Below are positions 1 to 64,000 of a stretch of DNA of 64,000 nucleotides, one piece after another. Every line of letters begins with the position of its first letter. Position 1 is the stretch's first letter. The notes beneath the pieces are model-generated. The model saw only the letters and a program-made list of their open reading frames with translations. It had not been told where the DNA came from and made no database searches. This DNA comes from Georgenia soli (GTDB taxonomy: Bacteria; Actinomycetota; Actinomycetes; Actinomycetales; Actinomycetaceae), in contig NZ_PDJI01000004.1 of assembly GCF_002563695.1 (NCBI RefSeq), forward strand, positions 3,472,001 to 3,536,000, written 5' to 3'. Both the position numbers and the translations under genes were made by a program.

Positions 1-1
1 C

Positions 2-655
2 TGGATCCTCAACCGCCCCGTCGCGGGCGGGGCGACGACGTTCGCGCAGTACCTCATGGAGGTCGAGCCCGGGGGCGGCTCGGGCCGCCCCGAGGCGCAG
101 CACACGGTCGAGGGCTTCGTCCTGGTCGTGTCCGGCGAGCTGACCGTGACGATCGAGGGGGAGACGCACGTCCTGGCTCCCGGCGGCTTCGCCTACGCGC
201 CGGCCGGGGCCGACTGGCACGTGCGCAACGCCGGTGCCGCGCCCGCGCAGTTCCACTGGATCCGCAAGGCGTACGAGCCGCTCGAGGGTTACGTGGCCCG
301 CCCGGTCTTCGGCAAAGAGCAGGAGCTCGAGCCGTTCCCCATGCCGGACACGGACGGGCGGTGGCGCACCACCCGGATGCTCCCCGTCGACGACCTCGCC
401 TACGACATGCACGTCAACATCGTGACGTTCGAGCCCGGCGCGTCGATCCCGTTCGCCGAGACCCACGTCATGGAGCACGGCCTCTACGTGCTCGAGGGCA
501 AGGCGGTCTACCGCCTCAACGGCGACTGGGTCGAGGTGCAGGAGGGCGACTACATGTCGCTGCGGGCGTTCTGCCCGCAGGCGTGCTACGCCGGCGGTCC
601 GTCGAACTTCCGCTACCTGCTCTACAAGGACGTCAACCGCCAGATCGTGCTCTGA
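2..655 (+). CDS. allE: (S)-ureidoglycine aminohydrolase, 3' part
   Basis: The frame is open from the left edge of the window, so the N-terminus is missing; 217 residues are visible. They form two cupin barrels. The C-terminal barrel carries the expected metal site: a Glu/His cluster in ETHVMEHG and a later Gln in CPQACYAGG. This bicupin layout matches AllE/YlbA, which removes ammonia from (S)-ureidoglycine to give (S)-ureidoglycolate in allantoin catabolism. The ATG at 56 is internal, because the family sequence continues upstream of it. The rest of the pathway, if present, lies outside the window. Bacterial members are cytoplasmic; other bicupins are possible but fit less well. Confidence 0.85.
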   Translation, partial: WILNRPVAGGATTFAQYLMEVEPGGGSGRPEAQHTVEGFVLVVSGELTVTIEGETHVLAPGGFAYAPAGADWHVRNAGAAPAQFHWIRKAYEPLEGYVARPVFGKEQELEPFPMPDTDGRWRTTRMLPVDDLAYDMHVNIVTFEPGASIPFAETHVMEHGLYVLEGKAVYRLNGDWVEVQEGDYMSLRAFCPQACYAGGPSNFRYLLYKDVNRQIVL

Positions 656-676
656 GCGGCCCGGTCGCCCGCCGGC

Positions 677-1453
677 TCACTGGGTCGGCGGGCGACCGGC
701 ACGTGGCGTGGAGCCTGAGGGCAGCGGCTCGGTGGGCAGCAGCGGGCGCGGCTCCGACCCGTAGGCGCGCACGAGGTCCTCCGGCACGGCGCGCGCCAGC
801 GCGACGAGCGCGGGCTCGACCCGCCCGACCTTGGTGAGGACCTCGGAGAGGTCGAAGCCCTTCTCCCACCACATCAGCGTCGAGCCGACGATGCGCAGCT
901 GGGCGCCCTGCAGCTCCGGCCGGGCGAGCGCGTGCGCGAAACCGCCCTGCACGAGTGCCCTGGCGAACTCCGGGTCGGCCGAGGTGATGCGCCAGTGGTT
1001 GTCGATCTGCGGGTGGCCCACCGTGACGTCCTGGCCGCCCACGGCCGTGGCGAGCCCGGCGCGCGCGCCGCGCTCGAAGGCCACCTCCGGCAGGGACGCG
1101 GGCAGGTCGACCCCGACGACGAGGTGAGGCTTCTTCACCCGCGACCCGTCCGCGCGGATCTGGTCCGTCGTCAGGTACACGTACTCGAGGAAGAAGACCC
1201 GCAGCCCCGCGCGCTCGGCCACCATGATCTCGGCGGCGTAGTTGTCGCGGCCCGGCCGGAACGGCGGGCCCTGCCAGTCCTCCGTCCACATGTCCGCCGG
1301 GAAGCGCCGCCAGCCGCCCTGGCGGGAGAAGTCCTGCCGGTCGCTCGTGTACCTCTTCTCCCGGCGCATCTGCACCCACACGCCCACGGCGAGCACCGCG
1401 GCGACCAGGAGGACCAGGAGCGCCGTGGTCCCCGTGCTCAGCCCGTCGTCCAT
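677..1453 (-). CDS. Membrane-anchored hypothetical protein, last gene of ESX-like operon
   Basis: The product is 258 residues. One hydrophobic helix (about residues 9-27) is followed by a basic stretch and a soluble domain, which suggests an N-terminal anchor with a cytoplasmic body. I do not recognise the family. The ATG at 1453 is preceded by GAGGGAG at good spacing, and the gene overlaps the end of its upstream neighbour by 16 bases, so it is translationally linked to the type VII-like cassette. A role as immunity or accessory protein is inferred only from position. The tail is rich in Pro, Ser and Arg. A longer in-frame extension upstream runs through the neighbour in another frame and is not used. 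Confidence 0.7.
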   Translation of the reverse strand: MDDGLSTGTTALLVLLVAAVLAVGVWVQMRREKRYTSDRQDFSRQGGWRRFPADMWTEDWQGPPFRPGRDNYAAEIMVAERAGLRVFFLEYVYLTTDQIRADGSRVKKPHLVVGVDLPASLPEVAFERGARAGLATAVGGQDVTVGHPQIDNHWRITSADPEFARALVQGGFAHALARPELQGAQLRIVGSTLMWWEKGFDLSEVLTKVGRVEPALVALARAVPEDLVRAYGSEPRPLLPTEPLPSGSTPRAGRPPTQ

Positions 1454-2175
1454 GCCGTCTCCCTCGTCGTGCCGCTGATCCGATGGTTCCCGCTGGCGTC
1501 GCGGGCGAGCGGGACGCCGCCCTGAGTGGGGGCGGCGTCCGGGGTGTGTGTGCCGCCGTGGAGGTCGTCGGGGTCGGCCGCCCGGCGGACGTCCTCGAGC
1601 AGCGACTCGACGTCGGGCAGCGACCGCAGCAGCGCGTCGAGGTCCGACCCGCTGATCGTCGTCGTCACGTCCACCGCGCCCGACTCGCCCGGTGCTGCCG
1701 GGAGCCGCACGGCGTGACGCAGGATGCCGGTGAGCGGGCCGCCGTCGCCGGCCCGCTCGAACCGCAGCACCCGCAGCAGCGGGCGCCCGTCGGGCAGGGT
1801 GACGTCCTCGACCTGCACCGCACCGACGCCGGCCTCGCGGTCGGCGTCCGTCAGCATCCGGTGGACGAGGTGCCGGTTGGCGGCGGCGTCCGTCCTCACC
1901 GCGGCGACCTCCAGCAGCATGAGACTGCCGCGCACGTCGGGCAGGTGCAGGTAGCGCGCCTGGACGTGGGGAGGCAGGGGGAGGGCCGCGACGGCGGTGA
2001 GCACGATCGCCAGGCGCTCGCCCAGCGCCGGGTCGTCGATCCCCTGGTCGGCGACGACGGCGGGACCCGCCTGCCCCGCCCAGGCCGCGGCCGAGGGGTG
2101 CTCCGCCGTCGGCCACGCCGTCGGCACGTGGACCCAGATCCGCGGGTCGGGGGCGACGTGCACGGGGACGGTCAT
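1438..2175 (-). CDS. Hypothetical soluble protein of ESX-like operon
   Basis: The product is 245 residues with no signal peptide or membrane segment. The N-terminal half is hydrophobic and alpha/beta-like; the C-terminal third is acidic and ends in a low-complexity tail. The ATG at 2175 overlaps the previous stop as ATGA, which fixes the start and couples translation. I do not recognise a domain. It loosely resembles its neighbour (2172-2840) in size and composition, so the two may work as a pair, for instance as chaperones or immunity proteins of the secreted protein upstream. That is inference from gene order. Confidence 0.7.
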   Translation of the reverse strand: MTVPVHVAPDPRIWVHVPTAWPTAEHPSAAAWAGQAGPAVVADQGIDDPALGERLAIVLTAVAALPLPPHVQARYLHLPDVRGSLMLLEVAAVRTDAAANRHLVHRMLTDADREAGVGAVQVEDVTLPDGRPLLRVLRFERAGDGGPLTGILRHAVRLPAAPGESGAVDVTTTISGSDLDALLRSLPDVESLLEDVRRAADPDDLHGGTHTPDAAPTQGGVPLARDASGNHRISGTTRETAWTTG

Positions 2176-2840
2176 GACCACCTCAGGGTGGAGACGACGG
2201 CGTCGAAGAGCTCCGTCAGGGCGTCGCCCAGCTCGGCCTCGGGATCGTCCGCGGGCTCGAGGACGGTCAGCGTGAGGGCGAGGAACTGCCGGGGACGTCC
2301 GGGGATGCCGAGCAGGTAGCGCACGTGCCGGCTGACCGCGCCGGCCGCGGGCTCGACGTCGTCCGCGACGGTGGCCAGCGGCCCGGCCGGTGCGCCGGCC
2401 GCCTGGAGCGTCCGCTCGGTCCGGGCGACCTCCGCGCCGAGCTGGGCGGTGACGTCGCGGCTTGTGACCGAGCGCACGGCCACGGCGTCCCCGACGGCCA
2501 CCGGCTCGCCGGCGCCGCGGGCGACCATGGCGACGAGGACGTCCTCGTGCGAGGCGCCGGCCTCGGGCACGTCGACCACGGTGGCCATCACCGACGCCGG
2601 GATCGTCAGGCCGTCCACGCGCTCGACCGGCACAAGCAGGTCGACGGCGCCGCGGTTCTGCGCGTCCGTGACGAGGGCGCGCAGCTGCTGCTCCACGTGG
2701 TGCCGCACGGCCGGTGCGCTGTCGCGCGGCACCGCGGCGGTGAGGTGGTCGACGAGGGCCTGGAGCTGGGCGTCGGTGTCGCCGTCGATCTCGAGGCGGG
2801 TCCAGCCCGGCGGGACCGAGACCGAGTACAGGCGGCTCAC
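2172..2840 (-). CDS. Hypothetical soluble protein of ESX-like operon
   Basis: The product is 222 residues, acidic, without signal peptide or transmembrane helix. The first residues (MSRLYSVSVPPGW) begin directly at an ATGA overlap with the large secreted-protein gene, so start and coupling are clear. No named domain is recognised. Its place directly after a putative type VII substrate is where specific chaperones or immunity proteins often lie, but no motif supports either. It is followed by a 245-residue protein with a similar overall make-up. Confidence 0.7.
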   Translation of the reverse strand: MSRLYSVSVPPGWTRLEIDGDTDAQLQALVDHLTAAVPRDSAPAVRHHVEQQLRALVTDAQNRGAVDLLVPVERVDGLTIPASVMATVVDVPEAGASHEDVLVAMVARGAGEPVAVGDAVAVRSVTSRDVTAQLGAEVARTERTLQAAGAPAGPLATVADDVEPAAGAVSRHVRYLLGIPGRPRQFLALTLTVLEPADDPEAELGDALTELFDAVVSTLRWS

Positions 2841-4213
2841 CTGCCGTCCCCGACGAGCGCTGCGTCCATCTGGTCACGGTACTCGGCGAACGGCCGGGGC
2901 GCGCCCAACGGGTCGTTCCAGTCGAACAGGTAGGGGTTGCCGCCGTTGGCGAGGGAGGTCTCGGTGAGGTGGTTGGTGAGCCAGTCGTCCCCGGCGTCGG
3001 CGGCGGTCTTGATGCCGTACTCCTTGGCCAGGTACGCGCCGCCCTCGAGGCCGGCCGCCTTGACCGCCAGCTCGGTCATCTCGTGGTTGGAGTAGGCCCC
3101 GCGCCACAGGTCGTTGAGCATCGACATCTGCGCGACGTTCCGGTTGCCGATGGTGAAGTCGGCCGGGATGGCGCGGATCTCGACATCGGTCGGCACGAGG
3201 TTCGAGGCGGCGAAGAGGGTGTCGGCACCGGTGCGGGACAGCACCCGTGTCATCGCGCCGCCGACCAGCTTCTCGACGCCCTTGCCCGCGAGCTTCTCCA
3301 CCTGCCCCTTGGCCAGCCCGGTGAGGAGCTCGATCGCGGACTTCTTGCCGCGCACCACCTGGATGAGCGCGACGGAGTGCTTGGCGATCTTGACGACCCG
3401 CTGGATCTTCCCGATCAGGGTGAGGACCCGCAGCGCCGCGACGAGGAGGCCGCCGCCCGGGACGAAGAGCAGCACGATCGAGGCGACGAGCAGCAGGATC
3501 TCGAACTTGTCGAGGATGTCGGAGATGACGGTCAGGGCCTTCTCCAGGAAGTCCACGACGTCGCCCAGGAAGTCACCGGCCTTGTCCCAGAAACTGTCCT
3601 TGAGGGCGTTCGAGTCCGCGAGCTCGCCGATGGAGCTGATCGCCGCCGAGGCGGCCTCGTCCCGGTCGGCGACGGCGTCCCGGATGCGCTGGACGGCCGC
3701 GTCGAACTCGGCCTGCAGGGCGTCGACCCGGGCACGGGCGACGGCGAGGTCGCCCGCGGGGTCCGTGGGGGCGCCCGGCACCGGCTCGAGGTTCATGGCC
3801 TCGCGGTAGAGATGGTTGCTCGCCGCGTGCGCGGCGTCGCTCTCGGCGACCCGGGCGGACTCCAGCTGCCCCGCGACCTCCACGACGGCGCTCAGCGCGA
3901 GGTCGGCCTTGTCCTGCGCGGCGTCGAGGCCCGTGGCGTAGGTGTCGACGGCGTCCGCCACACCGGAGTAGAGCGGCTCGGCCTTCTCGATCTCGGCCGC
4001 GACCTCCGCGGCCCGCTGGCGGAACTTCTCGACCGCCTTCGACTTCATGTCGAGGTCGCTGAGGTCACGCAGCCCCTGGGCGGCGCTGGTGATGTGCTCG
4101 GCGACCGTGCGGTAGCCGCCGGCGTAGGTCCGCAGCTCGGTGGGGTCGCCGGGCAAGGGGTCGGTCCAGAACTCGCGGGTGACCTCCCAGCCGGTCGGGC
4201 GCGGGGTGCTCAT
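2837..4213 (-). CDS. Putative type VII (ESX-like) secreted protein
   Basis: The product is 458 residues. Residues about 1-210 are helical and coiled-coil-like with many Ala, Glu and Asp, as in WXG/LXG-type substrate heads. A hydrophobic stretch follows near residues 235-275 (FEILLLVASIVLLF onward), then a basic Lys-rich linker and a C-terminal part of about 150 residues ending in a possible effector region (NPYLFDWNDPLG). The start overlaps the stop of the small EspC-like gene as TGATG, so the two are probably co-translated and may form the usual partner pair. No ESX ATPase or membrane core lies in the window, so export would rely on machinery elsewhere. The C-terminal activity is unknown. 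Confidence 0.65.
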   Translation of the reverse strand: MSTPRPTGWEVTREFWTDPLPGDPTELRTYAGGYRTVAEHITSAAQGLRDLSDLDMKSKAVEKFRQRAAEVAAEIEKAEPLYSGVADAVDTYATGLDAAQDKADLALSAVVEVAGQLESARVAESDAAHAASNHLYREAMNLEPVPGAPTDPAGDLAVARARVDALQAEFDAAVQRIRDAVADRDEAASAAISSIGELADSNALKDSFWDKAGDFLGDVVDFLEKALTVISDILDKFEILLLVASIVLLFVPGGGLLVAALRVLTLIGKIQRVVKIAKHSVALIQVVRGKKSAIELLTGLAKGQVEKLAGKGVEKLVGGAMTRVLSRTGADTLFAASNLVPTDVEIRAIPADFTIGNRNVAQMSMLNDLWRGAYSNHEMTELAVKAAGLEGGAYLAKEYGIKTAADAGDDWLTNHLTETSLANGGNPYLFDWNDPLGAPRPFAEYRDQMDAALVGDGR

Positions 4214-4506
4214 CACCGACCACCACCCAGACCGTCGGCCAGCTGGGTGTCGAGCTCGACGAACGCCTCGGCGACGGTGACCATGGTGCGGCCGAGCACG
4301 TCGATGTTCTCCACCATGCGGCCGCGGTGCACCTCCCAGCTCGACCGGAAGGAGTCGAGCCGGTCGTACAGCCCGTCGTGGCCGACCGCCTCGCTCAGGC
4401 CGGAGCTCTTGTCCGTCGTGCCGGTCGCGAACTCCTCCCGGACCGCGGCGAGCGAGTCGGCGGTCGAGAGCAGAAGGTCGGTGCTGAGCGTCAGGTCCCC
4501 CGACAT
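4213..4506 (-). CDS. WXG100/EspC-like small helical protein
   Basis: The product is 97 residues, all-helical by composition, with a central Trp in SSWEVHR that could mark the hairpin turn, and a Gly-rich C-terminus. Size, the two-helix pattern and position as first gene before a large putative secreted protein fit the WXG100/EspC class of type VII partners, although a strict W-x-G is absent. The ATG at 4506 (MSGDLTLS) was chosen over longer in-frame extensions, which are Arg/Pro-rich and lie in the probable promoter region. It heads a five-gene operon that runs down to 677. Confidence 0.65.
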   Translation of the reverse strand: MSGDLTLSTDLLLSTADSLAAVREEFATGTTDKSSGLSEAVGHDGLYDRLDSFRSSWEVHRGRMVENIDVLGRTMVTVAEAFVELDTQLADGLGGGR

Positions 4507-4591
4507 GGCTCCTCCGTCGGTCGTGGCGCCGCACGGTGCGGCTCGGTTCTGGAGCCAACTGTGGCGTAACCGGGATCCGGTGGGCCAGCCT

Positions 4592-4649
4592 GCTGCGGGG
4601 GGACTTCTCCCCATCCGGGGGCCGCGGCACGGGGAGAACTCCCCGCAGC
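4592..4649. terminator. Long imperfect hairpin
   Basis: GCTGCGGGG at 4592 and CCCCGCAGC ending at 4649 form the base of a stem that continues through ACTTCTCCCC and GGGGAGAACT with small mismatches, leaving a loop of about 18 bases. It lies just beyond the stop of the minus-strand SRPBCC gene (4663) and upstream of the ESX-like operon. It is probably the terminator of the former. There is no T run, which is common in actinobacteria. Confidence 0.5.
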
Positions 4650-4662
4650 GGCCGGCACCCGG

Positions 4663-5115
4663 TCAGACGAGGCTGTCCACGTACCGCCCGAGCACCATGT
4701 CCCAGCCCGCGTCGTACCGGGCGCGCGCGGCTGCGCCGTCGTCCCGGACCTCCCAGCCCGTGTGGCGCAGGTGCACCCGGGTGCCGTCGGAGGTCTCGGA
4801 GAACCGCACCTCCAGCTCGGTGGCCTGCTCAGGCGGGCCGCCGGGGTGCCAGCTCATGGTGAGCAGCTCCGGCGGTGCCCAGCCGGTGACGGTGCCCCAG
4901 ACCTCTCGGCCCCCGTCGGGACGGACCTCCACAACCTCCTCGCCCACCCCGGCCCCGAAGCTGACGGTCCCTCGGTCGGCGTGCGCCGTGGAGTGCGTCC
5001 CGAACGGCCACCACGTCTCGAGCCCGGTGGTGAAGGCCCGGAACGCCTCGCCGGCGGCCATCGGCACGGTCACCACCTTGACGACCGGCGCGAACGGGTC
5101 CTCGACGACGTCCAT
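4663..5115 (-). CDS. SRPBCC (AHSA1/START-like) domain protein
   Basis: The product is 150 residues, one helix-grip domain. Family features include AAGEAFRAFT near the N-terminus, WWPFGTHS, and a C-terminal amphipathic helix with GWDMVLGRYVDSLV. AHSA1-like proteins bind small hydrophobic ligands or act as ligand sensors; the substrate cannot be read from sequence. The ATG at 5115 follows AGGAGGCAGCC in the minus strand. It is the first of at least four SRPBCC genes in the window. It appears to be a single-gene unit ending at the hairpin at 4592-4649. Confidence 0.8.
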   Translation of the reverse strand: MDVVEDPFAPVVKVVTVPMAAGEAFRAFTTGLETWWPFGTHSTAHADRGTVSFGAGVGEEVVEVRPDGGREVWGTVTGWAPPELLTMSWHPGGPPEQATELEVRFSETSDGTRVHLRHTGWEVRDDGAAARARYDAGWDMVLGRYVDSLV

Positions 5116-5162
5116 GGCTGCCTCCTGGGGTGCGCGTGGCGTGAGGCTACCGCGTCCCGCCG

Positions 5163-5882
5163 TCAGCGCTCGCGGACCGCGCCCAGCCCGTCCGTCCGGG
5201 AGGTGACGCTCGCGCCGCCGCCGTAGGTGACGGACCCGGCCCCGTCCACGGTCGCGGTGAGCTCGCTGGAGACCTCGACGTCGGCGCTGCCGGTGCCGGA
5301 CAGCGTGACGACGGCGTCCTGCGAGGTGAGCTCTCTGCCCTCGTAGCTGCCGGTGCCGTCGATCTGCACGGACTGCGCGCGCGCCGCACCGCTGAGCCGG
5401 ACCGAGCCGGTGCCCTCGATGTCGACGAGGAGGTTGTCGACGTCGACGCCCTGCGCCTGCACGTCCCCGGTGCCCTCCACGCCGACGGCGAGGGAGTCGG
5501 TGGGGGACAGCTCGGCGACGACGTCGCCGGTGCCTCGGACGGTGATCCCCTCGACCTCGGGCAGGACGAGCTCGTAGGTGATGTCGCCGAGGTCCCGCAG
5601 ACGCATGCCGGGGCGGACCCCGAGGACGAGCACACCGTCGTGCACGTCCGACGTCAGCTCCTCGAGGGTGCTCTCGTGGGCGGTGACCGTGAGCGACGCC
5701 CGGTCGCCGGTGCTGACCCGCAGGTTGCCCGTGCCGTCGAGGCGCACGGCCCTCACCGAGCTGTCGACCTCGCCGTCCTCGGTCGTGACCGCGCCGGACG
5801 GTCCCGCCACGGCACATCCCATCAGCAGCAGCCCGGCGGCGGAGAGGAGACCGAGGGCGGCGGGCAGGTTCTTGATCAGCAT
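5163..5882 (-). CDS. DUF2807-type (head GIN) lipoprotein
   Basis: The product is 239 residues with a lipoprotein signal: basic MLIKN, a hydrophobic core and lipobox LLMGC. The mature part is a chain of short beta repeats with recurring GTG turns (RGTGDV, EGTGDV, EGTGSV, SGTGSA), typical of DUF2807 putative auto-transporter/adhesin domains that fold as a beta-helix. It should be membrane-anchored outside the cell. A longer reading frame to 5987 exists, but its extension would precede the signal peptide, so MLIKN is taken as start. Function is unknown; the family is linked to cell-surface roles. Confidence 0.75.
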   Translation of the reverse strand: MLIKNLPAALGLLSAAGLLLMGCAVAGPSGAVTTEDGEVDSSVRAVRLDGTGNLRVSTGDRASLTVTAHESTLEELTSDVHDGVLVLGVRPGMRLRDLGDITYELVLPEVEGITVRGTGDVVAELSPTDSLAVGVEGTGDVQAQGVDVDNLLVDIEGTGSVRLSGAARAQSVQIDGTGSYEGRELTSQDAVVTLSGTGSADVEVSSELTATVDGAGSVTYGGGASVTSRTDGLGAVRER

Positions 5883-5919
5883 GGGGGGGCTCACGTTCCG
5901 ACTAGCAGTGACCGTCTGG

Positions 5920-5941
5920 GTGCCGGGCTGGCGCCCGGCAC
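5920..5941. terminator. Perfect 9-bp hairpin
   Basis: GTGCCGGGC and GCCCGGCAC are perfectly complementary around a 4-base loop (TGGC). The hairpin lies between the stop of the YciI-like gene (6033, minus strand) and the start of the DUF2807 lipoprotein (5882). It is best read as a terminator of the former, or as a feature of the lipoprotein 5' leader. Confidence 0.4.
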
Positions 5942-6032
5942 TGACGAGTCTTGCGAACGCGTGAGGGCACCGGTATCGGAGATGCACCTGATCGATCCCT
6001 GAGATCTCCCTGAGGCGAGCGTGCGGGGCGCA

Positions 6033-6332
6033 TCAACGGGCCCCGCGCACGAACGCTGCCACGAAAGGCCGCAGCTCCCCGCGGGCGATGCCGCTCGAGA
6101 TCGTCGGATCCTCCGCCATGTAGCGGCGGGCGGCCTCCTCGTCGGCCGCCGTGAACACGCAGATGCCGGTGTTGACCGCGCCGAGCGTCGGGCCCGCGAG
6201 GATGAGGCTGCCGTCCGCGAGGCGCCGCTCGAGCAACGCCGCGTGCTCGCCCCACACCCGCTGCTCCTCGGCCGTCATCGTCTCGGCGAAGTGTTCCCGC
6301 GGGGAGTGGATGAAGTAGATCCACTCGCTCAT
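6033..6332 (-). CDS. YciI-like protein
   Basis: The product is 99 residues, matching the usual 90-100 of the family. It opens with a beta strand (WIYFIHSPREHF) and carries a conserved-looking HAALLERRLADG helix, GPTLG, and an Asp in AEDPT before the C-terminal strand. YciI folds as a ferredoxin-like dimer with a His-Asp pair resembling an active site; most members have no known reaction. No clear ribosome site precedes the ATG. It stands alone between the lipoprotein and the phosphotransferase-like gene. Confidence 0.8.
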   Translation of the reverse strand: MSEWIYFIHSPREHFAETMTAEEQRVWGEHAALLERRLADGSLILAGPTLGAVNTGICVFTAADEEAARRYMAEDPTISSGIARGELRPFVAAFVRGAR

Positions 6333-6412
6333 CCGGCCACGCTAGCAACGGGTGCCGGCCCTCGTGGCGCGACGGGTGAGCGGTTGCGCCCGGGACGGCG
6401 TGCGCGGCGGAT

Positions 6413-9127
6413 CTACGGCGGGGGAGCGGGCTCCGACACCTTCGTGACCGTCCCCGCCGCACCGTCGACGGTGAGCGTCTCGCCCGTCCGGACGAGCCCG
6501 GTGGCACCCACGACGCCGACGACGGCCGGCAGACCGTACTCGCGCGCGACCACCGCGCCGTGCGACATGGCGCCGCCCATCTCCATGACCAGCCCGCCCG
6601 CGGTCAGGAACAGCGGTGTCCACCCGGGGTCGGTCGACGGCGTCACGAGAATCTCGCCCGGCTCCAGACGCGCGCTGGCGGGGTCGAGGACGACGCGGGC
6701 CCGGGCGGTGACCGAGCCCGCCGACGCCGGCGCCCCGGCGAGCGTGCCGGGCGGCAGCCTGTCTCCGGCCGCCGTCGTCGCGGCCTCCGCGGCCTCCGCC
6801 GCGAGGGCGGCCTCGAGGTCCGTCCCGTCGGACAGCAGCAGACGAGGGACGTGCCGACGGCGCGACTCGTGCTGGTACGTCCGGCGCCGCTGCGCGACGA
6901 CGTCGCGCAGGTCGGCACCGCGCAGCCCCACGCGGGCCTCGGTCAGGTCGAGGAAGAAGACGTCCTCCGCATCCTCGATGCGCCCGGCGTCGGCGAGGTC
7001 CTCCCCGACGCGGCGCAGCTGCGCGCGGAGTCCCGCGAGCACCAGGACGAAGGCGAACTTGGGCTGCTCGCGCAGACCGGCCGCCGCCCGGGCACGGCGC
7101 AGCCCGTACGCCACCGCCCGGCCGCGCACGCTGCGCGGCCCCCCGGCCCTGCCGGCCAGCTCCGCGGCCATCGCCTCGGCCTCGGCGGCGGCGCGGGCGA
7201 ACTGGCGGTCAGGCGCCAGCTCGGGGTCCTCCAGCCGCAGGTAGTTGGCAAGGACGTTGACGACGTGCGTGGGGTCGTCTGACCAGCGCGGTGCCCCGAC
7301 GTCGATCTCCGCGACGGCGCGGTGGCCGTAGGCGCGCAGGAACTGCCGGAGCTCGTGCTGGGCGACCTGCGGGAGGGACCCCTCGGCGTACCGCTGCGCG
7401 ATCTCGCCGGGTGCGGAGCCCAGAAAGAGCGACGCGGACGCCGGGTCCTCGCGCAGGCGGGTGGCGGTCCGCCACAGGTTCAGGTCCATGTCCGTGGTGA
7501 CGTTGCCGGGCAGCCCGCGGAGCACGGGCGGCAGCTCGCCACGGCGCGCCCGTCGGCCGAGCAGCCACCGCGCGATGCCGAACCAGACGTACGCGGCCAC
7601 CGCCGGCGGCAGCTGGTCCATGACGGCGTCCATGAGGGTCCGGCCGAGCACCCGCTCGACGGCGTCCAGGCGCCCCGCGGCGGTGGCGTGCGCCGGCAGC
7701 GACGCGACGACCCGGCGCACGGCGACCTCGGCCCGGCGGCCGCGCTCGCGGGCCGCGGCCGGCCGGAGGACGGCGAGGATCACCTGGGGGACGGCCTGGA
7801 GCTGGGGCAGCGACCGGTACAGTCCGAGGATGGAGCGGACGCTCCAGCCCTCGGTCGCGGAGAACCGGGGATCCTCGGTGAGGTGCCGCAGGAGCGCGAC
7901 GGAGGGGGCGTCCGCGATCCGCATGGCACCGAGGAACATCGCGCGGCCCGCCCGGCCGGCGAGCGTCGCGGTGATGTCCATGTACAGACGCAGGCCAGGG
8001 TGGACGTAGCGGAACGGCGCCGGCACCCCCGCCGGTGGCCGGTACCCGGCGAGGACGACGTCGTACAGGGACAGCCCCATGGGCGTCAGCGGCCCGTGGA
8101 TGCCCTGGAGCAGGCTGGCGCACACGAACGCGCGGACGCCGCCGTCGGGAGGGCGGTCCGGCTCCGGCAGCGGGTACAGCGTGGTGACGGGACGTGACTG
8201 CAGCAGCACGATCCGGCCACGTCGGTCGACCGACCACTCCACGTCCTGCGGCTGGCCGAGGCAGCTCTCCGCCCGTGCGCCGAGAGCGGTGACGTCCAGC
8301 ACCTGGGCGTCGGTCAGGCACAGCGTGCGGCCCGGCCCGCCCGACAGCTCCCCGGAGGCGCCGCCGGCGGGTCCAGGTCCGGTGGACCGCCGCAGGATCG
8401 CACGCGTGGCGACGTCGACCACCCACCGGTCGGGGTTGACGGAGCCGCCGACCAGGGCCGCCCCGAGGCCCGGCGCCGCGTCGATGACCGCCTCGCCGCG
8501 CCGCCCCGTCACGGGGTTGGCGGTGAAGAGCACCCCGGAGACCGCTGCGTCCACCATCTCCTGCACGACGACCGCCATGCTGATCGCGCGGTGGTCGATG
8601 CCGTGGGCCTCGCGGTAGGCGACCGCGCGGTCGGTCCACAACGACGCCCAGCAACGGCGGACCGCTGCCCACAGGGCGTCCGGGCCGACCACGCCCAGAT
8701 AGGTGTCCTGCTGGCCGGCGAAGCTGACGTCCGGAAGGTCCTCCGCGGTGGCGGAGGAGCGCACGGCGACCGGCACGTCCCGGCCGAGCCGCGCGTAGGC
8801 GTCGCGGACCGCCTCGAGCACCGGCGTCGGGACGGGGGCGGCGCGCAGGCGCTCGCGCGCCGGCCCGGCGAGGGCGGCGCTCGACGAGGCCTCGGTGTCC
8901 CGTCGCTCCGTCAGCCTGTCCAGGATCTCGTCGAGTCCGGCCGCCTCGGCGGCCCGGTCGTAGAGCTCCGTGGTGAGGCAGAACCCGGCCGGCACCGGGA
9001 GCCCGGCCGCCAGCAGCGCCCCGAGGTTCTCCGCCTTGCCGCCGACGACGGCCACCGTGCCGGGACCGACGTCGGCCAGCTCCACGACGCCCCGCGGGCG
9101 CCCGACGGGACCGGACGATGCGCCCAT
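6413..9127 (-). CDS. PEP/pyruvate-binding phosphotransferase, rifampin-phosphotransferase-like layout
   Basis: The product is 904 residues. The N-terminal ATP-grasp domain (about 20-320) shows GGKAENLG and AVRSSATAEDLPD. A long central helical domain follows. A swivelling phosphohistidine domain lies at the very C-terminus (MSHGAVVAREYGLP, His856). No PEP-binding TIM barrel follows the His domain, so this is not PEP synthase or PPDK; ATP-grasp, central domain, terminal His is the layout of rifampin phosphotransferase, usually about 860 residues. No rifamycin-associated element was seen upstream and no rifamycin genes are near, so the substrate is open. GTG codons at 9139 and 9136 are alternative starts; none has a strong ribosome site. 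Confidence 0.7.
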   Translation of the reverse strand: MGASSGPVGRPRGVVELADVGPGTVAVVGGKAENLGALLAAGLPVPAGFCLTTELYDRAAEAAGLDEILDRLTERRDTEASSSAALAGPARERLRAAPVPTPVLEAVRDAYARLGRDVPVAVRSSATAEDLPDVSFAGQQDTYLGVVGPDALWAAVRRCWASLWTDRAVAYREAHGIDHRAISMAVVVQEMVDAAVSGVLFTANPVTGRRGEAVIDAAPGLGAALVGGSVNPDRWVVDVATRAILRRSTGPGPAGGASGELSGGPGRTLCLTDAQVLDVTALGARAESCLGQPQDVEWSVDRRGRIVLLQSRPVTTLYPLPEPDRPPDGGVRAFVCASLLQGIHGPLTPMGLSLYDVVLAGYRPPAGVPAPFRYVHPGLRLYMDITATLAGRAGRAMFLGAMRIADAPSVALLRHLTEDPRFSATEGWSVRSILGLYRSLPQLQAVPQVILAVLRPAAARERGRRAEVAVRRVVASLPAHATAAGRLDAVERVLGRTLMDAVMDQLPPAVAAYVWFGIARWLLGRRARRGELPPVLRGLPGNVTTDMDLNLWRTATRLREDPASASLFLGSAPGEIAQRYAEGSLPQVAQHELRQFLRAYGHRAVAEIDVGAPRWSDDPTHVVNVLANYLRLEDPELAPDRQFARAAAEAEAMAAELAGRAGGPRSVRGRAVAYGLRRARAAAGLREQPKFAFVLVLAGLRAQLRRVGEDLADAGRIEDAEDVFFLDLTEARVGLRGADLRDVVAQRRRTYQHESRRRHVPRLLLSDGTDLEAALAAEAAEAATTAAGDRLPPGTLAGAPASAGSVTARARVVLDPASARLEPGEILVTPSTDPGWTPLFLTAGGLVMEMGGAMSHGAVVAREYGLPAVVGVVGATGLVRTGETLTVDGAAGTVTKVSEPAPPP

Positions 9128-9196
9128 AGCCGCCACCACGTCGTCGTCGGCACACTGACGAGATCGACGATAGGTCGCCGCGGGGCGGAGTCAACC

Positions 9197-9284
9197 CGCG
9201 GTCCGCGCAGGCGGGAACCGCCGCCGCGTCGGAGGCACGCCCGAACGTCTGAGGGCGGGGACACGCGCGGTCCGCGCAGGCGGG
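9197..9284 (+). repeat. 19-bp direct repeat pair in a divergent promoter region
   Basis: CGCGGTCCGCGCAGGCGGG occurs at 9197-9215 and again at 9266-9284, 69 bases apart, between the divergent phosphotransferase-like and cupin genes. Each copy also contains the short palindrome CGCGGTCCGCG. The placement suggests paired binding sites controlling one or both genes. No regulator is encoded next to them. Confidence 0.5.
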
Positions 9285-9347
9285 GAAACGTCGCCGTCGG
9301 GCGGCCGACCGGGCATGCTGGGCCGCACGACTCGAGGAGGAGCTCGC

Positions 9348-9707
9348 ATGCTCGTGATCGACCTCAGCACCGGAGGGACCGACGGGGGACGGCTGCACCA
9401 GCTCGAGGGGCGCGGCTGCGAGGCCGGGGTCTCCCTGATCTTCACCAGCACCGCGGAGCCCGGCGCGGGCCCGTACCTGCACAAGCACCCGTACGCGGTG
9501 ACCTTCGTGATCCACGCGGGGCGTGCGTCGTTCACCGTCGGCGACCAGGAGCTGGTGGGCTCGGCCGACCAGGTGATCGTGGTGCCGGGATTCACGCCTC
9601 ACAAGTTCGCCGTCCTGGGGCCGGAGCCGTTCTGGTCGACGAACATCCACGCGAGCAACACGTTCGTCACCGAGTGGCTGGAGGGGCCCCGGGCGACGCT
9701 GCTCTAG
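9348..9707 (+). CDS. Cupin domain protein
   Basis: The product is 119 residues, a single small cupin barrel. Likely metal ligands are the His residues in YLHKHPYAV and the later PGFTPHKF, which fit the two conserved cupin motifs. Reaction and ligand are unknown. The start ATG at 9348 is preceded by GAGGAGGAG; the in-frame ATG at 9315 lies before this ribosome site and is rejected. It is transcribed away from the phosphotransferase-like gene, with repeated 19-bp elements between the two. Confidence 0.8.
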   Translation: MLVIDLSTGGTDGGRLHQLEGRGCEAGVSLIFTSTAEPGAGPYLHKHPYAVTFVIHAGRASFTVGDQELVGSADQVIVVPGFTPHKFAVLGPEPFWSTNIHASNTFVTEWLEGPRATLL

Positions 9708-9792
9708 GACCCGCCCCTCGCTCCAGGAACGGCACAGGGCCCGCCCCCTGCGGAGCGAGCCCTGCGTGAAGCGGGGTCCGGCGGACCAGCGG

Positions 9793-10167
9793 TCAGTGCT
9801 GGTGGCTGGCCTCGTGCTCGGCCACCTGGCGGCGCACCTCGTCCATGTCGAGGCCCTTGACGCCGTCGACCAGCTGCTCGAGGCTCTTCGCCGGCAGCGC
9901 GCCGGCCTGGGAGAAGACGAGGATCCCGTCACGGAAAGCCATCAGCGTGGGGATGGCCGTGATCTGGAGCTGGGCCGCGAGCTGCTGCTCGGCCTCGGTG
10001 TCCACCTTCGCGAACGTGATGTCCGGGTTCGCCTCGGAGACCTTCTCGTAGATGGGGGCGAACTGCTTGCAGGGGCCGCACCAGTCGGCCCAGAAGTCGA
10101 CGAGCGTGATGCCCTCGCCGCTGATGGTCTGCTCGAACTCCGCGGTCGTGATGTTCTTCGTCGCCAT
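9793..10167 (-). CDS. trxA: Thioredoxin
   Basis: The product is 124 residues, one thioredoxin fold with the active site WCGPC (Cys30, Cys33) and the cis-Pro motif AIPTL. It reduces protein disulfides in the cytoplasm using electrons from thioredoxin reductase. A C-terminal extension of about 15 residues ends in EASHQH, slightly longer than the classic 105-110. The ATG at 10167 follows GAGGAGGAAG. No reductase gene is adjacent. It is convergent with the cupin gene. Confidence 0.92.
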   Translation of the reverse strand: MATKNITTAEFEQTISGEGITLVDFWADWCGPCKQFAPIYEKVSEANPDITFAKVDTEAEQQLAAQLQITAIPTLMAFRDGILVFSQAGALPAKSLEQLVDGVKGLDMDEVRRQVAEHEASHQH

Positions 10168-10246
10168 GCTGCTTCCTCCTCGTGGGGTTGCTCTGGGGGA
10201 GATAACGCGAGGGCACGGGATTCATTCCCGGCCCCGCCGACGCCCG

Positions 10247-11191
10247 TCACACCGTGACCACGAGCTTCCCGCGGACGTGGCCGCGCTCGCTGGTCAGGAG
10301 CGCGTCCCGCGCCCGGTCCAGGGGGAACCGCTCGGCGATCTCGACACGCAGCTCCCCGTGCGCGACGTGGGCGAGGAGACGCGTGAGCCGTGCGCGGTCG
10401 GGCCGGACGTAGACGTACCGGCCGCCGAACCGTTCCCTCACCCCCGGGTCGACGACCGAGGCGACGCGGGCGCCGTCGGCGAGGACGTCGGCGGACGCGT
10501 CCAGCGCGTCCCCGCCCACGAGGTCGATCACCGCGTCGACGCCGTCCGGTGCCTCGCGGCGGACGTTGCGGACCAGCTCCTCGCCGTACTCCACGGGCAC
10601 GGCGCCCAGGCCGGCGAGGTACTCGTGGTTGCGCGAGCTCGCCGTGCCGAGCACCCGCGCACCGCGCAGGCGCGCGAGCTGCACCGCGAACGAGCCGACG
10701 CCCCCGGCGGCGGCGTGGACGAGCACCGTGTCGCCCCGGGACACCCGGGCGGCGTCCAGGAGCATGTCCGCGGTCATCCCGGCGAGGGGGACGCAGCCCG
10801 CGACGTCGAGCGGGACGCCGTCCGGCACCTTCGCCCAGGCCCGCTCCGGGACGCTGACCCGTTCGGCGAACGTCCCGGCCTGGATGTGGTCCTTGCGGGC
10901 GTAGGCGGCGACGCGGTCCCCGGGGGCGAGCCCCTCGATGGCCGGCCCGGCGGCCACGACCGTCCCCGCGATGTCCCAGCCGGGCACGAGCGGCAGGTGG
11001 TGGGGGACCGCCCCGCGCATCCCGCCGTAGAGGATCTTCCAGTCGACGGGGTTGACGCCCGCCGCCGCGGTCTGGACCAGCACGTCGTCGGGGCCGATCC
11101 CCGGGGTGTCGAGCTCCGTGAGCTCGACGGCCGCGGGTCCGTCGAACGCGCGGATCACCGCCGCCCTGATGGGTCCCTCAGCGACAGTCAC
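10247..11191 (-). CDS. Zinc-independent MDR-family NADP(H)-dependent oxidoreductase
   Basis: The product is 314 residues. The N-terminal GroES-like domain includes GVNPVDWK and a PGWDIAG motif. A Rossmann domain follows with a nucleotide-binding motif in VHAAAGGVGSFAVQLA. The structural zinc Cys cluster of alcohol dehydrogenases is absent, which fits the quinone oxidoreductase branch. It probably reduces an enone or quinone with NADPH. The GTG start at 11191 overlaps the stop of the small upstream gene as GTGA, which decides the start among longer in-frame options. Confidence 0.8.
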   Translation of the reverse strand: MTVAEGPIRAAVIRAFDGPAAVELTELDTPGIGPDDVLVQTAAAGVNPVDWKILYGGMRGAVPHHLPLVPGWDIAGTVVAAGPAIEGLAPGDRVAAYARKDHIQAGTFAERVSVPERAWAKVPDGVPLDVAGCVPLAGMTADMLLDAARVSRGDTVLVHAAAGGVGSFAVQLARLRGARVLGTASSRNHEYLAGLGAVPVEYGEELVRNVRREAPDGVDAVIDLVGGDALDASADVLADGARVASVVDPGVRERFGGRYVYVRPDRARLTRLLAHVAHGELRVEIAERFPLDRARDALLTSERGHVRGKLVVTV

Positions 11192-11346
11192 GACGCCGAG
11201 CGACCTGCCGGGCCGGACCGGTTCCGAAGACTTGCCAGCAGCTCCTTGGCCCGGCGCTGGTTCTCCGGCTTGGCAGCCTCGCGGCGCACGATCTGGATCG
11301 CCTTGGCGGCGACCGCGCCCTTGAGGGCTCCGCGGATCAGTCGCAT
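11188..11346 (-). CDS. Small basic hypothetical protein
   Basis: The product is 52 residues ([18 protein letters not shown]...), strongly basic and helical. The ATG at 11346 has an excellent ribosome site (GGAGGAAGGAGCACC), and the stop overlaps the following oxidoreductase start by four bases, so this is a real first gene of a two-gene operon. Short basic proteins of this kind are common in actinobacteria, but I do not recognise a named family. The amphipathic helix might bind membrane or nucleic acid. Confidence 0.65.
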
Positions 11347-11513
11347 GGTGCTCCTTCCTCCTGGTGCTGGCCCCTGCGTCCCGCGCGGCGACCCCGCGCG
11401 TTCTCGGGGATCTCGACGGTACGGGCGGCCGCGCGGGGCTGCCACCGCACGGCGGGTGGTGCGGGGACGGACGGGTCTCCCGGCGGGGCCCGCTCCGGCC
11501 TACCCTGTGGCGC

Positions 11514-12863
11514 ATGACGGACATCACGTACCCCACGACGAACGCCGGCCCGGGCGAGGACGCCTCCGCCGTCGCGACGCCGGCGCCTGCCGCGGTCGAC
11601 GACGCACGCGAGGGCGTCCGCGGGATCGCCCTGGCGGCCAAGCAGGCCTCCCGCGCCCTGGCGACGGCGACGCGCGCCACCAAGGACGCCGCGCTGCACG
11701 CGATGGCCGACGCGCTCGTCGCGGAGGCCGCCCGCATCATCGACGCCAACGGCGCGGACCTGGCCCGGGGCCGCGAGAACGGCATGAAGGAGTCGCTGCT
11801 GGACCGCCTCGCCCTGGACGAGGGGCGGATCGCCGGCATCGCGGACGCCCTCCGGGAGCTCGCGGCGCTGCCCGACCCCGTCGGCGAGATCGTGCGCGGC
11901 TCCACGTTGCCCAACGGGCTGCGCCTGCGGCAGGTCCGCGTCCCGATGGGGGTCGTCGGGATGATCTACGAGGCCCGCCCCAACGTGACCGTCGACGCGG
12001 CCGGCCTCGCGCTGAAGTCCGGCAACGCCGTCGTGCTCCGCGGCGGCTCGGCGGCGGCCAGCTCGAACGAGGTGATCGTCGCCGTCCTGGGCGAGGCGCT
12101 CGTGCGCCAGGGGCTGCCGCGTGAGCTCGTGCAGTCCATCGACGCCTACGGCCGCGCGGGCGCCGTCGAGCTCATGCGGGCCCGCGGGCTCGTCGACGTC
12201 CTCGTGCCGCGCGGGGGCGCGGACCTCATCCGCACCGTCGTGACCGAGTCGCTCGTGCCGGTCATCGAGACCGGCGTGGGCAACTGCCACGTGTTCGTCG
12301 ACGCCTCGGCGGACGTCGCCCAGGCCGTGCCGATCGTGCTCAACTCCAAGACCCAGCGCACCGGGGTGTGCAACGCCGCCGAGACGCTCCTCGTCCACCG
12401 CGACGTCGCACCGACGTTCCTGCCCGCGGTGCTCGAGGAGCTCCGACGCCGGGACGTCACCATCCACGGCGACGACGCCGTCGCGGCCAACGTCCCCGAG
12501 GGGCTGCGGTTCGAGCAGGCGACGGAGACCGACTGGGAGACGGAGTACCTCTCCCTGGACCTGGCCGTGCGCGTCGTCGACTCGCTCGACGAGGCCCTCG
12601 AGCACATCCGCCGCTACTCCTCCGGGCACACGGAGGTCATCTGCACCCGGGACACCCGCTCGGTGCAGCGGTTCACCACCGAGCTCGACTCCGCGGCGAT
12701 CATCGTGAACGCCTCCTCGCGCTTCACCGACGGCGGGCAGTTCGGCCTGGGGGCGGAGATCGGCATCTCCACCCAGAAGCTCCACGCCCGGGGCCCGATG
12801 GGCCTGGCGGAGCTGACGACGACCACGTGGATCGTGGAGGGGGACGGGCAGATCCGCGAGTAG
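11514..12863 (+). CDS. proA: Glutamate-5-semialdehyde dehydrogenase (gamma-glutamyl phosphate reductase)
   Basis: The product is 449 residues. It reduces gamma-glutamyl phosphate with NADPH to glutamate semialdehyde, the second step of proline synthesis, in the cytoplasm. Family signatures are clear: [27 protein letters not shown] and the catalytic Cys in [14 protein letters not shown] Pro/Ala-rich leader of about 30 residues precedes the core, slightly longer than usual. The ATG at 11514 fits best; upstream in-frame sequence is Arg-rich. proB is not adjacent, and nadD, a common neighbour, lies about 12 kb downstream here. Confidence 0.93.
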
Positions 12864-12871
12864 CGGCCGAG

Positions 12872-12914
12872 CCGGGGCAGGGCGGGGCCGGTCGGACCGC
12901 TCCGCCCGCCCCGG
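12872..12914. terminator. GC-rich hairpin between convergent genes
   Basis: CCGGGGC-A-GGGCGG (12872-12885) pairs with CCGCCCGCCCCGG (12902-12914), a 13-bp stem with one bulged A. It begins 9 bases after the proA stop and ends next to the stop of the convergent transporter gene, so it could serve both. There is no U tract. Confidence 0.55.
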
Positions 12915-14147
12915 TCAGGCGCGTCCCGCCGTGTGTCGGGGTGCGTCCCGCCGTGGGTCAGGCGCGTCCCGCCGTGTGTCAGGCGCGCCTCGCCCGGCCC
13001 CGGGTTCACCGTCGGCGGCGTCGCGCGCCGGACCGGCGGGCGCGTCGGCCACCCTGACGGAGATCAGCTCGTCCAGGCAGCGACGGACGGTGACGGCCAG
13101 CGAGGCGGCCACCATCGTGCCGCCGCCCGGCTCGTCGGTGCGGGCCCGGCCGGTCGCCGCGGTGAACCGCTCCAGCGACTCCCGGGCGGCCCGCACCTCC
13201 TTCTCGACGTCGTCCGAGTCGCCGACGCTGCGCACGACCGCCTCGAGGTGACGGACCATGTCGGCGGCCGCGGGCCGCAGGGCACGGCCCAGGGCCAGGG
13301 TCTCGTTCCCGGCGCGCTCCTCCACGGAGAGCAGGTCGGTGAGGTCGACCACGAGCAGCGCGACCCGGTCGAGCGCGGCCGCCTGCCGGTCGAGGCGGTC
13401 GAGCTCGTGCTCGTACGCCCGTGCCCGGCGGTTGCCGCGCCGGGCGTCGTCGGCCTCCTGGACCCTGTTGCGCATGAGCCAGCGTTTCGGTGCGACGTCG
13501 TGCTGGCGCTGCTCCCACCCCTCGGCGTCGAGCGGGTCGTCCTGCTCGAGGGCGTCGGCCACGTCGGCGAGCTGCGCGGCGAGCTCGCGCCGCACGTCCG
13601 CGACCGCCGCCTGGGCCGGGGCGAGCGGCAGGGGCGGGAACACGGCGTTGACCGTGACGCCGATGGCGGCGCCGAGCAGCACCAGTCCCGCGTACACGCC
13701 GATGTAGAAGGCCTCCCCGCCGCCGATGACGAGCGTGAACAGCGCGGCCGTCGGTGCCCAGCTGGCCATGGCCCCCAGGGGGCGCAGGCCGACGGCGAGC
13801 ACGCCGAGGGCGACGACCAGTGCCACGGTGAGCGGGCTGGAGGAAGAGCCGAGGTGCTCGCCGAGGAACCCGATCGCCCCACCGACCCCGATGGCCGCCA
13901 CCGTCTGGAGCGACTCGCGCACGGAGCCCGCGAGCGTGGTGGTCGTGGCGATGACGGCGCCGAGCGGGGCGTAGTACGGGTAGTCGGCGGCCGGGTCGGG
14001 CAGGAACTGGGCGACGAACCACGCCAGGGAGGCGGCGAGCGCCCCGCGGACCGCGAGCGCCGCACGAGGGTGGCGCAGCCAGGTGGTCAGCAGCCGTCCC
14101 GGGCGGTGCAGCAGCTCGTCCCGGACCGTGGACGCTGTCTCGGTCAT
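12915..14147 (-). CDS. FUSC/aromatic acid exporter (ArAE)-like membrane protein
   Basis: The product is 410 residues. About six hydrophobic helices fill residues 30-190 (for example AVRGALAASLAWFVAQFL, YIGVYAGLVLLGAAIGV). A cytoplasmic helical domain follows with an LLSVEERAGNETLALG segment. This half-FUSC layout is typical of actinobacterial aromatic-acid exporter-like proteins; the substrate is unknown. The ATG at 14147 follows AGGAGGCAC. The last 25 or so residues come from 21-bp tandem repeats (units APDTRRD, APDPRRD), and the last repeat is out of register, so the natural C-terminus may have been altered. Confidence 0.75.
   Translation of the reverse strand: MTETASTVRDELLHRPGRLLTTWLRHPRAALAVRGALAASLAWFVAQFLPDPAADYPYYAPLGAVIATTTTLAGSVRESLQTVAAIGVGGAIGFLGEHLGSSSSPLTVALVVALGVLAVGLRPLGAMASWAPTAALFTLVIGGGEAFYIGVYAGLVLLGAAIGVTVNAVFPPLPLAPAQAAVADVRRELAAQLADVADALEQDDPLDAEGWEQRQHDVAPKRWLMRNRVQEADDARRGNRRARAYEHELDRLDRQAAALDRVALLVVDLTDLLSVEERAGNETLALGRALRPAAADMVRHLEAVVRSVGDSDDVEKEVRAARESLERFTAATGRARTDEPGGGTMVAASLAVTVRRCLDELISVRVADAPAGPARDAADGEPGAGRGAPDTRRDAPDPRRDAPRHTAGRA
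12921..12984 (-). repeat. 21-bp tandem repeat inside a gene end
   Basis: Three copies of a unit beginning GCGTCCCGCCGTG start at 12921, 12943 and 12964. The last two are 21 bases long; the first is 22. In the minus-strand gene they encode a seven-residue repeat (RRDAPDP-like), and the extra base shifts the frame in the final copy, giving the terminal PRHTAGRA. Confidence 0.7.
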
Positions 14148-14229
14148 GTGCCTCCTGTCGTCGCCGTCATGCCTAGCACGCGGCGGACCGGTCAGCACGG
14201 GCAGGGCGACGGTCCCGGACGGACGAGGT

Positions 14230-14273
14230 CGGGCCCGGGCGGCGGACCCGGCAAGGGCACCTGCCCGGGCCCG
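14230..14273. terminator. Perfect 11-bp hairpin
   Basis: CGGGCCCGGGC (14230-14240) is complementary to GCCCGGGCCCG (14263-14273) with a 22-base loop. It follows the stop of the minus-strand PNPOx-like gene at 14287 and precedes the FUSC transporter, so it probably ends the dsbA-like operon. Both arms are also partly self-complementary. Confidence 0.5.
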
Positions 14274-14286
14274 CAGGGCCGGAAGG

Positions 14287-14949
14287 TCACGGCCAGAGCA
14301 GCTCGGTGGTCCAGCGGCCCGGCGCCCCGTCCGTGCGGTAGCGCAGCCGGACGTTGCCCGGCCGCGCGGCCTGGAAGAACTCCACGGTGTCCGGGGCGAG
14401 GGCGTGGTCGGTCCACCGCTCGTCGACGAGGTCCGGGTCGGCCCGCACCTGCTCGAGCGCGTCGGCGAACGCCGCGGCGTAGCGCTCGAGGCTGTCGAGG
14501 TGCTCGCTCTGGTGGCCCACCAGGGTGCCCGCGCGCGAGGCCTCGGACCGGGCGCGGAAGTGCTCCGCCGCCTCGGGGCCGAGGTCCGACACCGACCCGC
14601 TGAGCCGGACCTGACGTCCCAGCACCGGCCAGAAGAACGTCATCGCGGCGCGGGGCCGTGCGGCGAGGTCGAGCGCCTTGGGGCTCGAGCGGGGCGTGGA
14701 GAAGTGCCAGCCGGCGGCGTCGACGTCCGTGAGCAGCACGTTGCGCGCCGTGACCCGGCCGTCCGGGCCCACGGTGGCCACCACCACGGCGTGCGGGGCG
14801 GGCACGCCGGTGGCGACCGCGTCCTCGAGCCAGCCGAGGAACAGCTCCGCCGGTGCGGCGGGCGCTCGCTCGACGTCGAACGGCGGCAGGTCCTCGGGGA
14901 ACGTCGTGAGGCCACGCAGGCGGGCACGCAGCCCGTCGGCGGCGGTCAC
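14287..14949 (-). CDS. Pyridoxamine 5'-phosphate oxidase family flavoprotein
   Basis: The product is 220 residues with the FMN-binding split-barrel layout of PdxH: HAVVVATVGPDGRVTARNVLL, SSPKALDL, AAMTFFWP and a C-terminal RLRYR strand. PdxH oxidises pyridoxamine or pyridoxine phosphate to PLP. Length fits, but the N-terminus is less conserved and the catalytic details cannot be confirmed, so a general FMN oxidase or dehydrogenase of the same fold is possible. The GTG start at 14949 overlaps the small upstream gene as GTGA. It is the last gene of a three-gene operon. Confidence 0.75.
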   Translation of the reverse strand: MTAADGLRARLRGLTTFPEDLPPFDVERAPAAPAELFLGWLEDAVATGVPAPHAVVVATVGPDGRVTARNVLLTDVDAAGWHFSTPRSSPKALDLAARPRAAMTFFWPVLGRQVRLSGSVSDLGPEAAEHFRARSEASRAGTLVGHQSEHLDSLERYAAAFADALEQVRADPDLVDERWTDHALAPDTVEFFQAARPGNVRLRYRTDGAPGRWTTELLWP

Positions 14950-15218
14950 CGCAGCGGGTCGGTCGGAGCGGGTGCGGCCGGCGGCTCGGCGGGATCGGGC
15001 GACTGCTCACCGATCCCGGCGGACCGCTCGCCGGCGCCGGCCGGCTGGGGGCCCGGGTCCACGGGGTGGCACCCGTCCGGTCCGCAGAAGCCGACCGCGT
15101 CGCCGCCGATCCCCTGCAGCCCCGGCACCGGGACGAGGGTGAGCGGGGCGGGCGGTGCCTGCTCCGTCGTCGTCCCGGCCCGCGACGAGGTCCGGTCCGC
15201 CGTCGGCAGGTCCGTCAC
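14946..15218 (-). CDS. Small Pro-rich protein between dsbA-like and pdxH-like genes
   Basis: The product is 90 residues, starting at GTG 15218 in a GTGA overlap with the DsbA-like stop and ending in a GTGA overlap with the PNPOx-like start. Two exact four-base overlaps make it a credible gene although no ribosome site stands out. The centre reads GIGGDAVGFCGPDGCHP, with two Cys spaced C-x4-C and a nearby His; both flanks are low-complexity. I do not recognise the family. Next to a disulfide oxidoreductase, a redox or metal role for the Cys pair is a reasonable guess. Confidence 0.5.
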   Translation of the reverse strand: MTDLPTADRTSSRAGTTTEQAPPAPLTLVPVPGLQGIGGDAVGFCGPDGCHPVDPGPQPAGAGERSAGIGEQSPDPAEPPAAPAPTDPLR

Positions 15219-15880
15219 CGGACCCCCTCGGAGGCGGCGGCCTTCTCCTCGGCGACCTTCTGCAGGACCTGCGCGAAGGTCTCGGGCGCCTGGGCGCCGG
15301 AGACGCCGTACTTGTTGTCGATGACGTAGAACGGCACGCCGTTGATGCCGTACGCGCGGGCCTGGGCGATGTCCTGCTGGACGTCGGCGCGATACGTGCC
15401 CTCGGCGAGCGCGGCGCGCACGTCGTCGGGGTCCAGGCCCGCCTCCGCGGCGATGGCGACGAGATCCTCGTCGTGGCCCACGTGGCGCCCCTGCTCGAAG
15501 TAGGCGGAGAACAGCTTCTCGACGACGTCGAGCTGGAGGCCCTTCGCCTTGGCGAGGTGGAGCACCTCGTGGGCCTTGAGGGTCTTGGTGTGCCGGACCG
15601 AGCCGAAGTCGTAGTCCAGGCCCTCCGCCGCGGCGAGCCCGGTGACCTGCTCGAGCATCTGGGCCACCTGCTCCCTGGGCATGCCCTTGTGGCCGGCGAG
15701 GAAGTCCACCTCGGAGCCCTCGAAGTCCACCGGGGTGTCGGGCGCCAGCTCGAAGGAGTGGTACTCGACGGTGACGTCCCCGCCGAACTGCGCGGCCCCC
15801 TTCTCGAAACGGCGCTTGCCGATGAAGCACCACGGGCAGGCGATGTCGGACCAGACGTGCACGGAGATCGGTTCGCTCAT
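15215..15880 (-). CDS. DsbA-family (FrnE-like) disulfide oxidoreductase
   Basis: The product is 221 residues. The thioredoxin fold carries CPWC (Cys15, Cys18) directly after the first strand, a helical insertion, and the cis-Pro strand NGVPFYVID. No signal peptide is present, so it acts in the cytoplasm, like FrnE and 2-hydroxychromene isomerase relatives, in thiol exchange or stress tolerance. MSEPISV at 15880 is taken as start; the 39-residue upstream extension is Arg-rich and non-homologous. It heads an operon with a small Cys protein and a PNPOx-like flavoprotein. Confidence 0.85.
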   Translation of the reverse strand: MSEPISVHVWSDIACPWCFIGKRRFEKGAAQFGGDVTVEYHSFELAPDTPVDFEGSEVDFLAGHKGMPREQVAQMLEQVTGLAAAEGLDYDFGSVRHTKTLKAHEVLHLAKAKGLQLDVVEKLFSAYFEQGRHVGHDEDLVAIAAEAGLDPDDVRAALAEGTYRADVQQDIAQARAYGINGVPFYVIDNKYGVSGAQAPETFAQVLQKVAEEKAAASEGVR

Positions 15881-16018
15881 GACCGGCTCAACCGGACCGC
15901 GCCGTCCTTCATTCCGGGCGCTTCCGGAGCACCGCGTCGAGGGGCCTCGGTACGCTGGCGGCCGGCCGGCCCGTCGACGGTGCCGGGCAGACGCCACTCA
16001 CGGGGGAGCGACCGTTCG

Positions 16019-17251
16019 ATGACCACCTGGCTGGGCACGCCCGCGCACGCGCGGTGGCTGGAGCACGAGTCGGACGCGCTGCTGCGTTTCGCGCGCGCCT
16101 CCCGCACCCCGCAGGGCTTCGGCTACCTCGACGCCGCCGGAGCGGTCGACCCCGCCCGCCCCAGCGAGCTGTGGATCACCTGCCGCATGGTGCACGCGTT
16201 CGCCCTCGGCACGCTCCTCGGCCGGCCCGGCTGCGCGCCGCTCGTCGACCACGGTCTCGCGTGCCTGGCCGGGACGTTCGAGGACCCCGAGCACGGCGGC
16301 TGGTTCTCCGCCGTCGGACCCGAGGGGCCGACGTCGGAGCGCAAGGAGGCCTACCCGCACTCCTTCGTCCTGCTCGCCACCTCCTCCGCGACGGCGGCCG
16401 GCCGGCCCGGTGCGGCCGAGCTCTTCGAGCGGGCCCGCCGGGTCTCGCTCGAGCGGTTTTGGCGCGACGACGAGGGCATGGTCGTGGAGAGCTGGGACCG
16501 GACCTTCAGCGAGCTCGAGGCCTACCGCGGCGTCAACGCCAACATGCACACGGTCGAGGCGTACCTCGCCACCGCGGACGTCACCGGCGACGACGCCTGG
16601 CTCGACCGGGCCGTGCGCATCGCCCGCCGGGTGGTGGACGGCTTCGCCCGCCCGGCGTCGTGGCGCCTCCCCGAGCACTTCGACCCCGCCTGGTCCCCGC
16701 TGCCCGACTACAACCGCGAGGACCCCGCGCACCCCTTCCGCCCGTTCGGCGCCACCGTGGGGCACTGGTTCGAGTGGGCCCGGCTCACCCTCCAGGCCCG
16801 CGACGCCCTGACCTCCCGTGGCCGGGACGCGGGCGGGTGGATGCTCGACGGCGCACGCTCGCTCTTCGCGACCGGCGCCGCGGAGGGGTGGGCGGTCGAC
16901 GGCGCGGAGGGGTTCGTCTACACGGTCGACTTCGGCGGGCGTCCGGTGGTGCGCGAGCGGATGCACTGGGTGCTCACCGAGGCGCTCGCTGCCGCCGCCG
17001 TGCTGCACCGCGTCACCGGTGAGGACGAGTACGAGCGCTGGTACCGCACCTGGTGGGACTACGCCGCCGAGCACCTCCTCGAGGCACCCGGCGCCTGGCG
17101 GCACGAGCTCGACCCCGCCAACCGGCCGAGCGCCCGGACCTGGTCCGGCAAGCCCGACGTCTACCACGCGCTGCAGGCGACCCTGCTGCCGCGGCTGCCG
17201 GCGAGCCCGGCGATCGCCCCCGCGCTCGCGGCGGGCCTGCTCGACACGTAG
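16019..17251 (+). CDS. AGE-family epimerase/isomerase
   Basis: The product is 410 residues, the usual size of the (alpha/alpha)6-barrel AGE family (N-acylglucosamine 2-epimerase, YihS aldose-ketose isomerase, cellobiose epimerase). Recognisable pieces are RMVHAFALG, GVNANMHTVEAYL, GHWFEWARL and the late KPDVYHALQA, which supply the active-site His residues. The closest known activity is probably a sugar isomerase interconverting mannose, fructose and glucose, but substrate cannot be read. The ATG at 16019 follows GGGGGAGCG. A longer upstream frame overlaps the antisense dsbA-like gene and is rejected. Confidence 0.85.
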   Translation: MTTWLGTPAHARWLEHESDALLRFARASRTPQGFGYLDAAGAVDPARPSELWITCRMVHAFALGTLLGRPGCAPLVDHGLACLAGTFEDPEHGGWFSAVGPEGPTSERKEAYPHSFVLLATSSATAAGRPGAAELFERARRVSLERFWRDDEGMVVESWDRTFSELEAYRGVNANMHTVEAYLATADVTGDDAWLDRAVRIARRVVDGFARPASWRLPEHFDPAWSPLPDYNREDPAHPFRPFGATVGHWFEWARLTLQARDALTSRGRDAGGWMLDGARSLFATGAAEGWAVDGAEGFVYTVDFGGRPVVRERMHWVLTEALAAAAVLHRVTGEDEYERWYRTWWDYAAEHLLEAPGAWRHELDPANRPSARTWSGKPDVYHALQATLLPRLPASPAIAPALAAGLLDT

Positions 17252-17277
17252 GGCGGGGCGCGCTCACCCTGCGTCAC

Positions 17278-17302
17278 CCCTCGCCCCCACCCGGGGCGAG
17301 GG
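17278..17302 (+). terminator. Perfect 10-bp hairpin after the AGE gene
   Basis: CCCTCGCCCC (17278-17287) pairs with GGGGCGAGGG (17293-17302) across a 5-base loop, 26 bases after the AGE-epimerase stop. It is a rho-independent-like structure without a T run. Confidence 0.6.
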
Positions 17303-17347
17303 CGGCCGAATCACCCCTCGATCACCGCCCGAGGTAGCAGTGGCTCC

Positions 17348-17395
17348 TCGTGACCGCTGGTGCGCTGGATCCTCCCAGCCACAGCGAGGTCACGA
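17348..17395 (+). promoter_or_regulatory. Leader stem sequestering a mini-ORF start
   Basis: TCGTGACC (17348-17355) is complementary to GGTCACGA (17388-17395), the last base being the A of the mini-ORF ATG. GCTGG and CCAGC inside it can extend the fold, and the GCGAGG ribosome site overlaps the 3' arm. Such a stem could hide the translation start. It precedes the LCP gene by about 50 bases. The pairing is seen in sequence; the regulatory role is inferred. Confidence 0.4.
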
Positions 17396-17436
17396 TGCTC
17401 ACGAACTTCGTCAGCCCCACCGGACCGGTCGGCTAG
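17395..17436 (+). CDS. Possible 13-residue leader peptide
   Basis: The reading frame ATG to TAG encodes MLTNFVSPTGPVG. It has a GCGAGG ribosome-like site 5 bases upstream and ends 9 bases before the GTG of the LCP gene. Short frames occur by chance, but the ribosome site, the folded upstream sequence and the position make a leader plausible. It has no runs of one amino acid that would suggest classic attenuation. Confidence 0.3.
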   Translation: MLTNFVSPTGPVG

Positions 17437-17445
17437 GGCCGGGCC

Positions 17446-18621
17446 GTGACGACGCAGACGCGGCCGCCGGCCGGACTGCACGAGCCCCGTCCCGGCCGGG
17501 CGACCCCCGGCACCCCGGGCCGCCCGGACGGCGACGGCGACCCGACGGCGCCGCTGGCCCTGCCGGCGGGCGGGCGCGGTGGCCGCCGGGCGGGGCGGGT
17601 CGCCGTCCTCGTCGCGCTCGCCATCCTGCTGACCGTGGCGGGGGCGGGCGTCGCCGGCGTCTCCTACCTCCAGGGGCGGCTCGAGGCCGGCATCGAACGC
17701 CTCGGCGACCCGTTCGCCGCCATCCCGACCCGGCCCGAGAACGCGCCGCGAACCGCCGTGGGCGACGGCGCCGCGGCGGCCGGACGGGCCCCCGTCAACA
17801 TCCTGATCCTCGGCTCGGACAGCCGGATCTCGGCCGGCGACCCCAGCCGGTGGACGGCCGGCGCGCAGCGCACGGACGCCATCATGCTGGCGCAGATCTC
17901 GGGCGACCGGCGGAGCCTGACCATGATGTCGATCCCGCGCGACTCCTGGGTCGACGTCCCCGGCCACGGCGAGGCCAAGATCAACGCCGCGTTCTCGTGG
18001 GGCGGCCCCACGCTCATGATCCAGACGGTCGAGCAGCTGACCGGGGTGCGGATCGACCACTTCGCCGTCGCCGACTTCGAGTCCTTCGCCGTGCTCACCG
18101 ACGAGCTGGGCGGGGTGGAGCTCACGCTCGCCCAGCCGCTCGACGCCGGCGGCGTCACCCTCGAGGAGGGCACCCACGTGCTCGACGGTGAGCAGGCGCT
18201 CGCCTACGCCCGCGAGCGGTACAACGTCGAGGGCGGCGACTTCGGCCGCGTCCAGCGCCAGCAGAACTGGATGCGCGCGATCATGCGCTCGATCTTCGAC
18301 CGGGAGCTGCTCACCGACCCGGTCCGGCTGATGTCCACGCTCGAGGCGGTCACCCGCTCGCTCTCCCTCGACGACGGCCTCACCGTGTCGAAGATGCGCG
18401 ACCTCGCCATCGGCGCCCGCACGCTGCGCCCGGACTCCGTCCGCTTCATCACCGCGCCGTACGTCGGCACCGGCCGGAGCCCGGACGGGGCCCAGTCGAT
18501 CGTGCTCCTCGACGAGCCGCGGCTGCAGGAGGTCAGCGACGCGTTCGCGGAGGACCGCGTCGGGGAGTACCTGGAGGAGCATCCCGACGCCGCACCGGCC
18601 CTCGGTGACCACGTGGACTAA
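17446..18621 (+). CDS. LytR-CpsA-Psr (LCP) family glycopolymer transferase
   Basis: The product is 391 residues. A Pro/Gly-rich cytoplasmic N-terminus (1-50) and one transmembrane helix (about 51-73) precede an extracellular LCP domain. Motifs include ILILGSDSR, QRTDAIMLAQI, SIPRDSWVDVP, the Arg in AYARERY and FGRVQRQQNW, which bind the polyprenyl pyrophosphate substrate. LCP enzymes attach wall teichoic acid, capsule or arabinogalactan-like polymers to peptidoglycan. The GTG start at 17446 is the only start that keeps the whole basic head. A folded leader with a mini-ORF lies just upstream. Confidence 0.9.
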   Translation: MTTQTRPPAGLHEPRPGRATPGTPGRPDGDGDPTAPLALPAGGRGGRRAGRVAVLVALAILLTVAGAGVAGVSYLQGRLEAGIERLGDPFAAIPTRPENAPRTAVGDGAAAAGRAPVNILILGSDSRISAGDPSRWTAGAQRTDAIMLAQISGDRRSLTMMSIPRDSWVDVPGHGEAKINAAFSWGGPTLMIQTVEQLTGVRIDHFAVADFESFAVLTDELGGVELTLAQPLDAGGVTLEEGTHVLDGEQALAYARERYNVEGGDFGRVQRQQNWMRAIMRSIFDRELLTDPVRLMSTLEAVTRSLSLDDGLTVSKMRDLAIGARTLRPDSVRFITAPYVGTGRSPDGAQSIVLLDEPRLQEVSDAFAEDRVGEYLEEHPDAAPALGDHVD

Positions 18622-18652
18622 CGGTCACGGACGACGGCGGACCCGCGGCTCC

Positions 18653-19054
18653 TCAGTACGCGTCGGCCCCCTCGGCGAAGAGCGTCACGTGCAGGCCCGC
18701 CGCCACCTCGAGGCGGGAGTTCAGCGAGTGCCACGGCGTCACCGTGGGCGGCGCGACCAGCTCGGCCCCCGCCTCGACCAGCTTGTCCGTCATCGCTGGG
18801 GTGTCGTCCACCTCGAACGCGAGCCGGATCTTCGGGGCGACGTGCCGGCCGACCTCGACGTCGTCGATGAGGTCCTTCTGCGCGGGGTTGGCGATCTCGA
18901 GCGTGGCCCGGCCGGCCCCCATGATCGTCACCTCGGCGCCGCCGTCGGACGAGTAGGTCTCCTCGACCGGCAGCCCGACCACGTCGCGGAAGAACGCGAC
19001 CGCCCTCTCGTAGTCCTCGGCCTCGACGACGACGCGCAGCTGGTGGACGCCCAT
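18653..19054 (-). CDS. VOC (glyoxalase-like) family protein
   Basis: The product is 133 residues with paired beta-alpha-beta-beta-beta units: MGVHQLRVVV, AVAFFRDVVGLP, a central RLAFEVDD and a terminal GLHVTLFAEG. Metal-ligand positions (first-strand His, later Glu) are partly kept. The VOC fold serves glyoxalases, dioxygenases and antibiotic-binding proteins; the ligand here is unknown. The ATG at 19054 is preferred, with a GTG at 19075 (MARYSRQ) as alternative; neither has a strong ribosome site. It is convergent with the LCP gene. Confidence 0.8.
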   Translation of the reverse strand: MGVHQLRVVVEAEDYERAVAFFRDVVGLPVEETYSSDGGAEVTIMGAGRATLEIANPAQKDLIDDVEVGRHVAPKIRLAFEVDDTPAMTDKLVEAGAELVAPPTVTPWHSLNSRLEVAAGLHVTLFAEGADAY

Positions 19055-19221
19055 CTGGCGAGAGTACCGAGCCACCCCCGGGGTGGCTACGGGTCCGCCG
19101 GCACGGCCGGGCGCCGGGGAGACCGGCCGGTGAGCGGCAGGGCGGCGAGGACCTGGCGCGTGTCGGTGGGGCGTGGTTGCCTCGTCCCACCACGAAGGCG
19201 CCGTCGGACACAGGAGACCTC

Positions 19222-19656
19222 ATGGCAGCAACGGTGCAGATCACCTTCGACGCGCACGACCCCGGCACCCTTGCCACCTTCTGGGCGGAGGTGCTCGGCT
19301 ACGAGCTCGACCCGCCGCCGGCCGGGTTCGACTCGTGGGACGAGGCGCTCGACGCCTGGGGCGTGCCGGAGGAGCGGCGCAACGACCGGTCCGCCGTCAG
19401 CGATCCCGACGGCAGGGGGCCACGGCTGTTCTTCCAGCGGGTGCCCGAGGGGAAGACCGCGAAGAACCGGGTGCACCTCGACGTGCGTGCGGCACCCGGT
19501 CTCCAGGGCGAGGAGCGCATGGCGGCGCTGGAGGAGCGGTGCGAGCAGCTGGTCGCGGCGGGGGCCCGTCGGGTGCGGCGTTTCGAGCCCGGCCCGCTCG
19601 ACGCCGGCTGGATCGTCATGCAGGACCCGGAGGGGAACGAGTTCTGCCTCGACTAG
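19222..19656 (+). CDS. VOC family protein
   Basis: The product is 144 residues, of the class often annotated glyoxalase-like or PhnB-like: ITFDAHDPGTLATFWAEVLGY at the start, SDPDGRGPRLFFQRVPEGK, NRVHLDV in the middle and MQDPEGNEFCLD at the end. This arrangement, with a domain repeat and terminal DPEGNEFCL, is very common in actinobacteria without known substrate. CAGGAGACC precedes the ATG at 19222. It is a single-gene unit. Confidence 0.85.
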   Translation: MAATVQITFDAHDPGTLATFWAEVLGYELDPPPAGFDSWDEALDAWGVPEERRNDRSAVSDPDGRGPRLFFQRVPEGKTAKNRVHLDVRAAPGLQGEERMAALEERCEQLVAAGARRVRRFEPGPLDAGWIVMQDPEGNEFCLD

Positions 19657-19770
19657 TTGTGATGTCCGGTTGCGGACCGACGGGCCGACGGACCGCCGTC
19701 CCGGCGTGCGCGGCCCCGGAGCTCTGCCTACGGTCGAATCCACCGCAGTACCGCACCCGAAGGAGGAGCC

Positions 19771-20049
19771 ATGGCGTCCGAGAGCAGCACGACCACCGAT
19801 CACGACGAGATCCGCCGCTGGGTCGAGGAGCACGACGGCAAGCCCGCGAGCGTGCGAGGCACCGAGGGGTCCGACCAGGCCGGTGTCCTGCGCATCGACT
19901 TCCCCGGCGGAGCCGGCGAGGACCAGCTGGAGCACATCAGCTGGGACGACTGGTTCGCGAAGTTCGAGGACGAGAAGCTGGCGTTCCTGTACCAGCAGAA
20001 GAAGGCGGACGGCAGCGACTCCACGTTCTTCAAGCTGGTCTCGCGGTGA
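19771..20049 (+). CDS. Conserved small acidic protein
   Basis: The product is 92 residues. It begins with TTTDHDEIRRWVEEHDGKPA and continues RIDFPG, ISWDDWFAKFEDEKLAFLYQ. I recall similar sequences across actinobacteria and proteobacteria as uncharacterised proteins, sometimes misnamed glucan-branching enzyme; no function is established. AAGGAGGAGCC gives a strong ribosome site. The TGA overlaps the GTG of the SDR gene by four bases, so the two are co-translated. Confidence 0.75.
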   Translation: MASESSTTTDHDEIRRWVEEHDGKPASVRGTEGSDQAGVLRIDFPGGAGEDQLEHISWDDWFAKFEDEKLAFLYQQKKADGSDSTFFKLVSR

Positions 20050-20879
20050 GCGCCACCCCTGCGCCCACCGAGAGACCCGCAGCGTTCGAACCCACCAGGA
20101 TCATCGTCACCGGGGCCGACTCGGGGATCGGGAGGGCGACGGCCGTCGCGCTCGCGGCCCCGGGCCGGCAGGTCGCGGTCACCTGGCACGAGGACGAGCC
20201 CGGCGCGCAGGCGACGGCGGAGGAGGTGCGCGCGGCCGGGGCCACCGCCCACGTGCGCCGCCTCGACCTCTCCGAGCCGCGCAACGGCACCGCGGTCGTC
20301 GACGAGCTCGCCGAGGCGATGGGCGGCGTGGACACCCTCGTGATGAGCTCGGGGACCGGGAGCTCGACCCTGCTGCTCGAGATGGACTGGAGCACCTGGC
20401 GTGACGTCGTCGCCGTGGACCTCGACGGGGCCTTCTGCTGCCTCCAGGCCGCCGCCCGTCACATGGTGGCGGCCGGCAACGGCGGCCGGATCGTGGCCAT
20501 CACCTCCGTGCACGAGCACGCCCCCCGCGTGGGCGCCGGCCCGTACTGCGCCGCCAAGGGCGGACTGGGTCTGCTGGTCAAGGTGGCGGCCCTGGAGCTG
20601 GCCGAGCACGGCATCACCGTCAACGCGGTGGCGCCGGGCGAGATCGCCACGCCCATGACGGGCCAGGAGGACGAGTCGGTGCTCGAGGACAAGTACCGGC
20701 CGGGCATCCCCGTCGCGCGCCCCGGGGACGCGCGCGAGATCGCCGCGACCGTGGCGTTCCTCTGCGGGCCCGACGCCGGGTACGTCAACGGTGCCTCGTG
20801 GGCCGTCGACGGCGGCATGCTCACCATGGGCCCGATGGCCGGCTCGCACCTGACGAGCGACGACTGGCGGCGTCCCTGA
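20046..20879 (+). CDS. SDR-family oxidoreductase
   Basis: The product is 277 residues, a classical short-chain dehydrogenase. The cofactor site is TGADSGIG. The catalytic set shows Ser in ITSVHEH and the Y-x3-K in GPYCAAKGG, followed by NAVAPGEIATPM. The GTG start overlaps the stop of the small acidic protein. The C-terminus runs past the usual end (SWAVDGGMLTMG) by about 15 residues. The substrate, probably an alcohol or ketone, is unknown. A His-rich stretch (VHEHAPRV) between the catalytic residues is slightly unusual. Confidence 0.88.
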   Translation: MSATPAPTERPAAFEPTRIIVTGADSGIGRATAVALAAPGRQVAVTWHEDEPGAQATAEEVRAAGATAHVRRLDLSEPRNGTAVVDELAEAMGGVDTLVMSSGTGSSTLLLEMDWSTWRDVVAVDLDGAFCCLQAAARHMVAAGNGGRIVAITSVHEHAPRVGAGPYCAAKGGLGLLVKVAALELAEHGITVNAVAPGEIATPMTGQEDESVLEDKYRPGIPVARPGDAREIAATVAFLCGPDAGYVNGASWAVDGGMLTMGPMAGSHLTSDDWRRP

Positions 20880-20943
20880 CCGCACGGCGTGCCGCGCGCC
20901 CGCCCGGGGGCAGGCCTACGCTGGGACCGTCCTGGGAGGCGTC

Positions 20944-21588
20944 ATGACCCGCAACGGGATGCCCGGGCTCTCGGACCCCGACCACGAGCTGCGCGGCGTC
21001 GTCGCGGACCTGACGCGCAGGTACGAAGGGACGATCGACAGCGAGACGGTCGAGCGCACGGTGATGGAGTCCTACACCGCGCTGGCACGCACGGCGCGGG
21101 TGACGACCCACCTGCCCGTGCTTGCCGCCCACTTCGCCGCCGACCGTCTGGCGGCACTGGCCCAGAGCCGGAACGTACGCCCCCGCGTCTGCCCGGAGGT
21201 CCTGTTCGTCTGCGTGCAGAACGCCGGACGTTCGCAGATGGCGGCCCTGCTCCTCGAGCACTACGCGGCGGGCCGCGTGCACACCCGGTCCGCCGGCGCG
21301 GCACCGGTGCCACAGGTCCACCCCAACGCCGTCGCCGTCATGGCGGAGCGGGGCCTCGACATGAGTCACGCCTACCCGAAGCCGCTCACCGACGACGTCG
21401 TGCGGGCCGCGGACGTGGTCATCACGATGGGTTCGAAGGACGCGGTGCCCGTCTACCCGGGCAAGAGGTACGAGGAGTGGGGCCTGGCCGACCCGGCCGA
21501 GGACACGATCGAGGAGGCCCGGCGCATCCGGGACGAGGTCGATGCCCGGGTCCTCCGGCTCCTGGAGGAGCTGGCGCTCGGCTCCTAG
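20944..21588 (+). CDS. Low-molecular-weight phosphatase / arsenate reductase-like protein with N-terminal helical domain
   Basis: The product is 214 residues. Residues 1-75 form a helical domain of the three-helix-bundle type often fused to actinobacterial ArsC-like proteins. The rest is the LMW-PTP fold with the P-loop C-x5-R (Cys90 in VCVQNAGRSQ, Arg96) and a late Asp in the DPAED region. Such proteins reduce arsenate or dephosphorylate phosphotyrosine. There is no arsR, arsB or acr3 nearby, so phosphatase activity is as likely. The ATG at 20944 follows GGGAGGCGTC. Confidence 0.8.
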   Translation: MTRNGMPGLSDPDHELRGVVADLTRRYEGTIDSETVERTVMESYTALARTARVTTHLPVLAAHFAADRLAALAQSRNVRPRVCPEVLFVCVQNAGRSQMAALLLEHYAAGRVHTRSAGAAPVPQVHPNAVAVMAERGLDMSHAYPKPLTDDVVRAADVVITMGSKDAVPVYPGKRYEEWGLADPAEDTIEEARRIRDEVDARVLRLLEELALGS

Positions 21589-21594
21589 CGTCGG

Positions 21595-22428
21595 TCAGGG
21601 GCGGCGGGGCGCGAACGCGTGCTGCTCACCCCGGCCGTCCTCGGTGATCATGCCCCAGCACGACTCCGGTACCTCGGCCCAGGCGTCGGGCATGTCGCGC
21701 AGCGGCTCGGAGACGATCAGCCGGGCGGTGTCCGGCAGCGTGCCGAAGACCGGGACCTCCGGGTGCATGCGCCGGAGCTGACCGATGTGCGTGGAGTGGT
21801 ACAGCGACCGGGACCTCCCGACGGAGGAGTAGCGGAAGGCCCAGGTGGTGCTGCCGTCGGCCGTGGCGACCGTCATCTGGACCGGGTGGCGGATGCCCGC
21901 GCCGGCCGCCACCTCCTCCACGAGGCCCACGGCCCTCTCGACGGCGGCCGGCGGGTCGTCGCGCAGCCCGAAGGTGAGCGCCAGGTAGAAGAGCACCTCC
22001 GAGTCCGTGGAGCCCTCGATGTGCGGGTACAGCTCCGGGGCGACGGCGCCGACGAGCTCGCGCTTGATCGTCGGGAACCCCGTGATGCCGCCGTTGTGCA
22101 TCCACATCCACGTCCCGTGACGGAAGGGGTGGCAGTTGCTGCGCTGCACCGGGGTGCCGGTCGAGGCCCGGATGTGCGCGAAGAGCAGCCCGGTGCGGAT
22201 CTGCCCGGCGAGCTCGCGCAGGTTCTCGTCGTTCCAGGCGGGCTCCGTGCTCTTGAACAGCGCGGGCACGTCCCCCTCGCCGTACCAGCCGATGCCGAAA
22301 CCGTCCCCGTTGGTCGTCGTGGCCCCCAGCTTGGAGTGCAGAGCCTGGTCGATCAGCGAGTGGACCGGCCGGAACAGCAGGTCGTCGGCGAGGACGGGCT
22401 CGCCCGAGTACGTCATCCAACGGCACAT
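21595..22428 (-). CDS. Class II glutamine amidotransferase
   Basis: The product is 277 residues. Removal of Met leaves Cys2 as nucleophile (MCRWMTYSG). The Ntn-type glutaminase features follow: NGDGFGIGWYG, FAHIRASTG and HNGGITGF. The stand-alone layout resembles YafJ and EgtC. EgtC hydrolyses a gamma-glutamyl intermediate in ergothioneine synthesis, but no other egt gene lies here, so that role is not supported. The ATG at 22428 follows AGGAGGTGCGGC, which excludes the longer frame starting at 22548. Confidence 0.85.
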   Translation of the reverse strand: MCRWMTYSGEPVLADDLLFRPVHSLIDQALHSKLGATTTNGDGFGIGWYGEGDVPALFKSTEPAWNDENLRELAGQIRTGLLFAHIRASTGTPVQRSNCHPFRHGTWMWMHNGGITGFPTIKRELVGAVAPELYPHIEGSTDSEVLFYLALTFGLRDDPPAAVERAVGLVEEVAAGAGIRHPVQMTVATADGSTTWAFRYSSVGRSRSLYHSTHIGQLRRMHPEVPVFGTLPDTARLIVSEPLRDMPDAWAEVPESCWGMITEDGRGEQHAFAPRRP

Positions 22429-22576
22429 GCCGCACCTCCTCGGCGCCCATCCCAGCAGCCCCGGCAGGCCGGCGCACGACGGCGAGGGTCGTGCGCCCCG
22501 GAGGTCCCGCTGTCCTGAGGGGTGGTGCTGTCCGCCCCTGCTCGTCATCCTGGTACGACCAGGTCAGGAGGAGCCC

Positions 22577-23011
22577 ATGGCCGACAACGTCTCGACGTGC
22601 AGCACCGACATCGGCGCCCTGCCGCGCACCGTGTGGACCGTCCTCACCAGCCCGGAGCTGCTCAGCCGCGTCATGTTCGGCGCCGCCGTGGACAGCGACT
22701 TCGTCCCCGGCAGCCCGATCACGTTCACCGGCGAGTGGGAGGGCCGACGGTTCGAGGACCACGGCAAGATCCTCGACGTCGACGAGCCGCGGCTGCTGCG
22801 GCACACGCACTTCAGCCCGCTCACGGGTGAGGCGGACGTGCCGGAGAACTACCACACGGTCACGTGGCGGCTCGAGGAGGTCCCGGGCGGCACCCGCGTC
22901 ACGCTGACCCAGGACAACAACCCCACGCCGGAGGCCGCCGAGCACTCCACGGAGAACTGGCGCCGGGCCCTGGCGGAGCTGCGGCACACGGCCGAGCTGC
23001 TCAGCGGCTGA
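22577..23011 (+). CDS. SRPBCC domain protein
   Basis: The product is 144 residues, a helix-grip domain: WTVLTSPELLSRVMFG, ITFTGEWEGRRFEDHGKIL, TWRLEEVPGGTRVTL and a C-terminal helix NWRRALAELRHTAELL. This is the AHSA1-like pattern found in many actinobacterial proteins of unknown ligand. A strong ribosome site (CAGGAGGAGCCC) fixes the ATG at 22577. It is divergent from the amidotransferase and shares the roughly 150-base promoter region with it. Confidence 0.82.
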   Translation: MADNVSTCSTDIGALPRTVWTVLTSPELLSRVMFGAAVDSDFVPGSPITFTGEWEGRRFEDHGKILDVDEPRLLRHTHFSPLTGEADVPENYHTVTWRLEEVPGGTRVTLTQDNNPTPEAAEHSTENWRRALAELRHTAELLSG

Positions 23012-23127
23012 GTCGCTCGGGCGGCGCCCACGGGCCGACGCCCCCGCGCGTGCGCAGCACGCCCCGCGCCGTCGCCGCAGCACGCCCCGCGTCGCCGCCG
23101 CCGCGCGCCTGCGCGAGGATGAGCGGG

Positions 23128-24444
23128 ATGACCACCTGGCACGAGCACGCGATCTTCTGGCACGTCTACCCGCTCGGGTTCGTCGGCGCGGAACCCGTCC
23201 TGGACCCCTCCGCCGAGCCCGTGCACCGACTCGGGCACCTGACCGGCTGGCTCGACCACGCCGTCGGGCTCGGCGCGTCCGCCGTCCTGCTCGGGCCCGT
23301 CTTCACCAGCCACAGCCACGGCTACGACACCCTCGACCACTTCACGATCGACCCCCGGCTCGGCGACCGCGCCGACTTCGACGCCCTGGTCGCCGCCGCC
23401 CACGAACGCGGGCTCAAGGTGGTCCTGGACGGCGTCTTCAACCACGTCGGCTCCCGGCACCCGGCCTTCCTCCGGGCGCTCGACGGCGGACCGGCCACAC
23501 CCGAGGCAGAGATGTTCCGCCTCACCTGGAAAGAGGGCGCCCCGCCCGGCACCCCGCCCGAGCGCGAGACGTTCGAGGGCCACGCGGGACTCGTGGCGCT
23601 GAACCACGACGCCCCCGCCGTCGTCGAGCTGGTGCGGGACGTGATGCGGCACTGGCTCCGCGCCGGGGCGGACGGCTGGCGGCTGGACGCCGCCTACGCC
23701 GTGCCGCCGTCGTTCTGGGCGAAGGTCCTGCCGGCGGTCCGGGCGGAGTTCCCGGACGCGTACGTCGTCGGCGAGGTCATCCACGGCGACTACGCCGGCG
23801 TCGTGGCGGAGTCCGGCATGGACGCCGTCACCCAGTACGAGCTGTGGAAGGCGATCTGGAGCAGCATCGAGGACGTCAACTTCTACGAGCTCGACCACGC
23901 GCTGGGCAGGCACAACACCTTCCTCGAGACGTTCGCGCCGATGACGTTCGTCGGCAACCACGACGTCACGCGCATCGCCACCCGCCTGAGCGACCGTCGC
24001 CACCTCGCCCACGCCCACGTCGTCCTCATGACGGTGGGTGGCACCCCGTCGGTCTACGCCGGGGACGAGCTCGCGCTCGAGGGCGTCAAGGAGGAGCGGC
24101 TGGGCGGTGACGACGCGATCCGGCCCGTGTTCCCGGACCGCCCGGACGACCTCGTCGGGGCGGACACCGGGATGCTCGCGCTGCACCGGGAGCTGATCGG
24201 CCTGCGCCGGCGTCACCCGTGGCTGCACCGCGCCCGGACGACGACGCTGGAGCTGCGCAACGAGCTCCTCGCGTACGAGGTGGCCGCTGCGGGCGAGCGG
24301 CTCGTCGTCGTCCTCAACCTTGCCGACGGCGACGCGCAGGCCCCGGCACAGGGCGCCACCGCGGTCCTCGCGGGCACGGCCCGGACCGACGGCGGCCGTG
24401 CGGTGGTGCCAGGCCACGGCTGGGCCGTGCTCGGCGAGCGCTGA
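23128..24444 (+). CDS. GH13 alpha-amylase family glycosidase
   Basis: The product is 438 residues. The (beta/alpha)8 barrel shows the GH13 regions: DGVFNHVG, the nucleophile Asp in GWRLDAAYAV, the acid Glu in VVGEVIHGD and the final Asp in FVGNHD. A short C-terminal beta domain closes the protein. It acts on alpha-glucosidic bonds; no signal peptide is present, so the substrate is intracellular, perhaps maltodextrin, sucrose or trehalose derivatives. MTTWHEH at 23128 is preferred to ATG 23119, which leaves too little space for the GAGG site. Confidence 0.88.
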   Translation: MTTWHEHAIFWHVYPLGFVGAEPVLDPSAEPVHRLGHLTGWLDHAVGLGASAVLLGPVFTSHSHGYDTLDHFTIDPRLGDRADFDALVAAAHERGLKVVLDGVFNHVGSRHPAFLRALDGGPATPEAEMFRLTWKEGAPPGTPPERETFEGHAGLVALNHDAPAVVELVRDVMRHWLRAGADGWRLDAAYAVPPSFWAKVLPAVRAEFPDAYVVGEVIHGDYAGVVAESGMDAVTQYELWKAIWSSIEDVNFYELDHALGRHNTFLETFAPMTFVGNHDVTRIATRLSDRRHLAHAHVVLMTVGGTPSVYAGDELALEGVKEERLGGDDAIRPVFPDRPDDLVGADTGMLALHRELIGLRRRHPWLHRARTTTLELRNELLAYEVAAAGERLVVVLNLADGDAQAPAQGATAVLAGTARTDGGRAVVPGHGWAVLGER

Positions 24445-24576
24445 GACAAGGCGCTCGAAGGCCGTCGGGCACCGGGCTCAGGTGCGACACGTGCCACGCG
24501 GACGGGCGGCACCCGCCCTCCACGAGTCGTGCAAGACTGTCCTTCAGACAGTTCCAGGACTGGTGGAAGGGAAACC

Positions 24577-24735
24577 ATGAAGAGCTCGCTCGTGATGTTC
24601 GCCGCCCAGGAGGCAGACAAGGCCGAGGCCGCCGCGGCCGTGAGCCCGTACGTCCTCGGCGCGATCACCCTGGCGATCGCCATCTTCCTGCTGCTCGTGA
24701 CGTACGCGTTCCGCAACGTCCACACCCGTCACTGA
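24577..24735 (+). CDS. Small membrane protein upstream of nadD
   Basis: The product is 52 residues. A soluble Ala/Glu-rich head of about 22 residues precedes one transmembrane helix (YVLGAITLAIAIFLLLVTYAF) and a short basic tail. GGAAGGGAAACC precedes the ATG. I recall a similar short membrane protein at this position before nadD in related actinobacteria, so it is probably conserved, but its role is unknown. It ends 15 bases before nadD and is likely co-transcribed. Confidence 0.7.
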   Translation: MKSSLVMFAAQEADKAEAAAAVSPYVLGAITLAIAIFLLLVTYAFRNVHTRH

Positions 24736-24750
24736 CCCGCAGGAGCTGCG

Positions 24751-25461
24751 ATGGCGTGGGGTGCACGGTCGAGGCGGCGGGTCGGTGTCATGGGCGGCAC
24801 CTTCGACCCGGTGCACCACGGGCACCTCGTGGCCGCGAGCGAGGTGCTGGAGTCCTTCTCGCTGGACGAGGTCATCTTCGTCCCGACGGGGGAGCAGCCG
24901 TTCAAGTCGGACCGTGACGTCACCGAGGCCGAGCACCGCTACCTCATGACGGTGGTCGCCACCGCGTCCAACCCCCGCTTCACCGTGTCGCGGCTGGAGA
25001 TCGACCGGCCGGGCAAGACCTACACCATCGACACCCTGCGCGAGCTGAAGCTGCAGCTGCCCGACACCGAGCTCTTCTTCATCACCGGCGCCGACGTGCT
25101 CCCCCAGATCCTGACCTGGAAGGACGCCGACGAGCTGTGGTCGCTGGCGCACTTCATCGGCGTCACACGTCCCGGTCACGAGCTGGACACCTCGGGGCTG
25201 CCCGAGGCGGGCGTCTCGCTGCTCGAGGTGCCGGCCATGTCCATCTCCTCGACGGACTGCCGCGAGCGGGTCGCCGCCGGCAAGCCGGTCTGGTACCTCG
25301 TGCCGGACGGGGTGGTGCAGTACATCGCCAAGTACGGCCTCTACCGCAAGGGCTCGGCGAAGGTCGACGACTTCTCACGGCCGACGCCGCGCCGCAGGAC
25401 CAACGCCCGGGAGCAGCACAGCATGAACCTGCCGCCCCGGGCCGTAGGAGCAGGTAAGTGA
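24751..25461 (+). CDS. nadD: Nicotinate-nucleotide adenylyltransferase
   Basis: The product is 236 residues. It adenylates nicotinate mononucleotide to deamido-NAD in the cytoplasm. The nucleotidyltransferase motifs are [12 protein letters not shown] near the N-terminus and the C-terminal [11 protein letters not shown] basic tail of about 25 residues after the catalytic core is longer than usual. GCAGGAGCTGCG precedes the ATG at 24751. The end overlaps the next gene as GTGA. nadD, the proline-rich membrane gene, rsfS and the phosphatase appear to form one operon. Confidence 0.93.
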
Positions 25462-27089
25462 ACCAGCAGGAACCCTCCACCGAGACCAGCGGTCTGGGGG
25501 AGCGCCGGCGCCGTCGTGAGGCCGAGCGCGCCGCACGCCTTGCCGCCGAGAAGGCGGGGCAGGCCCAGCCTCTGACGCGTCGGGAGCTGCGGCGTCGCCA
25601 GCTCGAGGAGCAGGCCCGGCTCGAGGCGATCGCCACGGGCGAGCTGCCGCTCGTGGACGAGGCCGGCCGGCCGCTGGGTCCCGAGGCCGCGGCGGAGGCG
25701 GCCGCGGCCGCGTCTGCCCCCGCTGTGTCGGCGTCGAGCCCTGCCCCGGCGGCGTCGAGCCCTACCGTGTCGGCGCCGAGCCCTGCCGTGACGACGGCGG
25801 AGCCGCGCGCGGCCGCCCAGCCGCCCGCACCGGTGGCGGCCGACCGCGTCCCCGACCCGCCCGCGCCTGCCGAGGAGCCGGAGCCGGCCACGGCCGAGCG
25901 CGCCGCCGCGACCGCCCGCTCCCGGCGCTCGATGCGCGAGCGGCTGCAGGAAGCCCCGTCAGCAGGTCCGGAGGAAGCACCCGGCGAGCGGACCGCGACC
26001 ACTCGCCGGCCGGTCGTCCGCGCCCCGCACACGGCTCGGGGCGTGCGCAGCCTCGACTCCACCGGCGCCCTGACCGGCGTCCAGCCGGTGCAGCCGCCCG
26101 CCACCCCGACGCGCCCCGCCCCGGCCGCCCCCGAGGCCCCCGTGACCACCGACCCCGCCGGCTGGGCGGCCGCGGCCGCGTTCCCGGCGCCGCGGTTCGC
26201 GTCGGTGCCGGACGACACCACCATCGTCATCGACGCCGTCCCCGCGTCTTCCGGTGCCCCGCGCAACCGATCCGGGACCGCCCCGGCCCCGTCTGCCTCG
26301 ACCCCGTCGGGCTCGACCAGGTCGGTCTCGACCCCGTCAGGCTCGACCAGGTCGGCCTCGACCCCGTCGGGCTCGGCCAGGTCCGCCGGGACCACGTCCA
26401 CGCCGGTGTCGGCCGCCAGCGCCCGGTCGGCCGCCAGCGCCCGGTCGGCCGTCTCGCCGGGACCGGCTCCCGCGGCACCCTTCACCGCTGGGTCGCCCGA
26501 GCCGCACGCGCCGGAGCCGCACGCGCCCGAGCCTGGTCCGGGGCCTGTCTTCGCGCCCGTCCGCCGGGAGCCGACGGAGGCGGAGAAGGCCCGTGCCGCG
26601 TCGTCGCCCGCCCGCGTCCCCTCTGCGGCGAGCGGACCGGAGGCGGTCGCGGCCGCCGCCCTCGACAGCGACGGTGAGTCGGACCAGGACGACTACCAGG
26701 AGGCTCGCCCGCAGTGGGCCTCCCTCGCCGAGTTCTCCGCCGCCACCTCCGACTCCCCGGAGGAGCCCGGCGAGGGCGTGAGCTCGCGCGAGCCGGCCCG
26801 CCGGTCGGTGCGTGATCGCATGGCCGGGCCCGCCGGCGCCATGAGCGCGCGCAGCGCGGAGGACACGGAGGAGGAGACGGCGTACGGCAACGAGGTCGAG
26901 ACGCGCAACCCCGCCGCGTCGCTCGTGAAGATCGTCGCACTCGTCCTCGCCGCGGTCGTCATCGGCCTGCTCATCGGTCTGCTGGCCTTCAACCAGGGCG
27001 ACGACGGCGCCTCCGTGCGGATCCAGTCCCTCGGCCACGCCGCCGCGGCCGCCCCGACCGCCGCGGCCGCCCTCGGCGAGAACCCGTAG
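25458..27089 (+). CDS. Large Pro/Ser/Ala-rich single-pass membrane protein
   Basis: The product is 543 residues. Residues 1-70 are a charged helix or coiled coil rich in Arg, Glu and Ala. A long disordered region (70-480) is built of Pro, Ala, Ser and Thr with short repeats (30-bp tandem repeats at 26298-26387, [10 protein letters not shown]). One transmembrane helix lies at about 487-511, then a short Ala-rich tail. The topology suggests a cytoplasmic bulk. Such a gene between nadD and rsfS is seen in related actinobacteria, but its role is not known. The start is GTG in a GTGA overlap with nadD. Confidence 0.75.
26298..26387 (+). repeat. Three 30-bp tandem repeats
   Basis: Units starting TCGACCCCGTC occur at 26298, 26328 and 26358, differing at a few positions. 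They encode a ten-residue repeat ([14 protein letters not shown]) in the disordered part of the membrane protein. Because the unit is a multiple of three, copy number can change without a frameshift. Confidence 0.8.
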
Positions 27090-27125
27090 GATCACCCGAG
27101 ACCCCCTTTCGTCCCGAGGAGACCT

Positions 27126-27524
27126 GTGGCTGCTGACGTCCGATCCCGCCATCTCGCCGTCGTCGCCGCGCGCGCCGCGGCCGACAAGAAGGCGCAGGAG
27201 ATCATCGCGCTCGACGTCTCGGAGCGGCTCGTCCTCACCGACGTCTTCCTCGTCGTCTCGGGGGCGAACGAGCGCCAGGTCAAGGCGATCGTGGACGCCG
27301 TCGACGAGGCCCTGCACAAGGAGGGCGCCAAGGCGGTGCGCAAGGAGGGCGTGGGGGAGGCCCGCTGGGTCCTCATGGACTACGGCGACGTCGTCGTCCA
27401 CGTCCAGCACGAGGAGGACCGCGAGTACTACGCCCTCGAACGCCTCTGGAAGGACTGCCCCGTCGTCGACCTCCCGGGCGACCTGTACGCCCCCGCAGAC
27501 GGTGACGGTGACACCCACGCATGA
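27126..27524 (+). CDS. rsfS: Ribosomal silencing factor RsfS
   Basis: The product is 132 residues of the RsfS/Iojap family. It binds ribosomal protein L14 and blocks subunit joining in starved cells. Signature segments are AADKKAQEIIALDVSE, TDVFLVVSGANERQV and WVLMDYGDVVVHV followed by YYALERLW. The GTG at 27126 follows GAGGAGACCT. The stop overlaps the following phosphatase gene as ATGA. The usual neighbour nadD is two genes upstream. Confidence 0.93.
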   Translation: MAADVRSRHLAVVAARAAADKKAQEIIALDVSERLVLTDVFLVVSGANERQVKAIVDAVDEALHKEGAKAVRKEGVGEARWVLMDYGDVVVHVQHEEDREYYALERLWKDCPVVDLPGDLYAPADGDGDTHA

Positions 27525-28138
27525 CCGCCGGAACCGTCATCCTCTGGCGTCACGGTCAGACCGACCACAACGCCGCCCGGCGCCTCCAGGGGCAGTCCGA
27601 CATCCCGCTCAACGACGCGGGCATCCGGCAGGCCAACCTGGCCGCCACCGCCCTCGCCGCGCTCGAGCCCACCCGCATCATCACGTCGGACCTGGGACGT
27701 GCGGTCTCCACGGCCCAGGCCCTCGCCGACCGCACCGGCCTCCAGCCCACCACGGACGTCCGGCTGCGTGAGCGCAGCTTCGGCGCCTGGGAGGGACTCA
27801 CGCAGGAGGAGATCAAGACGTCGTGGCCCGACGCCTTCGACGCCTGGCGTCACGGCCGCGAGCCTGAGGGGGTGGGGGCCGAGACCCGCACCGCCTGCGG
27901 GACCCGCGTGGCCCGGGCCGTCGAGGAGGCGGCCGCGGAGCTCGACGAGCGCGACGTCCTCGTCGTCGTCGGGCACGGCGCCGCGATCACGCTGGGGCAG
28001 ACCGTCATGCTCGGTCTCGACCCCGGGAACTGGTTCGGGCTGACCGGCCTGGAGAACAGCGGCTGGACTCTCATGCACCCCAACCCCGGCCGCGAGCCGG
28101 AGTGGCGCCTGAGCGCCTACAACCTCGGCCTGGACTGA
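27521..28138 (+). CDS. Histidine phosphatase (phosphoglycerate mutase-like)
   Basis: The product is 205 residues with the phosphohistidine site LWRHGQTDHN (His near residue 11), LNDAGIRQA, the Glu in LRERSFGAWEG and the second His in VVVGHGAA. The position behind rsfS matches actinobacterial enzymes annotated glucosyl-3-phosphoglycerate phosphatase or cofactor-dependent mutase, but the exact substrate is unproved. Translation is coupled to rsfS by an ATGA overlap. It is the last gene of the nadD operon. Confidence 0.85.
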   Translation: MTAGTVILWRHGQTDHNAARRLQGQSDIPLNDAGIRQANLAATALAALEPTRIITSDLGRAVSTAQALADRTGLQPTTDVRLRERSFGAWEGLTQEEIKTSWPDAFDAWRHGREPEGVGAETRTACGTRVARAVEEAAAELDERDVLVVVGHGAAITLGQTVMLGLDPGNWFGLTGLENSGWTLMHPNPGREPEWRLSAYNLGLD

Positions 28139-28161
28139 CCGAACCAGAACCCGGACCCGGA

Positions 28162-28188
28162 CCCGGGCCAACGGCGGCGCCGCCCGGG
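28162..28188. terminator. Weak hairpin between convergent genes
   Basis: CCCGGGC (28162-28168) pairs with GCCCGGG (28182-28188); the 13-base interior includes GGCGGCGCCGCC, itself self-complementary. It sits between the phosphatase stop (28138) and the ankyrin-protein stop (28197) and may end both transcripts. Confidence 0.35.
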
Positions 28189-28196
28189 CACCTGCC

Positions 28197-28586
28197 TCAG
28201 CGCGGGCGCGGGTCCAGGAGCGCCGTCATCTCGGGCAGCCCGAAGTACTGCGCCGTGGCGCGGGCGCTCGGCTGCCCCGCGTCAGGGTCGGCGCCCGAGT
28301 CCAGCAGCATCCTGGCGATCTCCGCGTCCTGCCTGAAGACGGCGCACGTCAGCGCGTTCTGCGACCGGTCGTTGAGCCGCCTGACGTCGGCGCCGCGGTC
28401 GAGCAGCGCCCGAACCGTGCCGGCCTGCTCGTGGTACGCCGCGAGGATCAGCAGGGTGTCGCCCTTGGCATTCGTGAGGTCCACCGGCGCCCCAGCGTCG
28501 AGGAGAGCCGTCAGCTCCGCGGTCCGGCCCTCCCGGGCCATGTCGAACATCTGGTGCGCGAGGTCGATGGCGGCATCGTCGGTCAT
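28197..28586 (-). CDS. Ankyrin-repeat protein
   Basis: The product is 129 residues with about three ankyrin repeats: LTALLDAGAPVDLTNAKGDT, VRALLDRGADVRRLND, IARMLLDSGADPDAG. The short length and lack of signal peptide indicate a small cytoplasmic protein-binding module. Bacterial ankyrin proteins of this size are often paired with catalase or redox enzymes, but none lies here. It is convergent with the phosphatase gene and divergent from the GAF-ANTAR gene. Confidence 0.85.
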   Translation of the reverse strand: MTDDAAIDLAHQMFDMAREGRTAELTALLDAGAPVDLTNAKGDTLLILAAYHEQAGTVRALLDRGADVRRLNDRSQNALTCAVFRQDAEIARMLLDSGADPDAGQPSARATAQYFGLPEMTALLDPRPR

Positions 28587-28747
28587 GGTGCCCCACGATA
28601 GGTGCCCGCGCCCGGGAGAGGCGACGGCGCGGCACCGACCCGCTTGCCGAGCCGCACGGTCCCTCCGGGACTATCGTGGCGAGCATCCAGCCGCGACGGA
28701 GCGGCACGGCCGGGGGTCCCCGGTCAGCCCGGCGGACGGAGGTGCCG

Positions 28748-29467
28748 ATGCCTGAGTCGCTGCCGCTGGGCGAGGAGCTTGCGCGGGCGTACGCCCGCGC
28801 CTCGGGCCTGCTCCTGACGACCGAGACGGTCCACAACGGGCTGCGGCTCGTCACCTCCGTCGCGGCCGAGGCGCTGCCGAGGACCGCCGGTGCCGGCGTC
28901 ACGGTCAGCGACGGCGACGCGGTGACGACCGTGGCGGCCACCGACCCGCTGGTGCTGCGGGCGGACGAGGCCCAGTACCGGTCCGGCGACGGGCCCTGCC
29001 TGACGGCGTGGGAGGTGCACGGCACCGTGCGGATCGACGACGTGCGGCAGGAGGAGCGCTGGCCGCAGTGGTGCCGTGCGGTCCGGGACACCGACGTGCG
29101 GTCGGTCCTGAGCACGGCGCTGGTCGCCGGGGACACCGCCGTCGGGGCCATCAAGGTCTACTCCACGGTGCCCCGCGCCTACGGCGGCGGCAGCGAGCAC
29201 CTGCTGCGGATGTTCGCCGCCCAGGCCGCGACCCTGGTGATGCACGCCCGGACCGGGGAGGAGGCCCAGCGGCTCAGCGACGAGCTGAGGGCCGCCGTCC
29301 GGACGCGCGACGTGGTCGCGACGGCGCGCGGCATCCTCATGGAGCGCGATCACCTCGGCGAGGCCGACGCGCTCGCCCTGCTGATCGCCCTCGCCCGGCG
29401 TGAGCGGCGTGACCTCGAGGACGTCGCGCTGGGGCTCCTCCGTTCGACGGCACGCCGGCAGCGATGA
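28748..29467 (+). CDS. GAF-ANTAR signalling protein
   Basis: The product is 239 residues. A GAF-type sensor (about 20-165, with SGDGPCLTAWEVHGTVRIDDV) is joined to a C-terminal ANTAR domain (about 180-235, with ARGILMERDHLGEADALALL). ANTAR domains bind paired RNA hairpins and stop transcription termination; GAF domains sense small ligands or redox. The ATG at 28748 follows GGACGGAGG. The stop overlaps the SpoIIE-like phosphatase gene as ATGA, so the two work in one pathway. Confidence 0.85.
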   Translation: MPESLPLGEELARAYARASGLLLTTETVHNGLRLVTSVAAEALPRTAGAGVTVSDGDAVTTVAATDPLVLRADEAQYRSGDGPCLTAWEVHGTVRIDDVRQEERWPQWCRAVRDTDVRSVLSTALVAGDTAVGAIKVYSTVPRAYGGGSEHLLRMFAAQAATLVMHARTGEEAQRLSDELRAAVRTRDVVATARGILMERDHLGEADALALLIALARRERRDLEDVALGLLRSTARRQR

Positions 29468-30921
29468 GCGAGGCGGGGGTCGGGCGGGACGACCAGCAGC
29501 GCGCCGCGCTGCGGCAGGTCTCCGAGCGCGCCGGGATCGGTCCGGGCCTGTGGTGGCGCCGGTACTTCGCCCTCGGCGGCAACGCCGGCCAGGCGGAGCT
29601 GGAGGACTTCGCCGAGGGGCGGGGCTCGCTGTCCGCCGGCGACCGGGACCTCCTCGCCCAGGCCGTCAACGAGCTGCTCGAGGCCCGTGCCGCCGTGCGA
29701 CGGGTGCCCTACAGCGGACGCGTGCGCGACCCCCGCCCCTCCGAGGGCCCCCTCGCGGCGCTGCTGACCCTCCTGCAGGGCATGCACGTCGCCCCGCCCG
29801 ACCGGGTCGCCGCCGTCGTCGCGTCGGCGGGCGAGCAGCTGGGCGTCCAGATCGGGGTCTACCTGGTCGACTACGACCACGTCGAGCTGCGTCCGCTCGG
29901 CGAGGGCCGGCGCCTCGGCGTCGACGCCTCCCTGCCGGGGCGGGCCTTCCGCGACATGGAGATCAAGGTCGCGCGGTCGGACCGGGGGAGCCGGTTGTGG
30001 GTGCCCGTGGTCGACGGCGCCGAACGGCTCGGGGTGCTCGAGGTGGTGCCCGGCGAGGTGGGCGACCTCGACGATGCCCTCCTGCACAGCCAGCTGGCAT
30101 GGCTCGCCACGCTCCTCGGTCACCTGCTGACCACCACGACGAAGTACGGCGACGCCCTCGACGTCGTCCGCCGCCGGCAGCCCCGCAGCGCCTCCGCGGA
30201 GCTGGTCTGGCAGCTCCTGCCGCCGGTGACGGCGGGCACGGACAAGGTGGTCGTCACCGGGATCGTCTCCCCGAGCGAGGACGTCGGCGGCGACGCGTTC
30301 GACTACGCGTTGTCGGAGACGACGGCGCACCTGGCGATCTTCGACGCGAACGGGGACTCGCTCGGCGCGGGTGCCATCACGGCGATGGGCCTGTCCGCGT
30401 ACCGCAGCGCACGGCGCAACGGCGGCTCGCTCTTCGACCAGGCGATGGCGGTCGACGTCGCGATCGGGGAGGACCTGGCCCGGCTCGGCCGGACCATCAC
30501 CGCCGTGCTCGCCGAGCTCGACCTCGACCACGGCCGCCTGCGCTGGGTCAGCGCCGGCCACCCGGCGCCCCTGCTGATGCGCCGCGGCAAGGTGGTCAAG
30601 GAGCTCGGCGGCGGCCGCCGCCCGGAGTTCGGCGTCCCGGCGCGCGAGGTGACCGTCGCGGAGGAGACGCTCGAGCCGGGGGACTGGCTGGTGCTCTACA
30701 CCGACGGCATCACCGAGGCCCGCGACGCGGACGGGGCGGTCTTCGGCCTCGACCGGCTGGAGGACTTCCTCGCGCGGGAGGCGGCCACCGAGCACCCGCC
30801 GCCGGAGCTCGTGCGCCGTCTGGTGCGTGACGTCCTCGACCACCAGCGGGGGGTGCTGCAGGACGACGCCACGGTGCTGGTGGCCCGCTGGGGCGACTAC
30901 CGCCGCTGGCTGACCCCCTGA
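29464..30921 (+). CDS. SpoIIE-type PP2C phosphatase with N-terminal sensor
   Basis: The product is 485 residues. The first 100 residues are a helical region, about 100-240 is GAF-like, and the C-terminal 240 residues are a PP2C-type serine phosphatase with metal-site motifs EDVGGDAFDY, FDANGDSLGAG, LYTDGITEA and DDATVLVA. RsbU/SpoIIE relatives dephosphorylate anti-anti-sigma factors and control stress sigma factors. No anti-sigma gene is adjacent. It is coupled by ATGA overlap to the GAF-ANTAR gene. Confidence 0.87.
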   Translation: MSEAGVGRDDQQRAALRQVSERAGIGPGLWWRRYFALGGNAGQAELEDFAEGRGSLSAGDRDLLAQAVNELLEARAAVRRVPYSGRVRDPRPSEGPLAALLTLLQGMHVAPPDRVAAVVASAGEQLGVQIGVYLVDYDHVELRPLGEGRRLGVDASLPGRAFRDMEIKVARSDRGSRLWVPVVDGAERLGVLEVVPGEVGDLDDALLHSQLAWLATLLGHLLTTTTKYGDALDVVRRRQPRSASAELVWQLLPPVTAGTDKVVVTGIVSPSEDVGGDAFDYALSETTAHLAIFDANGDSLGAGAITAMGLSAYRSARRNGGSLFDQAMAVDVAIGEDLARLGRTITAVLAELDLDHGRLRWVSAGHPAPLLMRRGKVVKELGGGRRPEFGVPAREVTVAEETLEPGDWLVLYTDGITEARDADGAVFGLDRLEDFLAREAATEHPPPELVRRLVRDVLDHQRGVLQDDATVLVARWGDYRRWLTP

Positions 30922-30964
30922 TCGCTCGAGTGGCGAAGAACCCGAAGCACGGTTCACTAGGGCT

Positions 30965-31444
30965 GTGACCAGGAACTTTGCATTCGCGGCCACCGTGCTG
31001 GTGGCGCTGGGAGGTTGCACCGCGACCATCCCGACCGACCCTGACGGCACGCTGGACAGGGTGAGCGGCGGGACGCTGAGGGTCGGCGTGTCGCCCAGCC
31101 CGCCGTGGACCGACCTCCCGGACGGCCCGAACGGTGAACCGGCCGGCACCGAGGTCGAGCTGGTCGAGGAGTTCGCCCGCAGCATCGACGCCGAGATCGT
31201 GTGGGTCCCGGGCGGCGAGGAGGAGCTGGTGGGCCAGCTCGAGCACGACGAGCTCGACCTGGTGATCGGCGGGCTCACCGCGAAGTCGCCGTGGTCGAGC
31301 AAGGTCGCGCTGACCTACCGCTACGTCTCCACCACCGGGCCCCGCGGGGAGAAGGAGCTGCACGTCATGGCCGCGCCCATGGGCGAGAACGCCTTCCTCG
31401 TGGAGCTCGAACGGTTCCTCCTCGACCAGGACCTGCCGGCATGA
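30965..31444 (+). CDS. Half-size solute-binding lipoprotein
   Basis: The product is 159 residues. A lipoprotein signal (TRNFAFAATVLVALGGC, Cys18) leads into a SBP_bac_3-like lobe: GGTLRVGVSPSPPWTD, AGTEVELVEEFARSI, LDLVIGGLTAKSPWS. It then jumps to a terminal helix (ENAFLVELERFLLD) that normally ends the full protein. The second lobe of about 100 residues is missing, so it is unlikely to clamp an amino acid in the classical way. GTG at 30965 is the start. Its stop overlaps the CDF-like transporter as ATGA, suggesting they act together at the membrane. Confidence 0.7.
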   Translation: MTRNFAFAATVLVALGGCTATIPTDPDGTLDRVSGGTLRVGVSPSPPWTDLPDGPNGEPAGTEVELVEEFARSIDAEIVWVPGGEEELVGQLEHDELDLVIGGLTAKSPWSSKVALTYRYVSTTGPRGEKELHVMAAPMGENAFLVELERFLLDQDLPA

Positions 31445-32442
31445 GCGCGCGGTTCGGGAGGACCGAGCTCCCCGAGGAGCAGGAGCGGGCCCTGCGCCGG
31501 GCCGTCCGTCTCGCGTGGCTGACGATCGCGTTCCTCGTCACCGCCGTCACCGGGGTGTACCTGGCGATGGGCAGCTCGCAGGCGATGAAGGCCGCGTGGA
31601 TGGAGGACATGCTGTCCTTTATCCCGCCGGTCGCCTTCCTCCTCGCCGTGCGCCGGACCCGCCGCCCGCCCACCCCCGAGCACCCGTACGGCTACCACCG
31701 GGCGGTCGGGGTGGGGCACCTCGTCGCCGCCACCGCGCTGCTCGCCATGGGCGCGTTCATGGTCTTCGACTCCGCGTCCGGCCTCGTCAAGGCGGAGCAC
31801 CCGCCCGTCGGCCTGATCGAGGTCGGCGGGTTCACGCTCTGGTCCGGGTGGCTCATGATCGCCGTCATGGCGTACACGGCCGTGCCGCCGGTGCTGCTGG
31901 GTCGGGCCAAGATGCCGCTCGCGGAGGCGCTGCACGACAGGGTCCTGTACGCCGACGCCGACATGAACAAGGCCGACTGGATGACGGCGGTCGGGGCGAT
32001 CGTCGGCATCCTCGGGATCGGGCTCGGGCTGTGGTGGGCGGACGCCGTGGCCGCCCTGTTCATCTCCGGCAGCATCCTCAAGGACGGGATCACCAACCTC
32101 AAGGTCGCCGTCGCGGCCCTGATGGACGCGCGCGCCGAGACCTACGACGGGCGCGACCCGCACCCGCTGGTGCTCGCGATCGACGAGCAGCTCGGCGCCG
32201 TCGATTGGGTCGAGGAGGCCCGCAGCCGCGTGCGCGACCAGGGCCACGTGTTCCACGTCGAGTCCTTCGTGGTGCCCCGGCCGGGCTACCACCCGACCCT
32301 CGAGGACCTCCGGCTCGCGCGCGAGCACGTCGTCGACCTCGACTGGAAGGTCGACGACATGGTGGTCATCCCCGTCGAGGAGCTGCCGGACAGGATGCTC
32401 CCCGGGGTGAAGGAGCAGGCGGGCAGCCACGACGCCGGCTGA
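31441..32442 (+). CDS. Cation diffusion facilitator-like transporter
   Basis: The product is 333 residues with about six transmembrane helices (for example AWLTIAFLVTAVTGVYLAM, HLVAATALLAMGAFMVF, GWLMIAVMAYTAV) and a cytoplasmic C-terminal domain. The layout and ADADMNKADWMTAVGAIVGILG resemble CDF metal exporters. The canonical HxxxD pairs of TM2 and TM5 are not matched; TM5 has D-M-N-K-A-D. It may carry Mn, Fe or another ion, or have a different function. It is translated together with the half-size lipoprotein. Confidence 0.7.
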   Translation: MSARFGRTELPEEQERALRRAVRLAWLTIAFLVTAVTGVYLAMGSSQAMKAAWMEDMLSFIPPVAFLLAVRRTRRPPTPEHPYGYHRAVGVGHLVAATALLAMGAFMVFDSASGLVKAEHPPVGLIEVGGFTLWSGWLMIAVMAYTAVPPVLLGRAKMPLAEALHDRVLYADADMNKADWMTAVGAIVGILGIGLGLWWADAVAALFISGSILKDGITNLKVAVAALMDARAETYDGRDPHPLVLAIDEQLGAVDWVEEARSRVRDQGHVFHVESFVVPRPGYHPTLEDLRLAREHVVDLDWKVDDMVVIPVEELPDRMLPGVKEQAGSHDAG

Positions 32443-32609
32443 GCGCGCCGTCGCCGGACCACGGCTGCGGACGCCGTCGCCCTGAAGATGCGACCCACCT
32501 CGCTGCCGCCGATAGTGGAGGAGGACCCACGGCCGCGGCGCGCCTCGACCCGGCCCGACCCGGGACGAGCCGCACCGCGAGCAGCGACGAGCGCGACGAA
32601 GGAGAACGG

Positions 32610-33356
32610 ATGCTGGAGCGAGACGTCGGCAAGGGCGTGCACCGGCTGGAGCACGCCTACGTCAACTGCTACCTGATCGAGGACGACGACGGCCGCCTCA
32701 CGGTCGTGGACGCGGGCCTGCCGGCCTTCTGGCCGCTGCTCGGGCAGGCGCTGCAGGAGCTGGGCCGTCGCCCCGGGGACGTCGCCGCCCTGGTGCTCAC
32801 GCACGCGCACTTCGACCACGTGGGGGTGGCCCGCCGCCTCCAGGAGCGCCTGGGCGTGCCGGTCTGGGCGCACGAGAAGGAGCAGTACCTCGCTGCGCAC
32901 CCCTACCACTACGCGCACGAGAACATGCGGGGCATCTACCCGCTGCGCTACCCGCGCGCCGCGCGGATCCTGGGGGCGATGACGTGGGCCGGCGCGCTGA
33001 CCGTCAAGGGCGTGAGCGCGACGCGGTCGCTCGAGGACGGCGCCACCCTCGACGTGCCGGGCCGGCCCCGGGTCATCCTCAGCCCCGGGCACACCTACGG
33101 GCACTGCGCCCTGCACCTGCCCGACCGTGACGTCCTGATCACCGGCGACGCGCTGGTCACGCTCGACCCGTACACCGCGCACACCGGCCCGCGCATCATC
33201 GCTGGCGCCGCCACGGCGGACTCGGCCATGGCCCTGGAGTCCCTCGACCTGCTCGCCGCCACCGGCGCCGGCACCGTCCTGCCCGGGCACGGCGAGCCGT
33301 GGCTGGAGGGGATCGGCTCCGCCGTCGTCGCGGCGCGGGCCGCCGGACCGTCCTGA
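32610..33356 (+). CDS. Metallo-beta-lactamase fold hydrolase
   Basis: The product is 248 residues. The dinuclear metal site is complete: THAHFDH, the later His in SPGHTYGHC, the Asp in ITGDAL and the final His in LPGHGEPW. The family includes glyoxalase II-like and lactonase-like enzymes; substrate unknown. AAGGAGAACGG precedes the ATG at 32610. The long upstream frame runs antisense-like through the transporter gene and is not used. About 170 bases of non-coding DNA with no clear element separate it from the CDF-like gene. Confidence 0.87.
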   Translation: MLERDVGKGVHRLEHAYVNCYLIEDDDGRLTVVDAGLPAFWPLLGQALQELGRRPGDVAALVLTHAHFDHVGVARRLQERLGVPVWAHEKEQYLAAHPYHYAHENMRGIYPLRYPRAARILGAMTWAGALTVKGVSATRSLEDGATLDVPGRPRVILSPGHTYGHCALHLPDRDVLITGDALVTLDPYTAHTGPRIIAGAATADSAMALESLDLLAATGAGTVLPGHGEPWLEGIGSAVVAARAAGPS

Positions 33357-33435
33357 CCGCACGGTCAGGAGGAGGGCGGGCGCCTGCCGGCTCCCGCCCG
33401 GGAGGGAACCCGACACAACCGAAGGAGTGAGCAGC

Positions 33436-33684
33436 ATGGCTACCGGAGAGACCGGTTTCGACGACGTCACCTACGACCTCATCTCGGTGCAGTACCACTC
33501 GCTCAAGGCCGGGCACGACTACGGGCAGTACGTCCGTGACGCCCGCAACGCGGGCAAGGAGGACATCGCCGCCTTCTTCGAGAAGATCATGGCGGAGGAC
33601 TCCGAGCGGGCCCGTCAGTGCCACGAGTTCCTGCGCGAGCTCGGGCCGGGCACCGACAACACGGCGCCGCAGCAGGGCTCCTGA
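33436..33684 (+). CDS. Small helical His/Glu-rich protein
   Basis: The product is 82 residues. It is predicted helical, with metal-capable residues spaced along the helices (H21, H27, D28, E42, E49, E54, D55, H63, E64) as in ferritin-like or hemerythrin-like bundles, though no named family is certain. GAAGGAG lies 8 bases before the ATG at 33436; GTG 33427 overlaps that site. A strong hairpin terminator follows at 33692-33722, so it has its own transcript although it precedes the molybdoenzyme genes by 170 bases. Confidence 0.65.
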   Translation: MATGETGFDDVTYDLISVQYHSLKAGHDYGQYVRDARNAGKEDIAAFFEKIMAEDSERARQCHEFLRELGPGTDNTAPQQGS

Positions 33685-33691
33685 CGCACGG

Positions 33692-33722
33692 CCGGCCCCC
33701 GACCCTCCGGGGCGGGGGCCGG
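33692..33722 (+). terminator. Perfect 10-bp hairpin
   Basis: CCGGCCCCCG (33692-33701) pairs with CGGGGGCCGG (33713-33722) over an 11-base loop, 8 bases after the stop of the small helical gene. It is followed by GTTCAGG, without a T run. It separates that gene from the molybdoenzyme operon. Confidence 0.7.
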
Positions 33723-33854
33723 TTCAGGTCCGACAGGCAGCGGTGCCCCGGTTGCGGCACGGCCGGAGCGGCGGTTCCCTGGCCCGAAGGGTGCTTCGCC
33801 GCCCGGCCGGTGGTGCGACGACCGGTGGACGCCGGTGACGACGAGGAGGTTGCC

Positions 33855-36314
33855 ATGGGACGAGTGGACCGGATAGCCGACGTGTGGGGGACGCGGACGC
33901 CCTACGGGCAGGGCGAGACGTGGCCCACCCGCGTGGACACGCACCTGGAGGAGGGGCTCGGCCCGGAGGACGTGGACCGCTGGGTGCAGACGGCGTCGAT
34001 CATGCACTCCAACGGGGACGCCCTCGACATCGCCGTCAAGGACGACCGCATCGTCGGGGTCCGGGGCCGCGCCGTCGACCGGGTCAACCACGGCCGGCTC
34101 GGGCCGAAGGACCTGTTCGGCTGGCAGGCCAACGCCTCGCCCGACCGGCTCACACGGCCCCTGGTCCGCAAGAACGGCGAGCTCGTCGAGACGTCGTGGG
34201 AGGAGGCGATGGACGCCGTCGTCGGCCGCACGAAGGAGCTGCTGGAGGAGCAGGGGCCGAGCGCCGTCGGGTTCTACACCACGGGCCAGCTCTTCCTGGA
34301 GGAGTACTACACGCTCGGCCTGATCGCCCACGGCGGGATCGGCACGAACCACGTCGACGGCAACACCCGCCTGTGCACCGCGACGGCGGCGGCCGCGCTG
34401 AAGGAGTCCTTCGCCTCCGACGGGCAGCCCGGCTCGTACACGGACATCGATCACGCCGACGTCATCGCCCTGTACGGCCACAACATGGCCGAGACCCAGG
34501 TGGTGCTGTGGACGCGCATCCTCGACCGGCTCGCGGGCCCCAACCCGCCGGCGATCATCTGCGTGGACCCGCGGCCCACCCCCGTGGCGCAGCACGCGAC
34601 CGTCCACCTGGCGCCCCGGCCCGGCACGAACGTCGCCCTGATGAACGGCCTGCTCCACGAGATCGTGGCCAACGACTGGGTCGACCACGACTACGTCGAG
34701 GCCCACGCCGTCGGCTTCGAGGAGCTGGCGAAACGGGTGAAGGACTACCCGCCGGAGCGGGTGGCGCAGATCTGCGACGTCCCGGAGGCGGACCTGCGCG
34801 AGGCTGCCCGGCTCATCGGCACCGCCGACCGGCTGATGTCCACGGTGCTGCAGGGCTTCTACCAGTCCCACCAGGCGACGGCGGCGTCCGTGCAGGTGAA
34901 CAACATCCACATCGTCCGCGGCATGCTCGGCCGCCCGGGCTGCGGGCTGCTGCAGATGAACGGTCAACCCACGGCGGAGAACACCCGCGAGGCGGGCGCC
35001 GACGGTGACCTGGCCGGCTTCCGTAACTGGTCCAACGACGCGCACGTGGAGGACCTGGCGCGGGTCTGGAACGTCGACCCCATGGACATCCCGCACTACT
35101 CCCCGCCGACGCACGCCATGCAGATGATGCGCTACGTCGAGGAGGGGTCGATCCGGATGCTGTGGGTCCAGGCCACCAACCCGGTGGTCTCGATGCCGGA
35201 GCTCAACCGGATGCGGTCGATCCTCAGCCAGGAGCGGCTCTTCCTGGTGGTCCAGGACATCTTCCTCTCGGAGACGGCGCAGCTCGCGGACGTGGTGCTG
35301 CCCGCCGCGACGTGGGGGGAGAAGACCGGGACGTTCACCAACGCGGACCGCACGGTGCACCTGTCGGAGAAGGCGGTGGACCCGCCCGGCGAGGCCCGGC
35401 CGGACCTCGACATCTTCATCGACTTCGCCCACCGCCTGGGCCTGAAGGACAAGGACGGCGCCCCGCTGGTGAAGTGGTCCACGCCGGAGGAGGCCTTCGA
35501 GGCGTGGAAGGAGTGCAGCCGCGGACGGCCGTGCGACTACTCGGGCATGTCGTACGAGAAGCTGCGGGGCGGGAGCGGCATCCAGTGGCCGTGCACCGAC
35601 GAGGCGCCCGACGGCACCGAGCGCCTGTACGCCGACGGGAAGTTCTTCGCCGACCCGCAGTACTGCGAGAGCTACGGCCGCGACCTCATCACCGGGGCCC
35701 CGCTCGAGCCCGACGAGTACAAGGCGATGAACCCCTCCGGCAAGGCGGTCATCAAGTTCGCCGAGTACCTGCCGCCGCACGAGCTGCCGAGCGAGGACTT
35801 CCCCCTGCAGCTCATCACCGGACGGACCGTGTACCACTTCCACACACGCACCAAGACCGGCCGTGCGCCGCAGCTGCAGGCGGCGGCGCCGGACGTGTGG
35901 GTGGAGGTCTCGGCCACCGACGCCGAGCTGCTCGGGCTGGAGGAGGGCGACCTCACCGAGATCTCGACGCCGCGGGGCAGCGTCCGCGCCCGGGCGCGGG
36001 TCAGCGGCATCCGGGAGGGCGTCGTCTTCCTCCCGTTCCACTACGGCTACTGGGACGTGGGCGGTCACGAGCCCGACGGCGAGGGCCGGGCCGCGAACGA
36101 GCTCACCATCACCGACTGGGACCCGGCGTCGAAGCAACCCATCTTCAAGACGGCGGCCTGCCGGGTGACGAAGGTGGGGGCGGGCGGCGGGACTGCGTCC
36201 CCGGCGCCGACGACGACGGCGTCCGCTCCGCTCGCGGGGGACGTGCCGCCCACGCGCGGCGGGGCAGGGGCCGACGTCGACGAGGAGCTGGCCACGGCTG
36301 GAGGTGCGCGATGA
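33855..36314 (+). CDS. Molybdopterin oxidoreductase lacking the [4Fe-4S] cysteines
   Basis: The product is 819 residues of the DMSO-reductase superfamily (formate dehydrogenase/NapA side). The Mo-bis-MGD regions are present, including LIAHGGIGTNHVDGNTRLC, whose Cys174 fits the Mo-ligand position, GLLQMNGQPTAEN, VQATNPVVS and the C-terminal cap (RTVYHFHTRTKTGRA). At the N-terminal cluster site the pattern C-x2-C-x3-C is replaced by Ser48, His51 and Asp55, and the fourth ligand by Gly83 (RLGPK). No twin-Arg signal is seen, so it is cytoplasmic. GAGGAGGTTGCC precedes the ATG. It overlaps the next gene as ATGA. Substrate and electron partner are unknown. Confidence 0.82.
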   Translation: MGRVDRIADVWGTRTPYGQGETWPTRVDTHLEEGLGPEDVDRWVQTASIMHSNGDALDIAVKDDRIVGVRGRAVDRVNHGRLGPKDLFGWQANASPDRLTRPLVRKNGELVETSWEEAMDAVVGRTKELLEEQGPSAVGFYTTGQLFLEEYYTLGLIAHGGIGTNHVDGNTRLCTATAAAALKESFASDGQPGSYTDIDHADVIALYGHNMAETQVVLWTRILDRLAGPNPPAIICVDPRPTPVAQHATVHLAPRPGTNVALMNGLLHEIVANDWVDHDYVEAHAVGFEELAKRVKDYPPERVAQICDVPEADLREAARLIGTADRLMSTVLQGFYQSHQATAASVQVNNIHIVRGMLGRPGCGLLQMNGQPTAENTREAGADGDLAGFRNWSNDAHVEDLARVWNVDPMDIPHYSPPTHAMQMMRYVEEGSIRMLWVQATNPVVSMPELNRMRSILSQERLFLVVQDIFLSETAQLADVVLPAATWGEKTGTFTNADRTVHLSEKAVDPPGEARPDLDIFIDFAHRLGLKDKDGAPLVKWSTPEEAFEAWKECSRGRPCDYSGMSYEKLRGGSGIQWPCTDEAPDGTERLYADGKFFADPQYCESYGRDLITGAPLEPDEYKAMNPSGKAVIKFAEYLPPHELPSEDFPLQLITGRTVYHFHTRTKTGRAPQLQAAAPDVWVEVSATDAELLGLEEGDLTEISTPRGSVRARARVSGIREGVVFLPFHYGYWDVGGHEPDGEGRAANELTITDWDPASKQPIFKTAACRVTKVGAGGGTASPAPTTTASAPLAGDVPPTRGGAGADVDEELATAGGAR

Positions 36315-36793
36315 AGATCGGGCTCGTGCTGAAGGAGCTGCACCGCTCTGAGAACGACCTCGCCCACGAGCTGCTGCAGGTCTCGGACCGGCACAAGGTC
36401 GACCACGAGATCTACCACGTGGCCCGGGACCTGGCGCAGTGGTCGCAGCGCCACGTCAAGGAGATCGCCGCGATCGCCGAACGCTACGGCGAGAAGCTCG
36501 ACCCGGAGCCGGAGGGGGAGTCCCACCTCGCCGAGCGGCTCATCGACAAGGGGTCGGAGCTGATGGGCCGCGCGAAGACCCCCGGGCTCCTGATGCTCCG
36601 CGACCTGCGCGAGCTCTACATGAAAGCCTCCGGGGTCTCCGTCGACTGGGAGATGCTCGCCCAGGCGGCGCAGGGCATCAAGCACACCGACCTGCTCGAG
36701 GTGTGCCAGCGGTGCCACCCCGACACGCTGCGGCAGATGCGCTGGGCCAACGGCAAGCTGAAGGAGGCGTCGACCCAGGCCATCGTCAGCTGA
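36311..36793 (+). CDS. Helical partner protein of the molybdoenzyme
   Basis: The product is 160 residues, nearly all helical. The N-terminal half is rich in His, Glu and Asp (E9, H11, H19, E20, H28, D31, H32, E33, H36, H48), suggesting a metal-binding four-helix bundle. The C-terminal half ends with C-x2-C-H (Cys132, Cys135, His136), a haem c-like motif, but no signal peptide is present, so covalent haem is unlikely; zinc or structural use is possible. It starts at an ATGA overlap with the molybdoenzyme and is almost surely its partner. Confidence 0.65.
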   Translation: MKIGLVLKELHRSENDLAHELLQVSDRHKVDHEIYHVARDLAQWSQRHVKEIAAIAERYGEKLDPEPEGESHLAERLIDKGSELMGRAKTPGLLMLRDLRELYMKASGVSVDWEMLAQAAQGIKHTDLLEVCQRCHPDTLRQMRWANGKLKEASTQAIVS

Positions 36794-36816
36794 GCGCCCG
36801 GCCGAGGCGGCCGCGG

Positions 36817-37530
36817 TCAGACCTCGACGGGCTCGATGAGCTGCGGTCCGTCGTTGTTGACGTTCCCGACGGCGCGCCCGACCGGGCGGGGCACCAGGGA
36901 CGGCTCAGGGATGGCGTCGATCATCGCCCGCACCTCCTTCAGGTCCTGGGTGCGCGGGTCGAGCCAGTGGTCGACCATGTCCGGCGGCAGCACCACGGGG
37001 GTGCGGTCGTGGATGTGGCCGAGGCTGTCGGCCGCCGTCGTCGTCATGATCGTGACCGTCCACAGCCACTTGTCCGGGTGGTCCTCCGGCAGGCGAGGGT
37101 CCTTCCAGAACTCGTACAGGCCGGCGAACGCGAGCAGCCCGTCGCCGTGGAGGAAGTACGGCTGCTTGCCGCCGTCGGGCATCTTCTGCCACTCGTAGTA
37201 GCCGTCCGCCGCCAGGACGCAGCGGCGCAGCGACGCCGCCCGCTTGAAGGACGGCTTCTCCGTCACGGTCTCCGAACGGGCGTTGATGAGCCGGGATCCA
37301 GACTTCGGGTCCTTCGCCCAGGAGGGGACCAGGCCCCAGCGAACCGTGCGCAGCTGCCGCACGGGCGGGGTCTCCGGCTCGTGGCGCGGAGCCCGCTCGA
37401 GGACCGCCCGGACGTCCTGCATCGGGGCGACGTTCCACGACGGCGGCAGCTCCTCGCCGACCACCTGCTCGATGTCGAAGGCGTTGACGAGATCCGAGTC
37501 GCGCCGGGCGTTTGCGTAGCGTCCGCACAT
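36817..37530 (-). CDS. SRAP (HMCES/YedK-like) abasic-site protein
   Basis: The product is 237 residues. After Met removal Cys2 (MCGRY) forms a thiazolidine crosslink with abasic sites in single-stranded DNA. Other active-site elements are present: SWNVAPMQ, NARSET (Glu87), DGYYEWQK (Glu113) and the His in GHIHDRTPV. The family protects abasic lesions during replication. The ATG at 37530 fits the required Cys2; longer in-frame extensions upstream would bury it and are rejected. It is convergent with the molybdoenzyme operon. Confidence 0.92.
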   Translation of the reverse strand: MCGRYANARRDSDLVNAFDIEQVVGEELPPSWNVAPMQDVRAVLERAPRHEPETPPVRQLRTVRWGLVPSWAKDPKSGSRLINARSETVTEKPSFKRAASLRRCVLAADGYYEWQKMPDGGKQPYFLHGDGLLAFAGLYEFWKDPRLPEDHPDKWLWTVTIMTTTAADSLGHIHDRTPVVLPPDMVDHWLDPRTQDLKEVRAMIDAIPEPSLVPRPVGRAVGNVNNDGPQLIEPVEV

Positions 37531-37689
37531 GGGGGCCAGTGTGTCTCCTGCGTCGGGGAGGAGCCAACACGCCGACGCGCGGCTCTCGGTTCCGCAGAGC
37601 GGCGACCGGGCGGGCATCCGACCCATCTCCGGAACTTTCTTACAAAGTACGACTTACTTTTGGAATGCGTTGACACGCCCGCGATGTCC

Positions 37690-37702
37690 GACCACAGTGG
37701 TC
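37690..37702 (+). promoter_or_regulatory. Short inverted repeat in an AT-rich upstream region
   Basis: GACCA-CAG-TGGTC lies within the 485-base stretch between the SRAP gene and anmK. Just upstream, 37640-37672 is unusually AT-rich for this genome (TTACAAAGTACGACTTACTT) and has AAAGT/ACTT dyad symmetry, followed by TTGACA. These may be the original promoter and operator of the decayed MurNAc cluster. The rest of 37531-37799 holds nothing I recognise. Confidence 0.3.
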
Positions 37703-37799
37703 CCTGTCACCGACAGACCGTGCGCGGTCCGTCCAGCGGCAAAGGTGCCCACACGATCGGACCTCAGCTTGAGTACACGTTTCCCGTGCCGCAGGCGCC

Positions 37800-37901
37800 A
37801 TGGCCGGGCCCGCCACGGCAATCCTCGTGCTGTCCGCCTGCTCCTCCGGCACGGGACGGCGGACGTCGGGCGATCGACGAGCTCGAGGTGACCACGGCTG
37901 A
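37800..37901 (+). pseudogene. Lipoprotein signal-peptide fragment
   Basis: A 33-codon frame starts at ATG 37800 with MAGPATAILVLSACSSG, a convincing hydrophobic core and lipobox (LSAC) like those of actinobacterial solute-binding lipoproteins. It then runs out into Arg-rich sequence and stops at 37901 with no mature domain. It reads as the 5' end of a lost lipoprotein gene joined to other sequence by deletion. Confidence 0.45.
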
Positions 37902-38019
37902 CAGCGTCGTCGGGATCGCCGCGAGCGGCAGCACAGCACCGGACGAGCCCGCGCAGGCCGAAGCTCTGCTCGAGCGGAGCGGGAGCCGTCTGCGCCCAGT
38001 TTTGGAGGTACAGCGATGA
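37870..38019 (+). pseudogene. murQ: Remnant resembling MurNAc-6-phosphate etherase
   Basis: The frame ending at 38019 reads LEVTTADSVVGIAASGSTAP, close to the MurQ segment (L-T-x2-D-V-V-V-G-I-A-A-S-G-R-T-P) of the SIS domain, and then breaks off into DEPAQAEALLERSGSRL. The rest of a 300-residue MurQ is missing on both sides. MurQ converts MurNAc-6-phosphate to GlcNAc-6-phosphate and normally acts right after AnmK, so finding this piece against anmK supports the reading. Its TGA overlaps the anmK ATG by four bases. Confidence 0.6.
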
Positions 38020-39215
38020 AGGTTCTCGGGATGATCTCCGGCACGTCCCACGACGGCATAGACGTCGCCGTCGTGGACTTCTCCCCGGCCGACGGGGACC
38101 CGACGGCACTGACCGGCACGGTGTCGCACGTCAGTACGGTGCCCTACGACCCCGGGCTCCGTACCCGCCTGCTGCGTGCCCTGCCACCGCGGGGCACCAC
38201 ACTCGCGGAGGTCTGCGAGCTCGACACCGCGGTGGGCCAGGCGTTCGCAGAGGCCGCCGTCCGCACGGTTGCGACGGCGGGGCCGGTGGACCTCATCTGC
38301 TCGCACGGGCAGACCGTCTACCACTGGGTCCAGGCTCAACAGGCCCACGGCACTCTCCAGATCGGGCAGCCTGCGTGGATCGCTGAGGCCACGGGCACGC
38401 CGGTCGTGGCGGACGTGCGAGCACGCGACGTAGCCGCCGGTGGGCACGGCGCCCCGCTGGTCTCGTTCATGGACACGCTGCTCCTGACAGGCCGGCCTGG
38501 CGTCTGGGCGGCCCTCAACCTCGGCGGGATCTCCAACATGACCGTCGTGGGCGCCCCGGCAGAGCCGGTGGCCTACGACATCGGCCCCGCCAACGCGCTC
38601 CTGGACGCCGCCGTCCTGCAGCGTCAGGCGCACCCCACCGGCTTCGACGTCGACGGTGCCATCGCTGCCGCCGGGCGTGTGGACGAGGAGCTGCTCGGCC
38701 TGCTGCTCCGCGAGGACTACTACGTCCTTCCGGCACCGAAGAGCACGGGCAAGGAGCTCTTCCACGACCGGTACCTGAGCGACGTGCTGACCCTGCTGGC
38801 GCGCGACGTCACCACGCCGGACCTCCTGGCGACGTTGACCGAGCTGACGGCCGTCACGGTGGCCGAGCAGGTACAGGCGCACGCCGTGGATCACGTGATG
38901 ATCTCGGGAGGCGGCGCCGCGAACCCGACGATGCTGCGCAGGCTGACGGCCCGGCTTCCCGGCGTCGAGCTGATCACGTCCGCCGAGCTCGGTGCGCCGC
39001 CTGACGCCAAGGAGGCCATCGCGTTCGCGCTGACCGGCTGGTGCACCGCCCACGGCGTAGCGGCGACGGTCCCCTCGGCGACCGGCGCCAGGGGACCACG
39101 CGTTCTCGGCGCCGTGATCCCAGGTGACGGGCCCCTGCGCCTCCCGGAACCGTCGGCGCACGGACCGCGGTCGCTGAGGCTCCGGTCCGGCGAGAGGGGT
39201 GGCTCGGGTGGATGA
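38016..39215 (+). CDS. anmK: Anhydro-N-acetylmuramic acid kinase
   Basis: The product is 399 residues of the sugar kinase/actin fold. It hydrolyses and phosphorylates 1,6-anhydroMurNAc to MurNAc-6-phosphate in cell-wall recycling. Signatures are MISGTSHDGID at the N-terminus, ICSHGQTVYH, LNLGGISNMTVV, YDIGPANALLD and SGGGAANP. The body ends at about residue 373 (AVIPGDGPL); the last 25 residues look like read-through into downstream remnant sequence. TTTTGGAGGTACAGCG gives a good ribosome site. Flanking murQ-like and amiE-like fragments suggest the rest of the pathway was lost here. Confidence 0.9.
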   Translation: MKVLGMISGTSHDGIDVAVVDFSPADGDPTALTGTVSHVSTVPYDPGLRTRLLRALPPRGTTLAEVCELDTAVGQAFAEAAVRTVATAGPVDLICSHGQTVYHWVQAQQAHGTLQIGQPAWIAEATGTPVVADVRARDVAAGGHGAPLVSFMDTLLLTGRPGVWAALNLGGISNMTVVGAPAEPVAYDIGPANALLDAAVLQRQAHPTGFDVDGAIAAAGRVDEELLGLLLREDYYVLPAPKSTGKELFHDRYLSDVLTLLARDVTTPDLLATLTELTAVTVAEQVQAHAVDHVMISGGGAANPTMLRRLTARLPGVELITSAELGAPPDAKEAIAFALTGWCTAHGVAATVPSATGARGPRVLGAVIPGDGPLRLPEPSAHGPRSLRLRSGERGGSGG

Positions 39216-39219
39216 CGGT

Positions 39220-39367
39220 GTCGCGGACTTCGCGGTCGACACGGATCCGGGGCGCCGTGGTCGTCCTCCTGATCAACAGGCTCCACCCCGACCGTCCCCC
39301 TGCCAGCACCCGCCCGGTATGGGCGCAGGTCCTGCGCACTGTCGTGGAGGCCGCCGGTCGCCCCTGA
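39220..39367 (+). pseudogene. C-terminal remnant of a serine hydrolase (beta-lactamase/AmiE-like)
   Basis: Two frames together read like the end of a beta-lactamase-fold hydrolase: FAVDTDPGRR in one frame, then AVVVLLINRLHPDR and WAQVLRTVVEAAGRP in the next, ending at TGA 39367. The pattern D-P-x(3,4)-V-V-V-L-L-x-N-R-x-H-P is typical of this family's C-terminus. AmiE, a MurNAc-peptide amidase of this fold, accompanies murQ in MurNAc operons, which fits the position after anmK. The frame break and missing N-terminal domain show it is dead. Confidence 0.55.
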
Positions 39368-39430
39368 CCCCGCACGCGCCGGACGCCGGAGCAGCGTGTC
39401 GAGGGTCACTCGTCCGCAGGCGTCCGCGGA

Positions 39431-39461
39431 TTGGCCCCGGCAGCGACCGATGCCCTAAAGT
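39431..39461 (+). promoter_or_regulatory. Candidate tRNA promoter
   Basis: TTGGCC at 39431-39436 and TAAAGT at 39456-39461, spaced 19 bases, lie 25 bases before the tRNA 5' end. The -10 box is one of few AT-rich spots here. The spacing is one to two bases long for an ideal promoter. Confidence 0.4.
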
Positions 39462-39485
39462 AGTCCACGCCCCGCACGGGGCAGC

Positions 39486-39558
39486 GGGGCTATGGCGCAG
39501 TTGGTAGCGCGCTTCCATGGCATGGAAGAGGTCGAGGGTTCGAATCCCTCTAGCTCCA
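39486..39558 (+). tRNA. tRNA-Ala(GGC)
   Basis: The 73-base cloverleaf has acceptor arms GGGGCTA and TAGCTCC, a D arm (GCGC/GCGC), anticodon stem CTTCC/GGAAG with loop ATGGCAT (anticodon GGC), and T arm GAGGG-TTCGAAT-CCCTC. The third acceptor pair is G3:U70, the identity element for alanyl-tRNA synthetase. CCA is not encoded; A is the discriminator base. A terminator hairpin follows 18 bases downstream. No integrase gene or flanking duplication was seen. Confidence 0.97.
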
Positions 39559-39576
39559 CTCTGTGAGAACGAAGTA

Positions 39577-39606
39577 GGCCCCGAGCGCACTGCTCGGGGC
39601 CTTTCT
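39577..39606 (+). terminator. Rho-independent terminator of the tRNA gene
   Basis: GGCCCCGAGC pairs with GCTCGGGGCC across a 5-base loop (GCACT) and is followed by TTTCTCGTT. The 10-bp stem with a T-containing tail is the most classical terminator in the window. Confidence 0.85.
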
Positions 39607-39645
39607 CGTTCGAAGGGCCGGTTCCTGCCGGCGACCGCAGGCAGC

Positions 39646-39849
39646 TCAGCTGTCGGCGACGCGGCCGCTCTGCCCCTGCAGCTCGTCGATCAGCTTCGAC
39701 GCCTCGGCCTTGCTCAGCTTCTCAGGGACCTCCCGGCCCGCCTCGCGCGCGAGGGTTCCCAGGTAGCTCATCTGCGCCCCGGTCGCCGGCTCATCTCCGG
39801 TGGTCCAGTCCTCGGGGTCCTTGACGGTGTCTCCGGTGCTGTCGCTCAT
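39646..39849 (-). CDS. DUF3072 family protein
   Basis: The product is 67 residues: an acidic N-terminus (DPEDWTTGDEPATGAQMSYLGTLAREAG) and a helical C-terminus (PEKLSKAEASKLIDELQ). The TGAQ-x-S-Y-L-x-T-L-x-x-E-A pattern is that of DUF3072, short proteins of unknown function common in actinobacteria. The ATG at 39849 is chosen; the long extension upstream is antisense to the SDR gene. It is convergent with the tRNA and divergent from the SDR gene. Confidence 0.85.
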   Translation of the reverse strand: MSDSTGDTVKDPEDWTTGDEPATGAQMSYLGTLAREAGREVPEKLSKAEASKLIDELQGQSGRVADS

Positions 39850-39987
39850 GCACATCACGGTAGGTCCCGGGCGGGACGACCGCGCGTCATGAGGTGCGGC
39901 TCCGTGGTCGCCGCGCGTCCGGTACCCGACACCTCTAGCGTCGGTGGCCACGGCAGGACAGGGTCGTCGAGTCAGTGGGAGGTCACC

Positions 39988-40957
39988 GTGCGGATCGACG
40001 GAGCGGTCGTCGTCGTCACCGGTGCGACGAGCGGGATCGGCAGGGCCACCGCTCGACGCCTCGCGAAGGAGGGCGCCGCCGTCGTCCTCGCCGCCCGGCG
40101 CCGTGACGCTCTCGAGGAGGTGCTCGAGGAGTGCCGGCACGAGGGGGGCGGAGGCGCTCGCGGTGCCCACCGACGTCGCCGACCCGGCCGCGGTCGCCGA
40201 GCTCGCCCGACGCACGGTGGAGGAGTTCGGGCGGATCGACGTCTGGGTGAACAACGCTGCCGTCGGTATCGTCGCGCCCTTCATGGAGACACCGGAGGAG
40301 GACTTCCGGCGGCTGCTCGACGTCAACGTCATGGGCGTCGTGCACGGCACCCACGAGGCGCTGGGGCAGATGCTGCGGCAGGGCTCGGGCGTCATCGTCA
40401 ACGTCTCCTCGCTCCTCGGCGAGATCCCGGTGCCGTACGCGTCGGCGTACTCGATGTCGAAGTCCGCCGTCCGTGCCCTCGGCGTGAGCGTGCGCACCGA
40501 GCTGCGCCTCGCCGGTGCGACGGACATCCACCTCTGCTCCGTCCTGCCGCCCAGCATCGACACCCCGTACTACCGGCAGGTGGCCAACTACACCGGCCGG
40601 CAGGCGAAACCCATCCCGCCGCTCTACACGGCGGAGCGGACGGCCCGCACGATCGTCTCCGCCGTGCGCCGGCCCCGCGCGGAGGCGGTGGTCGGTCCGA
40701 CCGGCCGGGTCATGCTGACCCAGCACCGGCTGGTGCCCGGCCTCATGGAACGGGTGATGGGCGCCTACGTGGCGCGCACTCACCTCTCGCGGCGCCGGAT
40801 CCCGCCGACGACGGGCAACCTCCACGGCGACCCGGGCGTGCCGGCCACGGTGGGAGGTGGCTTCCACGGCCGACGGCGGACGGCCCGGCGGAGGGTGACG
40901 ACGGCGGCGGTCGTCGCGGCGGGCGTCGCCGGTCTGCTGCGTCATCCGCGGACCTGA
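39988..40957 (+). pseudogene. SDR-family oxidoreductase with a single-base frameshift
   Basis: The gene begins at GTG 39988 after GTGGGAGGTC with MRIDGAVVVVTGATSGIG, and continues AARRRDALEEVLEECRHEG in one frame. The family sequence then resumes one frame later as AEALAVPTDVADPAAV and runs to 40957, including NVSSLLGEIP and the catalytic SAYSMSK. The switch falls on GGGGGG at 40143-40148; five Gs would restore a 322-residue protein. It is either a young pseudogene, phase variation, or a sequencing error. The C-terminus has a long basic extension. Confidence 0.85.
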
Positions 40958-41038
40958 CGGCGGGACTCCGATGAACGCGTCGGACGCCGACGGACGCCGA
41001 GCACGGGGCTGCGGGAGCCGTCGGTAAGGTTCCGGGAC

Positions 41039-41416
41039 ATGGCGACGTCAAGTCCTGTCGAGAACCGCATCGGGCAGGTCTTCATCCCTGTCCGCGACAT
41101 CGCACGCTCCGCACGGTGGTACTCCGCGCTGCTCGGCCTTCCCGAGCTCGAGCTCAGCCACGGAGACACGATCTGCGACCTGCCAACCGTCGGCGAGACG
41201 CGTCTCGCTCTCGACGCGAACCGGCCCGACTTCGACACGTCGGGCCCGCCGCGCTTCTTCTTCTGGACCGACGACATGGCGGCGACCGTCACGTTCCTGA
41301 CGGGCCTCGGCGTCACGCTTGACTCCGCCGTCGAGGACATCGGCAGCGTCATGTTCCTGCAGTTCCGCGACCCCGACGGCAACCCGCTCATGGTGTGCCA
41401 GCGCTCCGTCGACTGA
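41039..41416 (+). CDS. VOC family protein
   Basis: The product is 125 residues: IGQVFIPVRDIARSARWYSALLGLP, PRFFFWTDDMAATVTFL and FLQFRDPDGNPLMVC. The pattern is that of the glyoxalase/bleomycin-resistance superfamily, here of the small one-domain dimeric kind. The ligand is unknown. Its stop overlaps the start of the CPT-like kinase as TGATG, so both are in one transcript; a shared role in drug or metabolite modification is possible. Confidence 0.85.
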   Translation: MATSSPVENRIGQVFIPVRDIARSARWYSALLGLPELELSHGDTICDLPTVGETRLALDANRPDFDTSGPPRFFFWTDDMAATVTFLTGLGVTLDSAVEDIGSVMFLQFRDPDGNPLMVCQRSVD

Positions 41417-41928
41417 TGGGCGCCGGCGAGGTCATCGTCCTCAGCGGCACGTCGGCGTCCGGGAAGACCACTCTCGCCGAGGAGCTGCAGCGCCGTGCCC
41501 CGGCGCCGTTGCAGTACCTGCCTCTCGACTCGTTCATCGACATGCTGCCGTGCCTCGACGAACCGGTCTTCGAGGCCATGGTGGTGGGGTACCACCACGC
41601 GGTGGCCGCGACGGCACGCGCGGGCAACAACGTCGTCACGGACCACTTCCGGCCCGACCTCGACCTGCACCTGTACCGAGGCCTGCGGGTGCTGCTGGTG
41701 GGCGTCCACTGCTCGTTGGACGAGCTCCTGCGCCGGGAGGCCGGCCGTCCGGAGCATCGACGCGGGTTCGCCGCGGCGCAGTTCGGACACCTGCACGTCG
41801 GCCGGGCGTACGACATCGAGCTGGACACGACCGAGCTCAGCCCAGAGCAGTCCGCCGACGCGGTTCTCGGCTGCCGCCGTCGGGACGCCTCCGACCGGAT
41901 GCTGACGGCCCAGGGAGCCGCCCGGTAG
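41416..41928 (+). CDS. Chloramphenicol phosphotransferase-like (CPT) kinase
   Basis: The product is 170 residues. The P-loop GTSASGKTT lies at residues 11-19, followed by QYLPLDSFIDMLP, NNVVTDHF and a Cys-containing VGVHCSLDELLRRE. This layout is that of CPT-like proteins (chloramphenicol 3-O phosphotransferase and relatives), which phosphorylate a small hydroxyl compound with ATP. Most homologues outside Streptomyces have unknown substrates. It starts within the VOC stop codon (TGATG). Resistance is possible but unproved. Confidence 0.8.
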   Translation: MGAGEVIVLSGTSASGKTTLAEELQRRAPAPLQYLPLDSFIDMLPCLDEPVFEAMVVGYHHAVAATARAGNNVVTDHFRPDLDLHLYRGLRVLLVGVHCSLDELLRREAGRPEHRRGFAAAQFGHLHVGRAYDIELDTTELSPEQSADAVLGCRRRDASDRMLTAQGAAR

Positions 41929-41983
41929 CACTGGGGGTATTTTGGGTCGTCGTTCTGCTTTTTCCGTCCGAACGGAGCAACGC

Positions 41984-42784
41984 GTGGTCAAGCTCGCCTA
42001 CGTCATCGCCGGATCAGAGGCCACCGGAGGCGCCGGCATCCAGGTGGACCTCAAGACGTTCCAGCAGCTCGGCGTGTACGGGGTCGGCACCACCACGTGC
42101 ATCGTCTCGTTCGACCCGAAGAAGGACTGGGCGCACCGGTTCGTCCCGGTCCCGCCCGACGTCATCTCCGAGCAGATCGAGGCCGCGACCGCGGCGCACG
42201 ACCTCGACGTCGTCAAGATCGGCATGCTCGGCACGACAGAGACGATCGAGGTCGTCGCGGGCGCGCTGCGCAGCCACCCCTGGCGTCACGTGGTGCTCGA
42301 CCCGGTCCTCATCTGCAAGGGCCAGGAGCCGGGCGCAGCCCTCGACACCGACAACGCCCTGCGCGAGGCCGTGCTGCCGCACGCCACCGTGGTCACGCCG
42401 AACATGTTCGAGGCGAGGACGCTCTCCGGCATGGACGAGATCGAGTCCGTCGAGGACCTGACCGAGGCCGCCCGCCGCATCCACGACCTGGGTCCGCGGT
42501 ACGTGCTCGCCAAGGGCGGCGTCGAGCTGCCGGGCGAGAACGCGGTCGACGTGCTCTTCGACGGCGAGGAGGCGCACGTCTTCTCCGCGCCGAAGGTCGG
42601 CGAGGAGCGCGTCTCGGGGGCCGGCTGCACCCTGGCCGCCGCCGTGACCGCGGAGCTCGCCAAGGGAGCCGACGTGCACGACGCCGTCGCCGTGGCGAAG
42701 GACATGGTCACCGCCGGCATCCGCGCCCGCGTCTCGGCCAACACCCCGTTCGACACGGTGTGGCAGGGCGCCTACGAGGGCTGA
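41984..42784 (+). CDS. pdxK: Pyridoxine kinase / HMP-phosphate kinase family
   Basis: The product is 266 residues, a ribokinase-fold enzyme: IAGSEATGGAGIQVDLKTFQQ, VVKIGMLGT, VLDPVLICKG, a CTLAA anion-hole motif. The N-terminal CIVSFDPKKDWAH resembles the Bacillus-type pyridoxine kinase that is related to ThiD and often bifunctional. It phosphorylates pyridoxal or hydroxymethylpyrimidine. GTG 41984 follows AACGGAGCAACGC; a TTG at 41942 is rejected. Which substrate it prefers is uncertain. Confidence 0.85.
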   Translation: MVKLAYVIAGSEATGGAGIQVDLKTFQQLGVYGVGTTTCIVSFDPKKDWAHRFVPVPPDVISEQIEAATAAHDLDVVKIGMLGTTETIEVVAGALRSHPWRHVVLDPVLICKGQEPGAALDTDNALREAVLPHATVVTPNMFEARTLSGMDEIESVEDLTEAARRIHDLGPRYVLAKGGVELPGENAVDVLFDGEEAHVFSAPKVGEERVSGAGCTLAAAVTAELAKGADVHDAVAVAKDMVTAGIRARVSANTPFDTVWQGAYEG

Positions 42785-43146
42785 GCGTCACGCGTCCCGA
42801 GCTCGGTGTACTTGGCGTTCGACCCCCGCGAGAGCTCCGGCGGGTACTTCGCGGCGTTCTTGGTGATCTTGGCGTGCACGGCCTCGTCCAGGTCGATGCC
42901 GACGGCGTCCGCGACGCTCACCAGGTAGGTGAACACGTCGGCGAGCTCGTCCGAGAGCGCCTCCCGCCCCTCGGCGGTGCGGGCGAGGGCGCGGACCTCG
43001 TCGTCCGTGCGCCACTGGACCAGCTCGGCCAGCTCCCCAACCTCCCCGACGAGGGCGAGCACGAGGTTGCGAGGGGTGTGGAACTGCGCCCAGTCCCGCT
43101 CGTCGGTGAAGTCGCGGAGCCGGGTGAGCACGTCGGAGATGTCCAT
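42772..43146 (-). CDS. MazG-like nucleotide pyrophosphohydrolase
   Basis: The product is 124 residues. The helical NTP-PPase core has RNLVLALVGEVGELAELVQW and ELADVFTYLVSVADAVGIDLDEAV, giving the E-x2-E and E-x2-D metal-binding pairs of the dCTPase/MazG superfamily. It probably hydrolyses dCTP or damaged nucleotides. The gene overlaps the 3' end of the kinase gene by 13 bases in convergent orientation. A C-terminal tail (RGSNAKYTELG) is typical. Confidence 0.88.
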   Translation of the reverse strand: MDISDVLTRLRDFTDERDWAQFHTPRNLVLALVGEVGELAELVQWRTDDEVRALARTAEGREALSDELADVFTYLVSVADAVGIDLDEAVHAKITKNAAKYPPELSRGSNAKYTELGTRDAQPS

Positions 43147-43253
43147 GCCACTGGTCTACCGCACCCAGGCGTGACGCCGGTGCACGGGCCCCGGGACCGG
43201 CCCGGCCACCGAACGCCGCGCCACCGCCGCCGAGAAGGTTCACACTGAGCCAC

Positions 43254-43727
43254 ATGGGCCAGGCCTGGTCTGTGCGACGTCACCGGGGTCGTGCGGCCGC
43301 GGCCGCGCTCGTCCTGACGGCCGCGCTCGCCGGCTGCACGCAACCCGGTGGCGTGACCGGCCATCTCTCCGGCGCAGCCGCCCAGGCGTCCTCGGCCGCG
43401 GCCTCCGCCGCGCTGGCGCTCGAGCTGTACCTCGACGGCGAGAGCACGGCGACCGTCGCGGACATCACCCTGACCGACATGGTCGACTCGGCCGGCCAGG
43501 CGGGAGCGAGCGCGTCCGCGCAGGTGGTCGCCACGAACCACGAACGACAGCTGCGCGCCGACGTCTCCGCGGCGATCGGGAAGGTCACCGACGAGATCGT
43601 GGCGTCCCGAGCCCTCGTCGCCGGCGCCGCCCCGCGCGCCGGCGGCGACAAGCTGGTGGCGGACCTGCGCCGTCGGGCCGACGAGCTCGGCACCACGGCC
43701 ACCGAGCTCGAGGCGGCGGCCAGGTGA
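43254..43727 (+). CDS. Ala-rich lipoprotein
   Basis: The product is 157 residues. A signal peptide (RRHRGRAAAAALVLTAALAGC, lipobox LAGC) is followed by an Ala/Ser-rich helical domain with periodic acidic residues, likely an extracellular helical hairpin. No domain is recognised. It is the first gene of a four-gene operon, overlapping the NRAMP-like transporter as GTGA, so it may be an accessory to metal transport. Confidence 0.7.
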   Translation: MGQAWSVRRHRGRAAAAALVLTAALAGCTQPGGVTGHLSGAAAQASSAAASAALALELYLDGESTATVADITLTDMVDSAGQAGASASAQVVATNHERQLRADVSAAIGKVTDEIVASRALVAGAAPRAGGDKLVADLRRRADELGTTATELEAAAR

Positions 43728-44953
43728 AACGGCTCTTCGCCGTCGCCCTCGGCATCCTCACCGCGATCGGCGGCTTCCTCGACATCGGTGACCTCGTCAC
43801 CAACGCGCTCGTGGGCTCGCGCTTCGGGCTGTCGCTGGTGTGGGTGGTGGTGATCGGCGTCGCCGGCATCTGCGTGTTCGCCGAGATGTCCGGGCGGGTG
43901 GCAGCGGTCAGCGGCCGGGCGACCTTCGAGATCATCCGCGAGCGGCTGGGCCCCCGGCTGGCGGTGGCGAACCTCGGCGGCTCCTTCCTCATCAACCTCC
44001 TCACGCTCACCGCCGAGGTCGGCGGCGTCGCTCTGGCGCTCCAGCTCGCCAGCGACGTGCACCCCCGGCTGTGGATCCCGGTGGCCGCCCTCGCCGTCTG
44101 GCTCGTGGTCTGGCGGGTGCGGTTCGGGACGCTCGAGAATGTCACCGGCCTGGTCGGGCTGACGCTCATCGTCTTCGCCGTCGCCCTCTTCCTGCTCGGT
44201 CCCGACTGGTCCCAGCTGGCCCAGGACGCGCTGCGGCCCTCAGTGCCCGCGAACGAGCAGCCGCTGACCTACTGGTACTACGCGATCGCCCTGTTCGGCG
44301 CCGCCATGACCCCGTACGAGGTCTTCTTCTTCTCCTCCGGGGCGGTCGAGGAGGGGTGGAGCGTGCGCGACCTCGGGCAGGAACGCCTCAACGTCCTCGT
44401 CGGCTTCCCCCTCGGCGGTCTGCTGTCGATCGCGATCGCCGGGTGCGCGACCGTGGTGCTGCTGCCCGCCGGGATCGAGGTGACCACCCTGGCGCAGGTG
44501 GTCACGCCGGTCGCGGTCGCCGCGGGGAAGCTGGGGCTCGCCGTCGTCATCGTCGGCGTCGTCGCCGCCACCTTCGGCGCCGCCCTGGAGACCTCGTTGT
44601 CCTCCGGGTACACGCTCGCCCAGTTCTTCGGCTGGTCGTGGGGCAAGTTCCGACGGCCGGCGCAGGCGGCCCGGTTCCACCTCGTCGTCATCATCTCCCT
44701 GGTGATCGCCGTCGGCGTGCTCATGACAGGCGTCGACCCGGTCAAGGTGACGGAGTACTCGGTGGTGTTCTCCGCCGTCGCGCTGCCGCTGACGTACCTC
44801 CCCATCCTCGTGATCGCCAACGACCCGCAGTACATGGGCGAGCACGTCAACGGGAAGGCGCAGAACGCCGCCGGGCTGGTGTACCTGGTCATCATCCTCG
44901 TGGCGTCCCTCGCCGCGATCCCGCTCATGCTGCTGACGGGGGCCGGGGCATGA
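43724..44953 (+). CDS. Divergent NRAMP-like divalent metal transporter
   Basis: The product is 409 residues with about 11 transmembrane helices and the NRAMP inverted-repeat layout. The metal site differs from the standard family: TM1 has DIGD (GGFLDIGDLVTN) instead of DPGN, and TM6 has TPYE (AAMTPYEVFFFSSG) instead of MPHN. The first Asp is kept; the metal-coordinating Asn, Met and His are replaced. Loss of the Met is a feature of NRAMP-related magnesium transporters, so Mg or another hard ion is a reasonable guess. GTG start; coupled to the lipoprotein before and the PRC-like gene after. Confidence 0.8.
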   Translation: MKRLFAVALGILTAIGGFLDIGDLVTNALVGSRFGLSLVWVVVIGVAGICVFAEMSGRVAAVSGRATFEIIRERLGPRLAVANLGGSFLINLLTLTAEVGGVALALQLASDVHPRLWIPVAALAVWLVVWRVRFGTLENVTGLVGLTLIVFAVALFLLGPDWSQLAQDALRPSVPANEQPLTYWYYAIALFGAAMTPYEVFFFSSGAVEEGWSVRDLGQERLNVLVGFPLGGLLSIAIAGCATVVLLPAGIEVTTLAQVVTPVAVAAGKLGLAVVIVGVVAATFGAALETSLSSGYTLAQFFGWSWGKFRRPAQAARFHLVVIISLVIAVGVLMTGVDPVKVTEYSVVFSAVALPLTYLPILVIANDPQYMGEHVNGKAQNAAGLVYLVIILVASLAAIPLMLLTGAGA

Positions 44954-45363
44954 CCGGGCGACGGCGGACCGAACGCCTCCCGCAGCCGCCCCGGCCGGCC
45001 GGCCGGGTCCTCGACGCCCGCCTGCACCTGCTGGACCGGCAGATGCTCGACACCGACGGCGTGCCCGTCGCCACCGTGGACGACATCGAGCTGGCCGGCG
45101 CCGAGGTGGGGGAGCCCGTCGACCGCGACCACCCGCCCACCGTCACCGCGCTGCTGAGCGGGTCCGTCCTGCTCACCCGCATCTTCGGGGGGCGGCCGCC
45201 CCACGACCGGTGGGTCCGCACCCCGTGGTCCGCCGTCGGCGAGATCGGCATCGTCATCTCGCTTGCCGTCCGGGGCGAGCACCTCGACGCGACCTGGCCC
45301 GAGCGATGGCTGCGCGATCACGTCATCGCGCGCATCCCCGGAGGGCGCCATGCTCCTGACTGA
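44950..45363 (+). CDS. PRC-barrel-like protein I
   Basis: The product is 137 residues: a basic Pro-rich start, then AGRVLDARLHLLDRQMLDTDGVPVATVDDIEL, which resembles the small PRC-barrel fold, and a Trp-containing C-terminal part (VRTPWSAVGEIGIVISLAV). PRC barrels bind RNA or proteins. It starts in an ATGA overlap with the transporter and overlaps the next PRC-like gene by 14 bases. The pair may sense or couple to the transporter in the cytoplasm. Confidence 0.65.
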   Translation: MTGRRRTERLPQPPRPAGRVLDARLHLLDRQMLDTDGVPVATVDDIELAGAEVGEPVDRDHPPTVTALLSGSVLLTRIFGGRPPHDRWVRTPWSAVGEIGIVISLAVRGEHLDATWPERWLRDHVIARIPGGRHAPD

Positions 45364-45676
45364 CCTCATCGGGCTGCCGGTGACGGCGGACGGCCGACGC
45401 GTCGGGTACGTCAACGACGTCCGACTCGTCCTCGACGGCCCGCCGGACGGGCATCTCGCGAAGCCGCGTCTCCACGGGCTCGTGGTGAGCCCCGGGCGGC
45501 GGGGGTCCTTCCTCGGCTACGAACGAGTCGACGTCGACCGCCCCCGCCTGATCAACTCCTTCCTGGCCCGCCGTCACGCCGGGAGCGTGCTGGTGCTGTG
45601 GCCGGACGTCTCGGCGGTGGACCCCGACGGCGTCCGCCTCTTGACCGGCTACCAGGCCTACGACCCGCGGCTGTGA
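45350..45676 (+). CDS. PRC-barrel-like protein II
   Basis: The product is 108 residues: LLTDLIGLPVTADGRRVGYVNDVRLVLDG gives the two-strand PRC motif, followed by GLVVSPGRRGSFLGYERV and a tail ending GYQAYDPRL. GGAGGGCGCC precedes the ATG at 45350, within the end of the previous gene. Together with its neighbour it is the last piece of the lipoprotein-transporter operon. No catalytic residues are apparent. Confidence 0.7.
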   Translation: MLLTDLIGLPVTADGRRVGYVNDVRLVLDGPPDGHLAKPRLHGLVVSPGRRGSFLGYERVDVDRPRLINSFLARRHAGSVLVLWPDVSAVDPDGVRLLTGYQAYDPRL

Positions 45677-45767
45677 ACGGCACCGGCGCGCTCGTTCTGG
45701 TTGTGCCGCCAGCGGTCCCCGTGCATCCTGGCAGAGGGCCGGGGGCACGCTCGAGAGGGTGACCGGC

Positions 45768-46895
45768 ATGGTGGCCGCGCAGACGGACGAGGCGGGCCGG
45801 TCCGCGCGTGTGCAGGGCCTGCGCAGGCACGACCTGGGCCGACCACCCGGGCGGCGCGCGGAGCTCGCGGTCGTGACGGTCGCCGTGGGCGTGCTGGTGG
45901 TCGGGTTCGGGCTCGGGATCGGTGTGCCACGGCTGGGTTCCTTCACGCTCACCGCCTTCGTGGCCTTCGCCGTCGCCGGTCTCGGGCTGGCGCTCCTGGC
46001 CGGCGCCACGGCGCGGCTGTTCCGGCTCACCCGGGGGTGGTGGCGCGTGCTGGTCGTGCCGGGCACGGTCGTCGCGGCGCTGCTGGGTGTCTACGTGCTC
46101 GCCGTCCCCGTGGCCGCGGCCGTGCCGCCGCACAACGCGCTCGGGGTGGAGGCCCCGCCCGCGGGCGCGGAGCACGTCAGCTTCCCGACGGCGGACGGCG
46201 AGCTGCTCGCAGGCTGGTACGTCCCGTCGCGGAACGGGGCTGCCGTCGTGCTCCTGCACGGCTCGGGCGCGACGCGCGCCTCCGTCGTCGACCACGCCGA
46301 CGTGCTCGCGGCGGAGGGGTACGGCGTGCTGGCGTTCGACGCCCGCGGGCACGGCGAGAGCACCGGGCGGGGGATGCGGTGGGGCTGGTTCGGCGACACG
46401 GACGTCGCCGCGGCGGTGGCCTACCTCGAGGCTCGTCCCGACGTCGACGCCGGACGCATCGCCGCGGTCGGGCTGTCGATGGGCGGGGAGGAGGCGCTCG
46501 GTGCCGCACGCGCGGGGCTGCGTGCCGTCGTCGCGGAGGGGGTGACCGGCCGCAGTGCCGACGACCTCGGCTGGCTCACCGCGTACGGGTGGCGCGGCCG
46601 CGTCCAGCTGCTCCTCGACCGGGCGCAGACGGCCGTCGCCGATCTCCTCAGCACCGCCGACCGGCCGACGCCGCTGCGCGAGGCCGTGGCCGGGACGCCG
46701 TCGCGGCCGGTGCTGCTGATCGTCGCCGGGGACGTGCCGGACGAGACCCTGGCAGCGCGCGAGCTCAGTGCCGGCCTCAGGCACGTCTCGGTCTGGACGG
46801 TCGACGGCGGTGACCACACCGGCGGGCTGCGCACCGATCCGGACCGGTGGACCCGCGAGGTGATCGGGTTCCTCGACGCCGCCACCCGCGACTGA
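45768..46895 (+). CDS. Membrane-anchored alpha/beta hydrolase
   Basis: The product is 375 residues. Three hydrophobic helices lie in residues 30-130, then an alpha/beta-hydrolase domain with oxyanion motif LLHGSGATR, FDARGHGEST, nucleophile Ser in VGLSMGGEEA and a terminal His in DGGDHTGG. The likely acid is the Asp in IVAGDVPDE. The layout matches BAAT-type or dienelactone-like hydrolases tethered to the membrane; substrate unknown. ATG 45768 is preferred to GTG 45759, which sits on the GAGAGG site. Confidence 0.82.
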   Translation: MVAAQTDEAGRSARVQGLRRHDLGRPPGRRAELAVVTVAVGVLVVGFGLGIGVPRLGSFTLTAFVAFAVAGLGLALLAGATARLFRLTRGWWRVLVVPGTVVAALLGVYVLAVPVAAAVPPHNALGVEAPPAGAEHVSFPTADGELLAGWYVPSRNGAAVVLLHGSGATRASVVDHADVLAAEGYGVLAFDARGHGESTGRGMRWGWFGDTDVAAAVAYLEARPDVDAGRIAAVGLSMGGEEALGAARAGLRAVVAEGVTGRSADDLGWLTAYGWRGRVQLLLDRAQTAVADLLSTADRPTPLREAVAGTPSRPVLLIVAGDVPDETLAARELSAGLRHVSVWTVDGGDHTGGLRTDPDRWTREVIGFLDAATRD

Positions 46896-46908
46896 CGCAC
46901 CCGGGGCC

Positions 46909-46969
46909 ACCGGCGAGCGCGAGGACCGGCGAGCGCTGGACCGGTGAACGCGCCACCGGCGAGAGACCC
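46909..46969 (+). repeat. Four 15-16-bp tandem repeats
   Basis: Units ACCGGCGAGCGCGAGG, ACCGGCGAGCGCTGG, ACCGGTGAACGCGCC and ACCGGCGAGAGACCC lie in the 142-base gap between the hydrolase and a VOC gene. They begin 14 bases after the hydrolase stop. They may be regulatory or a by-product of slippage. Confidence 0.65.
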
Positions 46970-47037
46970 GAGCACGGTGCCACGCACACGGGCAAGAATG
47001 GGGTCACGATCGACGTGGCACCCGCCGGAGGTACCCC

Positions 47038-47415
47038 ATGACCCAGACCCCCAGGCTCACGCTCGCGGGCGTCGTTCTCGGCGCGCCGGACCCGCGGGCG
47101 CTCGCGGAGTTCTACCGGCGCCTGCTCGCGTGGGACCTCGTCACGGACGAACCGGGCTGGGTCCAGCTGGCCCCACCCGACGGTGCGAGGCCCGCACTGT
47201 CGTTCCAGGAGGAGCCGAACCACGTGCGGCCGACCTGGCCCGCCGGCCCGGGCGACCAGCAGATGATGATCCACCTCGACATCCGGGTCGACGACCTCGA
47301 GGCCGCCGGCGCGCACGCCGTCGAGGCCGGGGCGGAGCTCGCCGAGCACCAGCCGCAGGACGACGTGCGCGTGTATCTCGATCCGGCCGGGCACCCGTTC
47401 TGCCTGTTCCTGTGA
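47038..47415 (+). CDS. VOC family protein
   Basis: The product is 125 residues: GVVLGAPDPRALAEFYRRLLAWDL, ALSFQEEPNHVRPTWP, MMIHLDIRVDDLEAA and VYLDPAGHPFCLF. This belongs to a very common actinobacterial glyoxalase-like group. GGAGGTACCCC precedes the ATG. The stop overlaps the GTG of the pentapeptide gene by four bases, so they share a transcript. Ligand unknown. Confidence 0.87.
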   Translation: MTQTPRLTLAGVVLGAPDPRALAEFYRRLLAWDLVTDEPGWVQLAPPDGARPALSFQEEPNHVRPTWPAGPGDQQMMIHLDIRVDDLEAAGAHAVEAGAELAEHQPQDDVRVYLDPAGHPFCLFL

Positions 47416-48335
47416 GCACGGCCGACGGCGGGACCTGGCTCGGCATGCCGGGCCGGCCCGGGAACCGGCAGCTCCGCGCGGACTGCGCGAGCTGCTTCGC
47501 CCTGTGCTGCGTCGCGCTGCCGCTGACCGCGTCGGCCGACTTCGCCCTCGACAAGCCGCCTGGGCAGCCGTGCGTCCACCTGCGCGGCGACGACCGGTGC
47601 GGCATCCACGCGCGGCTGCGCCAGGAGGGCTTCCGCGGGTGCACGGTCTACGACTGCTTCGGTGCCGGGCAGCGCGTGTCCCAGGAGACCTTCGGCGGGC
47701 GCAGCTGGCGCGGCGACCCGGACACCGCGCGGGTGATGTTCGCGATCTTCCCGGTCGTCCGCCACCTCCACGAGAAGCTGCACCACCTGGCCGAGGCGGC
47801 CGACCGGGCGCCGACCGGACCGCTGCGGGCCGAGGCCGTGGAGCTCTTCGGGCTCATCGACGCCCTCGCCGGGTCCGAGCCCGAGGCCCTGGCGGTGCTC
47901 GACGTCGACACGCACCGGGCCGTCGTGGGGGAGCTCCTGACGCGGGTGAGCGCGGCGGTCCGGGCGGGAGGTGGACGTCCCCTGCGTCGTGCCGACCTCG
48001 TGGGGGCGAGGCTGCGCGGGGCCGACCTGCGTCAGGCCGATCTGCGCGGTGCGCACCTCATCGCCGCGGACCTGGTGGGCGCCGACCTCCGCGGCGCCGA
48101 CCTCCTGGGCGCGGACCTGCGCGACGCAGACCTCGCCGGCGCCGACCTGACCGGTGCCCTCTTCCTCACCCAGCCCCAGCTCGACGCCGCGCGTGGCGAC
48201 GACGCCACCAGGCTCCCGTCGTCGTCGCTCGTCCGGCCGGGGCACTGGGTGACCGGACCGGCGGGTGCCGGAGAGACGCCCGGGCGCGCCGGCGGGGCGC
48301 GCCGAGGGAGCCGGCGGTCTCGACCCGGCGCCTGA
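47412..48335 (+). CDS. Cys-cluster / pentapeptide-repeat protein
   Basis: The product is 307 residues. The N-terminus has a dense Cys pattern (Cys25, 28, 32, 33, then Cys in PCVHL, DRCGIH, GCTVYDCFG) suited to a metal or Fe-S site. About residues 195-260 form pentapeptide repeats of the A(D/N)LxG kind (LRGADLRQADLRGAHL). The domain order is one I recall from other actinobacterial proteins of unknown role. The last 40 or so residues are Arg/Gly-rich and overlap a convergent gene. GTG start in a GTGA overlap. Confidence 0.82.
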   Translation: MSTADGGTWLGMPGRPGNRQLRADCASCFALCCVALPLTASADFALDKPPGQPCVHLRGDDRCGIHARLRQEGFRGCTVYDCFGAGQRVSQETFGGRSWRGDPDTARVMFAIFPVVRHLHEKLHHLAEAADRAPTGPLRAEAVELFGLIDALAGSEPEALAVLDVDTHRAVVGELLTRVSAAVRAGGGRPLRRADLVGARLRGADLRQADLRGAHLIAADLVGADLRGADLLGADLRDADLAGADLTGALFLTQPQLDAARGDDATRLPSSSLVRPGHWVTGPAGAGETPGRAGGARRGSRRSRPGA

Positions 48336-49035
48336 TCCCGAGCAGCATGGCGCGCTGCATCACCGTGTCGCCCGCGCGCAGCACGACCATCAGGCGCACG
48401 ACCCAGCCGGGGCGGTAGCACACCCGGGTCCGCACGAGCAGGCGCACGGAGTCTCCGTCCGGGACGAGGACGAAGGCCCAGCTGCAGTCGAAGTAGCTGC
48501 GGGGCCGGCGGGGAAGGAACCGGACCTCCCGGCCGTCGATCGTCCGCGAGCTGTACAGCACGAGATGGCGCGCGGGCTCGACGTCGCGCACCCACCACGA
48601 GCCGATCTGCTCCGAGCAGTTCGGCCCGTCGAGCAGGACCTGCCCGACCTCGAGCTGCTGGTGGTCGGGGAGCACGCGTTCGGCCGCAGACCGGCGGCCC
48701 CGGTGCCCGGCGGGGTCCTTCCACCAGGGGAAGTCGCTGTACCAGCCGCCGCGGCCGTACCCCATCTGGGCGAGCCACGGCCAGACCTGCTGCGGGGTGG
48801 CCCGGATCGTCTCCGCGCGGGTGGCGGACCAGTTCGGCGCCGGGACGAGGTCGTCGCCGGGGAGCTCCCGGGACTGCTCGTCCGGGGTCGCGCCGGAGCG
48901 CCGCCACTCCGGGTGCGTGACCGCGTAGACCGTCTCCACGGCGTACTCGCCGAGCACCACGGCGCCGTCCCGGACGCGGCCGAACGTACGGCTGGCTCTC
49001 GACCTCGGACTGGCGCTCAGCTGACTGGCGGTCAT
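48166..49035 (-). CDS. SRPBCC-like protein
   Basis: The product is 289 residues. The body (about 40-240) has the pattern of polyketide-cyclase-like helix-grip proteins: TRAETIRATPQQVWPWLAQMGYGRGGWYS, LLDGPNCSEQIGSWWVRDVEPARHLVLYSS and SWAFVLVPDGDSVRLLVRTRV. The C-terminal 50 residues are Arg-rich low-complexity antisense to the pentapeptide gene; the two genes overlap by 170 bases tail to tail. The ATG at 49035 follows GAGGTGCGTG. Ligand unknown. Confidence 0.75.
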   Translation of the reverse strand: MTASQLSASPRSRASRTFGRVRDGAVVLGEYAVETVYAVTHPEWRRSGATPDEQSRELPGDDLVPAPNWSATRAETIRATPQQVWPWLAQMGYGRGGWYSDFPWWKDPAGHRGRRSAAERVLPDHQQLEVGQVLLDGPNCSEQIGSWWVRDVEPARHLVLYSSRTIDGREVRFLPRRPRSYFDCSWAFVLVPDGDSVRLLVRTRVCYRPGWVVRLMVVLRAGDTVMQRAMLLGIRRRVETAGSLGAPRRRARASLRHPPVRSPSAPAGRATTTGAWWRRRHARRRAGAG

Positions 49036-49146
49036 CACGCACCTCGCTCGCCCCGGGTCAGACGGACGTGTCGCTGCTGACCACGGTACGTCCGCAGCGA
49101 TAGCCCCCGCGGCTCGTTCGCGTCACCGCCGCCGGACGCCCTCGAC

Positions 49147-49222
49147 CGGACCCGCCCTCGGCCGGACCCGCCCCGGACCCGCCCTCGGCCGGACGCGCCC
49201 CCGCCGGACCCGCCCCCGCCGC
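49147..49222. repeat. GC-rich degenerate tandem repeats in an intergenic region
   Basis: Imperfect units of about 15 bases based on CGGACCCGCCCTCGGC recur across this stretch. It lies in the 351-base gap between the divergent SRPBCC-like and membrane-protein genes. The rest of the gap shows nothing I recognise apart from ribosome sites at both ends. Confidence 0.6.
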
Positions 49223-49386
49223 ACGCGTCGTCGCCGATGTCGAGGCGGGCGCGAGGCGGGACCAACGTCTCTGGACGCGGCGCCGAAGGTCGGCAGACGC
49301 TGGGGACGGACGCCGGCCCACGAGCCGGCGCGCGGCGTGGTCGCCGCGACGGCCGCACCGACCGCCCTGCGAACGGGAGCGCTGCC

Positions 49387-50370
49387 ATGACTCTCCACCG
49401 CCCACCGGACGTCCCCGTCTCGGTGCCACGTCCGTCCCGCGCCGCTCCGGTGCACCCGCGCACGCCGGGCGTCGTCGTCGGCCTCGTCCTGCTTGTCGCC
49501 GTGCTCGGTGCGGTCGCGGCCGGCGCGGGCCTGCTGCGGGGGCCGGAGACCTTCACCGTCGAGACGATGCGCGGCGGGGAGGCCGTGCTCTACGGGCAGG
49601 GCGTGTACCGGTACGAGACGCTGTTCGTCGGCGCGCTCAACCGGGGCACCGACATCGTCACCCTCGTCCTGGGGATCCCGCTCCTGCTGGTCAGCACCTG
49701 GTGGGCCCGCAGAGGTTCTGTACGAGGAGCGCTTCTGCTGCCGGGCGCGCTGGGGTGGTTCCTCTACGTCTACGCCACCATGGCGGTCCGTGCCGCGTTC
49801 AACCCGCTCTTCGTCGTCTACGTCGCGCTCTTCGCAGCCGCTCTGTACGCGTTCATCGTGACGCTGGTCAGCGCCTGGCGGCTGCCCGTGCGGGTCCGGT
49901 CCGGGCGTGCGCTGCCACGTCGGGGCGCAGGTGTGCTTCTCCTTGTCAGCGGGCTGGCCATGCCGGTGATCTGGCTCGGCCCGGTCGTGGGCGCCCAGCT
50001 CGCCGGCGCGGTGCCGGAGCGGCTGGAGACCTACACGACGGCGGTCACCGAGGCGCTCGACACCGCGGTGATCGCGCCCGCGGTCCTTCTCGCGGCCGTG
50101 TGGATCTGGCGCCGCGAGACCCGGGGCTACGTGCTCGCCGTCCCGCTGCTGACGCTCGAGACGATGCTGGCGCCGATGATCGCCGCACAGACGGCGAGCC
50201 AGCTCTCCGCCGGCGTCCGGCTGACACCGCCCGAGGTGGTCGGCCCGCTCGGCGGGTTCGTGGTGCTCTCGCTCGCGGCGGGCCTGGTGCTCGCGCGTCT
50301 GCTGGCCGCCGTCGACGAGACGCGGCCGCGCCCCGAGGCCGCGCCGGACGGGTTGGCCGCCGGAGGCTGA
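49387..50370 (+). CDS. Polytopic membrane protein of unknown function
   Basis: The product is 327 residues. About eight hydrophobic helices are visible, including GVVVGLVLLVAVLGAVAAG, IVTLVLGIPLLLVSTWW, FVVYVALFAAALYAFIV and GFVVLSLAAGLVLARLL. A short extracellular or periplasmic loop follows the first helix. No transporter motif is recognised. AACGGGAGCGCTGCC precedes the ATG at 49387; the frame upstream is low-complexity. It is convergent with the LOG gene, leaving only 3 bases between stops. Confidence 0.75.
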   Translation: MTLHRPPDVPVSVPRPSRAAPVHPRTPGVVVGLVLLVAVLGAVAAGAGLLRGPETFTVETMRGGEAVLYGQGVYRYETLFVGALNRGTDIVTLVLGIPLLLVSTWWARRGSVRGALLLPGALGWFLYVYATMAVRAAFNPLFVVYVALFAAALYAFIVTLVSAWRLPVRVRSGRALPRRGAGVLLLVSGLAMPVIWLGPVVGAQLAGAVPERLETYTTAVTEALDTAVIAPAVLLAAVWIWRRETRGYVLAVPLLTLETMLAPMIAAQTASQLSAGVRLTPPEVVGPLGGFVVLSLAAGLVLARLLAAVDETRPRPEAAPDGLAAGG

Positions 50371-50373
50371 CGC

Positions 50374-51468
50374 TCAGGGAGCGGTCAGCAGGGCGGGCAC
50401 CTCGGAGACGTCGTCGACGAGGTGGATGTGGTCGACCATGTGCCGCTCCCGCGCGAGCGACTCCAGCAGGGGCCACACCGGCAGCGTGCGCGTCCAGTGC
50501 TCCCGGCCCACGAGCACCATGGGCGCCACCGAGGAGGCGTCCGCGTAGTAGTTCTCGCACGCGTCCTGGAAAACCTCCTGCACCGTGCCGGCCGCGCCGG
50601 GCAGGAACACGATCCCGGCCGAGGCCACGTGCAGGAGCACCGCCTCACGGATCGCGTTGCGGAAGTACTTCGCGATCACCGTCGCGAAGGCGTTGGGCGG
50701 CTCGTGGCCGTAGTGCCACGTGGGGATGCCGAGGGAGCGGGCGCCCTCGGGCCAGCGTTCCCGCACGTCGAGCGCCGCGCGGGCCCACGCCTGGACGGAC
50801 GGCACGAAGGACGGGACGGCCGCGACCATGGCGAGCGCGGCGTCGAGGTCGGCGGGGGACCGGTGGGCGAGGTACGCGCCGAGGTTCGCCGCTTCCATCG
50901 CGCCGGGGCCGCCGCCCGTGCCGACGACGAGCCCCTCCCGGGTCAGCTCCCTCGCGAGCCGCGCGGCGTCCGCGTAGGGCGCGGTGCCCCGCGCGACGGC
51001 GTGCCCGCCCATGACGCCGACGATCCGGCTGCCCCGGACCACCTCGACGAGGGCGTCGTCGACCGCGTGGTCGTGCAGGGCCTGGGCGAGCGTCCTGACG
51101 AGCGTGCGGCCCTGCCGGGACCAGGCGTAGACGCGGGCGTCGAGGGTCTGGTCGTAGGAGCCGTCGAGCCCGGCGTACAGCTCCTCGGCGGTGTAGAGGG
51201 ACCCGCGGTAGGCGTCGAACGGGATGTCGGGCACCACCGGAAACACGAGGGCGCCACGGGCGCGCAGGCTCTGCTCGTCAGCCGGTTCGAGCGCACAGCC
51301 GAGGAGGAGCGCACCGGTGACGTCGAGCCGGCGCAGGACGTCGCCGCGTCCGCGCAGATCCACCCCCTGCAGGTGCCACCCGGTGATGCTGCCCGCGCCG
51401 TGCGCGACCCGGCCGTCGAACTCCTCGAGGCTCTCCACCTCGACCGTGCTCCCGCGCTCTTCCTTCAC
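50374..51468 (-). CDS. LOG family protein (lysine decarboxylase-like fold)
   Basis: The product is 364 residues. The Rossmann-like core has VGVMGGHAVAR, VGTGGGPGAMEAANLG and the signature PGAAGTVQE in place of the usual PGGxGTxxE. LOG enzymes release cytokinin bases from nucleotides or hydrolyse nucleoside monophosphates. This is a long version (typical about 200) with a 150-residue N-terminal extension of unknown fold. The GTG at 51468 is preferred on weak ribosome-site grounds; downstream GTG codons are alternatives. Confidence 0.75.
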   Translation of the reverse strand: MKEERGSTVEVESLEEFDGRVAHGAGSITGWHLQGVDLRGRGDVLRRLDVTGALLLGCALEPADEQSLRARGALVFPVVPDIPFDAYRGSLYTAEELYAGLDGSYDQTLDARVYAWSRQGRTLVRTLAQALHDHAVDDALVEVVRGSRIVGVMGGHAVARGTAPYADAARLARELTREGLVVGTGGGPGAMEAANLGAYLAHRSPADLDAALAMVAAVPSFVPSVQAWARAALDVRERWPEGARSLGIPTWHYGHEPPNAFATVIAKYFRNAIREAVLLHVASAGIVFLPGAAGTVQEVFQDACENYYADASSVAPMVLVGREHWTRTLPVWPLLESLARERHMVDHIHLVDDVSEVPALLTAP

Positions 51469-51638
51469 CCGGCTGAACCTACCGGCGCGGGGGTACTCCG
51501 GCTTTTGGTGCACGTGCCTCCGGCTCTCCTGAGTGAGGCTCTTTGGCGGCGATCGGAGCAGCGCCGGGCGGCACCGAGGCCCTGCGAGCGACCGAGGCGG
51601 CCCCGCGACCATCTGCACGTGGTTCAGCGCGACACTGC

Positions 51639-51750
51639 GTTGTCCACACCTTCGACCGAGGCGGAGCCGCCTACATCTGTCTTGCCGGCGCGATCGTACG
51701 AGGTGGCGTCGCCAGGACGGTCACCCTCAAGGATGAAGATGTGACAGTCA
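51639..51750 (+). pseudogene. DUF2283-like remnant
   Basis: In one frame the sequence reads HTFDRGGAAYICLAGAIVRG-GVARTV, matching the DUF2283 core (YDPxADAAYIYLVD...GGVARTV), but it lacks both the usual start and the following beta strands. The 280-base region between the LOG gene and the DHFR-like gene is otherwise empty. Base composition here is less GC-biased than around it. It is probably the leftover of a small gene destroyed when the neighbouring module arrived. Confidence 0.5.
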
Positions 51751-52314
51751 GCGCGGGCGTTTCGGGCGGTAGGTCCGCCCGAAGCTGCGGGGACTGTCCT
51801 CGTAGATCTGGTCGAGCTCCCAGTCGATCCGTTGCCCGCCGGGGACGTCGAAGATGCGCGTGCCGTCGCCGAGGAAGACCGGGGCGACGAAGACCTGCAG
51901 CTCGTCGATGAGGTCGTGCTCGAGCGCTTGGCGGGCGATGTCGGCGCTGATGATCTGCACGTCCTTGTCGCCGGCAATCTCCTGGGCGCGACGGATGGCC
52001 TCGACGATGTCGCAATTCAGCGCGACGATGCTCGGATCGTCGGCGATCTCATCCGGCCGGTGGGTCAGGATGAACTCGGTGCCGGTCCAGGCACCGCCGT
52101 ATGCCTTGGACGTTGTCTCGTCGCGTTCGTCCTGCTGCGTTCTCGCCGCGTCGTAGCCGGCCCGGCCGGAGATGATCACCGCGACGTCTCCCGCCATCTG
52201 TCTCACGGTGCCCTCGGCCAGCGGTTCGGCGGCGGACATCCAGCTCATGTCGTGGCCCGGTCCGGCGATGAAGCCGTCGATCGAGCATGTGAATCCCCAG
52301 GCGACCTTGCCCAC
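51748..52314 (-). CDS. Dihydrofolate reductase family protein (RibD C-terminal-like)
   Basis: The product is 188 residues of the YwjB/RibD_C group: WGFTCSIDGFIAGPG, ISGRAGYDAAR, FILTHRP, VQIISADIARQALEHDLIDEL and VAPVFLGDGTRIFD. Such proteins are annotated as DHFR-like but the substrate is usually unknown. It lies in a module with a YCII protein and a HxlR regulator, whose codons are less GC-rich than their surroundings. It is likely co-transcribed downstream of the YCII gene or has its own promoter at 52315-52347. Confidence 0.85.
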   Translation of the reverse strand: MGKVAWGFTCSIDGFIAGPGHDMSWMSAAEPLAEGTVRQMAGDVAVIISGRAGYDAARTQQDERDETTSKAYGGAWTGTEFILTHRPDEIADDPSIVALNCDIVEAIRRAQEIAGDKDVQIISADIARQALEHDLIDELQVFVAPVFLGDGTRIFDVPGGQRIDWELDQIYEDSPRSFGRTYRPKRPR

Positions 52315-52347
52315 GTCTCCTCCTCGCCTTTGGCCTTGACCCGCGCC

Positions 52348-52680
52348 CTACGGCGACTCCTGCAAGGGCCAGACCTCGACGACACCGCGCGCGACCGCGC
52401 AGGGCGTCCTCGACACGAGTTGGATGGCCCGCTCCAGCGTCGCGGCCTCGATGATGGCGAACCCGGCCACCGGGAGGGGGGAGGACATGAAGGGCCCGCT
52501 CGTCACGGTGGTCCCCGCATCGTCATGGTTCTGCACCTGTACGGGCGTGCCAGCAACGCCCATGTGGACTCCCGTGGCGCGCAGGTGCGCGTCATGCGTG
52601 TGCGCCGCAGCGCGTACCGCCGCGTCGGTGCGGTTGTAGCCGTCCTGGTCGCCGTATCCGATGGTCACGAACTTGGGCAC
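52348..52680 (-). CDS. YCII-related protein
   Basis: The product is 110 residues: KFVTIGYGDQDGYNRT, HDAHLRATGVHMG, VTSGPFMSSPLPVAGFAIIEAATLERAIQLV and EVWPLQ. This is the DGPF/YCII dimeric barrel pattern. GTG 52680 follows GGGAGGTACTGAC. It is transcribed divergently from the HxlR gene; the twin palindromes between the two are likely operators for both. Longer frames upstream read through those sites and are rejected. Confidence 0.82.
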   Translation of the reverse strand: MPKFVTIGYGDQDGYNRTDAAVRAAAHTHDAHLRATGVHMGVAGTPVQVQNHDDAGTTVTSGPFMSSPLPVAGFAIIEAATLERAIQLVSRTPCAVARGVVEVWPLQESP

Positions 52681-52729
52681 CGTCAGTACCTCCCTGGTCC
52701 ACGGGCTGCTCCGTTGCATCGACGCCCGG

Positions 52730-52782
52730 TTGCAGTCTGCAATCGGTTTTCGACCGTAGCGTAAACTGCTTGCAGTCTGCAA
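52730..52782. promoter_or_regulatory. Twin 13-bp operators between YCII and hxlR genes
   Basis: TTGCAGTCTGCAA occurs exactly at 52730-52742 and at 52770-52782, centres 40 bases apart, about four helical turns. Each is a dyad TTGCAG/CTGCAA with one central base. TAAACT (52762-52767) just before the second site may be the -10 box of the regulator gene. The sites most likely bind the adjacent HxlR protein. Confidence 0.7.
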
Positions 52783-52804
52783 CCGTCGGAAGTGGGAGAT
52801 TCGA

Positions 52805-53320
52805 GTGACCGTCGCGCCCCGATCGGGATGCCCGATCAACCTGTCCCTGGAGGTCTTCGGCGACAGGTGGAGCCTGTTGATTCTTCGCGACATGATCTTC
52901 GGTGGGCGGCGGCACTTCCGTGAGCTGCTCAACGGCTCGCAGGAACGGATCGCCTCGAACATCTTGGCCAGTCGGCTGAGAAAACTGGTCGAAGCCGGCA
53001 TGCTCACCAAACGCCCTGATCCCGGGCACAAGCAGCGATCCATATACAGCCTGACCGAGGCGTCCATTCAGTTGGTGCCGGTGATGGCGGCGTTGGGTGG
53101 CTGGGGACGTCGGTGGCTGCCCGTCACCGCGGACCTTGCAGTCCGGGCGAAGCTGCTTGAGGAAGGCGGCCCGGAGCTGCAGGAGCGATTCATGGCCGAG
53201 CTGCGTGAAGAACACCTCGATATCCCCGCCGGCCCGCTCACCAACGGCGTGACCGTGCGCGAGCGCCTACGTGCGGCTTACCTGGCGGAGATGGACCGGA
53301 ATCGGGAGTTGTCGGGATGA
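52805..53320 (+). CDS. HxlR-family transcriptional regulator
   Basis: The product is 171 residues. The winged helix shows the HxlR signature: Cys9 in SGCPINLSLEVFGDRWSLLILRDM, FGGRRHFRELLNG, SNILASRLRKLVEAGMLTKR and YSLTEASIQLVPV. The N-terminal Cys often senses electrophiles or oxidants. A 60-residue helical extension follows the HTH. GTG 52805 is the start, after GGGAGATTCGA. It is divergent from the YCII gene with twin operators between, and so probably controls the YCII/DHFR-like genes and itself. Confidence 0.88.
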   Translation: MTVAPRSGCPINLSLEVFGDRWSLLILRDMIFGGRRHFRELLNGSQERIASNILASRLRKLVEAGMLTKRPDPGHKQRSIYSLTEASIQLVPVMAALGGWGRRWLPVTADLAVRAKLLEEGGPELQERFMAELREEHLDIPAGPLTNGVTVRERLRAAYLAEMDRNRELSG

Positions 53321-53522
53321 TATGAACCGTTGGCTCCCATCTACGAACAAGGGGATGAGGCCAGCGGTCCTGCACAGGCCACCCCGCAGGTCTGCGTCGT
53401 CTACGAATCCTTCGGTTTCGTGCACGTTCCTGCGTTCGGCGCCTGCTGCAACCTGCGCCGGACGCAGGAACCTGCACCGAACCGCGCGGGAGGCCCGGAC
53501 GCAGGGACGGGCTGCGTCGTCC

Positions 53523-53557
53523 CTCCGTCTGAGGTAGCCCGGGTACCTCAGACGGAG
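53523..53557. promoter_or_regulatory. Perfect 14-bp inverted repeat upstream of the LAL regulator
   Basis: CTCCGTCTGAGGTA (53523-53536) and TACCTCAGACGGAG (53544-53557) are fully complementary around a 7-base centre (GCCCGGG). It lies in the 303-base gap between hxlR and the small gene before the LuxR-type gene, 67 bases before the latter's ATG. It may be an operator or a terminator for hxlR. The rest of the gap shows nothing else I recognise. Confidence 0.55.
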
Positions 53558-53623
53558 AGGTCGTGCCGAAGAACTGGTCATCCGACCGATGTTCCGCCGC
53601 CGGGACCGGAGCAGGCTCGAGTC

Positions 53624-53827
53624 ATGAGCATCCACGACGCCACCACCCACCACTTCCTTCACGCCGCCCGCGAGCACGAGCTTGCGGAGCGTGCCGCCGA
53701 GGCGCGGCTGCGCGAGGCGCTGGGAGCCCGCGCCCGCAGCTGGCGCGGGAGCCGGGCCCGTGTGGCCCGGGCCTACCGCTGGATCACTATTGCCTCGACC
53801 CGGCGGGGGCTGCCCGTGGCACGATGA
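53624..53827 (+). CDS. Small basic helical protein before the LAL regulator
   Basis: The product is 67 residues: THHFLHAAREHELAERAAEARLREALGARARSWRG and a basic tail. It is helical and His/Arg-rich, with no recognised domain. The ATG at 53624 lacks a strong ribosome site, but the stop overlaps the LuxR-type gene start as ATGA, which argues for a real, translationally coupled gene. It may be a small regulator or simply a leader of the large gene. Confidence 0.55.
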   Translation: MSIHDATTHHFLHAAREHELAERAAEARLREALGARARSWRGSRARVARAYRWITIASTRRGLPVAR

Positions 53828-56691
53828 GCGCCGTGACTTCACTGGCGCCCCTCGTCGTCGGCCGCGCCGGTCCGCTCGACCAGCTCCGCAGCGCGTGGGA
53901 CGCCGCCCGTGAGGAGGGCGCCCGCACCGTCCTCGTGGCCGGTGAGGCCGGCATGGGCAAGACCACGCTGGTCACCCGGTTCGCCGAGCTGCTCGCCGAC
54001 GAGGCGGACGTCGTCTCGGGTCAGTGCGTCGCCTTCGCCGGGGACGGGATGCCGTACGCCGCCGTCGTCCAGATCCTCCGGACGCTCGTGGAACGGCACG
54101 GCCAGGACGTCGTCCTCGAGTGGGCGGGAGCGGGATGGGCGTCGCTCGGTGCCGTCGTGCCGGGGCTGGCGGCTCCGACGTCGGGGTCGGACGTGGAACG
54201 GCTCCGGCTCTACGAGGCGATCGCCCGCGTCCTGGAGGGCGCGGCCCGGCAGCGTCCGCTCCTCGTGGTGGTGGAGGACCTGCACTGGGGGGACCCCTCC
54301 ACCTGGCACCTGCTGCGCTTCCTCGCCGCCGCTCTCGGCGACGCGCCCCTGCTGGTGCTCGCCACCTACCGCGACGACGAGCTGCCCGGCCGCCACCCGC
54401 TGCGTCCGGTGCTGGCTGAGCTGCTCCGCCAGCGCGGCACCACGCGCCTCGACCTCGGCCCGCTGGACCCCGACTCCGTCGCCGACCTCGTCACCGCGCT
54501 CGCACCGGGCGTCTCGGACGCCACCAGGGCCGCCATCGTGCGCCGCAGCGAGGGCGTGCCGTACTTCGTCGACGAGCTCGCCCGCGCCGCCGCCGGCGGC
54601 ATCAGCATGCCGGGCACCCTGCGCGACGCCCTCCTCGCCCGGGTGCGGTCCGTGCGGGAGGAGACGCACCAGGTGCTGCGCGCCGTCTCGGCGGCCGGGC
54701 TGGAGGTGGAGCACGAGCTCCTCGCCGAGGTGGTCGACCTGCCCGCCGGCCAGCTCGACGCCGCCCTGCGGGAGGCGGTGGACGCCGTCGTCCTCGTGCC
54801 GTCCGGGACGGGGTACCGGTTCCGTCACGCGCTGCTGTCCCAGGTGCTCCACGACGACCTGCTGCCGGGGGAGCACGCCCGGCTGCACAGCCGTTTCGCC
54901 GACGTCCTCGCCCGCCGCCCGGACCTCTCCGTCGCGCACAGCCACGACCTCATCCACCACCTCTTCGCCGCGCACCGCCTCGACGAGGGCTTCCGGGCCG
55001 CGCTCACCCGGGCGGCCGAGCGCACGCCCGCCCACCACGAGGCCCTCGCCCTGTACGAGCAGGCGCTGGACGTGTGGGACCGCGTCAGCGAGCCGGAGTC
55101 GGTCGCCGGCAGCCGCGACCACGTGCTGCAGGAGGCCGCGGGCGCGGCGATCCGCGCCGGTGAGGCCGAGCGGGCCCTCGCCCTGGTGGAGGCCTCGCTG
55201 CGGGAGGCCCCGCGCGGTCTGGACCCGGAGGTGCGCGCGCACCGGCTCGGCCTGAAGGCCCGCGCGATGGGCAACCTCATGCGAGACGGCAGCGTCGAGG
55301 TGCTGCGGGAGGCGGTCGCCCTCACGTCGCCGGAGCGTCCCACCGCCGTCCGGGCCATGGTCCTGGAGCTGCTGAGCACGTTCCTCATGCTCACCGGGCA
55401 GCACCAGGAGGGCCTCGAGGTCGCCGACGAGGCCATCGCCGCGGCCGACGCCGTCGGCGAGACCGCCTACCGGGGCAGCGCCCGCAACTCGCGCGCCATG
55501 GCCCTGTGCGCCATGGGTGAGGAGGAGCTCGGCATGGCGGAGATGGAGGCAGCCCGGGCCGACTCCGAGACGCGCCCCCGCACCACGGTGCGGTTCTGGA
55601 TCAACTGGTCCAACCAGCTCAACCTCGCGGGGCGCTTCCGCGAGGCGCGGGACGCGGCGCTCGCCGGCGTGGAACGCACCCGGGCCGAGGGACTGGAACG
55701 CTCCGGCGGGATCATGCTCGTCGGCAACGCCGCGGAGCCGATGATCGCCCTCGGGCAGCTCGACGACGCCGACCGGATGGTCCGCCGGGCGCTGGAGCAG
55801 TCGCCGCCGCCGAACTACGTCGTGCACCTGCGAACGCTGCAGGCCTGGACGTCGCTGTGGCGCGACCGCCCGCACGAGGTCGAGCAGGTGCTGGTGGACT
55901 ACTGCGAGGTGCTCGCCGGCCGCGGGCAGCCGCAGTTCGTCCACGAGCTCGCCGTCATCGACGCCTGGCGCCACCTGCTGGCGCCGCAACCGGACGCCGC
56001 GGCCGCCTGGCGTCGTGCCCAGCAGGTGCTCGCCGCACCCCGCGGCGCCGCCCCCGCCCGTCTGTGGCAGCTCGCCTTCCTCGCCGCGGCCGCGCTGCGC
56101 GCCAGGACGGACGACGCCGGAGCTGACCTTGCCGCCGAGCGGAGCCTTCTCGCGGGACAGGTCGACGCCCTGCCGAGCTGCCTGGTCCGTCCCATGTGGG
56201 AGCCGCTCGTGGTGGCGGAGCTGGCCGACGACGTCGCCAGCTGGCGGGCGGCGCTCGAGGCTTCGGCGGTCGTGGGCGGGCACGCGGCCCTGGAGCCCTG
56301 GGCCGGTATTGGTCTGGGCCGGTCGCTGGTGGCGGCCGGGAGGCGGGCGGACGCGGAGCCGGTGCTGGTGCGGGCGGGGGACCGGGCTCGTGAGGTCGGG
56401 ATGCCGGTGCTCACCCGGGTCGCCGACGACGTGCGCCGTCGTGCCGGCATCGCCGGGCCCCGGCGCCGCACGGCAGCGCCCACGGAGCTGACCGACCGGG
56501 AGCGGGAGGTGCTCGCCCTGGTGGCCGAGGGGCGCACCAACGGCGAGATCGCCTCCGCCCTGTTCATCAGCACCAAGACGGCGAGCGTCCACGTCTCCAA
56601 CATCCTCGCCAAGCTCGGCGTGAGCGGACGCGGCGAGGCGGCCGCCCTGGCCCACACGCGGCCGGAGCTGCTGGGCGTGCGCGACGCCTGA
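53824..56691 (+). CDS. Large ATP-binding LuxR (LAL/MalT-type) transcriptional regulator
   Basis: The product is 955 residues. An AAA/NACHT-like ATPase lies in the first 300 (Walker A GEAGMGKTT at 40-48, Walker B LLVVVEDLHWGD). A long TPR-like helical region follows, and a C-terminal LuxR HTH (about 885-945: ELTDREREVLALVAEGRTNGEIA, SVHVSNILAKLG). LAL regulators sense an inducer through the repeat domain and activate neighbouring genes. The ATG overlaps the small upstream gene. Its target is not obvious: the DHFR-like gene downstream is on the other strand. Confidence 0.92.
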   Translation: MSAVTSLAPLVVGRAGPLDQLRSAWDAAREEGARTVLVAGEAGMGKTTLVTRFAELLADEADVVSGQCVAFAGDGMPYAAVVQILRTLVERHGQDVVLEWAGAGWASLGAVVPGLAAPTSGSDVERLRLYEAIARVLEGAARQRPLLVVVEDLHWGDPSTWHLLRFLAAALGDAPLLVLATYRDDELPGRHPLRPVLAELLRQRGTTRLDLGPLDPDSVADLVTALAPGVSDATRAAIVRRSEGVPYFVDELARAAAGGISMPGTLRDALLARVRSVREETHQVLRAVSAAGLEVEHELLAEVVDLPAGQLDAALREAVDAVVLVPSGTGYRFRHALLSQVLHDDLLPGEHARLHSRFADVLARRPDLSVAHSHDLIHHLFAAHRLDEGFRAALTRAAERTPAHHEALALYEQALDVWDRVSEPESVAGSRDHVLQEAAGAAIRAGEAERALALVEASLREAPRGLDPEVRAHRLGLKARAMGNLMRDGSVEVLREAVALTSPERPTAVRAMVLELLSTFLMLTGQHQEGLEVADEAIAAADAVGETAYRGSARNSRAMALCAMGEEELGMAEMEAARADSETRPRTTVRFWINWSNQLNLAGRFREARDAALAGVERTRAEGLERSGGIMLVGNAAEPMIALGQLDDADRMVRRALEQSPPPNYVVHLRTLQAWTSLWRDRPHEVEQVLVDYCEVLAGRGQPQFVHELAVIDAWRHLLAPQPDAAAAWRRAQQVLAAPRGAAPARLWQLAFLAAAALRARTDDAGADLAAERSLLAGQVDALPSCLVRPMWEPLVVAELADDVASWRAALEASAVVGGHAALEPWAGIGLGRSLVAAGRRADAEPVLVRAGDRAREVGMPVLTRVADDVRRRAGIAGPRRRTAAPTELTDREREVLALVAEGRTNGEIASALFISTKTASVHVSNILAKLGVSGRGEAAALAHTRPELLGVRDA

Positions 56692-56743
56692 GCCGGGCCC
56701 CGGTGGGGCTTGCTCAGGCTGCTTCCTACCCCGATGTGCCTAC

Positions 56744-57301
56744 TCAGGCGTCGAGGCGGTAGGTGAGCAGCACGTTCCCGTTGCCGAACTCCCGGACCGC
56801 GGTGCGGTGCAGACCCACGGGCCCGGCGGTGCCCGCGAAGACGGAGCGGCCCGAGCCGAGCACCACCGGGTTGACGATGACGCGCAGCTCGTCGATGACG
56901 CCGGTGGGGAGCAGGTCGCCCACCAGCGTCGAGCTGCCGAAGATCGCGATGTCCTTTCCCGGTCGGTCCTTGACCGCTGCGAGATGCCCGGCGACGTCGT
57001 CGGCCACGAACGTCGTCGGGCCCCACGGGTGGGAGGTGAGCGTGCGGGAGGCGACGATCTTGGGCAGGTCGTTCATGAACGCGGCGACCACCGGGTCCTC
57101 CGCGTACGCCTCCTCGGTGGGCCAGTAGGCGGCCATCATCTCGAAGGTGCGCCGGCCCATGACGATCGTGTCGATGACGTCTCCCTGGCCGCGGGAGTAC
57201 CGCTCGAACTCCTCGTCGGTGCGGAACCAGTCGAGGCTGCCGTCGGTGGCGGCGTGGTGGCCGTCCAGGCTCGTCAGCAGGAAGGCGTAGATCTGGCGCA
57301 T
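56744..57301 (-). CDS. Dihydrofolate reductase family protein
   Basis: The product is 185 residues: IYAFLLTSLDGHHA, DTIVMGRRTFEMM, KIVASRTLT, KDIAIFGSSTLVGDLLPTGVIDELRVIVNPVVLGSG. It is the same RibD_C-like group as the protein at 51748-52314 but with distinct sequence. The NADPH-binding loop and FGSSTL motif are clear; substrate unknown. AGGAGCGCGACG precedes the ATG. Short tandem repeats lie in its upstream region. Confidence 0.87.
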   Translation of the reverse strand: MRQIYAFLLTSLDGHHAATDGSLDWFRTDEEFERYSRGQGDVIDTIVMGRRTFEMMAAYWPTEEAYAEDPVVAAFMNDLPKIVASRTLTSHPWGPTTFVADDVAGHLAAVKDRPGKDIAIFGSSTLVGDLLPTGVIDELRVIVNPVVLGSGRSVFAGTAGPVGLHRTAVREFGNGNVLLTYRLDA

Positions 57302-57314
57302 CGTCGCGCTCCTC

Positions 57315-57361
57315 TCGTCCGACCGTCACGTCGTCCGACCGTCACTCGGCAGACCGTCACG
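57315..57361. repeat. 16-bp tandem repeats upstream of a DHFR-like gene
   Basis: TCGTCCGACCGTCACG (57315-57330), TCGTCCGACCGTCACT (57331-57346) and the degenerate CGGCAGACCGTCACG (57347-57361) follow one another just before the minus-strand start at 57301. The remaining 57362-57769 is non-coding as far as I can tell: no tRNA, no clear small gene, only a ribosome site for the SPFH gene. Confidence 0.6.
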
Positions 57362-57769
57362 TTACCGCCGCGGCCGAGCTGCGAGCCGCGGATTAATCCG
57401 TGGCCCGCCCGGTGCGCGCCGTGCCATGCTTCCGCTCCCGGCGAGCGAGCAGCCGGCCCGGCGTGCCGGGTCCCGGTCCTGCGCGTGTGCCCGCCGGGGT
57501 CGTCTGCCTGCGGAGCAGATCTGGCACGGTGCTGACACACCTGGGGTTCAACTCCCCGTCAGGGCGTCGCCCGCCGGGTTCCGCGGTCGGGCGCCTGCGG
57601 TCCGGAGCTGTCCGAACGAAGCTCCCGACCCCGCGCCCGGCCGTGCCGGCCGGCGGCGTCCGCCGTGCCGTGTCGACCGTGGCCGACGGCGGTGCCCGGG
57701 CCGGTGCCCGGGCCACCCGTTGCAGGAGAGAGCTGTTGCAGGACCGAGCTGGAGGAGGAGGGAAAGGAC

Positions 57770-58438
57770 ATGTCGCTGTTCACCATCACGGTGCCGGCGC
57801 GCCAGTGCGCGCTCAGGTACCGCCACGGACGCCTCGACGTCGTGCTCGGGAGCGGCCGGCACCCGCGCGTCTGGGGCGCCCGGCACGTCCTGGTCGACCT
57901 CCGTGACCAGCTCCTGGCGCTCGCGCCGCAGGAGATCCCCACGGCCGACGGCGTCGCGGTCAAGGTCAGCGCGGTCGTGCGCTGGGCGGTGTCCGACGCC
58001 GTGGCGTTCGTCGAGCGTGCGGCGGACCCCGTCGGGCACACCTATCTCTCCGCGCAGGTCGCGCTGCGGGAGGCGCTCGGCGGGCTCACGGTGGAGGAGG
58101 TCGTCCAGCGGCGTGCGGCCCTGCCGGGGACCGACCTGACCGCCGCGGCCGACGCCGGAGCCCGGGCCGTCGGGATCACCGTGGCCGAGGTCGTGGTCAA
58201 GGACGTCATCCTGCCGGCCGAGCTGCGTGCCGCCGCGGCCGACCTCGCCACCGCACGCCAGCGGGGTCAGGCCGTCCTCGAGCAGGCACGTGCGGAGACG
58301 GCGGCCCTGCGGTCGATGGCCAACGGCGCCAAGCTGCTCGACGCGCACCCCGCGCTCGCCCAGCTTCGCCTCGTGCAGTGCGCGCCGCCCGGGACGCAGG
58401 TGGTCGTGCAGGTGGGCGGCCCCGGCGCTCCCCGCTGA
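57770..58438 (+). CDS. SPFH/band-7 domain protein
   Basis: The product is 222 residues: a beta-rich start (MSLFTITVPARQCALRYRHG), VDLRDQLLALAPQEIPTADGVAVKVSAVVRWAV, TYLSAQVALREALGGLTVEEV and the C-terminal helix LPAELRAAAADLATARQRGQAVLEQARAE. This is the prohibitin/stomatin-like core, but without an obvious N-terminal membrane helix. Such proteins assemble into membrane rafts or scaffolds. GGAAAGG precedes the ATG at 57770. Confidence 0.82.
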   Translation: MSLFTITVPARQCALRYRHGRLDVVLGSGRHPRVWGARHVLVDLRDQLLALAPQEIPTADGVAVKVSAVVRWAVSDAVAFVERAADPVGHTYLSAQVALREALGGLTVEEVVQRRAALPGTDLTAAADAGARAVGITVAEVVVKDVILPAELRAAAADLATARQRGQAVLEQARAETAALRSMANGAKLLDAHPALAQLRLVQCAPPGTQVVVQVGGPGAPR

Positions 58439-58484
58439 GGACCGGTCGCCCGGCGCCCGCCGAACGGCAGGCACGCGCGACCGA

Positions 58485-58518
58485 GGCGCCCGGCCCGGGA
58501 CCTACCGGGCCGGGCGCC
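58485..58518. terminator. Perfect 14-bp hairpin at a convergent junction
   Basis: GGCGCCCGGCCCGG (58485-58498) pairs with CCGGGCCGGGCGCC (58505-58518) across a 6-base loop. The loop contains the stop codon of the minus-strand EamA gene (58502-58504). It can serve as terminator for both the SPFH and EamA transcripts. Confidence 0.7.
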
Positions 58519-59518
58519 GCGTCCGACGGGCGCCGGTCCGGGGCGCAGGCGTCTCCGCAATCTCGTCACCGGTCCCGGGCGCCGGGGCACGCCCGGGCGA
58601 GGGTGGACGGCGGAGCAGCCGCAGGTGCCCCTGCCCGACGAGGATCCCGAGGATGACGATCGCGGCGCCGACCGGCTGGTTCACGGTGAGCCGCTCGTCG
58701 AGGACGAGCACGCCGAGGAGCACGCCCACCACGGGGGTCAGGTAGGTGACCGTGGACGCCAGCGTGGCGCCCCACGCCCGCACGATCTCCGTGTTCCACG
58801 CGTAGGCGACGCCCGTGCTCAACGCGCCGAGGGCGAGGACGGAGCCGACCACGGCCGGGCTGAGGTTCACCGGCCCGCGGGCCACGAACGGGGCGAGGAC
58901 GAGCATGACGGCGGCGGCCAGCCCCACCTGCGTCGCCGCCACGGTGACGCCGTCGTAGTGGTGGCCGGTGAGGAAGCGGCGCATGTACACGAAGCCCGTG
59001 CCGTAGCAGGTGGTCGCCCCGAGGGCGGCCAGCTGGGCGGTGTAGTAGTGCTCGCCGGCGGACGCCGTCGTCAGCTGCCACGGCGCCGCGATGACGACGA
59101 CCCCGGCCGCCGCCAGCACGAGCGCGGCCGAGCGCACGGCCGTGAGCCGTTCGGTCGGCAGCGCGACGAGGGAGATGAGCAGCGTCATGATCGGCGTCGT
59201 CGCGTTGTAGATGCTCGACAGCCCGGATGGGATGTACTGACCCGCCCACGCGAAGAGGAGGAACGGCACGACGCAGATGAGGAGCCCCAGGACGAACAGG
59301 TGACCGAGCACGCGGCGCTCGCGCGGCCAGGGGCGGCGCGTGAGCGTCATGATCGTCGCGAGCGTGAGCGCCCCGACGACGAGCCGGCCGAGCACCACCT
59401 GCGCGGGGGAGAGACCCTCCAGCCCCACCCGGATGAACAGGAAGCTCGCGCCCCACATGGTGGCGAGCGCGAGGAACTTGGGCAGCGTGCGCGCGGGGGT
59501 GGGCGCGGCCTGCGTCAT
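58502..59518 (-). CDS. EamA-family (DMT) exporter
   Basis: The product is 338 residues with about ten transmembrane helices in two EamA repeats (for example ALATMWGASFLFIRVGLEGL, YIPSGLSSIYNATTPIMTLLISL, LSTGVAYAWNTEIVRAWGATLASTVTYLTPVVGVLLGVLVLDE). Drug/metabolite transporters of this type export amino acids or other metabolites; the substrate is not predictable. AGGAGGCCAC precedes the ATG at 59518. The C-terminal 35 residues are a soluble Pro/Arg-rich tail that ends inside the terminator hairpin. Confidence 0.88.
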   Translation of the reverse strand: MTQAAPTPARTLPKFLALATMWGASFLFIRVGLEGLSPAQVVLGRLVVGALTLATIMTLTRRPWPRERRVLGHLFVLGLLICVVPFLLFAWAGQYIPSGLSSIYNATTPIMTLLISLVALPTERLTAVRSAALVLAAAGVVVIAAPWQLTTASAGEHYYTAQLAALGATTCYGTGFVYMRRFLTGHHYDGVTVAATQVGLAAAVMLVLAPFVARGPVNLSPAVVGSVLALGALSTGVAYAWNTEIVRAWGATLASTVTYLTPVVGVLLGVLVLDERLTVNQPVGAAIVILGILVGQGHLRLLRRPPSPGRAPAPGTGDEIAETPAPRTGARRTRRPAR

Positions 59519-59576
59519 GTGGCCTCCTGTCGGTCCGGCACATCGTGCGCGCACCCGAGCGGTAGTGTCCACCTGC

Positions 59577-60293
59577 ATGAGCGCCGTGACCCCGGGCGTG
59601 CCGGCGCCGGCCTCCGGAAGCGATCCCCTCGCCGTCGGCGAGCTGCTCGTGCCGCCGTCGAGCCGCACGGCCCTCGCGGTGCGGCTGCTCCTCGCCGTCG
59701 GCCTCCTCGTCAGCCTGCTCCAGAGCCTGACGGAGCCGGTCGAGCGACCACTGGGCGACCTTCTTCACGGGCTCCAGGAGGGCGAGGTCAGGACGGTCAC
59801 GATGGCGCGCCCCGAGCCGGGTGCGGAGGCTCACGGCACGTGGGAGGTGCGCTGGACCGGGGGCGGGCTGCCGGGCCGGGCGAGCTATGAGGTCGCCGCC
59901 GAGGACGGTTTCCACGTGGTCGACGAGGGTCAGCTCATCCTGGACGCGGCGAAGCATTCGCCGACGCCGGTGGACGTCACCGTCCGCTACAACTTCCTGG
60001 ACCCCGGCACGACCTGGCACGTCGGAGCCTTCGTCGGTCTGGCGGCGCTGCTGTGGCTGATCGGCGGGCCACAGCCCCGTCTGGCCACGAAGTGGGCCTG
60101 GTTCTGGATCGCGTGCAACGCCCCGCTGCTCTGGCTGGCGTTCGTGGTGCTGGAGCCTGTGCCGCTGTGGAACAACCGCCCGCTGCCTCAGCCGCCGCGC
60201 CGCCTCACGGGCGGGTGGGCGTTCCTGCTGAGCGTCACCGCCGTGCCGTTCGTGGGCGGGGTGCTCATGTCCGCGATCGACTGGCTGTTCTGA
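59577..60293 (+). CDS. Membrane protein of unknown function
   Basis: The product is 238 residues. A first hydrophobic helix (ALAVRLLLAVGLLVSLLQSL, about 32-52) is followed by a soluble, probably extracellular region with GTWEVRWTGGGLPG, then three helices (VGAFVGLAALLWLIG, AWFWIACNAPLLWLAFVVLE, FLLSVTAVPFVGGVLMSAI). No family recognised. It is divergent from the EamA gene with a short shared promoter region (59519-59576). Confidence 0.7.
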   Translation: MSAVTPGVPAPASGSDPLAVGELLVPPSSRTALAVRLLLAVGLLVSLLQSLTEPVERPLGDLLHGLQEGEVRTVTMARPEPGAEAHGTWEVRWTGGGLPGRASYEVAAEDGFHVVDEGQLILDAAKHSPTPVDVTVRYNFLDPGTTWHVGAFVGLAALLWLIGGPQPRLATKWAWFWIACNAPLLWLAFVVLEPVPLWNNRPLPQPPRRLTGGWAFLLSVTAVPFVGGVLMSAIDWLF

Positions 60294-60439
60294 CGCCGTT
60301 CGTCCCTCGGATGCGGCTCGTGCTCTCGGCGTTCCCCGCGTCCGGCGTCGCCGAGACCTTCGGCGAGGCGCCCGTGCACGTGGAGATCGAGCAGTGACCA
60401 CGCCCGAGCGTTGCGCCTTGCCGACGGCGAAGGCTCCGG

Positions 60440-60856
60440 TCAGCGGTTCTTGCGCGTCTCGCGCTCGTTGGCCTTCTGGATCGCCTTGACGAGCTCGTCC
60501 TTGCTCATGTTCGACCGGCCCGGCACGTCGAGGCGCTTGGCGACGTCGTACAGGTGCGACTTGGACGCGTTGGCGTCGACTCCGCCCGCCGTCTCGCCGG
60601 CCGACCCGCGGGTCCCCTCGGCCTTCTTGTCCGACGGGCCCTTGTCGTCCTTGGCCTCCCAGTGGTCGCCGACCTTCTCGTAGGAGTGCTTGAGCGCCGA
60701 GTACGCGGTCCGGTTGGCGCGCTCGCCCTCGCCGTAGGACTCGGCGGCCGAGTCGTGCGCCTTGGCAAAAGTGCGCTGCGCCTTCGCCGGTGACTTCTTG
60801 AGCGTGCTGGGCAGCTCGCTCTTCTTGGCGGAGCCGTCCTTGTTCGTCTTGGGCAT
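60440..60856 (-). CDS. ChaB domain protein with Rho_N-like tail
   Basis: The product is 138 residues, highly charged. The ChaB part (about 10-75) reads SELPSTLKKSPAKAQRTFAKAHDSA and ANRTAYSALKHSYEKVGDHW. The C-terminal part (SHLYDVAKRLDVPGRSNMSKDELVKAIQKANER) is a Rho N-terminal/SAP-like helix module that may bind nucleic acid. ChaB was named for calcium/cation transport regulation, but this remains unproved. ATG 60856 is the start; GGAAGGGGACG precedes it. Confidence 0.85.
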   Translation of the reverse strand: MPKTNKDGSAKKSELPSTLKKSPAKAQRTFAKAHDSAAESYGEGERANRTAYSALKHSYEKVGDHWEAKDDKGPSDKKAEGTRGSAGETAGGVDANASKSHLYDVAKRLDVPGRSNMSKDELVKAIQKANERETRKNR

Positions 60857-61016
60857 GGCGATCGTCCCCTTCCGTCGCAGGCCCCGGCCCGTGCCGGGCC
60901 TCTGCAACCCCAGCGTGGCCCCGGTCGTGGACGCTCGCATCCGCAAGGCCCTTCCGCTCCGCGGTGGGGGGGAGGGACAGTGGAGTCACGGGTAGGCACG
61001 CACGAAGGAGCGCGTC

Positions 61017-61514
61017 ATGAGGGCTCGACGAGGAGACCGCATCGTCCTGGCCGGGGAGCAGGTGGGCCATCCGGTCCGGGACGGGGAGATCATCGAGGTG
61101 CGCGGCGAGCAGGGTGCACCGCCGTACGTCGTCCGGTGGAGCGACGGGCACGAGGCCACGTTCTTCCCCGGCCCCGGTGCGGTCGTGCGCACACGCGGCG
61201 AGACGGAGGCACAGCCGGATGTACCGGCGCCGACGGCGGCGCAGCCCGTGCACGAGTGGAGCATCCGGGTGTCGCTCTATGAGCACCAGGACGACACGAC
61301 GGCGCAGGCCGTCCTGGTCAGCGGACCGGCGGAGCAGACCGACGCCAGCGGGAGCGCGCACCGCAGCGCCCGGGACCCGGCGTCGCCGCGCATCGGTGAC
61401 GAGATCGCCGTGGCCCGGGCCCTGCGGCACCTCTCGGACAAGCTGTTCGAGCGCGCCCGGCAGGACGTCGAGAACGCCACCGGCGAGCACGACGTCGACA
61501 TCCGGGCGAGCTGA
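61017..61514 (+). CDS. DUF1918-DUF1876 fusion protein
   Basis: The product is 165 residues. The N-terminal DUF1918 (about 1-60: RRGDRIVLAGEQVG, DGEIIEVRGEQGAPPYVVRWSDGHEATFFPG) has an SH3-like barrel pattern. The C-terminal DUF1876 (about 82-165: HEWSIRVSLYEHQDDTTAQAVL, GDEIAVARALRHLSDKLFER) resembles dsRBD-like small proteins. The two families are typical of actinobacteria. AAGGAGCGCGTC precedes the ATG at 61017. No function is known. Confidence 0.88.
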   Translation: MRARRGDRIVLAGEQVGHPVRDGEIIEVRGEQGAPPYVVRWSDGHEATFFPGPGAVVRTRGETEAQPDVPAPTAAQPVHEWSIRVSLYEHQDDTTAQAVLVSGPAEQTDASGSAHRSARDPASPRIGDEIAVARALRHLSDKLFERARQDVENATGEHDVDIRAS

Positions 61515-61524
61515 GAGTCGCTGT

Positions 61525-61562
61525 CGGCCGTGCGGCCCGGCCACGACCGGGCCGCACGGCCG
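61525..61562. terminator. Perfect 16-bp hairpin at a convergent junction
   Basis: CGGCCGTGCGGCCCGG (61525-61540) pairs fully with CCGGGCCGCACGGCCG (61547-61562) across a 6-base loop. It lies between the stop of the DUF1918 gene (61514) and the stop of the SRPBCC gene (61568) and probably terminates both. Confidence 0.75.
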
Positions 61563-61567
61563 AGCCG

Positions 61568-62062
61568 TCAGGCGGAGCGCTCGCGGAGCAGCTCCTCGAG
61601 CCGCTCGTACCCTTCGCCCATGCCCTGCTCCATCCCTGAGGACACCATGCCGTCGCGGGCCTCCATGCTCGGGTAGACGGCGTGGCCGGAGAGCCTGCAG
61701 CGCCCGTCGCCGAGGTCGGTGAAGGTGAGGAACTCGATGCTGACGACGTCCGGGTAGCCGCCGAACTCGAACGTCTGGATGGCGAACTCGTTCTCCCGCA
61801 CCGTGTGGAAGACGCCGGAGAACTCGTACGGAACACCGTCGGGCCCGGTGTGGATGTAGCGGTACGTGCCGCCGGTGCGGAAGTCGTAGTGGTCCATCTC
61901 CATCTTCAGGCCGCGCGGCCCCAGCCACCGGGCCACCAGGTCCGGGTCCGCGTGGGCGCGGAAGACGTCCGCGACGGGGAAGTCGAACTCCCGCTCGAAG
62001 TCGATGAAGGGGAGTCCCTCGGGGGCGGAGACGTGCAGGTCGTTGCGCAGTGCCTTATTCAT
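61568..62062 (-). CDS. SRPBCC (AHSA1) protein paired with ArsR regulator
   Basis: The product is 164 residues: FDFPVADVFRAHADPDLVARWLGPRGL, YDFRTGGTYRYIHTGPDG, VVSIEFLTFTDLGDGRCRL and the C-terminal helix MEQGMGEGYERLEELLRE. This is the common AHSA1-like type that travels with an ArsR-family repressor. The start overlaps the regulator's stop as ATGA. Ligand and reaction are unknown. Both genes appear to be under the inverted repeat at 62460-62477. Confidence 0.88.
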   Translation of the reverse strand: MNKALRNDLHVSAPEGLPFIDFEREFDFPVADVFRAHADPDLVARWLGPRGLKMEMDHYDFRTGGTYRYIHTGPDGVPYEFSGVFHTVRENEFAIQTFEFGGYPDVVSIEFLTFTDLGDGRCRLSGHAVYPSMEARDGMVSSGMEQGMGEGYERLEELLRERSA

Positions 62063-62439
62063 CGCTGGCTCCTGGACCGGTTCTCTGGCGTTGCTGTGCG
62101 CTTGCTGCTGTGACGTTCCTCCAGCACGGCGTCGAGGGAGCGGTACTGCGACTCCTTGACCAACCGGTAGCGGTCGATCCAGGCGGTCAGCGCTTCGAGC
62201 CGGGCAGGGTTGAGGTGCACGGGCCGGCGCTGGGCGTCACGGCTGCGCGTGACGAGCCCGGCGTGCTCGAGCACCTGGATGTGCCTCGAGATCGCCTGCT
62301 TGGTGATCTCGAAGGGCTCCGCGAGCTCGTTGACCGTGGCAGGTCCACGGCTGAGCCGGGCGATGATCCGACGGCGGGCGGGGTCGGCCAGGGCCATGAA
62401 CGCCCGGTCGAGGTTCGCCTCGTCGTCGGAGTCTGTCAC
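62059..62439 (-). CDS. ArsR-family winged-helix repressor
   Basis: The product is 126 residues: LDRAFMALADPARRRIIARLSRGPATVNELAEPFEITKQAISRHIQVLEHAGLVTRSRD, the ArsR HTH of the type paired with SRPBCC proteins. No metal-binding Cys motif is present, so it senses something other than arsenic, if anything. GTG 62439 is used; TTG 62448 is possible but sits too close to GAGG. It heads the two-gene operon and probably binds the dyad 20 bases upstream. Confidence 0.85.
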   Translation of the reverse strand: MTDSDDEANLDRAFMALADPARRRIIARLSRGPATVNELAEPFEITKQAISRHIQVLEHAGLVTRSRDAQRRPVHLNPARLEALTAWIDRYRLVKESQYRSLDAVLEERHSSKRTATPENRSRSQR

Positions 62440-62459
62440 GGTAGTCAACGTCCTCGTTG

Positions 62460-62477
62460 TTCAACTGATGTGTTGAA
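62460..62477. promoter_or_regulatory. ArsR operator dyad
   Basis: TTCAAC-TGATGT-GTTGAA is a perfect 6-6-6 inverted repeat just upstream of the ArsR gene, in an AT-rich patch (TTGTTCAACTGATG, GTTGAATAAG). Such TTCAAC/GTTGAA dyads are typical ArsR-family sites. It overlaps the region where the -10 box would be, which fits repression. Positions 62478-62757 otherwise contain only the CarD promoter region, with no other recognised element. Confidence 0.7.
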
Positions 62478-62757
62478 TAAGCATGGTCGGCGTGGAGCGC
62501 TGCTGTCAAGAGGTGTGGGCGACCAACGTCACACCCCAGCCACCAGGTGCTGATCTGGGAAAATGGACCGTGCCGGCTCGCGGTGGTCGGGCGCTCCCAT
62601 CCGTGTGGGGCGTCTGCCGCCGTGCTCCCGCCGTGCGCCCGGTGCGTCGGCCGTCGCGGTCGAGGTATGTGGTGGCGGGACGGTGGCTCGGTCGTGGAGC
62701 GTCAGCTCCCGGCCTCGTCAATCGAGTGCGGCGACCGCGCGCAAGAAGGTCGTGAGC

Positions 62758-63279
62758 ATGCAGTTCTCCGAAGGTCAGATCGTCGTCCACCCTCACCACG
62801 GACCGTGCACGGTGGCAGGGGTGACGAACCGGACGGTCAGGGGCGTCGACACCAGCTACCTCGACCTGGCGGTGCACGCCAAGGAGATGAGCATCTGCGT
62901 CCCGCTGCACAACGTCGCGGAGGTCGGGCTGCGGCCGGTCCTCGACGGCGTGGGGTTGAACGAGCTGCTCGATCTCCTCCGGGCGCCCACCGGCGAGGAG
63001 GAGGCCGGCTGGTCGCGCCGGTTCAAGAACAACGTGGAGCAGTTGCGTACCGGCGACCTGCTCTCGACGGCGAAGGTCGTCCGGGACCTCACCCGTCGCC
63101 AGGCCGACAAGGGGGTCTCCTGGGGCGAGAAGGACCTGCTGCGCCATGCCCGGCAGCCGGTGGTCACCGAGCTCGCGCTGGCCCTCTCCCTGACCGAGGA
63201 GGAGGCGGGGCAGGCGCTGGACGAGGTCATCCTGCACGGGATGGTCGCGCGCCTCGGCACCTTCGCCGTGGCGGGCTGA
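62758..63279 (+). CDS. CarD/CdnL-type transcriptional regulator
   Basis: The product is 173 residues. The N-terminal Tudor-like RNAP-interaction domain (about 1-65: FSEGQIVVHPHHGPCTVAGV, LDLAVHAKEMSICVPLHNVAEVGLRPV) is followed by a helical DNA-binding domain (WSRRFKNNVEQLRTGDLLSTAKVVRDLTRRQ). CarD binds the RNAP beta subunit and stabilises open complexes. The second domain is followed by a short extension, and overall similarity to canonical CarD is partial, so this may be a paralogue rather than the essential copy. ATG 62758 follows AAGAAGG; GTG 62752 is an alternative. Confidence 0.85.
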   Translation: MQFSEGQIVVHPHHGPCTVAGVTNRTVRGVDTSYLDLAVHAKEMSICVPLHNVAEVGLRPVLDGVGLNELLDLLRAPTGEEEAGWSRRFKNNVEQLRTGDLLSTAKVVRDLTRRQADKGVSWGEKDLLRHARQPVVTELALALSLTEEEAGQALDEVILHGMVARLGTFAVAG

Positions 63280-63285
63280 ACGGCC

Positions 63286-63999
63286 TCAGGACAGCACGTC
63301 CTTCGTGGCGAAGCGCCCGTAGGCCAGGGCGCCGAACAGCGCCACGTAGCCGGCCTGCAGCAGGGCGTTGTCCGCGAACGACGTCCACACCACCGGCTGA
63401 CGCAGGAGGTCGGCAAAACCGAGCCAGTAGTTGGTGAACAGCCAGGGGTGCAGCCACGCGAGCTGGTCGAGCGAACCGAGCACCTGGGCCACGACGGCGA
63501 GCACCGCCGTCGTGGCCATGGCGCCGACCGGCACCTCGGTGAGCGTCGAGACGAACAGGCCGACGGCGGAGAGCCCCAGGAGGGAGACGCTCACGTAGCC
63601 GGCCGCCAGCAACGAGCGCACCACCGACTCACCGACGCCGATGGTGTCGCCCGAGAGGAGGGGCACCGGCCCGACGGGGAAGAGCGCCGCGCCGATCGCG
63701 GCGCCGGTGAGCACCACCGTCAGCGTCGCAGCCACGCAGAAGACCGCGGCGCCGGCGTACTTCACGAGCAGCAGGCGCAGCCGTCCCACGGGAGCGGTCA
63801 GCAGGTACCGCAGCGTGCCGTGGCCGGCCTCGCCGGCGATCGTGTCGCCCGCGACGACGGCGACCGTCAGCGGCAGGAACAGGGGCACCGTCACCACCAG
63901 GGCGGTGACGGAGACGAACAGCCCGTTCTGGGTGACCCGGTCGAGGAACGGCGGGCCCTCGCCCGGTCCGGGCGGGCTCGAGGAGAGCCGGACGGCGAC
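63286..63999 (-). CDS. ABC-2 type transporter permease, C-terminal part
   Basis: The frame is open to the right edge of the window, so the N-terminus is missing; 237 residues are visible. Several hydrophobic helices (FVSVTALVVTVPLFLPLTVAVVAGDTIAGE, AGAAVFCVAATLTVVL, AGYVSVSLLGLSAVGLF, MATTAVLAVVAQVLG) and the motif GDTIAGEAGHGTLRYLLTAPV are typical of ABC-2 membrane subunits that export drugs or polymers. The ATPase should lie beyond the window. It is convergent with carD, 6 bases apart. Confidence 0.82.
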   Translation of the reverse strand, partial: VAVRLSSSPPGPGEGPPFLDRVTQNGLFVSVTALVVTVPLFLPLTVAVVAGDTIAGEAGHGTLRYLLTAPVGRLRLLLVKYAGAAVFCVAATLTVVLTGAAIGAALFPVGPVPLLSGDTIGVGESVVRSLLAAGYVSVSLLGLSAVGLFVSTLTEVPVGAMATTAVLAVVAQVLGSLDQLAWLHPWLFTNYWLGFADLLRQPVVWTSFADNALLQAGYVALFGALAYGRFATKDVLS

Positions 64000-64000
64000 G

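Follow-up and report, generated by a model that had tools for sequence, protein, structure and literature searches.

A cluster-free group of Mo/W-bisPGD oxidoreductases standing near the NapA and formate dehydrogenase (Fdh) families is, as far as its sequences tell, real and widely conserved. Its member in Georgenia soli is the large subunit P0001, located in the window (the whole 64,000-nucleotide stretch of DNA analysed here), and the features described are given in Table 1.

Table 1. Features of the P0001 gene pair in the window, and one feature at another locus.
Feature	Position	Strand	Basis
Large subunit P0001, 819 aa, putatively cluster-free Mo/W-bisPGD oxidoreductase	33855..36314	+	open frame, domains, predicted fold
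AGGAGG, Shine-Dalgarno-like, 5′ of ATG at 33855	33844..33849	+	sequence
Codons 48-55; Ser48, His51 and Asp55 on the C-x2-C-x3-C ligand positions	33996..34019	+	alignment
Codons Gly83-Pro84-Lys85-Asp86; Gly83 at the fourth Cys position, Asp86 group-specific	34101..34112	+	alignment
Cys174 codon, candidate Mo ligand	34374..34376	+	aligned with NapA RLC
Small partner gene, 160 aa, predicted ferritin-like four-helix bundle	36311..36793	+	ATG overlaps large-gene stop (ATGA)
Cys-rich four-helix copper-binding gene	L125 3913-4314		

The HMMER alignment with Desulfovibrio desulfuricans NapA shows that the four cluster cysteines correspond to Ser48, His51, Asp55 and Gly83 of P0001, the residues which the initial annotation had placed at the cluster-ligand columns. 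Cys174 aligns with the Cys of the NapA motif RLC, which we take to be the Mo ligand, and Lys85, preceding Asp86, matches the Lys directly following the fourth NapA Cys, a residue presumably situated between cluster and pterin. Cysteine ligands elsewhere in the N-terminus were looked for, and no Cys occurs before Cys174. The frame is intact and both molybdopterin domains are present, in agreement with the earlier reading that Cys174 and the bis-MGD regions are kept, and Cys174 is found in 133 of 133 no-Cys rows. No export signal was seen by eye on P0001 and the enzyme is probably cytoplasmic. Promoter and terminator scans, a repeat search and phage records yielded nothing relevant.

By its Pfam domains P0001 belongs to the Mo/W-bisPGD (DMSO reductase) superfamily, PF00384 (211.8 bits) and PF01568 (100.2 bits) both scoring above cut-off. 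PF04879 (Molybdop_Fe4S4), a domain that is anyway absent from some superfamily members, had no match in P0001. In precomputed Pfam assignments it is present in the listed Cys-bearing proteins and absent from the listed P0001 relatives, and in a mixed alignment of 50 rows (19 no-Cys and 31 Cys-bearing) it matched 31 rows, the identities of which are unnamed. The scores of P0001 were below cut-off for NapA (TIGR01706, 331.4 versus 930.55 bits; NF010055, 343.4 versus 904 bits), NasC (NF047855, 432.4 versus 1100 bits), formate dehydrogenase alpha (TIGR01591, 464.2 versus 666.25 bits), TorA/DorA/BisC (TIGR00509, 118 versus 1017.55 bits) and AioA (TIGR02693, 166.7 versus 359.05 bits). P0001 is without the four cluster cysteines of NapA, and shares with TorA/DorA/BisC a catalytic subunit devoid of cluster Cys. 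For its predicted fold the best solved match was NapA (2v45; E 2.2e-64, 31% identity, TM 0.80), and the TM values to DMSO reductase (1eu1) and MtsZ (7l5i) were 0.58 and 0.63, respectively.

Conservation was assessed in the best 120 of 7999 scored candidates, P0001 included, and in the best 80 of 580 confirmed loci of a public-genome scan, the latter from Georgenia, Arthrobacter, Blastococcus, Streptomyces, Rhodococcus, mycobacteria and others. His51, Asp55 and Asp86 were present in all 119 nearest homologues among these best candidates (120 of 120 with P0001), in 13 of 13 more distant aligned members and in all 80 of the best genome loci, and Cys174 was invariant in the 120 listed rows. Position 48 was S in 67, T in 52 and A in one of the same rows, and position 83 was G in 118 and D in two. 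The first 110 or so residues were free of Cys in 76 of the 80 genome loci. At the columns initially read as S/H/D/G the close homologues thus have His and Asp fixed, S/T/A at 48 and G/D at 83, and the nearest of them share the no-Cys pattern (119 of 119 listed), by which P0001 is not a lone copy among homologues that keep Cys. In 19 of the 80 genome loci (L009-L088) Asp replaces Gly at position 83, a fourth possible ligand there.

The dN/dS of P0001 against four relatives was 0.15-0.20, hence purifying selection is acting, and a lone mutant or decay, of which the initial annotation had dismissed decay, was rejected on this value together with the conservation of His51, Asp55 and Asp86. A non-catalytic role as a degenerate pseudo-enzyme would explain why a usually conserved cofactor is gone, and stops were found within the match in 3 of 17 sampled no-Cys copies (G053, G237 and G290), but with purifying selection, an invariant Cys174 and both molybdopterin domains kept, this explanation is scarcely credible.

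Relatives of 57-63% identity were found by a plasmid search in Deinococcus, Hymenobacter, Halomonas, Curtobacterium, Arthrobacter and Gloeothece, with 42% in Staphylococcus, and those whose sequence was inspected carry C-x2-C-x3-C and Gly at the fourth place. The pattern C, C, C, G with Gly86 occurred in 240 of 240 proteins listed by searches from two such three-Cys enzymes, these rows including both queries and being the best-scoring part of much longer lists in which rare exceptions may exist. The 31 aligned three-Cys members are 56-65% identical to P0001 and are like it in the Mo-ligand Cys, the small partner or domain and Gly83, but differ in retaining C-x2-C-x3-C and Gly86. All four cluster cysteines are present in 6 of 6 inspected relatives below about 40% identity (L107, L108, L109, L111, L115 and L116). 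Because the listed sisters all carry Gly at 83, the Gly83 of P0001 derives from a three-Cys ancestor, and the order of change was from four Cys to three Cys and Gly, and then to none. The claim that every ligand was replaced accordingly stands for positions 48, 51 and 55 and not for Gly83, and Asp86 had been overlooked; the switch goes from C,C,C,G to S/T/A,H,D,D at positions 48, 51, 55 and 86.

A quick tree was built from 63 sampled rows with the first 94 residues excluded. In it the four-Cys sequences form the outgroup, with long branches flagged among their rows, and the three-Cys enzymes are the neighbours of the no-Cys group. One clade (SH-aLRT 94) unites the no-Cys group with the actinobacterial three-Cys enzymes and stands beside the remaining three-Cys enzymes. 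The no-Cys group is in two parts on this tree, a single clade being compatible as well (p-AU 0.40), and there may have been two losses of the cluster ligands, or one regain.

Several sources name the three-Cys sisters without the fourth cluster Cys (L118, L119, L120 and L122; P0122-P0361) as ordinary nitrate reductases. They are a candidate [3Fe-4S] or open-site [4Fe-4S] family, and we know of no characterised member of these 'nitrate reductases' with an adjacent or C-terminal four-helix domain. His609 was tried as their fourth ligand and rejected, since it is His in 236 of 243 but, by eye, Lys in the distant Staphylococcus relative. In Streptomyces sp. DH24 a three-Cys and a no-Cys copy lie about 5 kb apart in one genome (L027, about 4818 and 10001). 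Three-Cys genes split over two frames were seen in Arthrobacter sp. StoSoilB13 (L123 5965-8401) and Gloeothece verrucosa (L124 5768-8103).

The two groups were compared column by column, 133 no-Cys against 243 three-Cys rows, over those of columns 1-777 with an occupancy of 90% or more in each group. Residues did not overlap at all at positions 48, 51, 55 and 86 only, and three further columns (201, 486 and 609) had an overlap below 5%. A control split of fused (120) against actinobacterial three-Cys enzymes (121 rows), with a median identity of 0.61, gave columns 136, 571 and 658, none of them in the cluster site; the median identity between no-Cys and three-Cys enzymes is 0.61-0.64, so that they differ outside the cluster site too, but inconsistently. 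Set against either three-Cys subgroup by itself, the no-Cys group had two additional separating columns (92 with 93 in one case, 658 with 766 in the other). The lack of any fully separating column outside the cluster site implies that the catalytic half should share the chemistry of the three-Cys enzymes, and it speaks against a relay-free enzyme with a redox-neutral or internal reaction, like transhydroxylase or acetylene hydratase. Such a reaction would tolerate the loss of the cluster and fits with the finding that the noisy de novo clustering of neighbours gave no conserved electron donor gene beside the P0001 group, yet it is very unlikely.

The strictness of the His51, Asp55 and Asp86 conservation would seem greater than an inert filler needs. 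It may be that the cluster site was turned into a mononuclear Fe, Mn or Zn site by these three residues, together with Asp83 or Ser/Thr48 in some members, serving as a one-electron relay or structurally. Three metal-type side chains are invariant at the places formerly taken by two ligands and a neighbouring Gly, and the recurrent Asp83 would suit as an extra metal ligand, but positions 48 and 83 are variable and the His and Asp residues are equally well explained as a hydrogen-bond network, which leaves such a metal site a possible though rather unlikely outcome.

The small ferritin-like gene beside P0001 was overlooked in the initial annotation. It lies 3′ of the large gene in 79 of 80 loci, and the contig of the 80th stops inside the large gene. 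In a phylum sample of 296 genomes the small protein was found in 18, of which 17 also have a no-Cys or three-Cys large gene. In Halomonas (P0122) it is fused to the three-Cys large subunit, and the C-termini of 120 of 120 proteins listed from this fusion align with it. In de novo neighbour clustering the small gene emerged as a single cluster from 38 loci; the other clusters resemble shadow frames, and with clustering this noisy the conclusions on neighbours rest on targeted searches. Synteny, and the fusions found in relatives, show the small protein to be a steady partner of the large subunit, with which it would be in physical contact. Its predicted structure has the ferritin-like four-helix fold, and His28, Asp31, His32, His48, Asp98, Cys135 and His136 are present in 74 to 79 of 79 small proteins. 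Pfam and NCBIfam assigned it to no family, its identity to bacterioferritin and YciE/YciF is 6-12%, a sequence search of the PDB gave no convincing match, and Foldseek E values were never below 0.016. The conserved residues, the ferritin-like fold and the steady pairing with the large gene agree with a redox cofactor, di-metal or heme, held by the small protein and replacing the cluster as electron mediator. From conservation alone, however, the ferritin ExxH pairs are not apparent at the expected helix places, and the small domain is shared by the three-Cys relatives and so did not evolve to replace the cluster, by which this role is considered distinctly unlikely.

A nitrate reductase function is suggested by the names in the source databases and by the gene neighbourhoods of relatives. 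Of seven annotated three-Cys loci, three (L118, L120 and L124) have a gene of the HPP family, one of them also with FNT, and in the Gloeothece HPP locus (L124) the large and small genes are broken. HPP proteins move nitrite into chloroplasts (the accessible part of PMC8774688, citing Maeda 2014), and this together with the adjoining HPP and FNT genes points to nitrate as the substrate of the three-Cys enzymes. The case for nitrate is weaker for the no-Cys group, and relatives of the Deinococcus HPP or FNT were found in the fetched flanks of none of the 80 loci (E 1e-12). The host genome (99.57% complete) holds no NIR_SIR protein, no HPP protein and no NirB above cut-off, and usual nitrite assimilation therefore appears not to be possible in the host; its one FNT gene is distant from P0001. 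NirB was found in 9 of 17 genomes with a no-Cys gene (missing in 8) against 30 of 279 others, an excess that common ancestry by itself may account for. A different P0001 relative (37-39% identity) matches 25 to 86 bases from the nirB match in G076, G195, G237 and G290, and the no-Cys gene of G076 lies about 6 kb away from this pair. For the no-Cys group, nitrate or some other oxyanion or N-oxide is the most likely substrate.

A Cys-rich four-helix copper-binding gene was present in the fetched flanks of 18 of 80 loci (e.g. L024, L070 and L035), and in 8 loci it lies no more than 300 bases upstream of the no-Cys gene, divergently in 7 of them. It was also found within 6 kb of three (H1, H2 and H3) of the six annotated plasmid copies (H1, H2, H3, H5, H6 and H7). 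The same search detected none in the Georgenia window. A TPP-requiring protein is encoded near 3 of 6 annotated plasmid copies (H2, H5 and H7) but near 5 of 80 genome loci. The setting may be that of a stress island, and an enzyme freed of a cluster sensitive to copper and oxygen would be in keeping with it. On leaves, transcripts labelled 'PF00384, PF01568' were 29.7-fold up in late season, with MAG classes including Actinomycetia (accessible part of PMC9950430). This pair is the Pfam make-up of the no-Cys group, and other families may share it. At 30965-32442 the window encodes part of a family 3 solute-binding domain, in a frame of 159 residues, and after it a cation efflux protein; these were considered apart from the molybdoenzyme since each had a tblastn match in only 1 of 80 loci. 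A combination in which a His/Asp/Asp mononuclear metal in the former [4Fe-4S] cavity relays single electrons to molybdopterin, fed by the ferritin-like partner and perhaps aiding survival of oxygen or copper, is improbable.

P0001 is most likely a Mo-only reductase, resembling BisC and TorA in its working and NapA and Fdh in its descent. The fuller proposal, a two-protein NapA/Fdh-type Mo-bisPGD reductase in which the cluster was lost in two steps, electrons are delivered directly and an oxyanion or N-oxide is reduced, has about an even chance of being right. As the sequences show, the fourth Cys first became Gly in an ancestor shared with the three-Cys relatives, and then C,C,C,G changed to S/T/A,H,D,D with no other position becoming fully group-specific. 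His51, Asp55 and Asp86 would occupy the empty cavity as a polar network, and the electrons of an external donor would pass along the pterin directly to Mo, as in BisC and TorA, probably a delivery different from that of the nearest relatives. The reaction at Mo would probably be the reduction of nitrate or a similar oxyanion or N-oxide, because nitrite-transporter genes sometimes adjoin the sister enzymes.

In NarG, substitutions of Cys ligands of the proximal cluster block even the insertion of the Mo cofactor (accessible part of PMC10609526), in contrast to this large natural group without those ligands whose sisters keep three. The four fully separating positions form a natural experiment on the role of the cluster in electron transfer and cofactor insertion, and they occur in proteins labelled nitrate reductase that apparently cannot supply the usual nitrate assimilation in the Georgenia host. 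A literature search, mostly outside subscription journals, turned up no description of the no-Cys group, including in the accessible parts of PMC7816997, PMC10609526, PMC5123574, PMC7331816, PMC5432002 and PMC9950430. NasN (MSMEG_4206) was considered as a characterised member and discarded, being of 1351 aa with extra domains (accessible part of PMC7816997).

Compared with known systems, D. desulfuricans NapA (2nap/2v45) is like P0001 in its fold and in the Cys at the Mo-ligand place, and unlike it in having four cluster cysteines and a periplasmic location. AioA, which retains three cluster Cys, departs like P0001 from the four-Cys cluster, although P0001 is below the AioA cut-off. AioA has a [3Fe-4S] cluster and Mo without a side-chain ligand, as stated in the accessible part of PMC5432002. 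TorA/DorA/BisC are likewise cluster-free, but more distant from P0001 than NapA is by TM and family score. The Mo ligand in TorA/DorA/BisC is Ser. Mo-bisPGD is their sole prosthetic group, and BisC is not exported (both from the accessible part of PMC10609526). The initial impression that no enzyme of this kind had been characterised thus fails for cluster-free enzymes as such, as TorA/DorA/BisC are characterised; the unusual point is the position of P0001 nearer to NapA and Fdh than to TorA/DorA. With cluster-free superfamily members already known, the novelty would lie in a cluster-free enzyme nearer to NapA and Fdh than to TorA/DorA.
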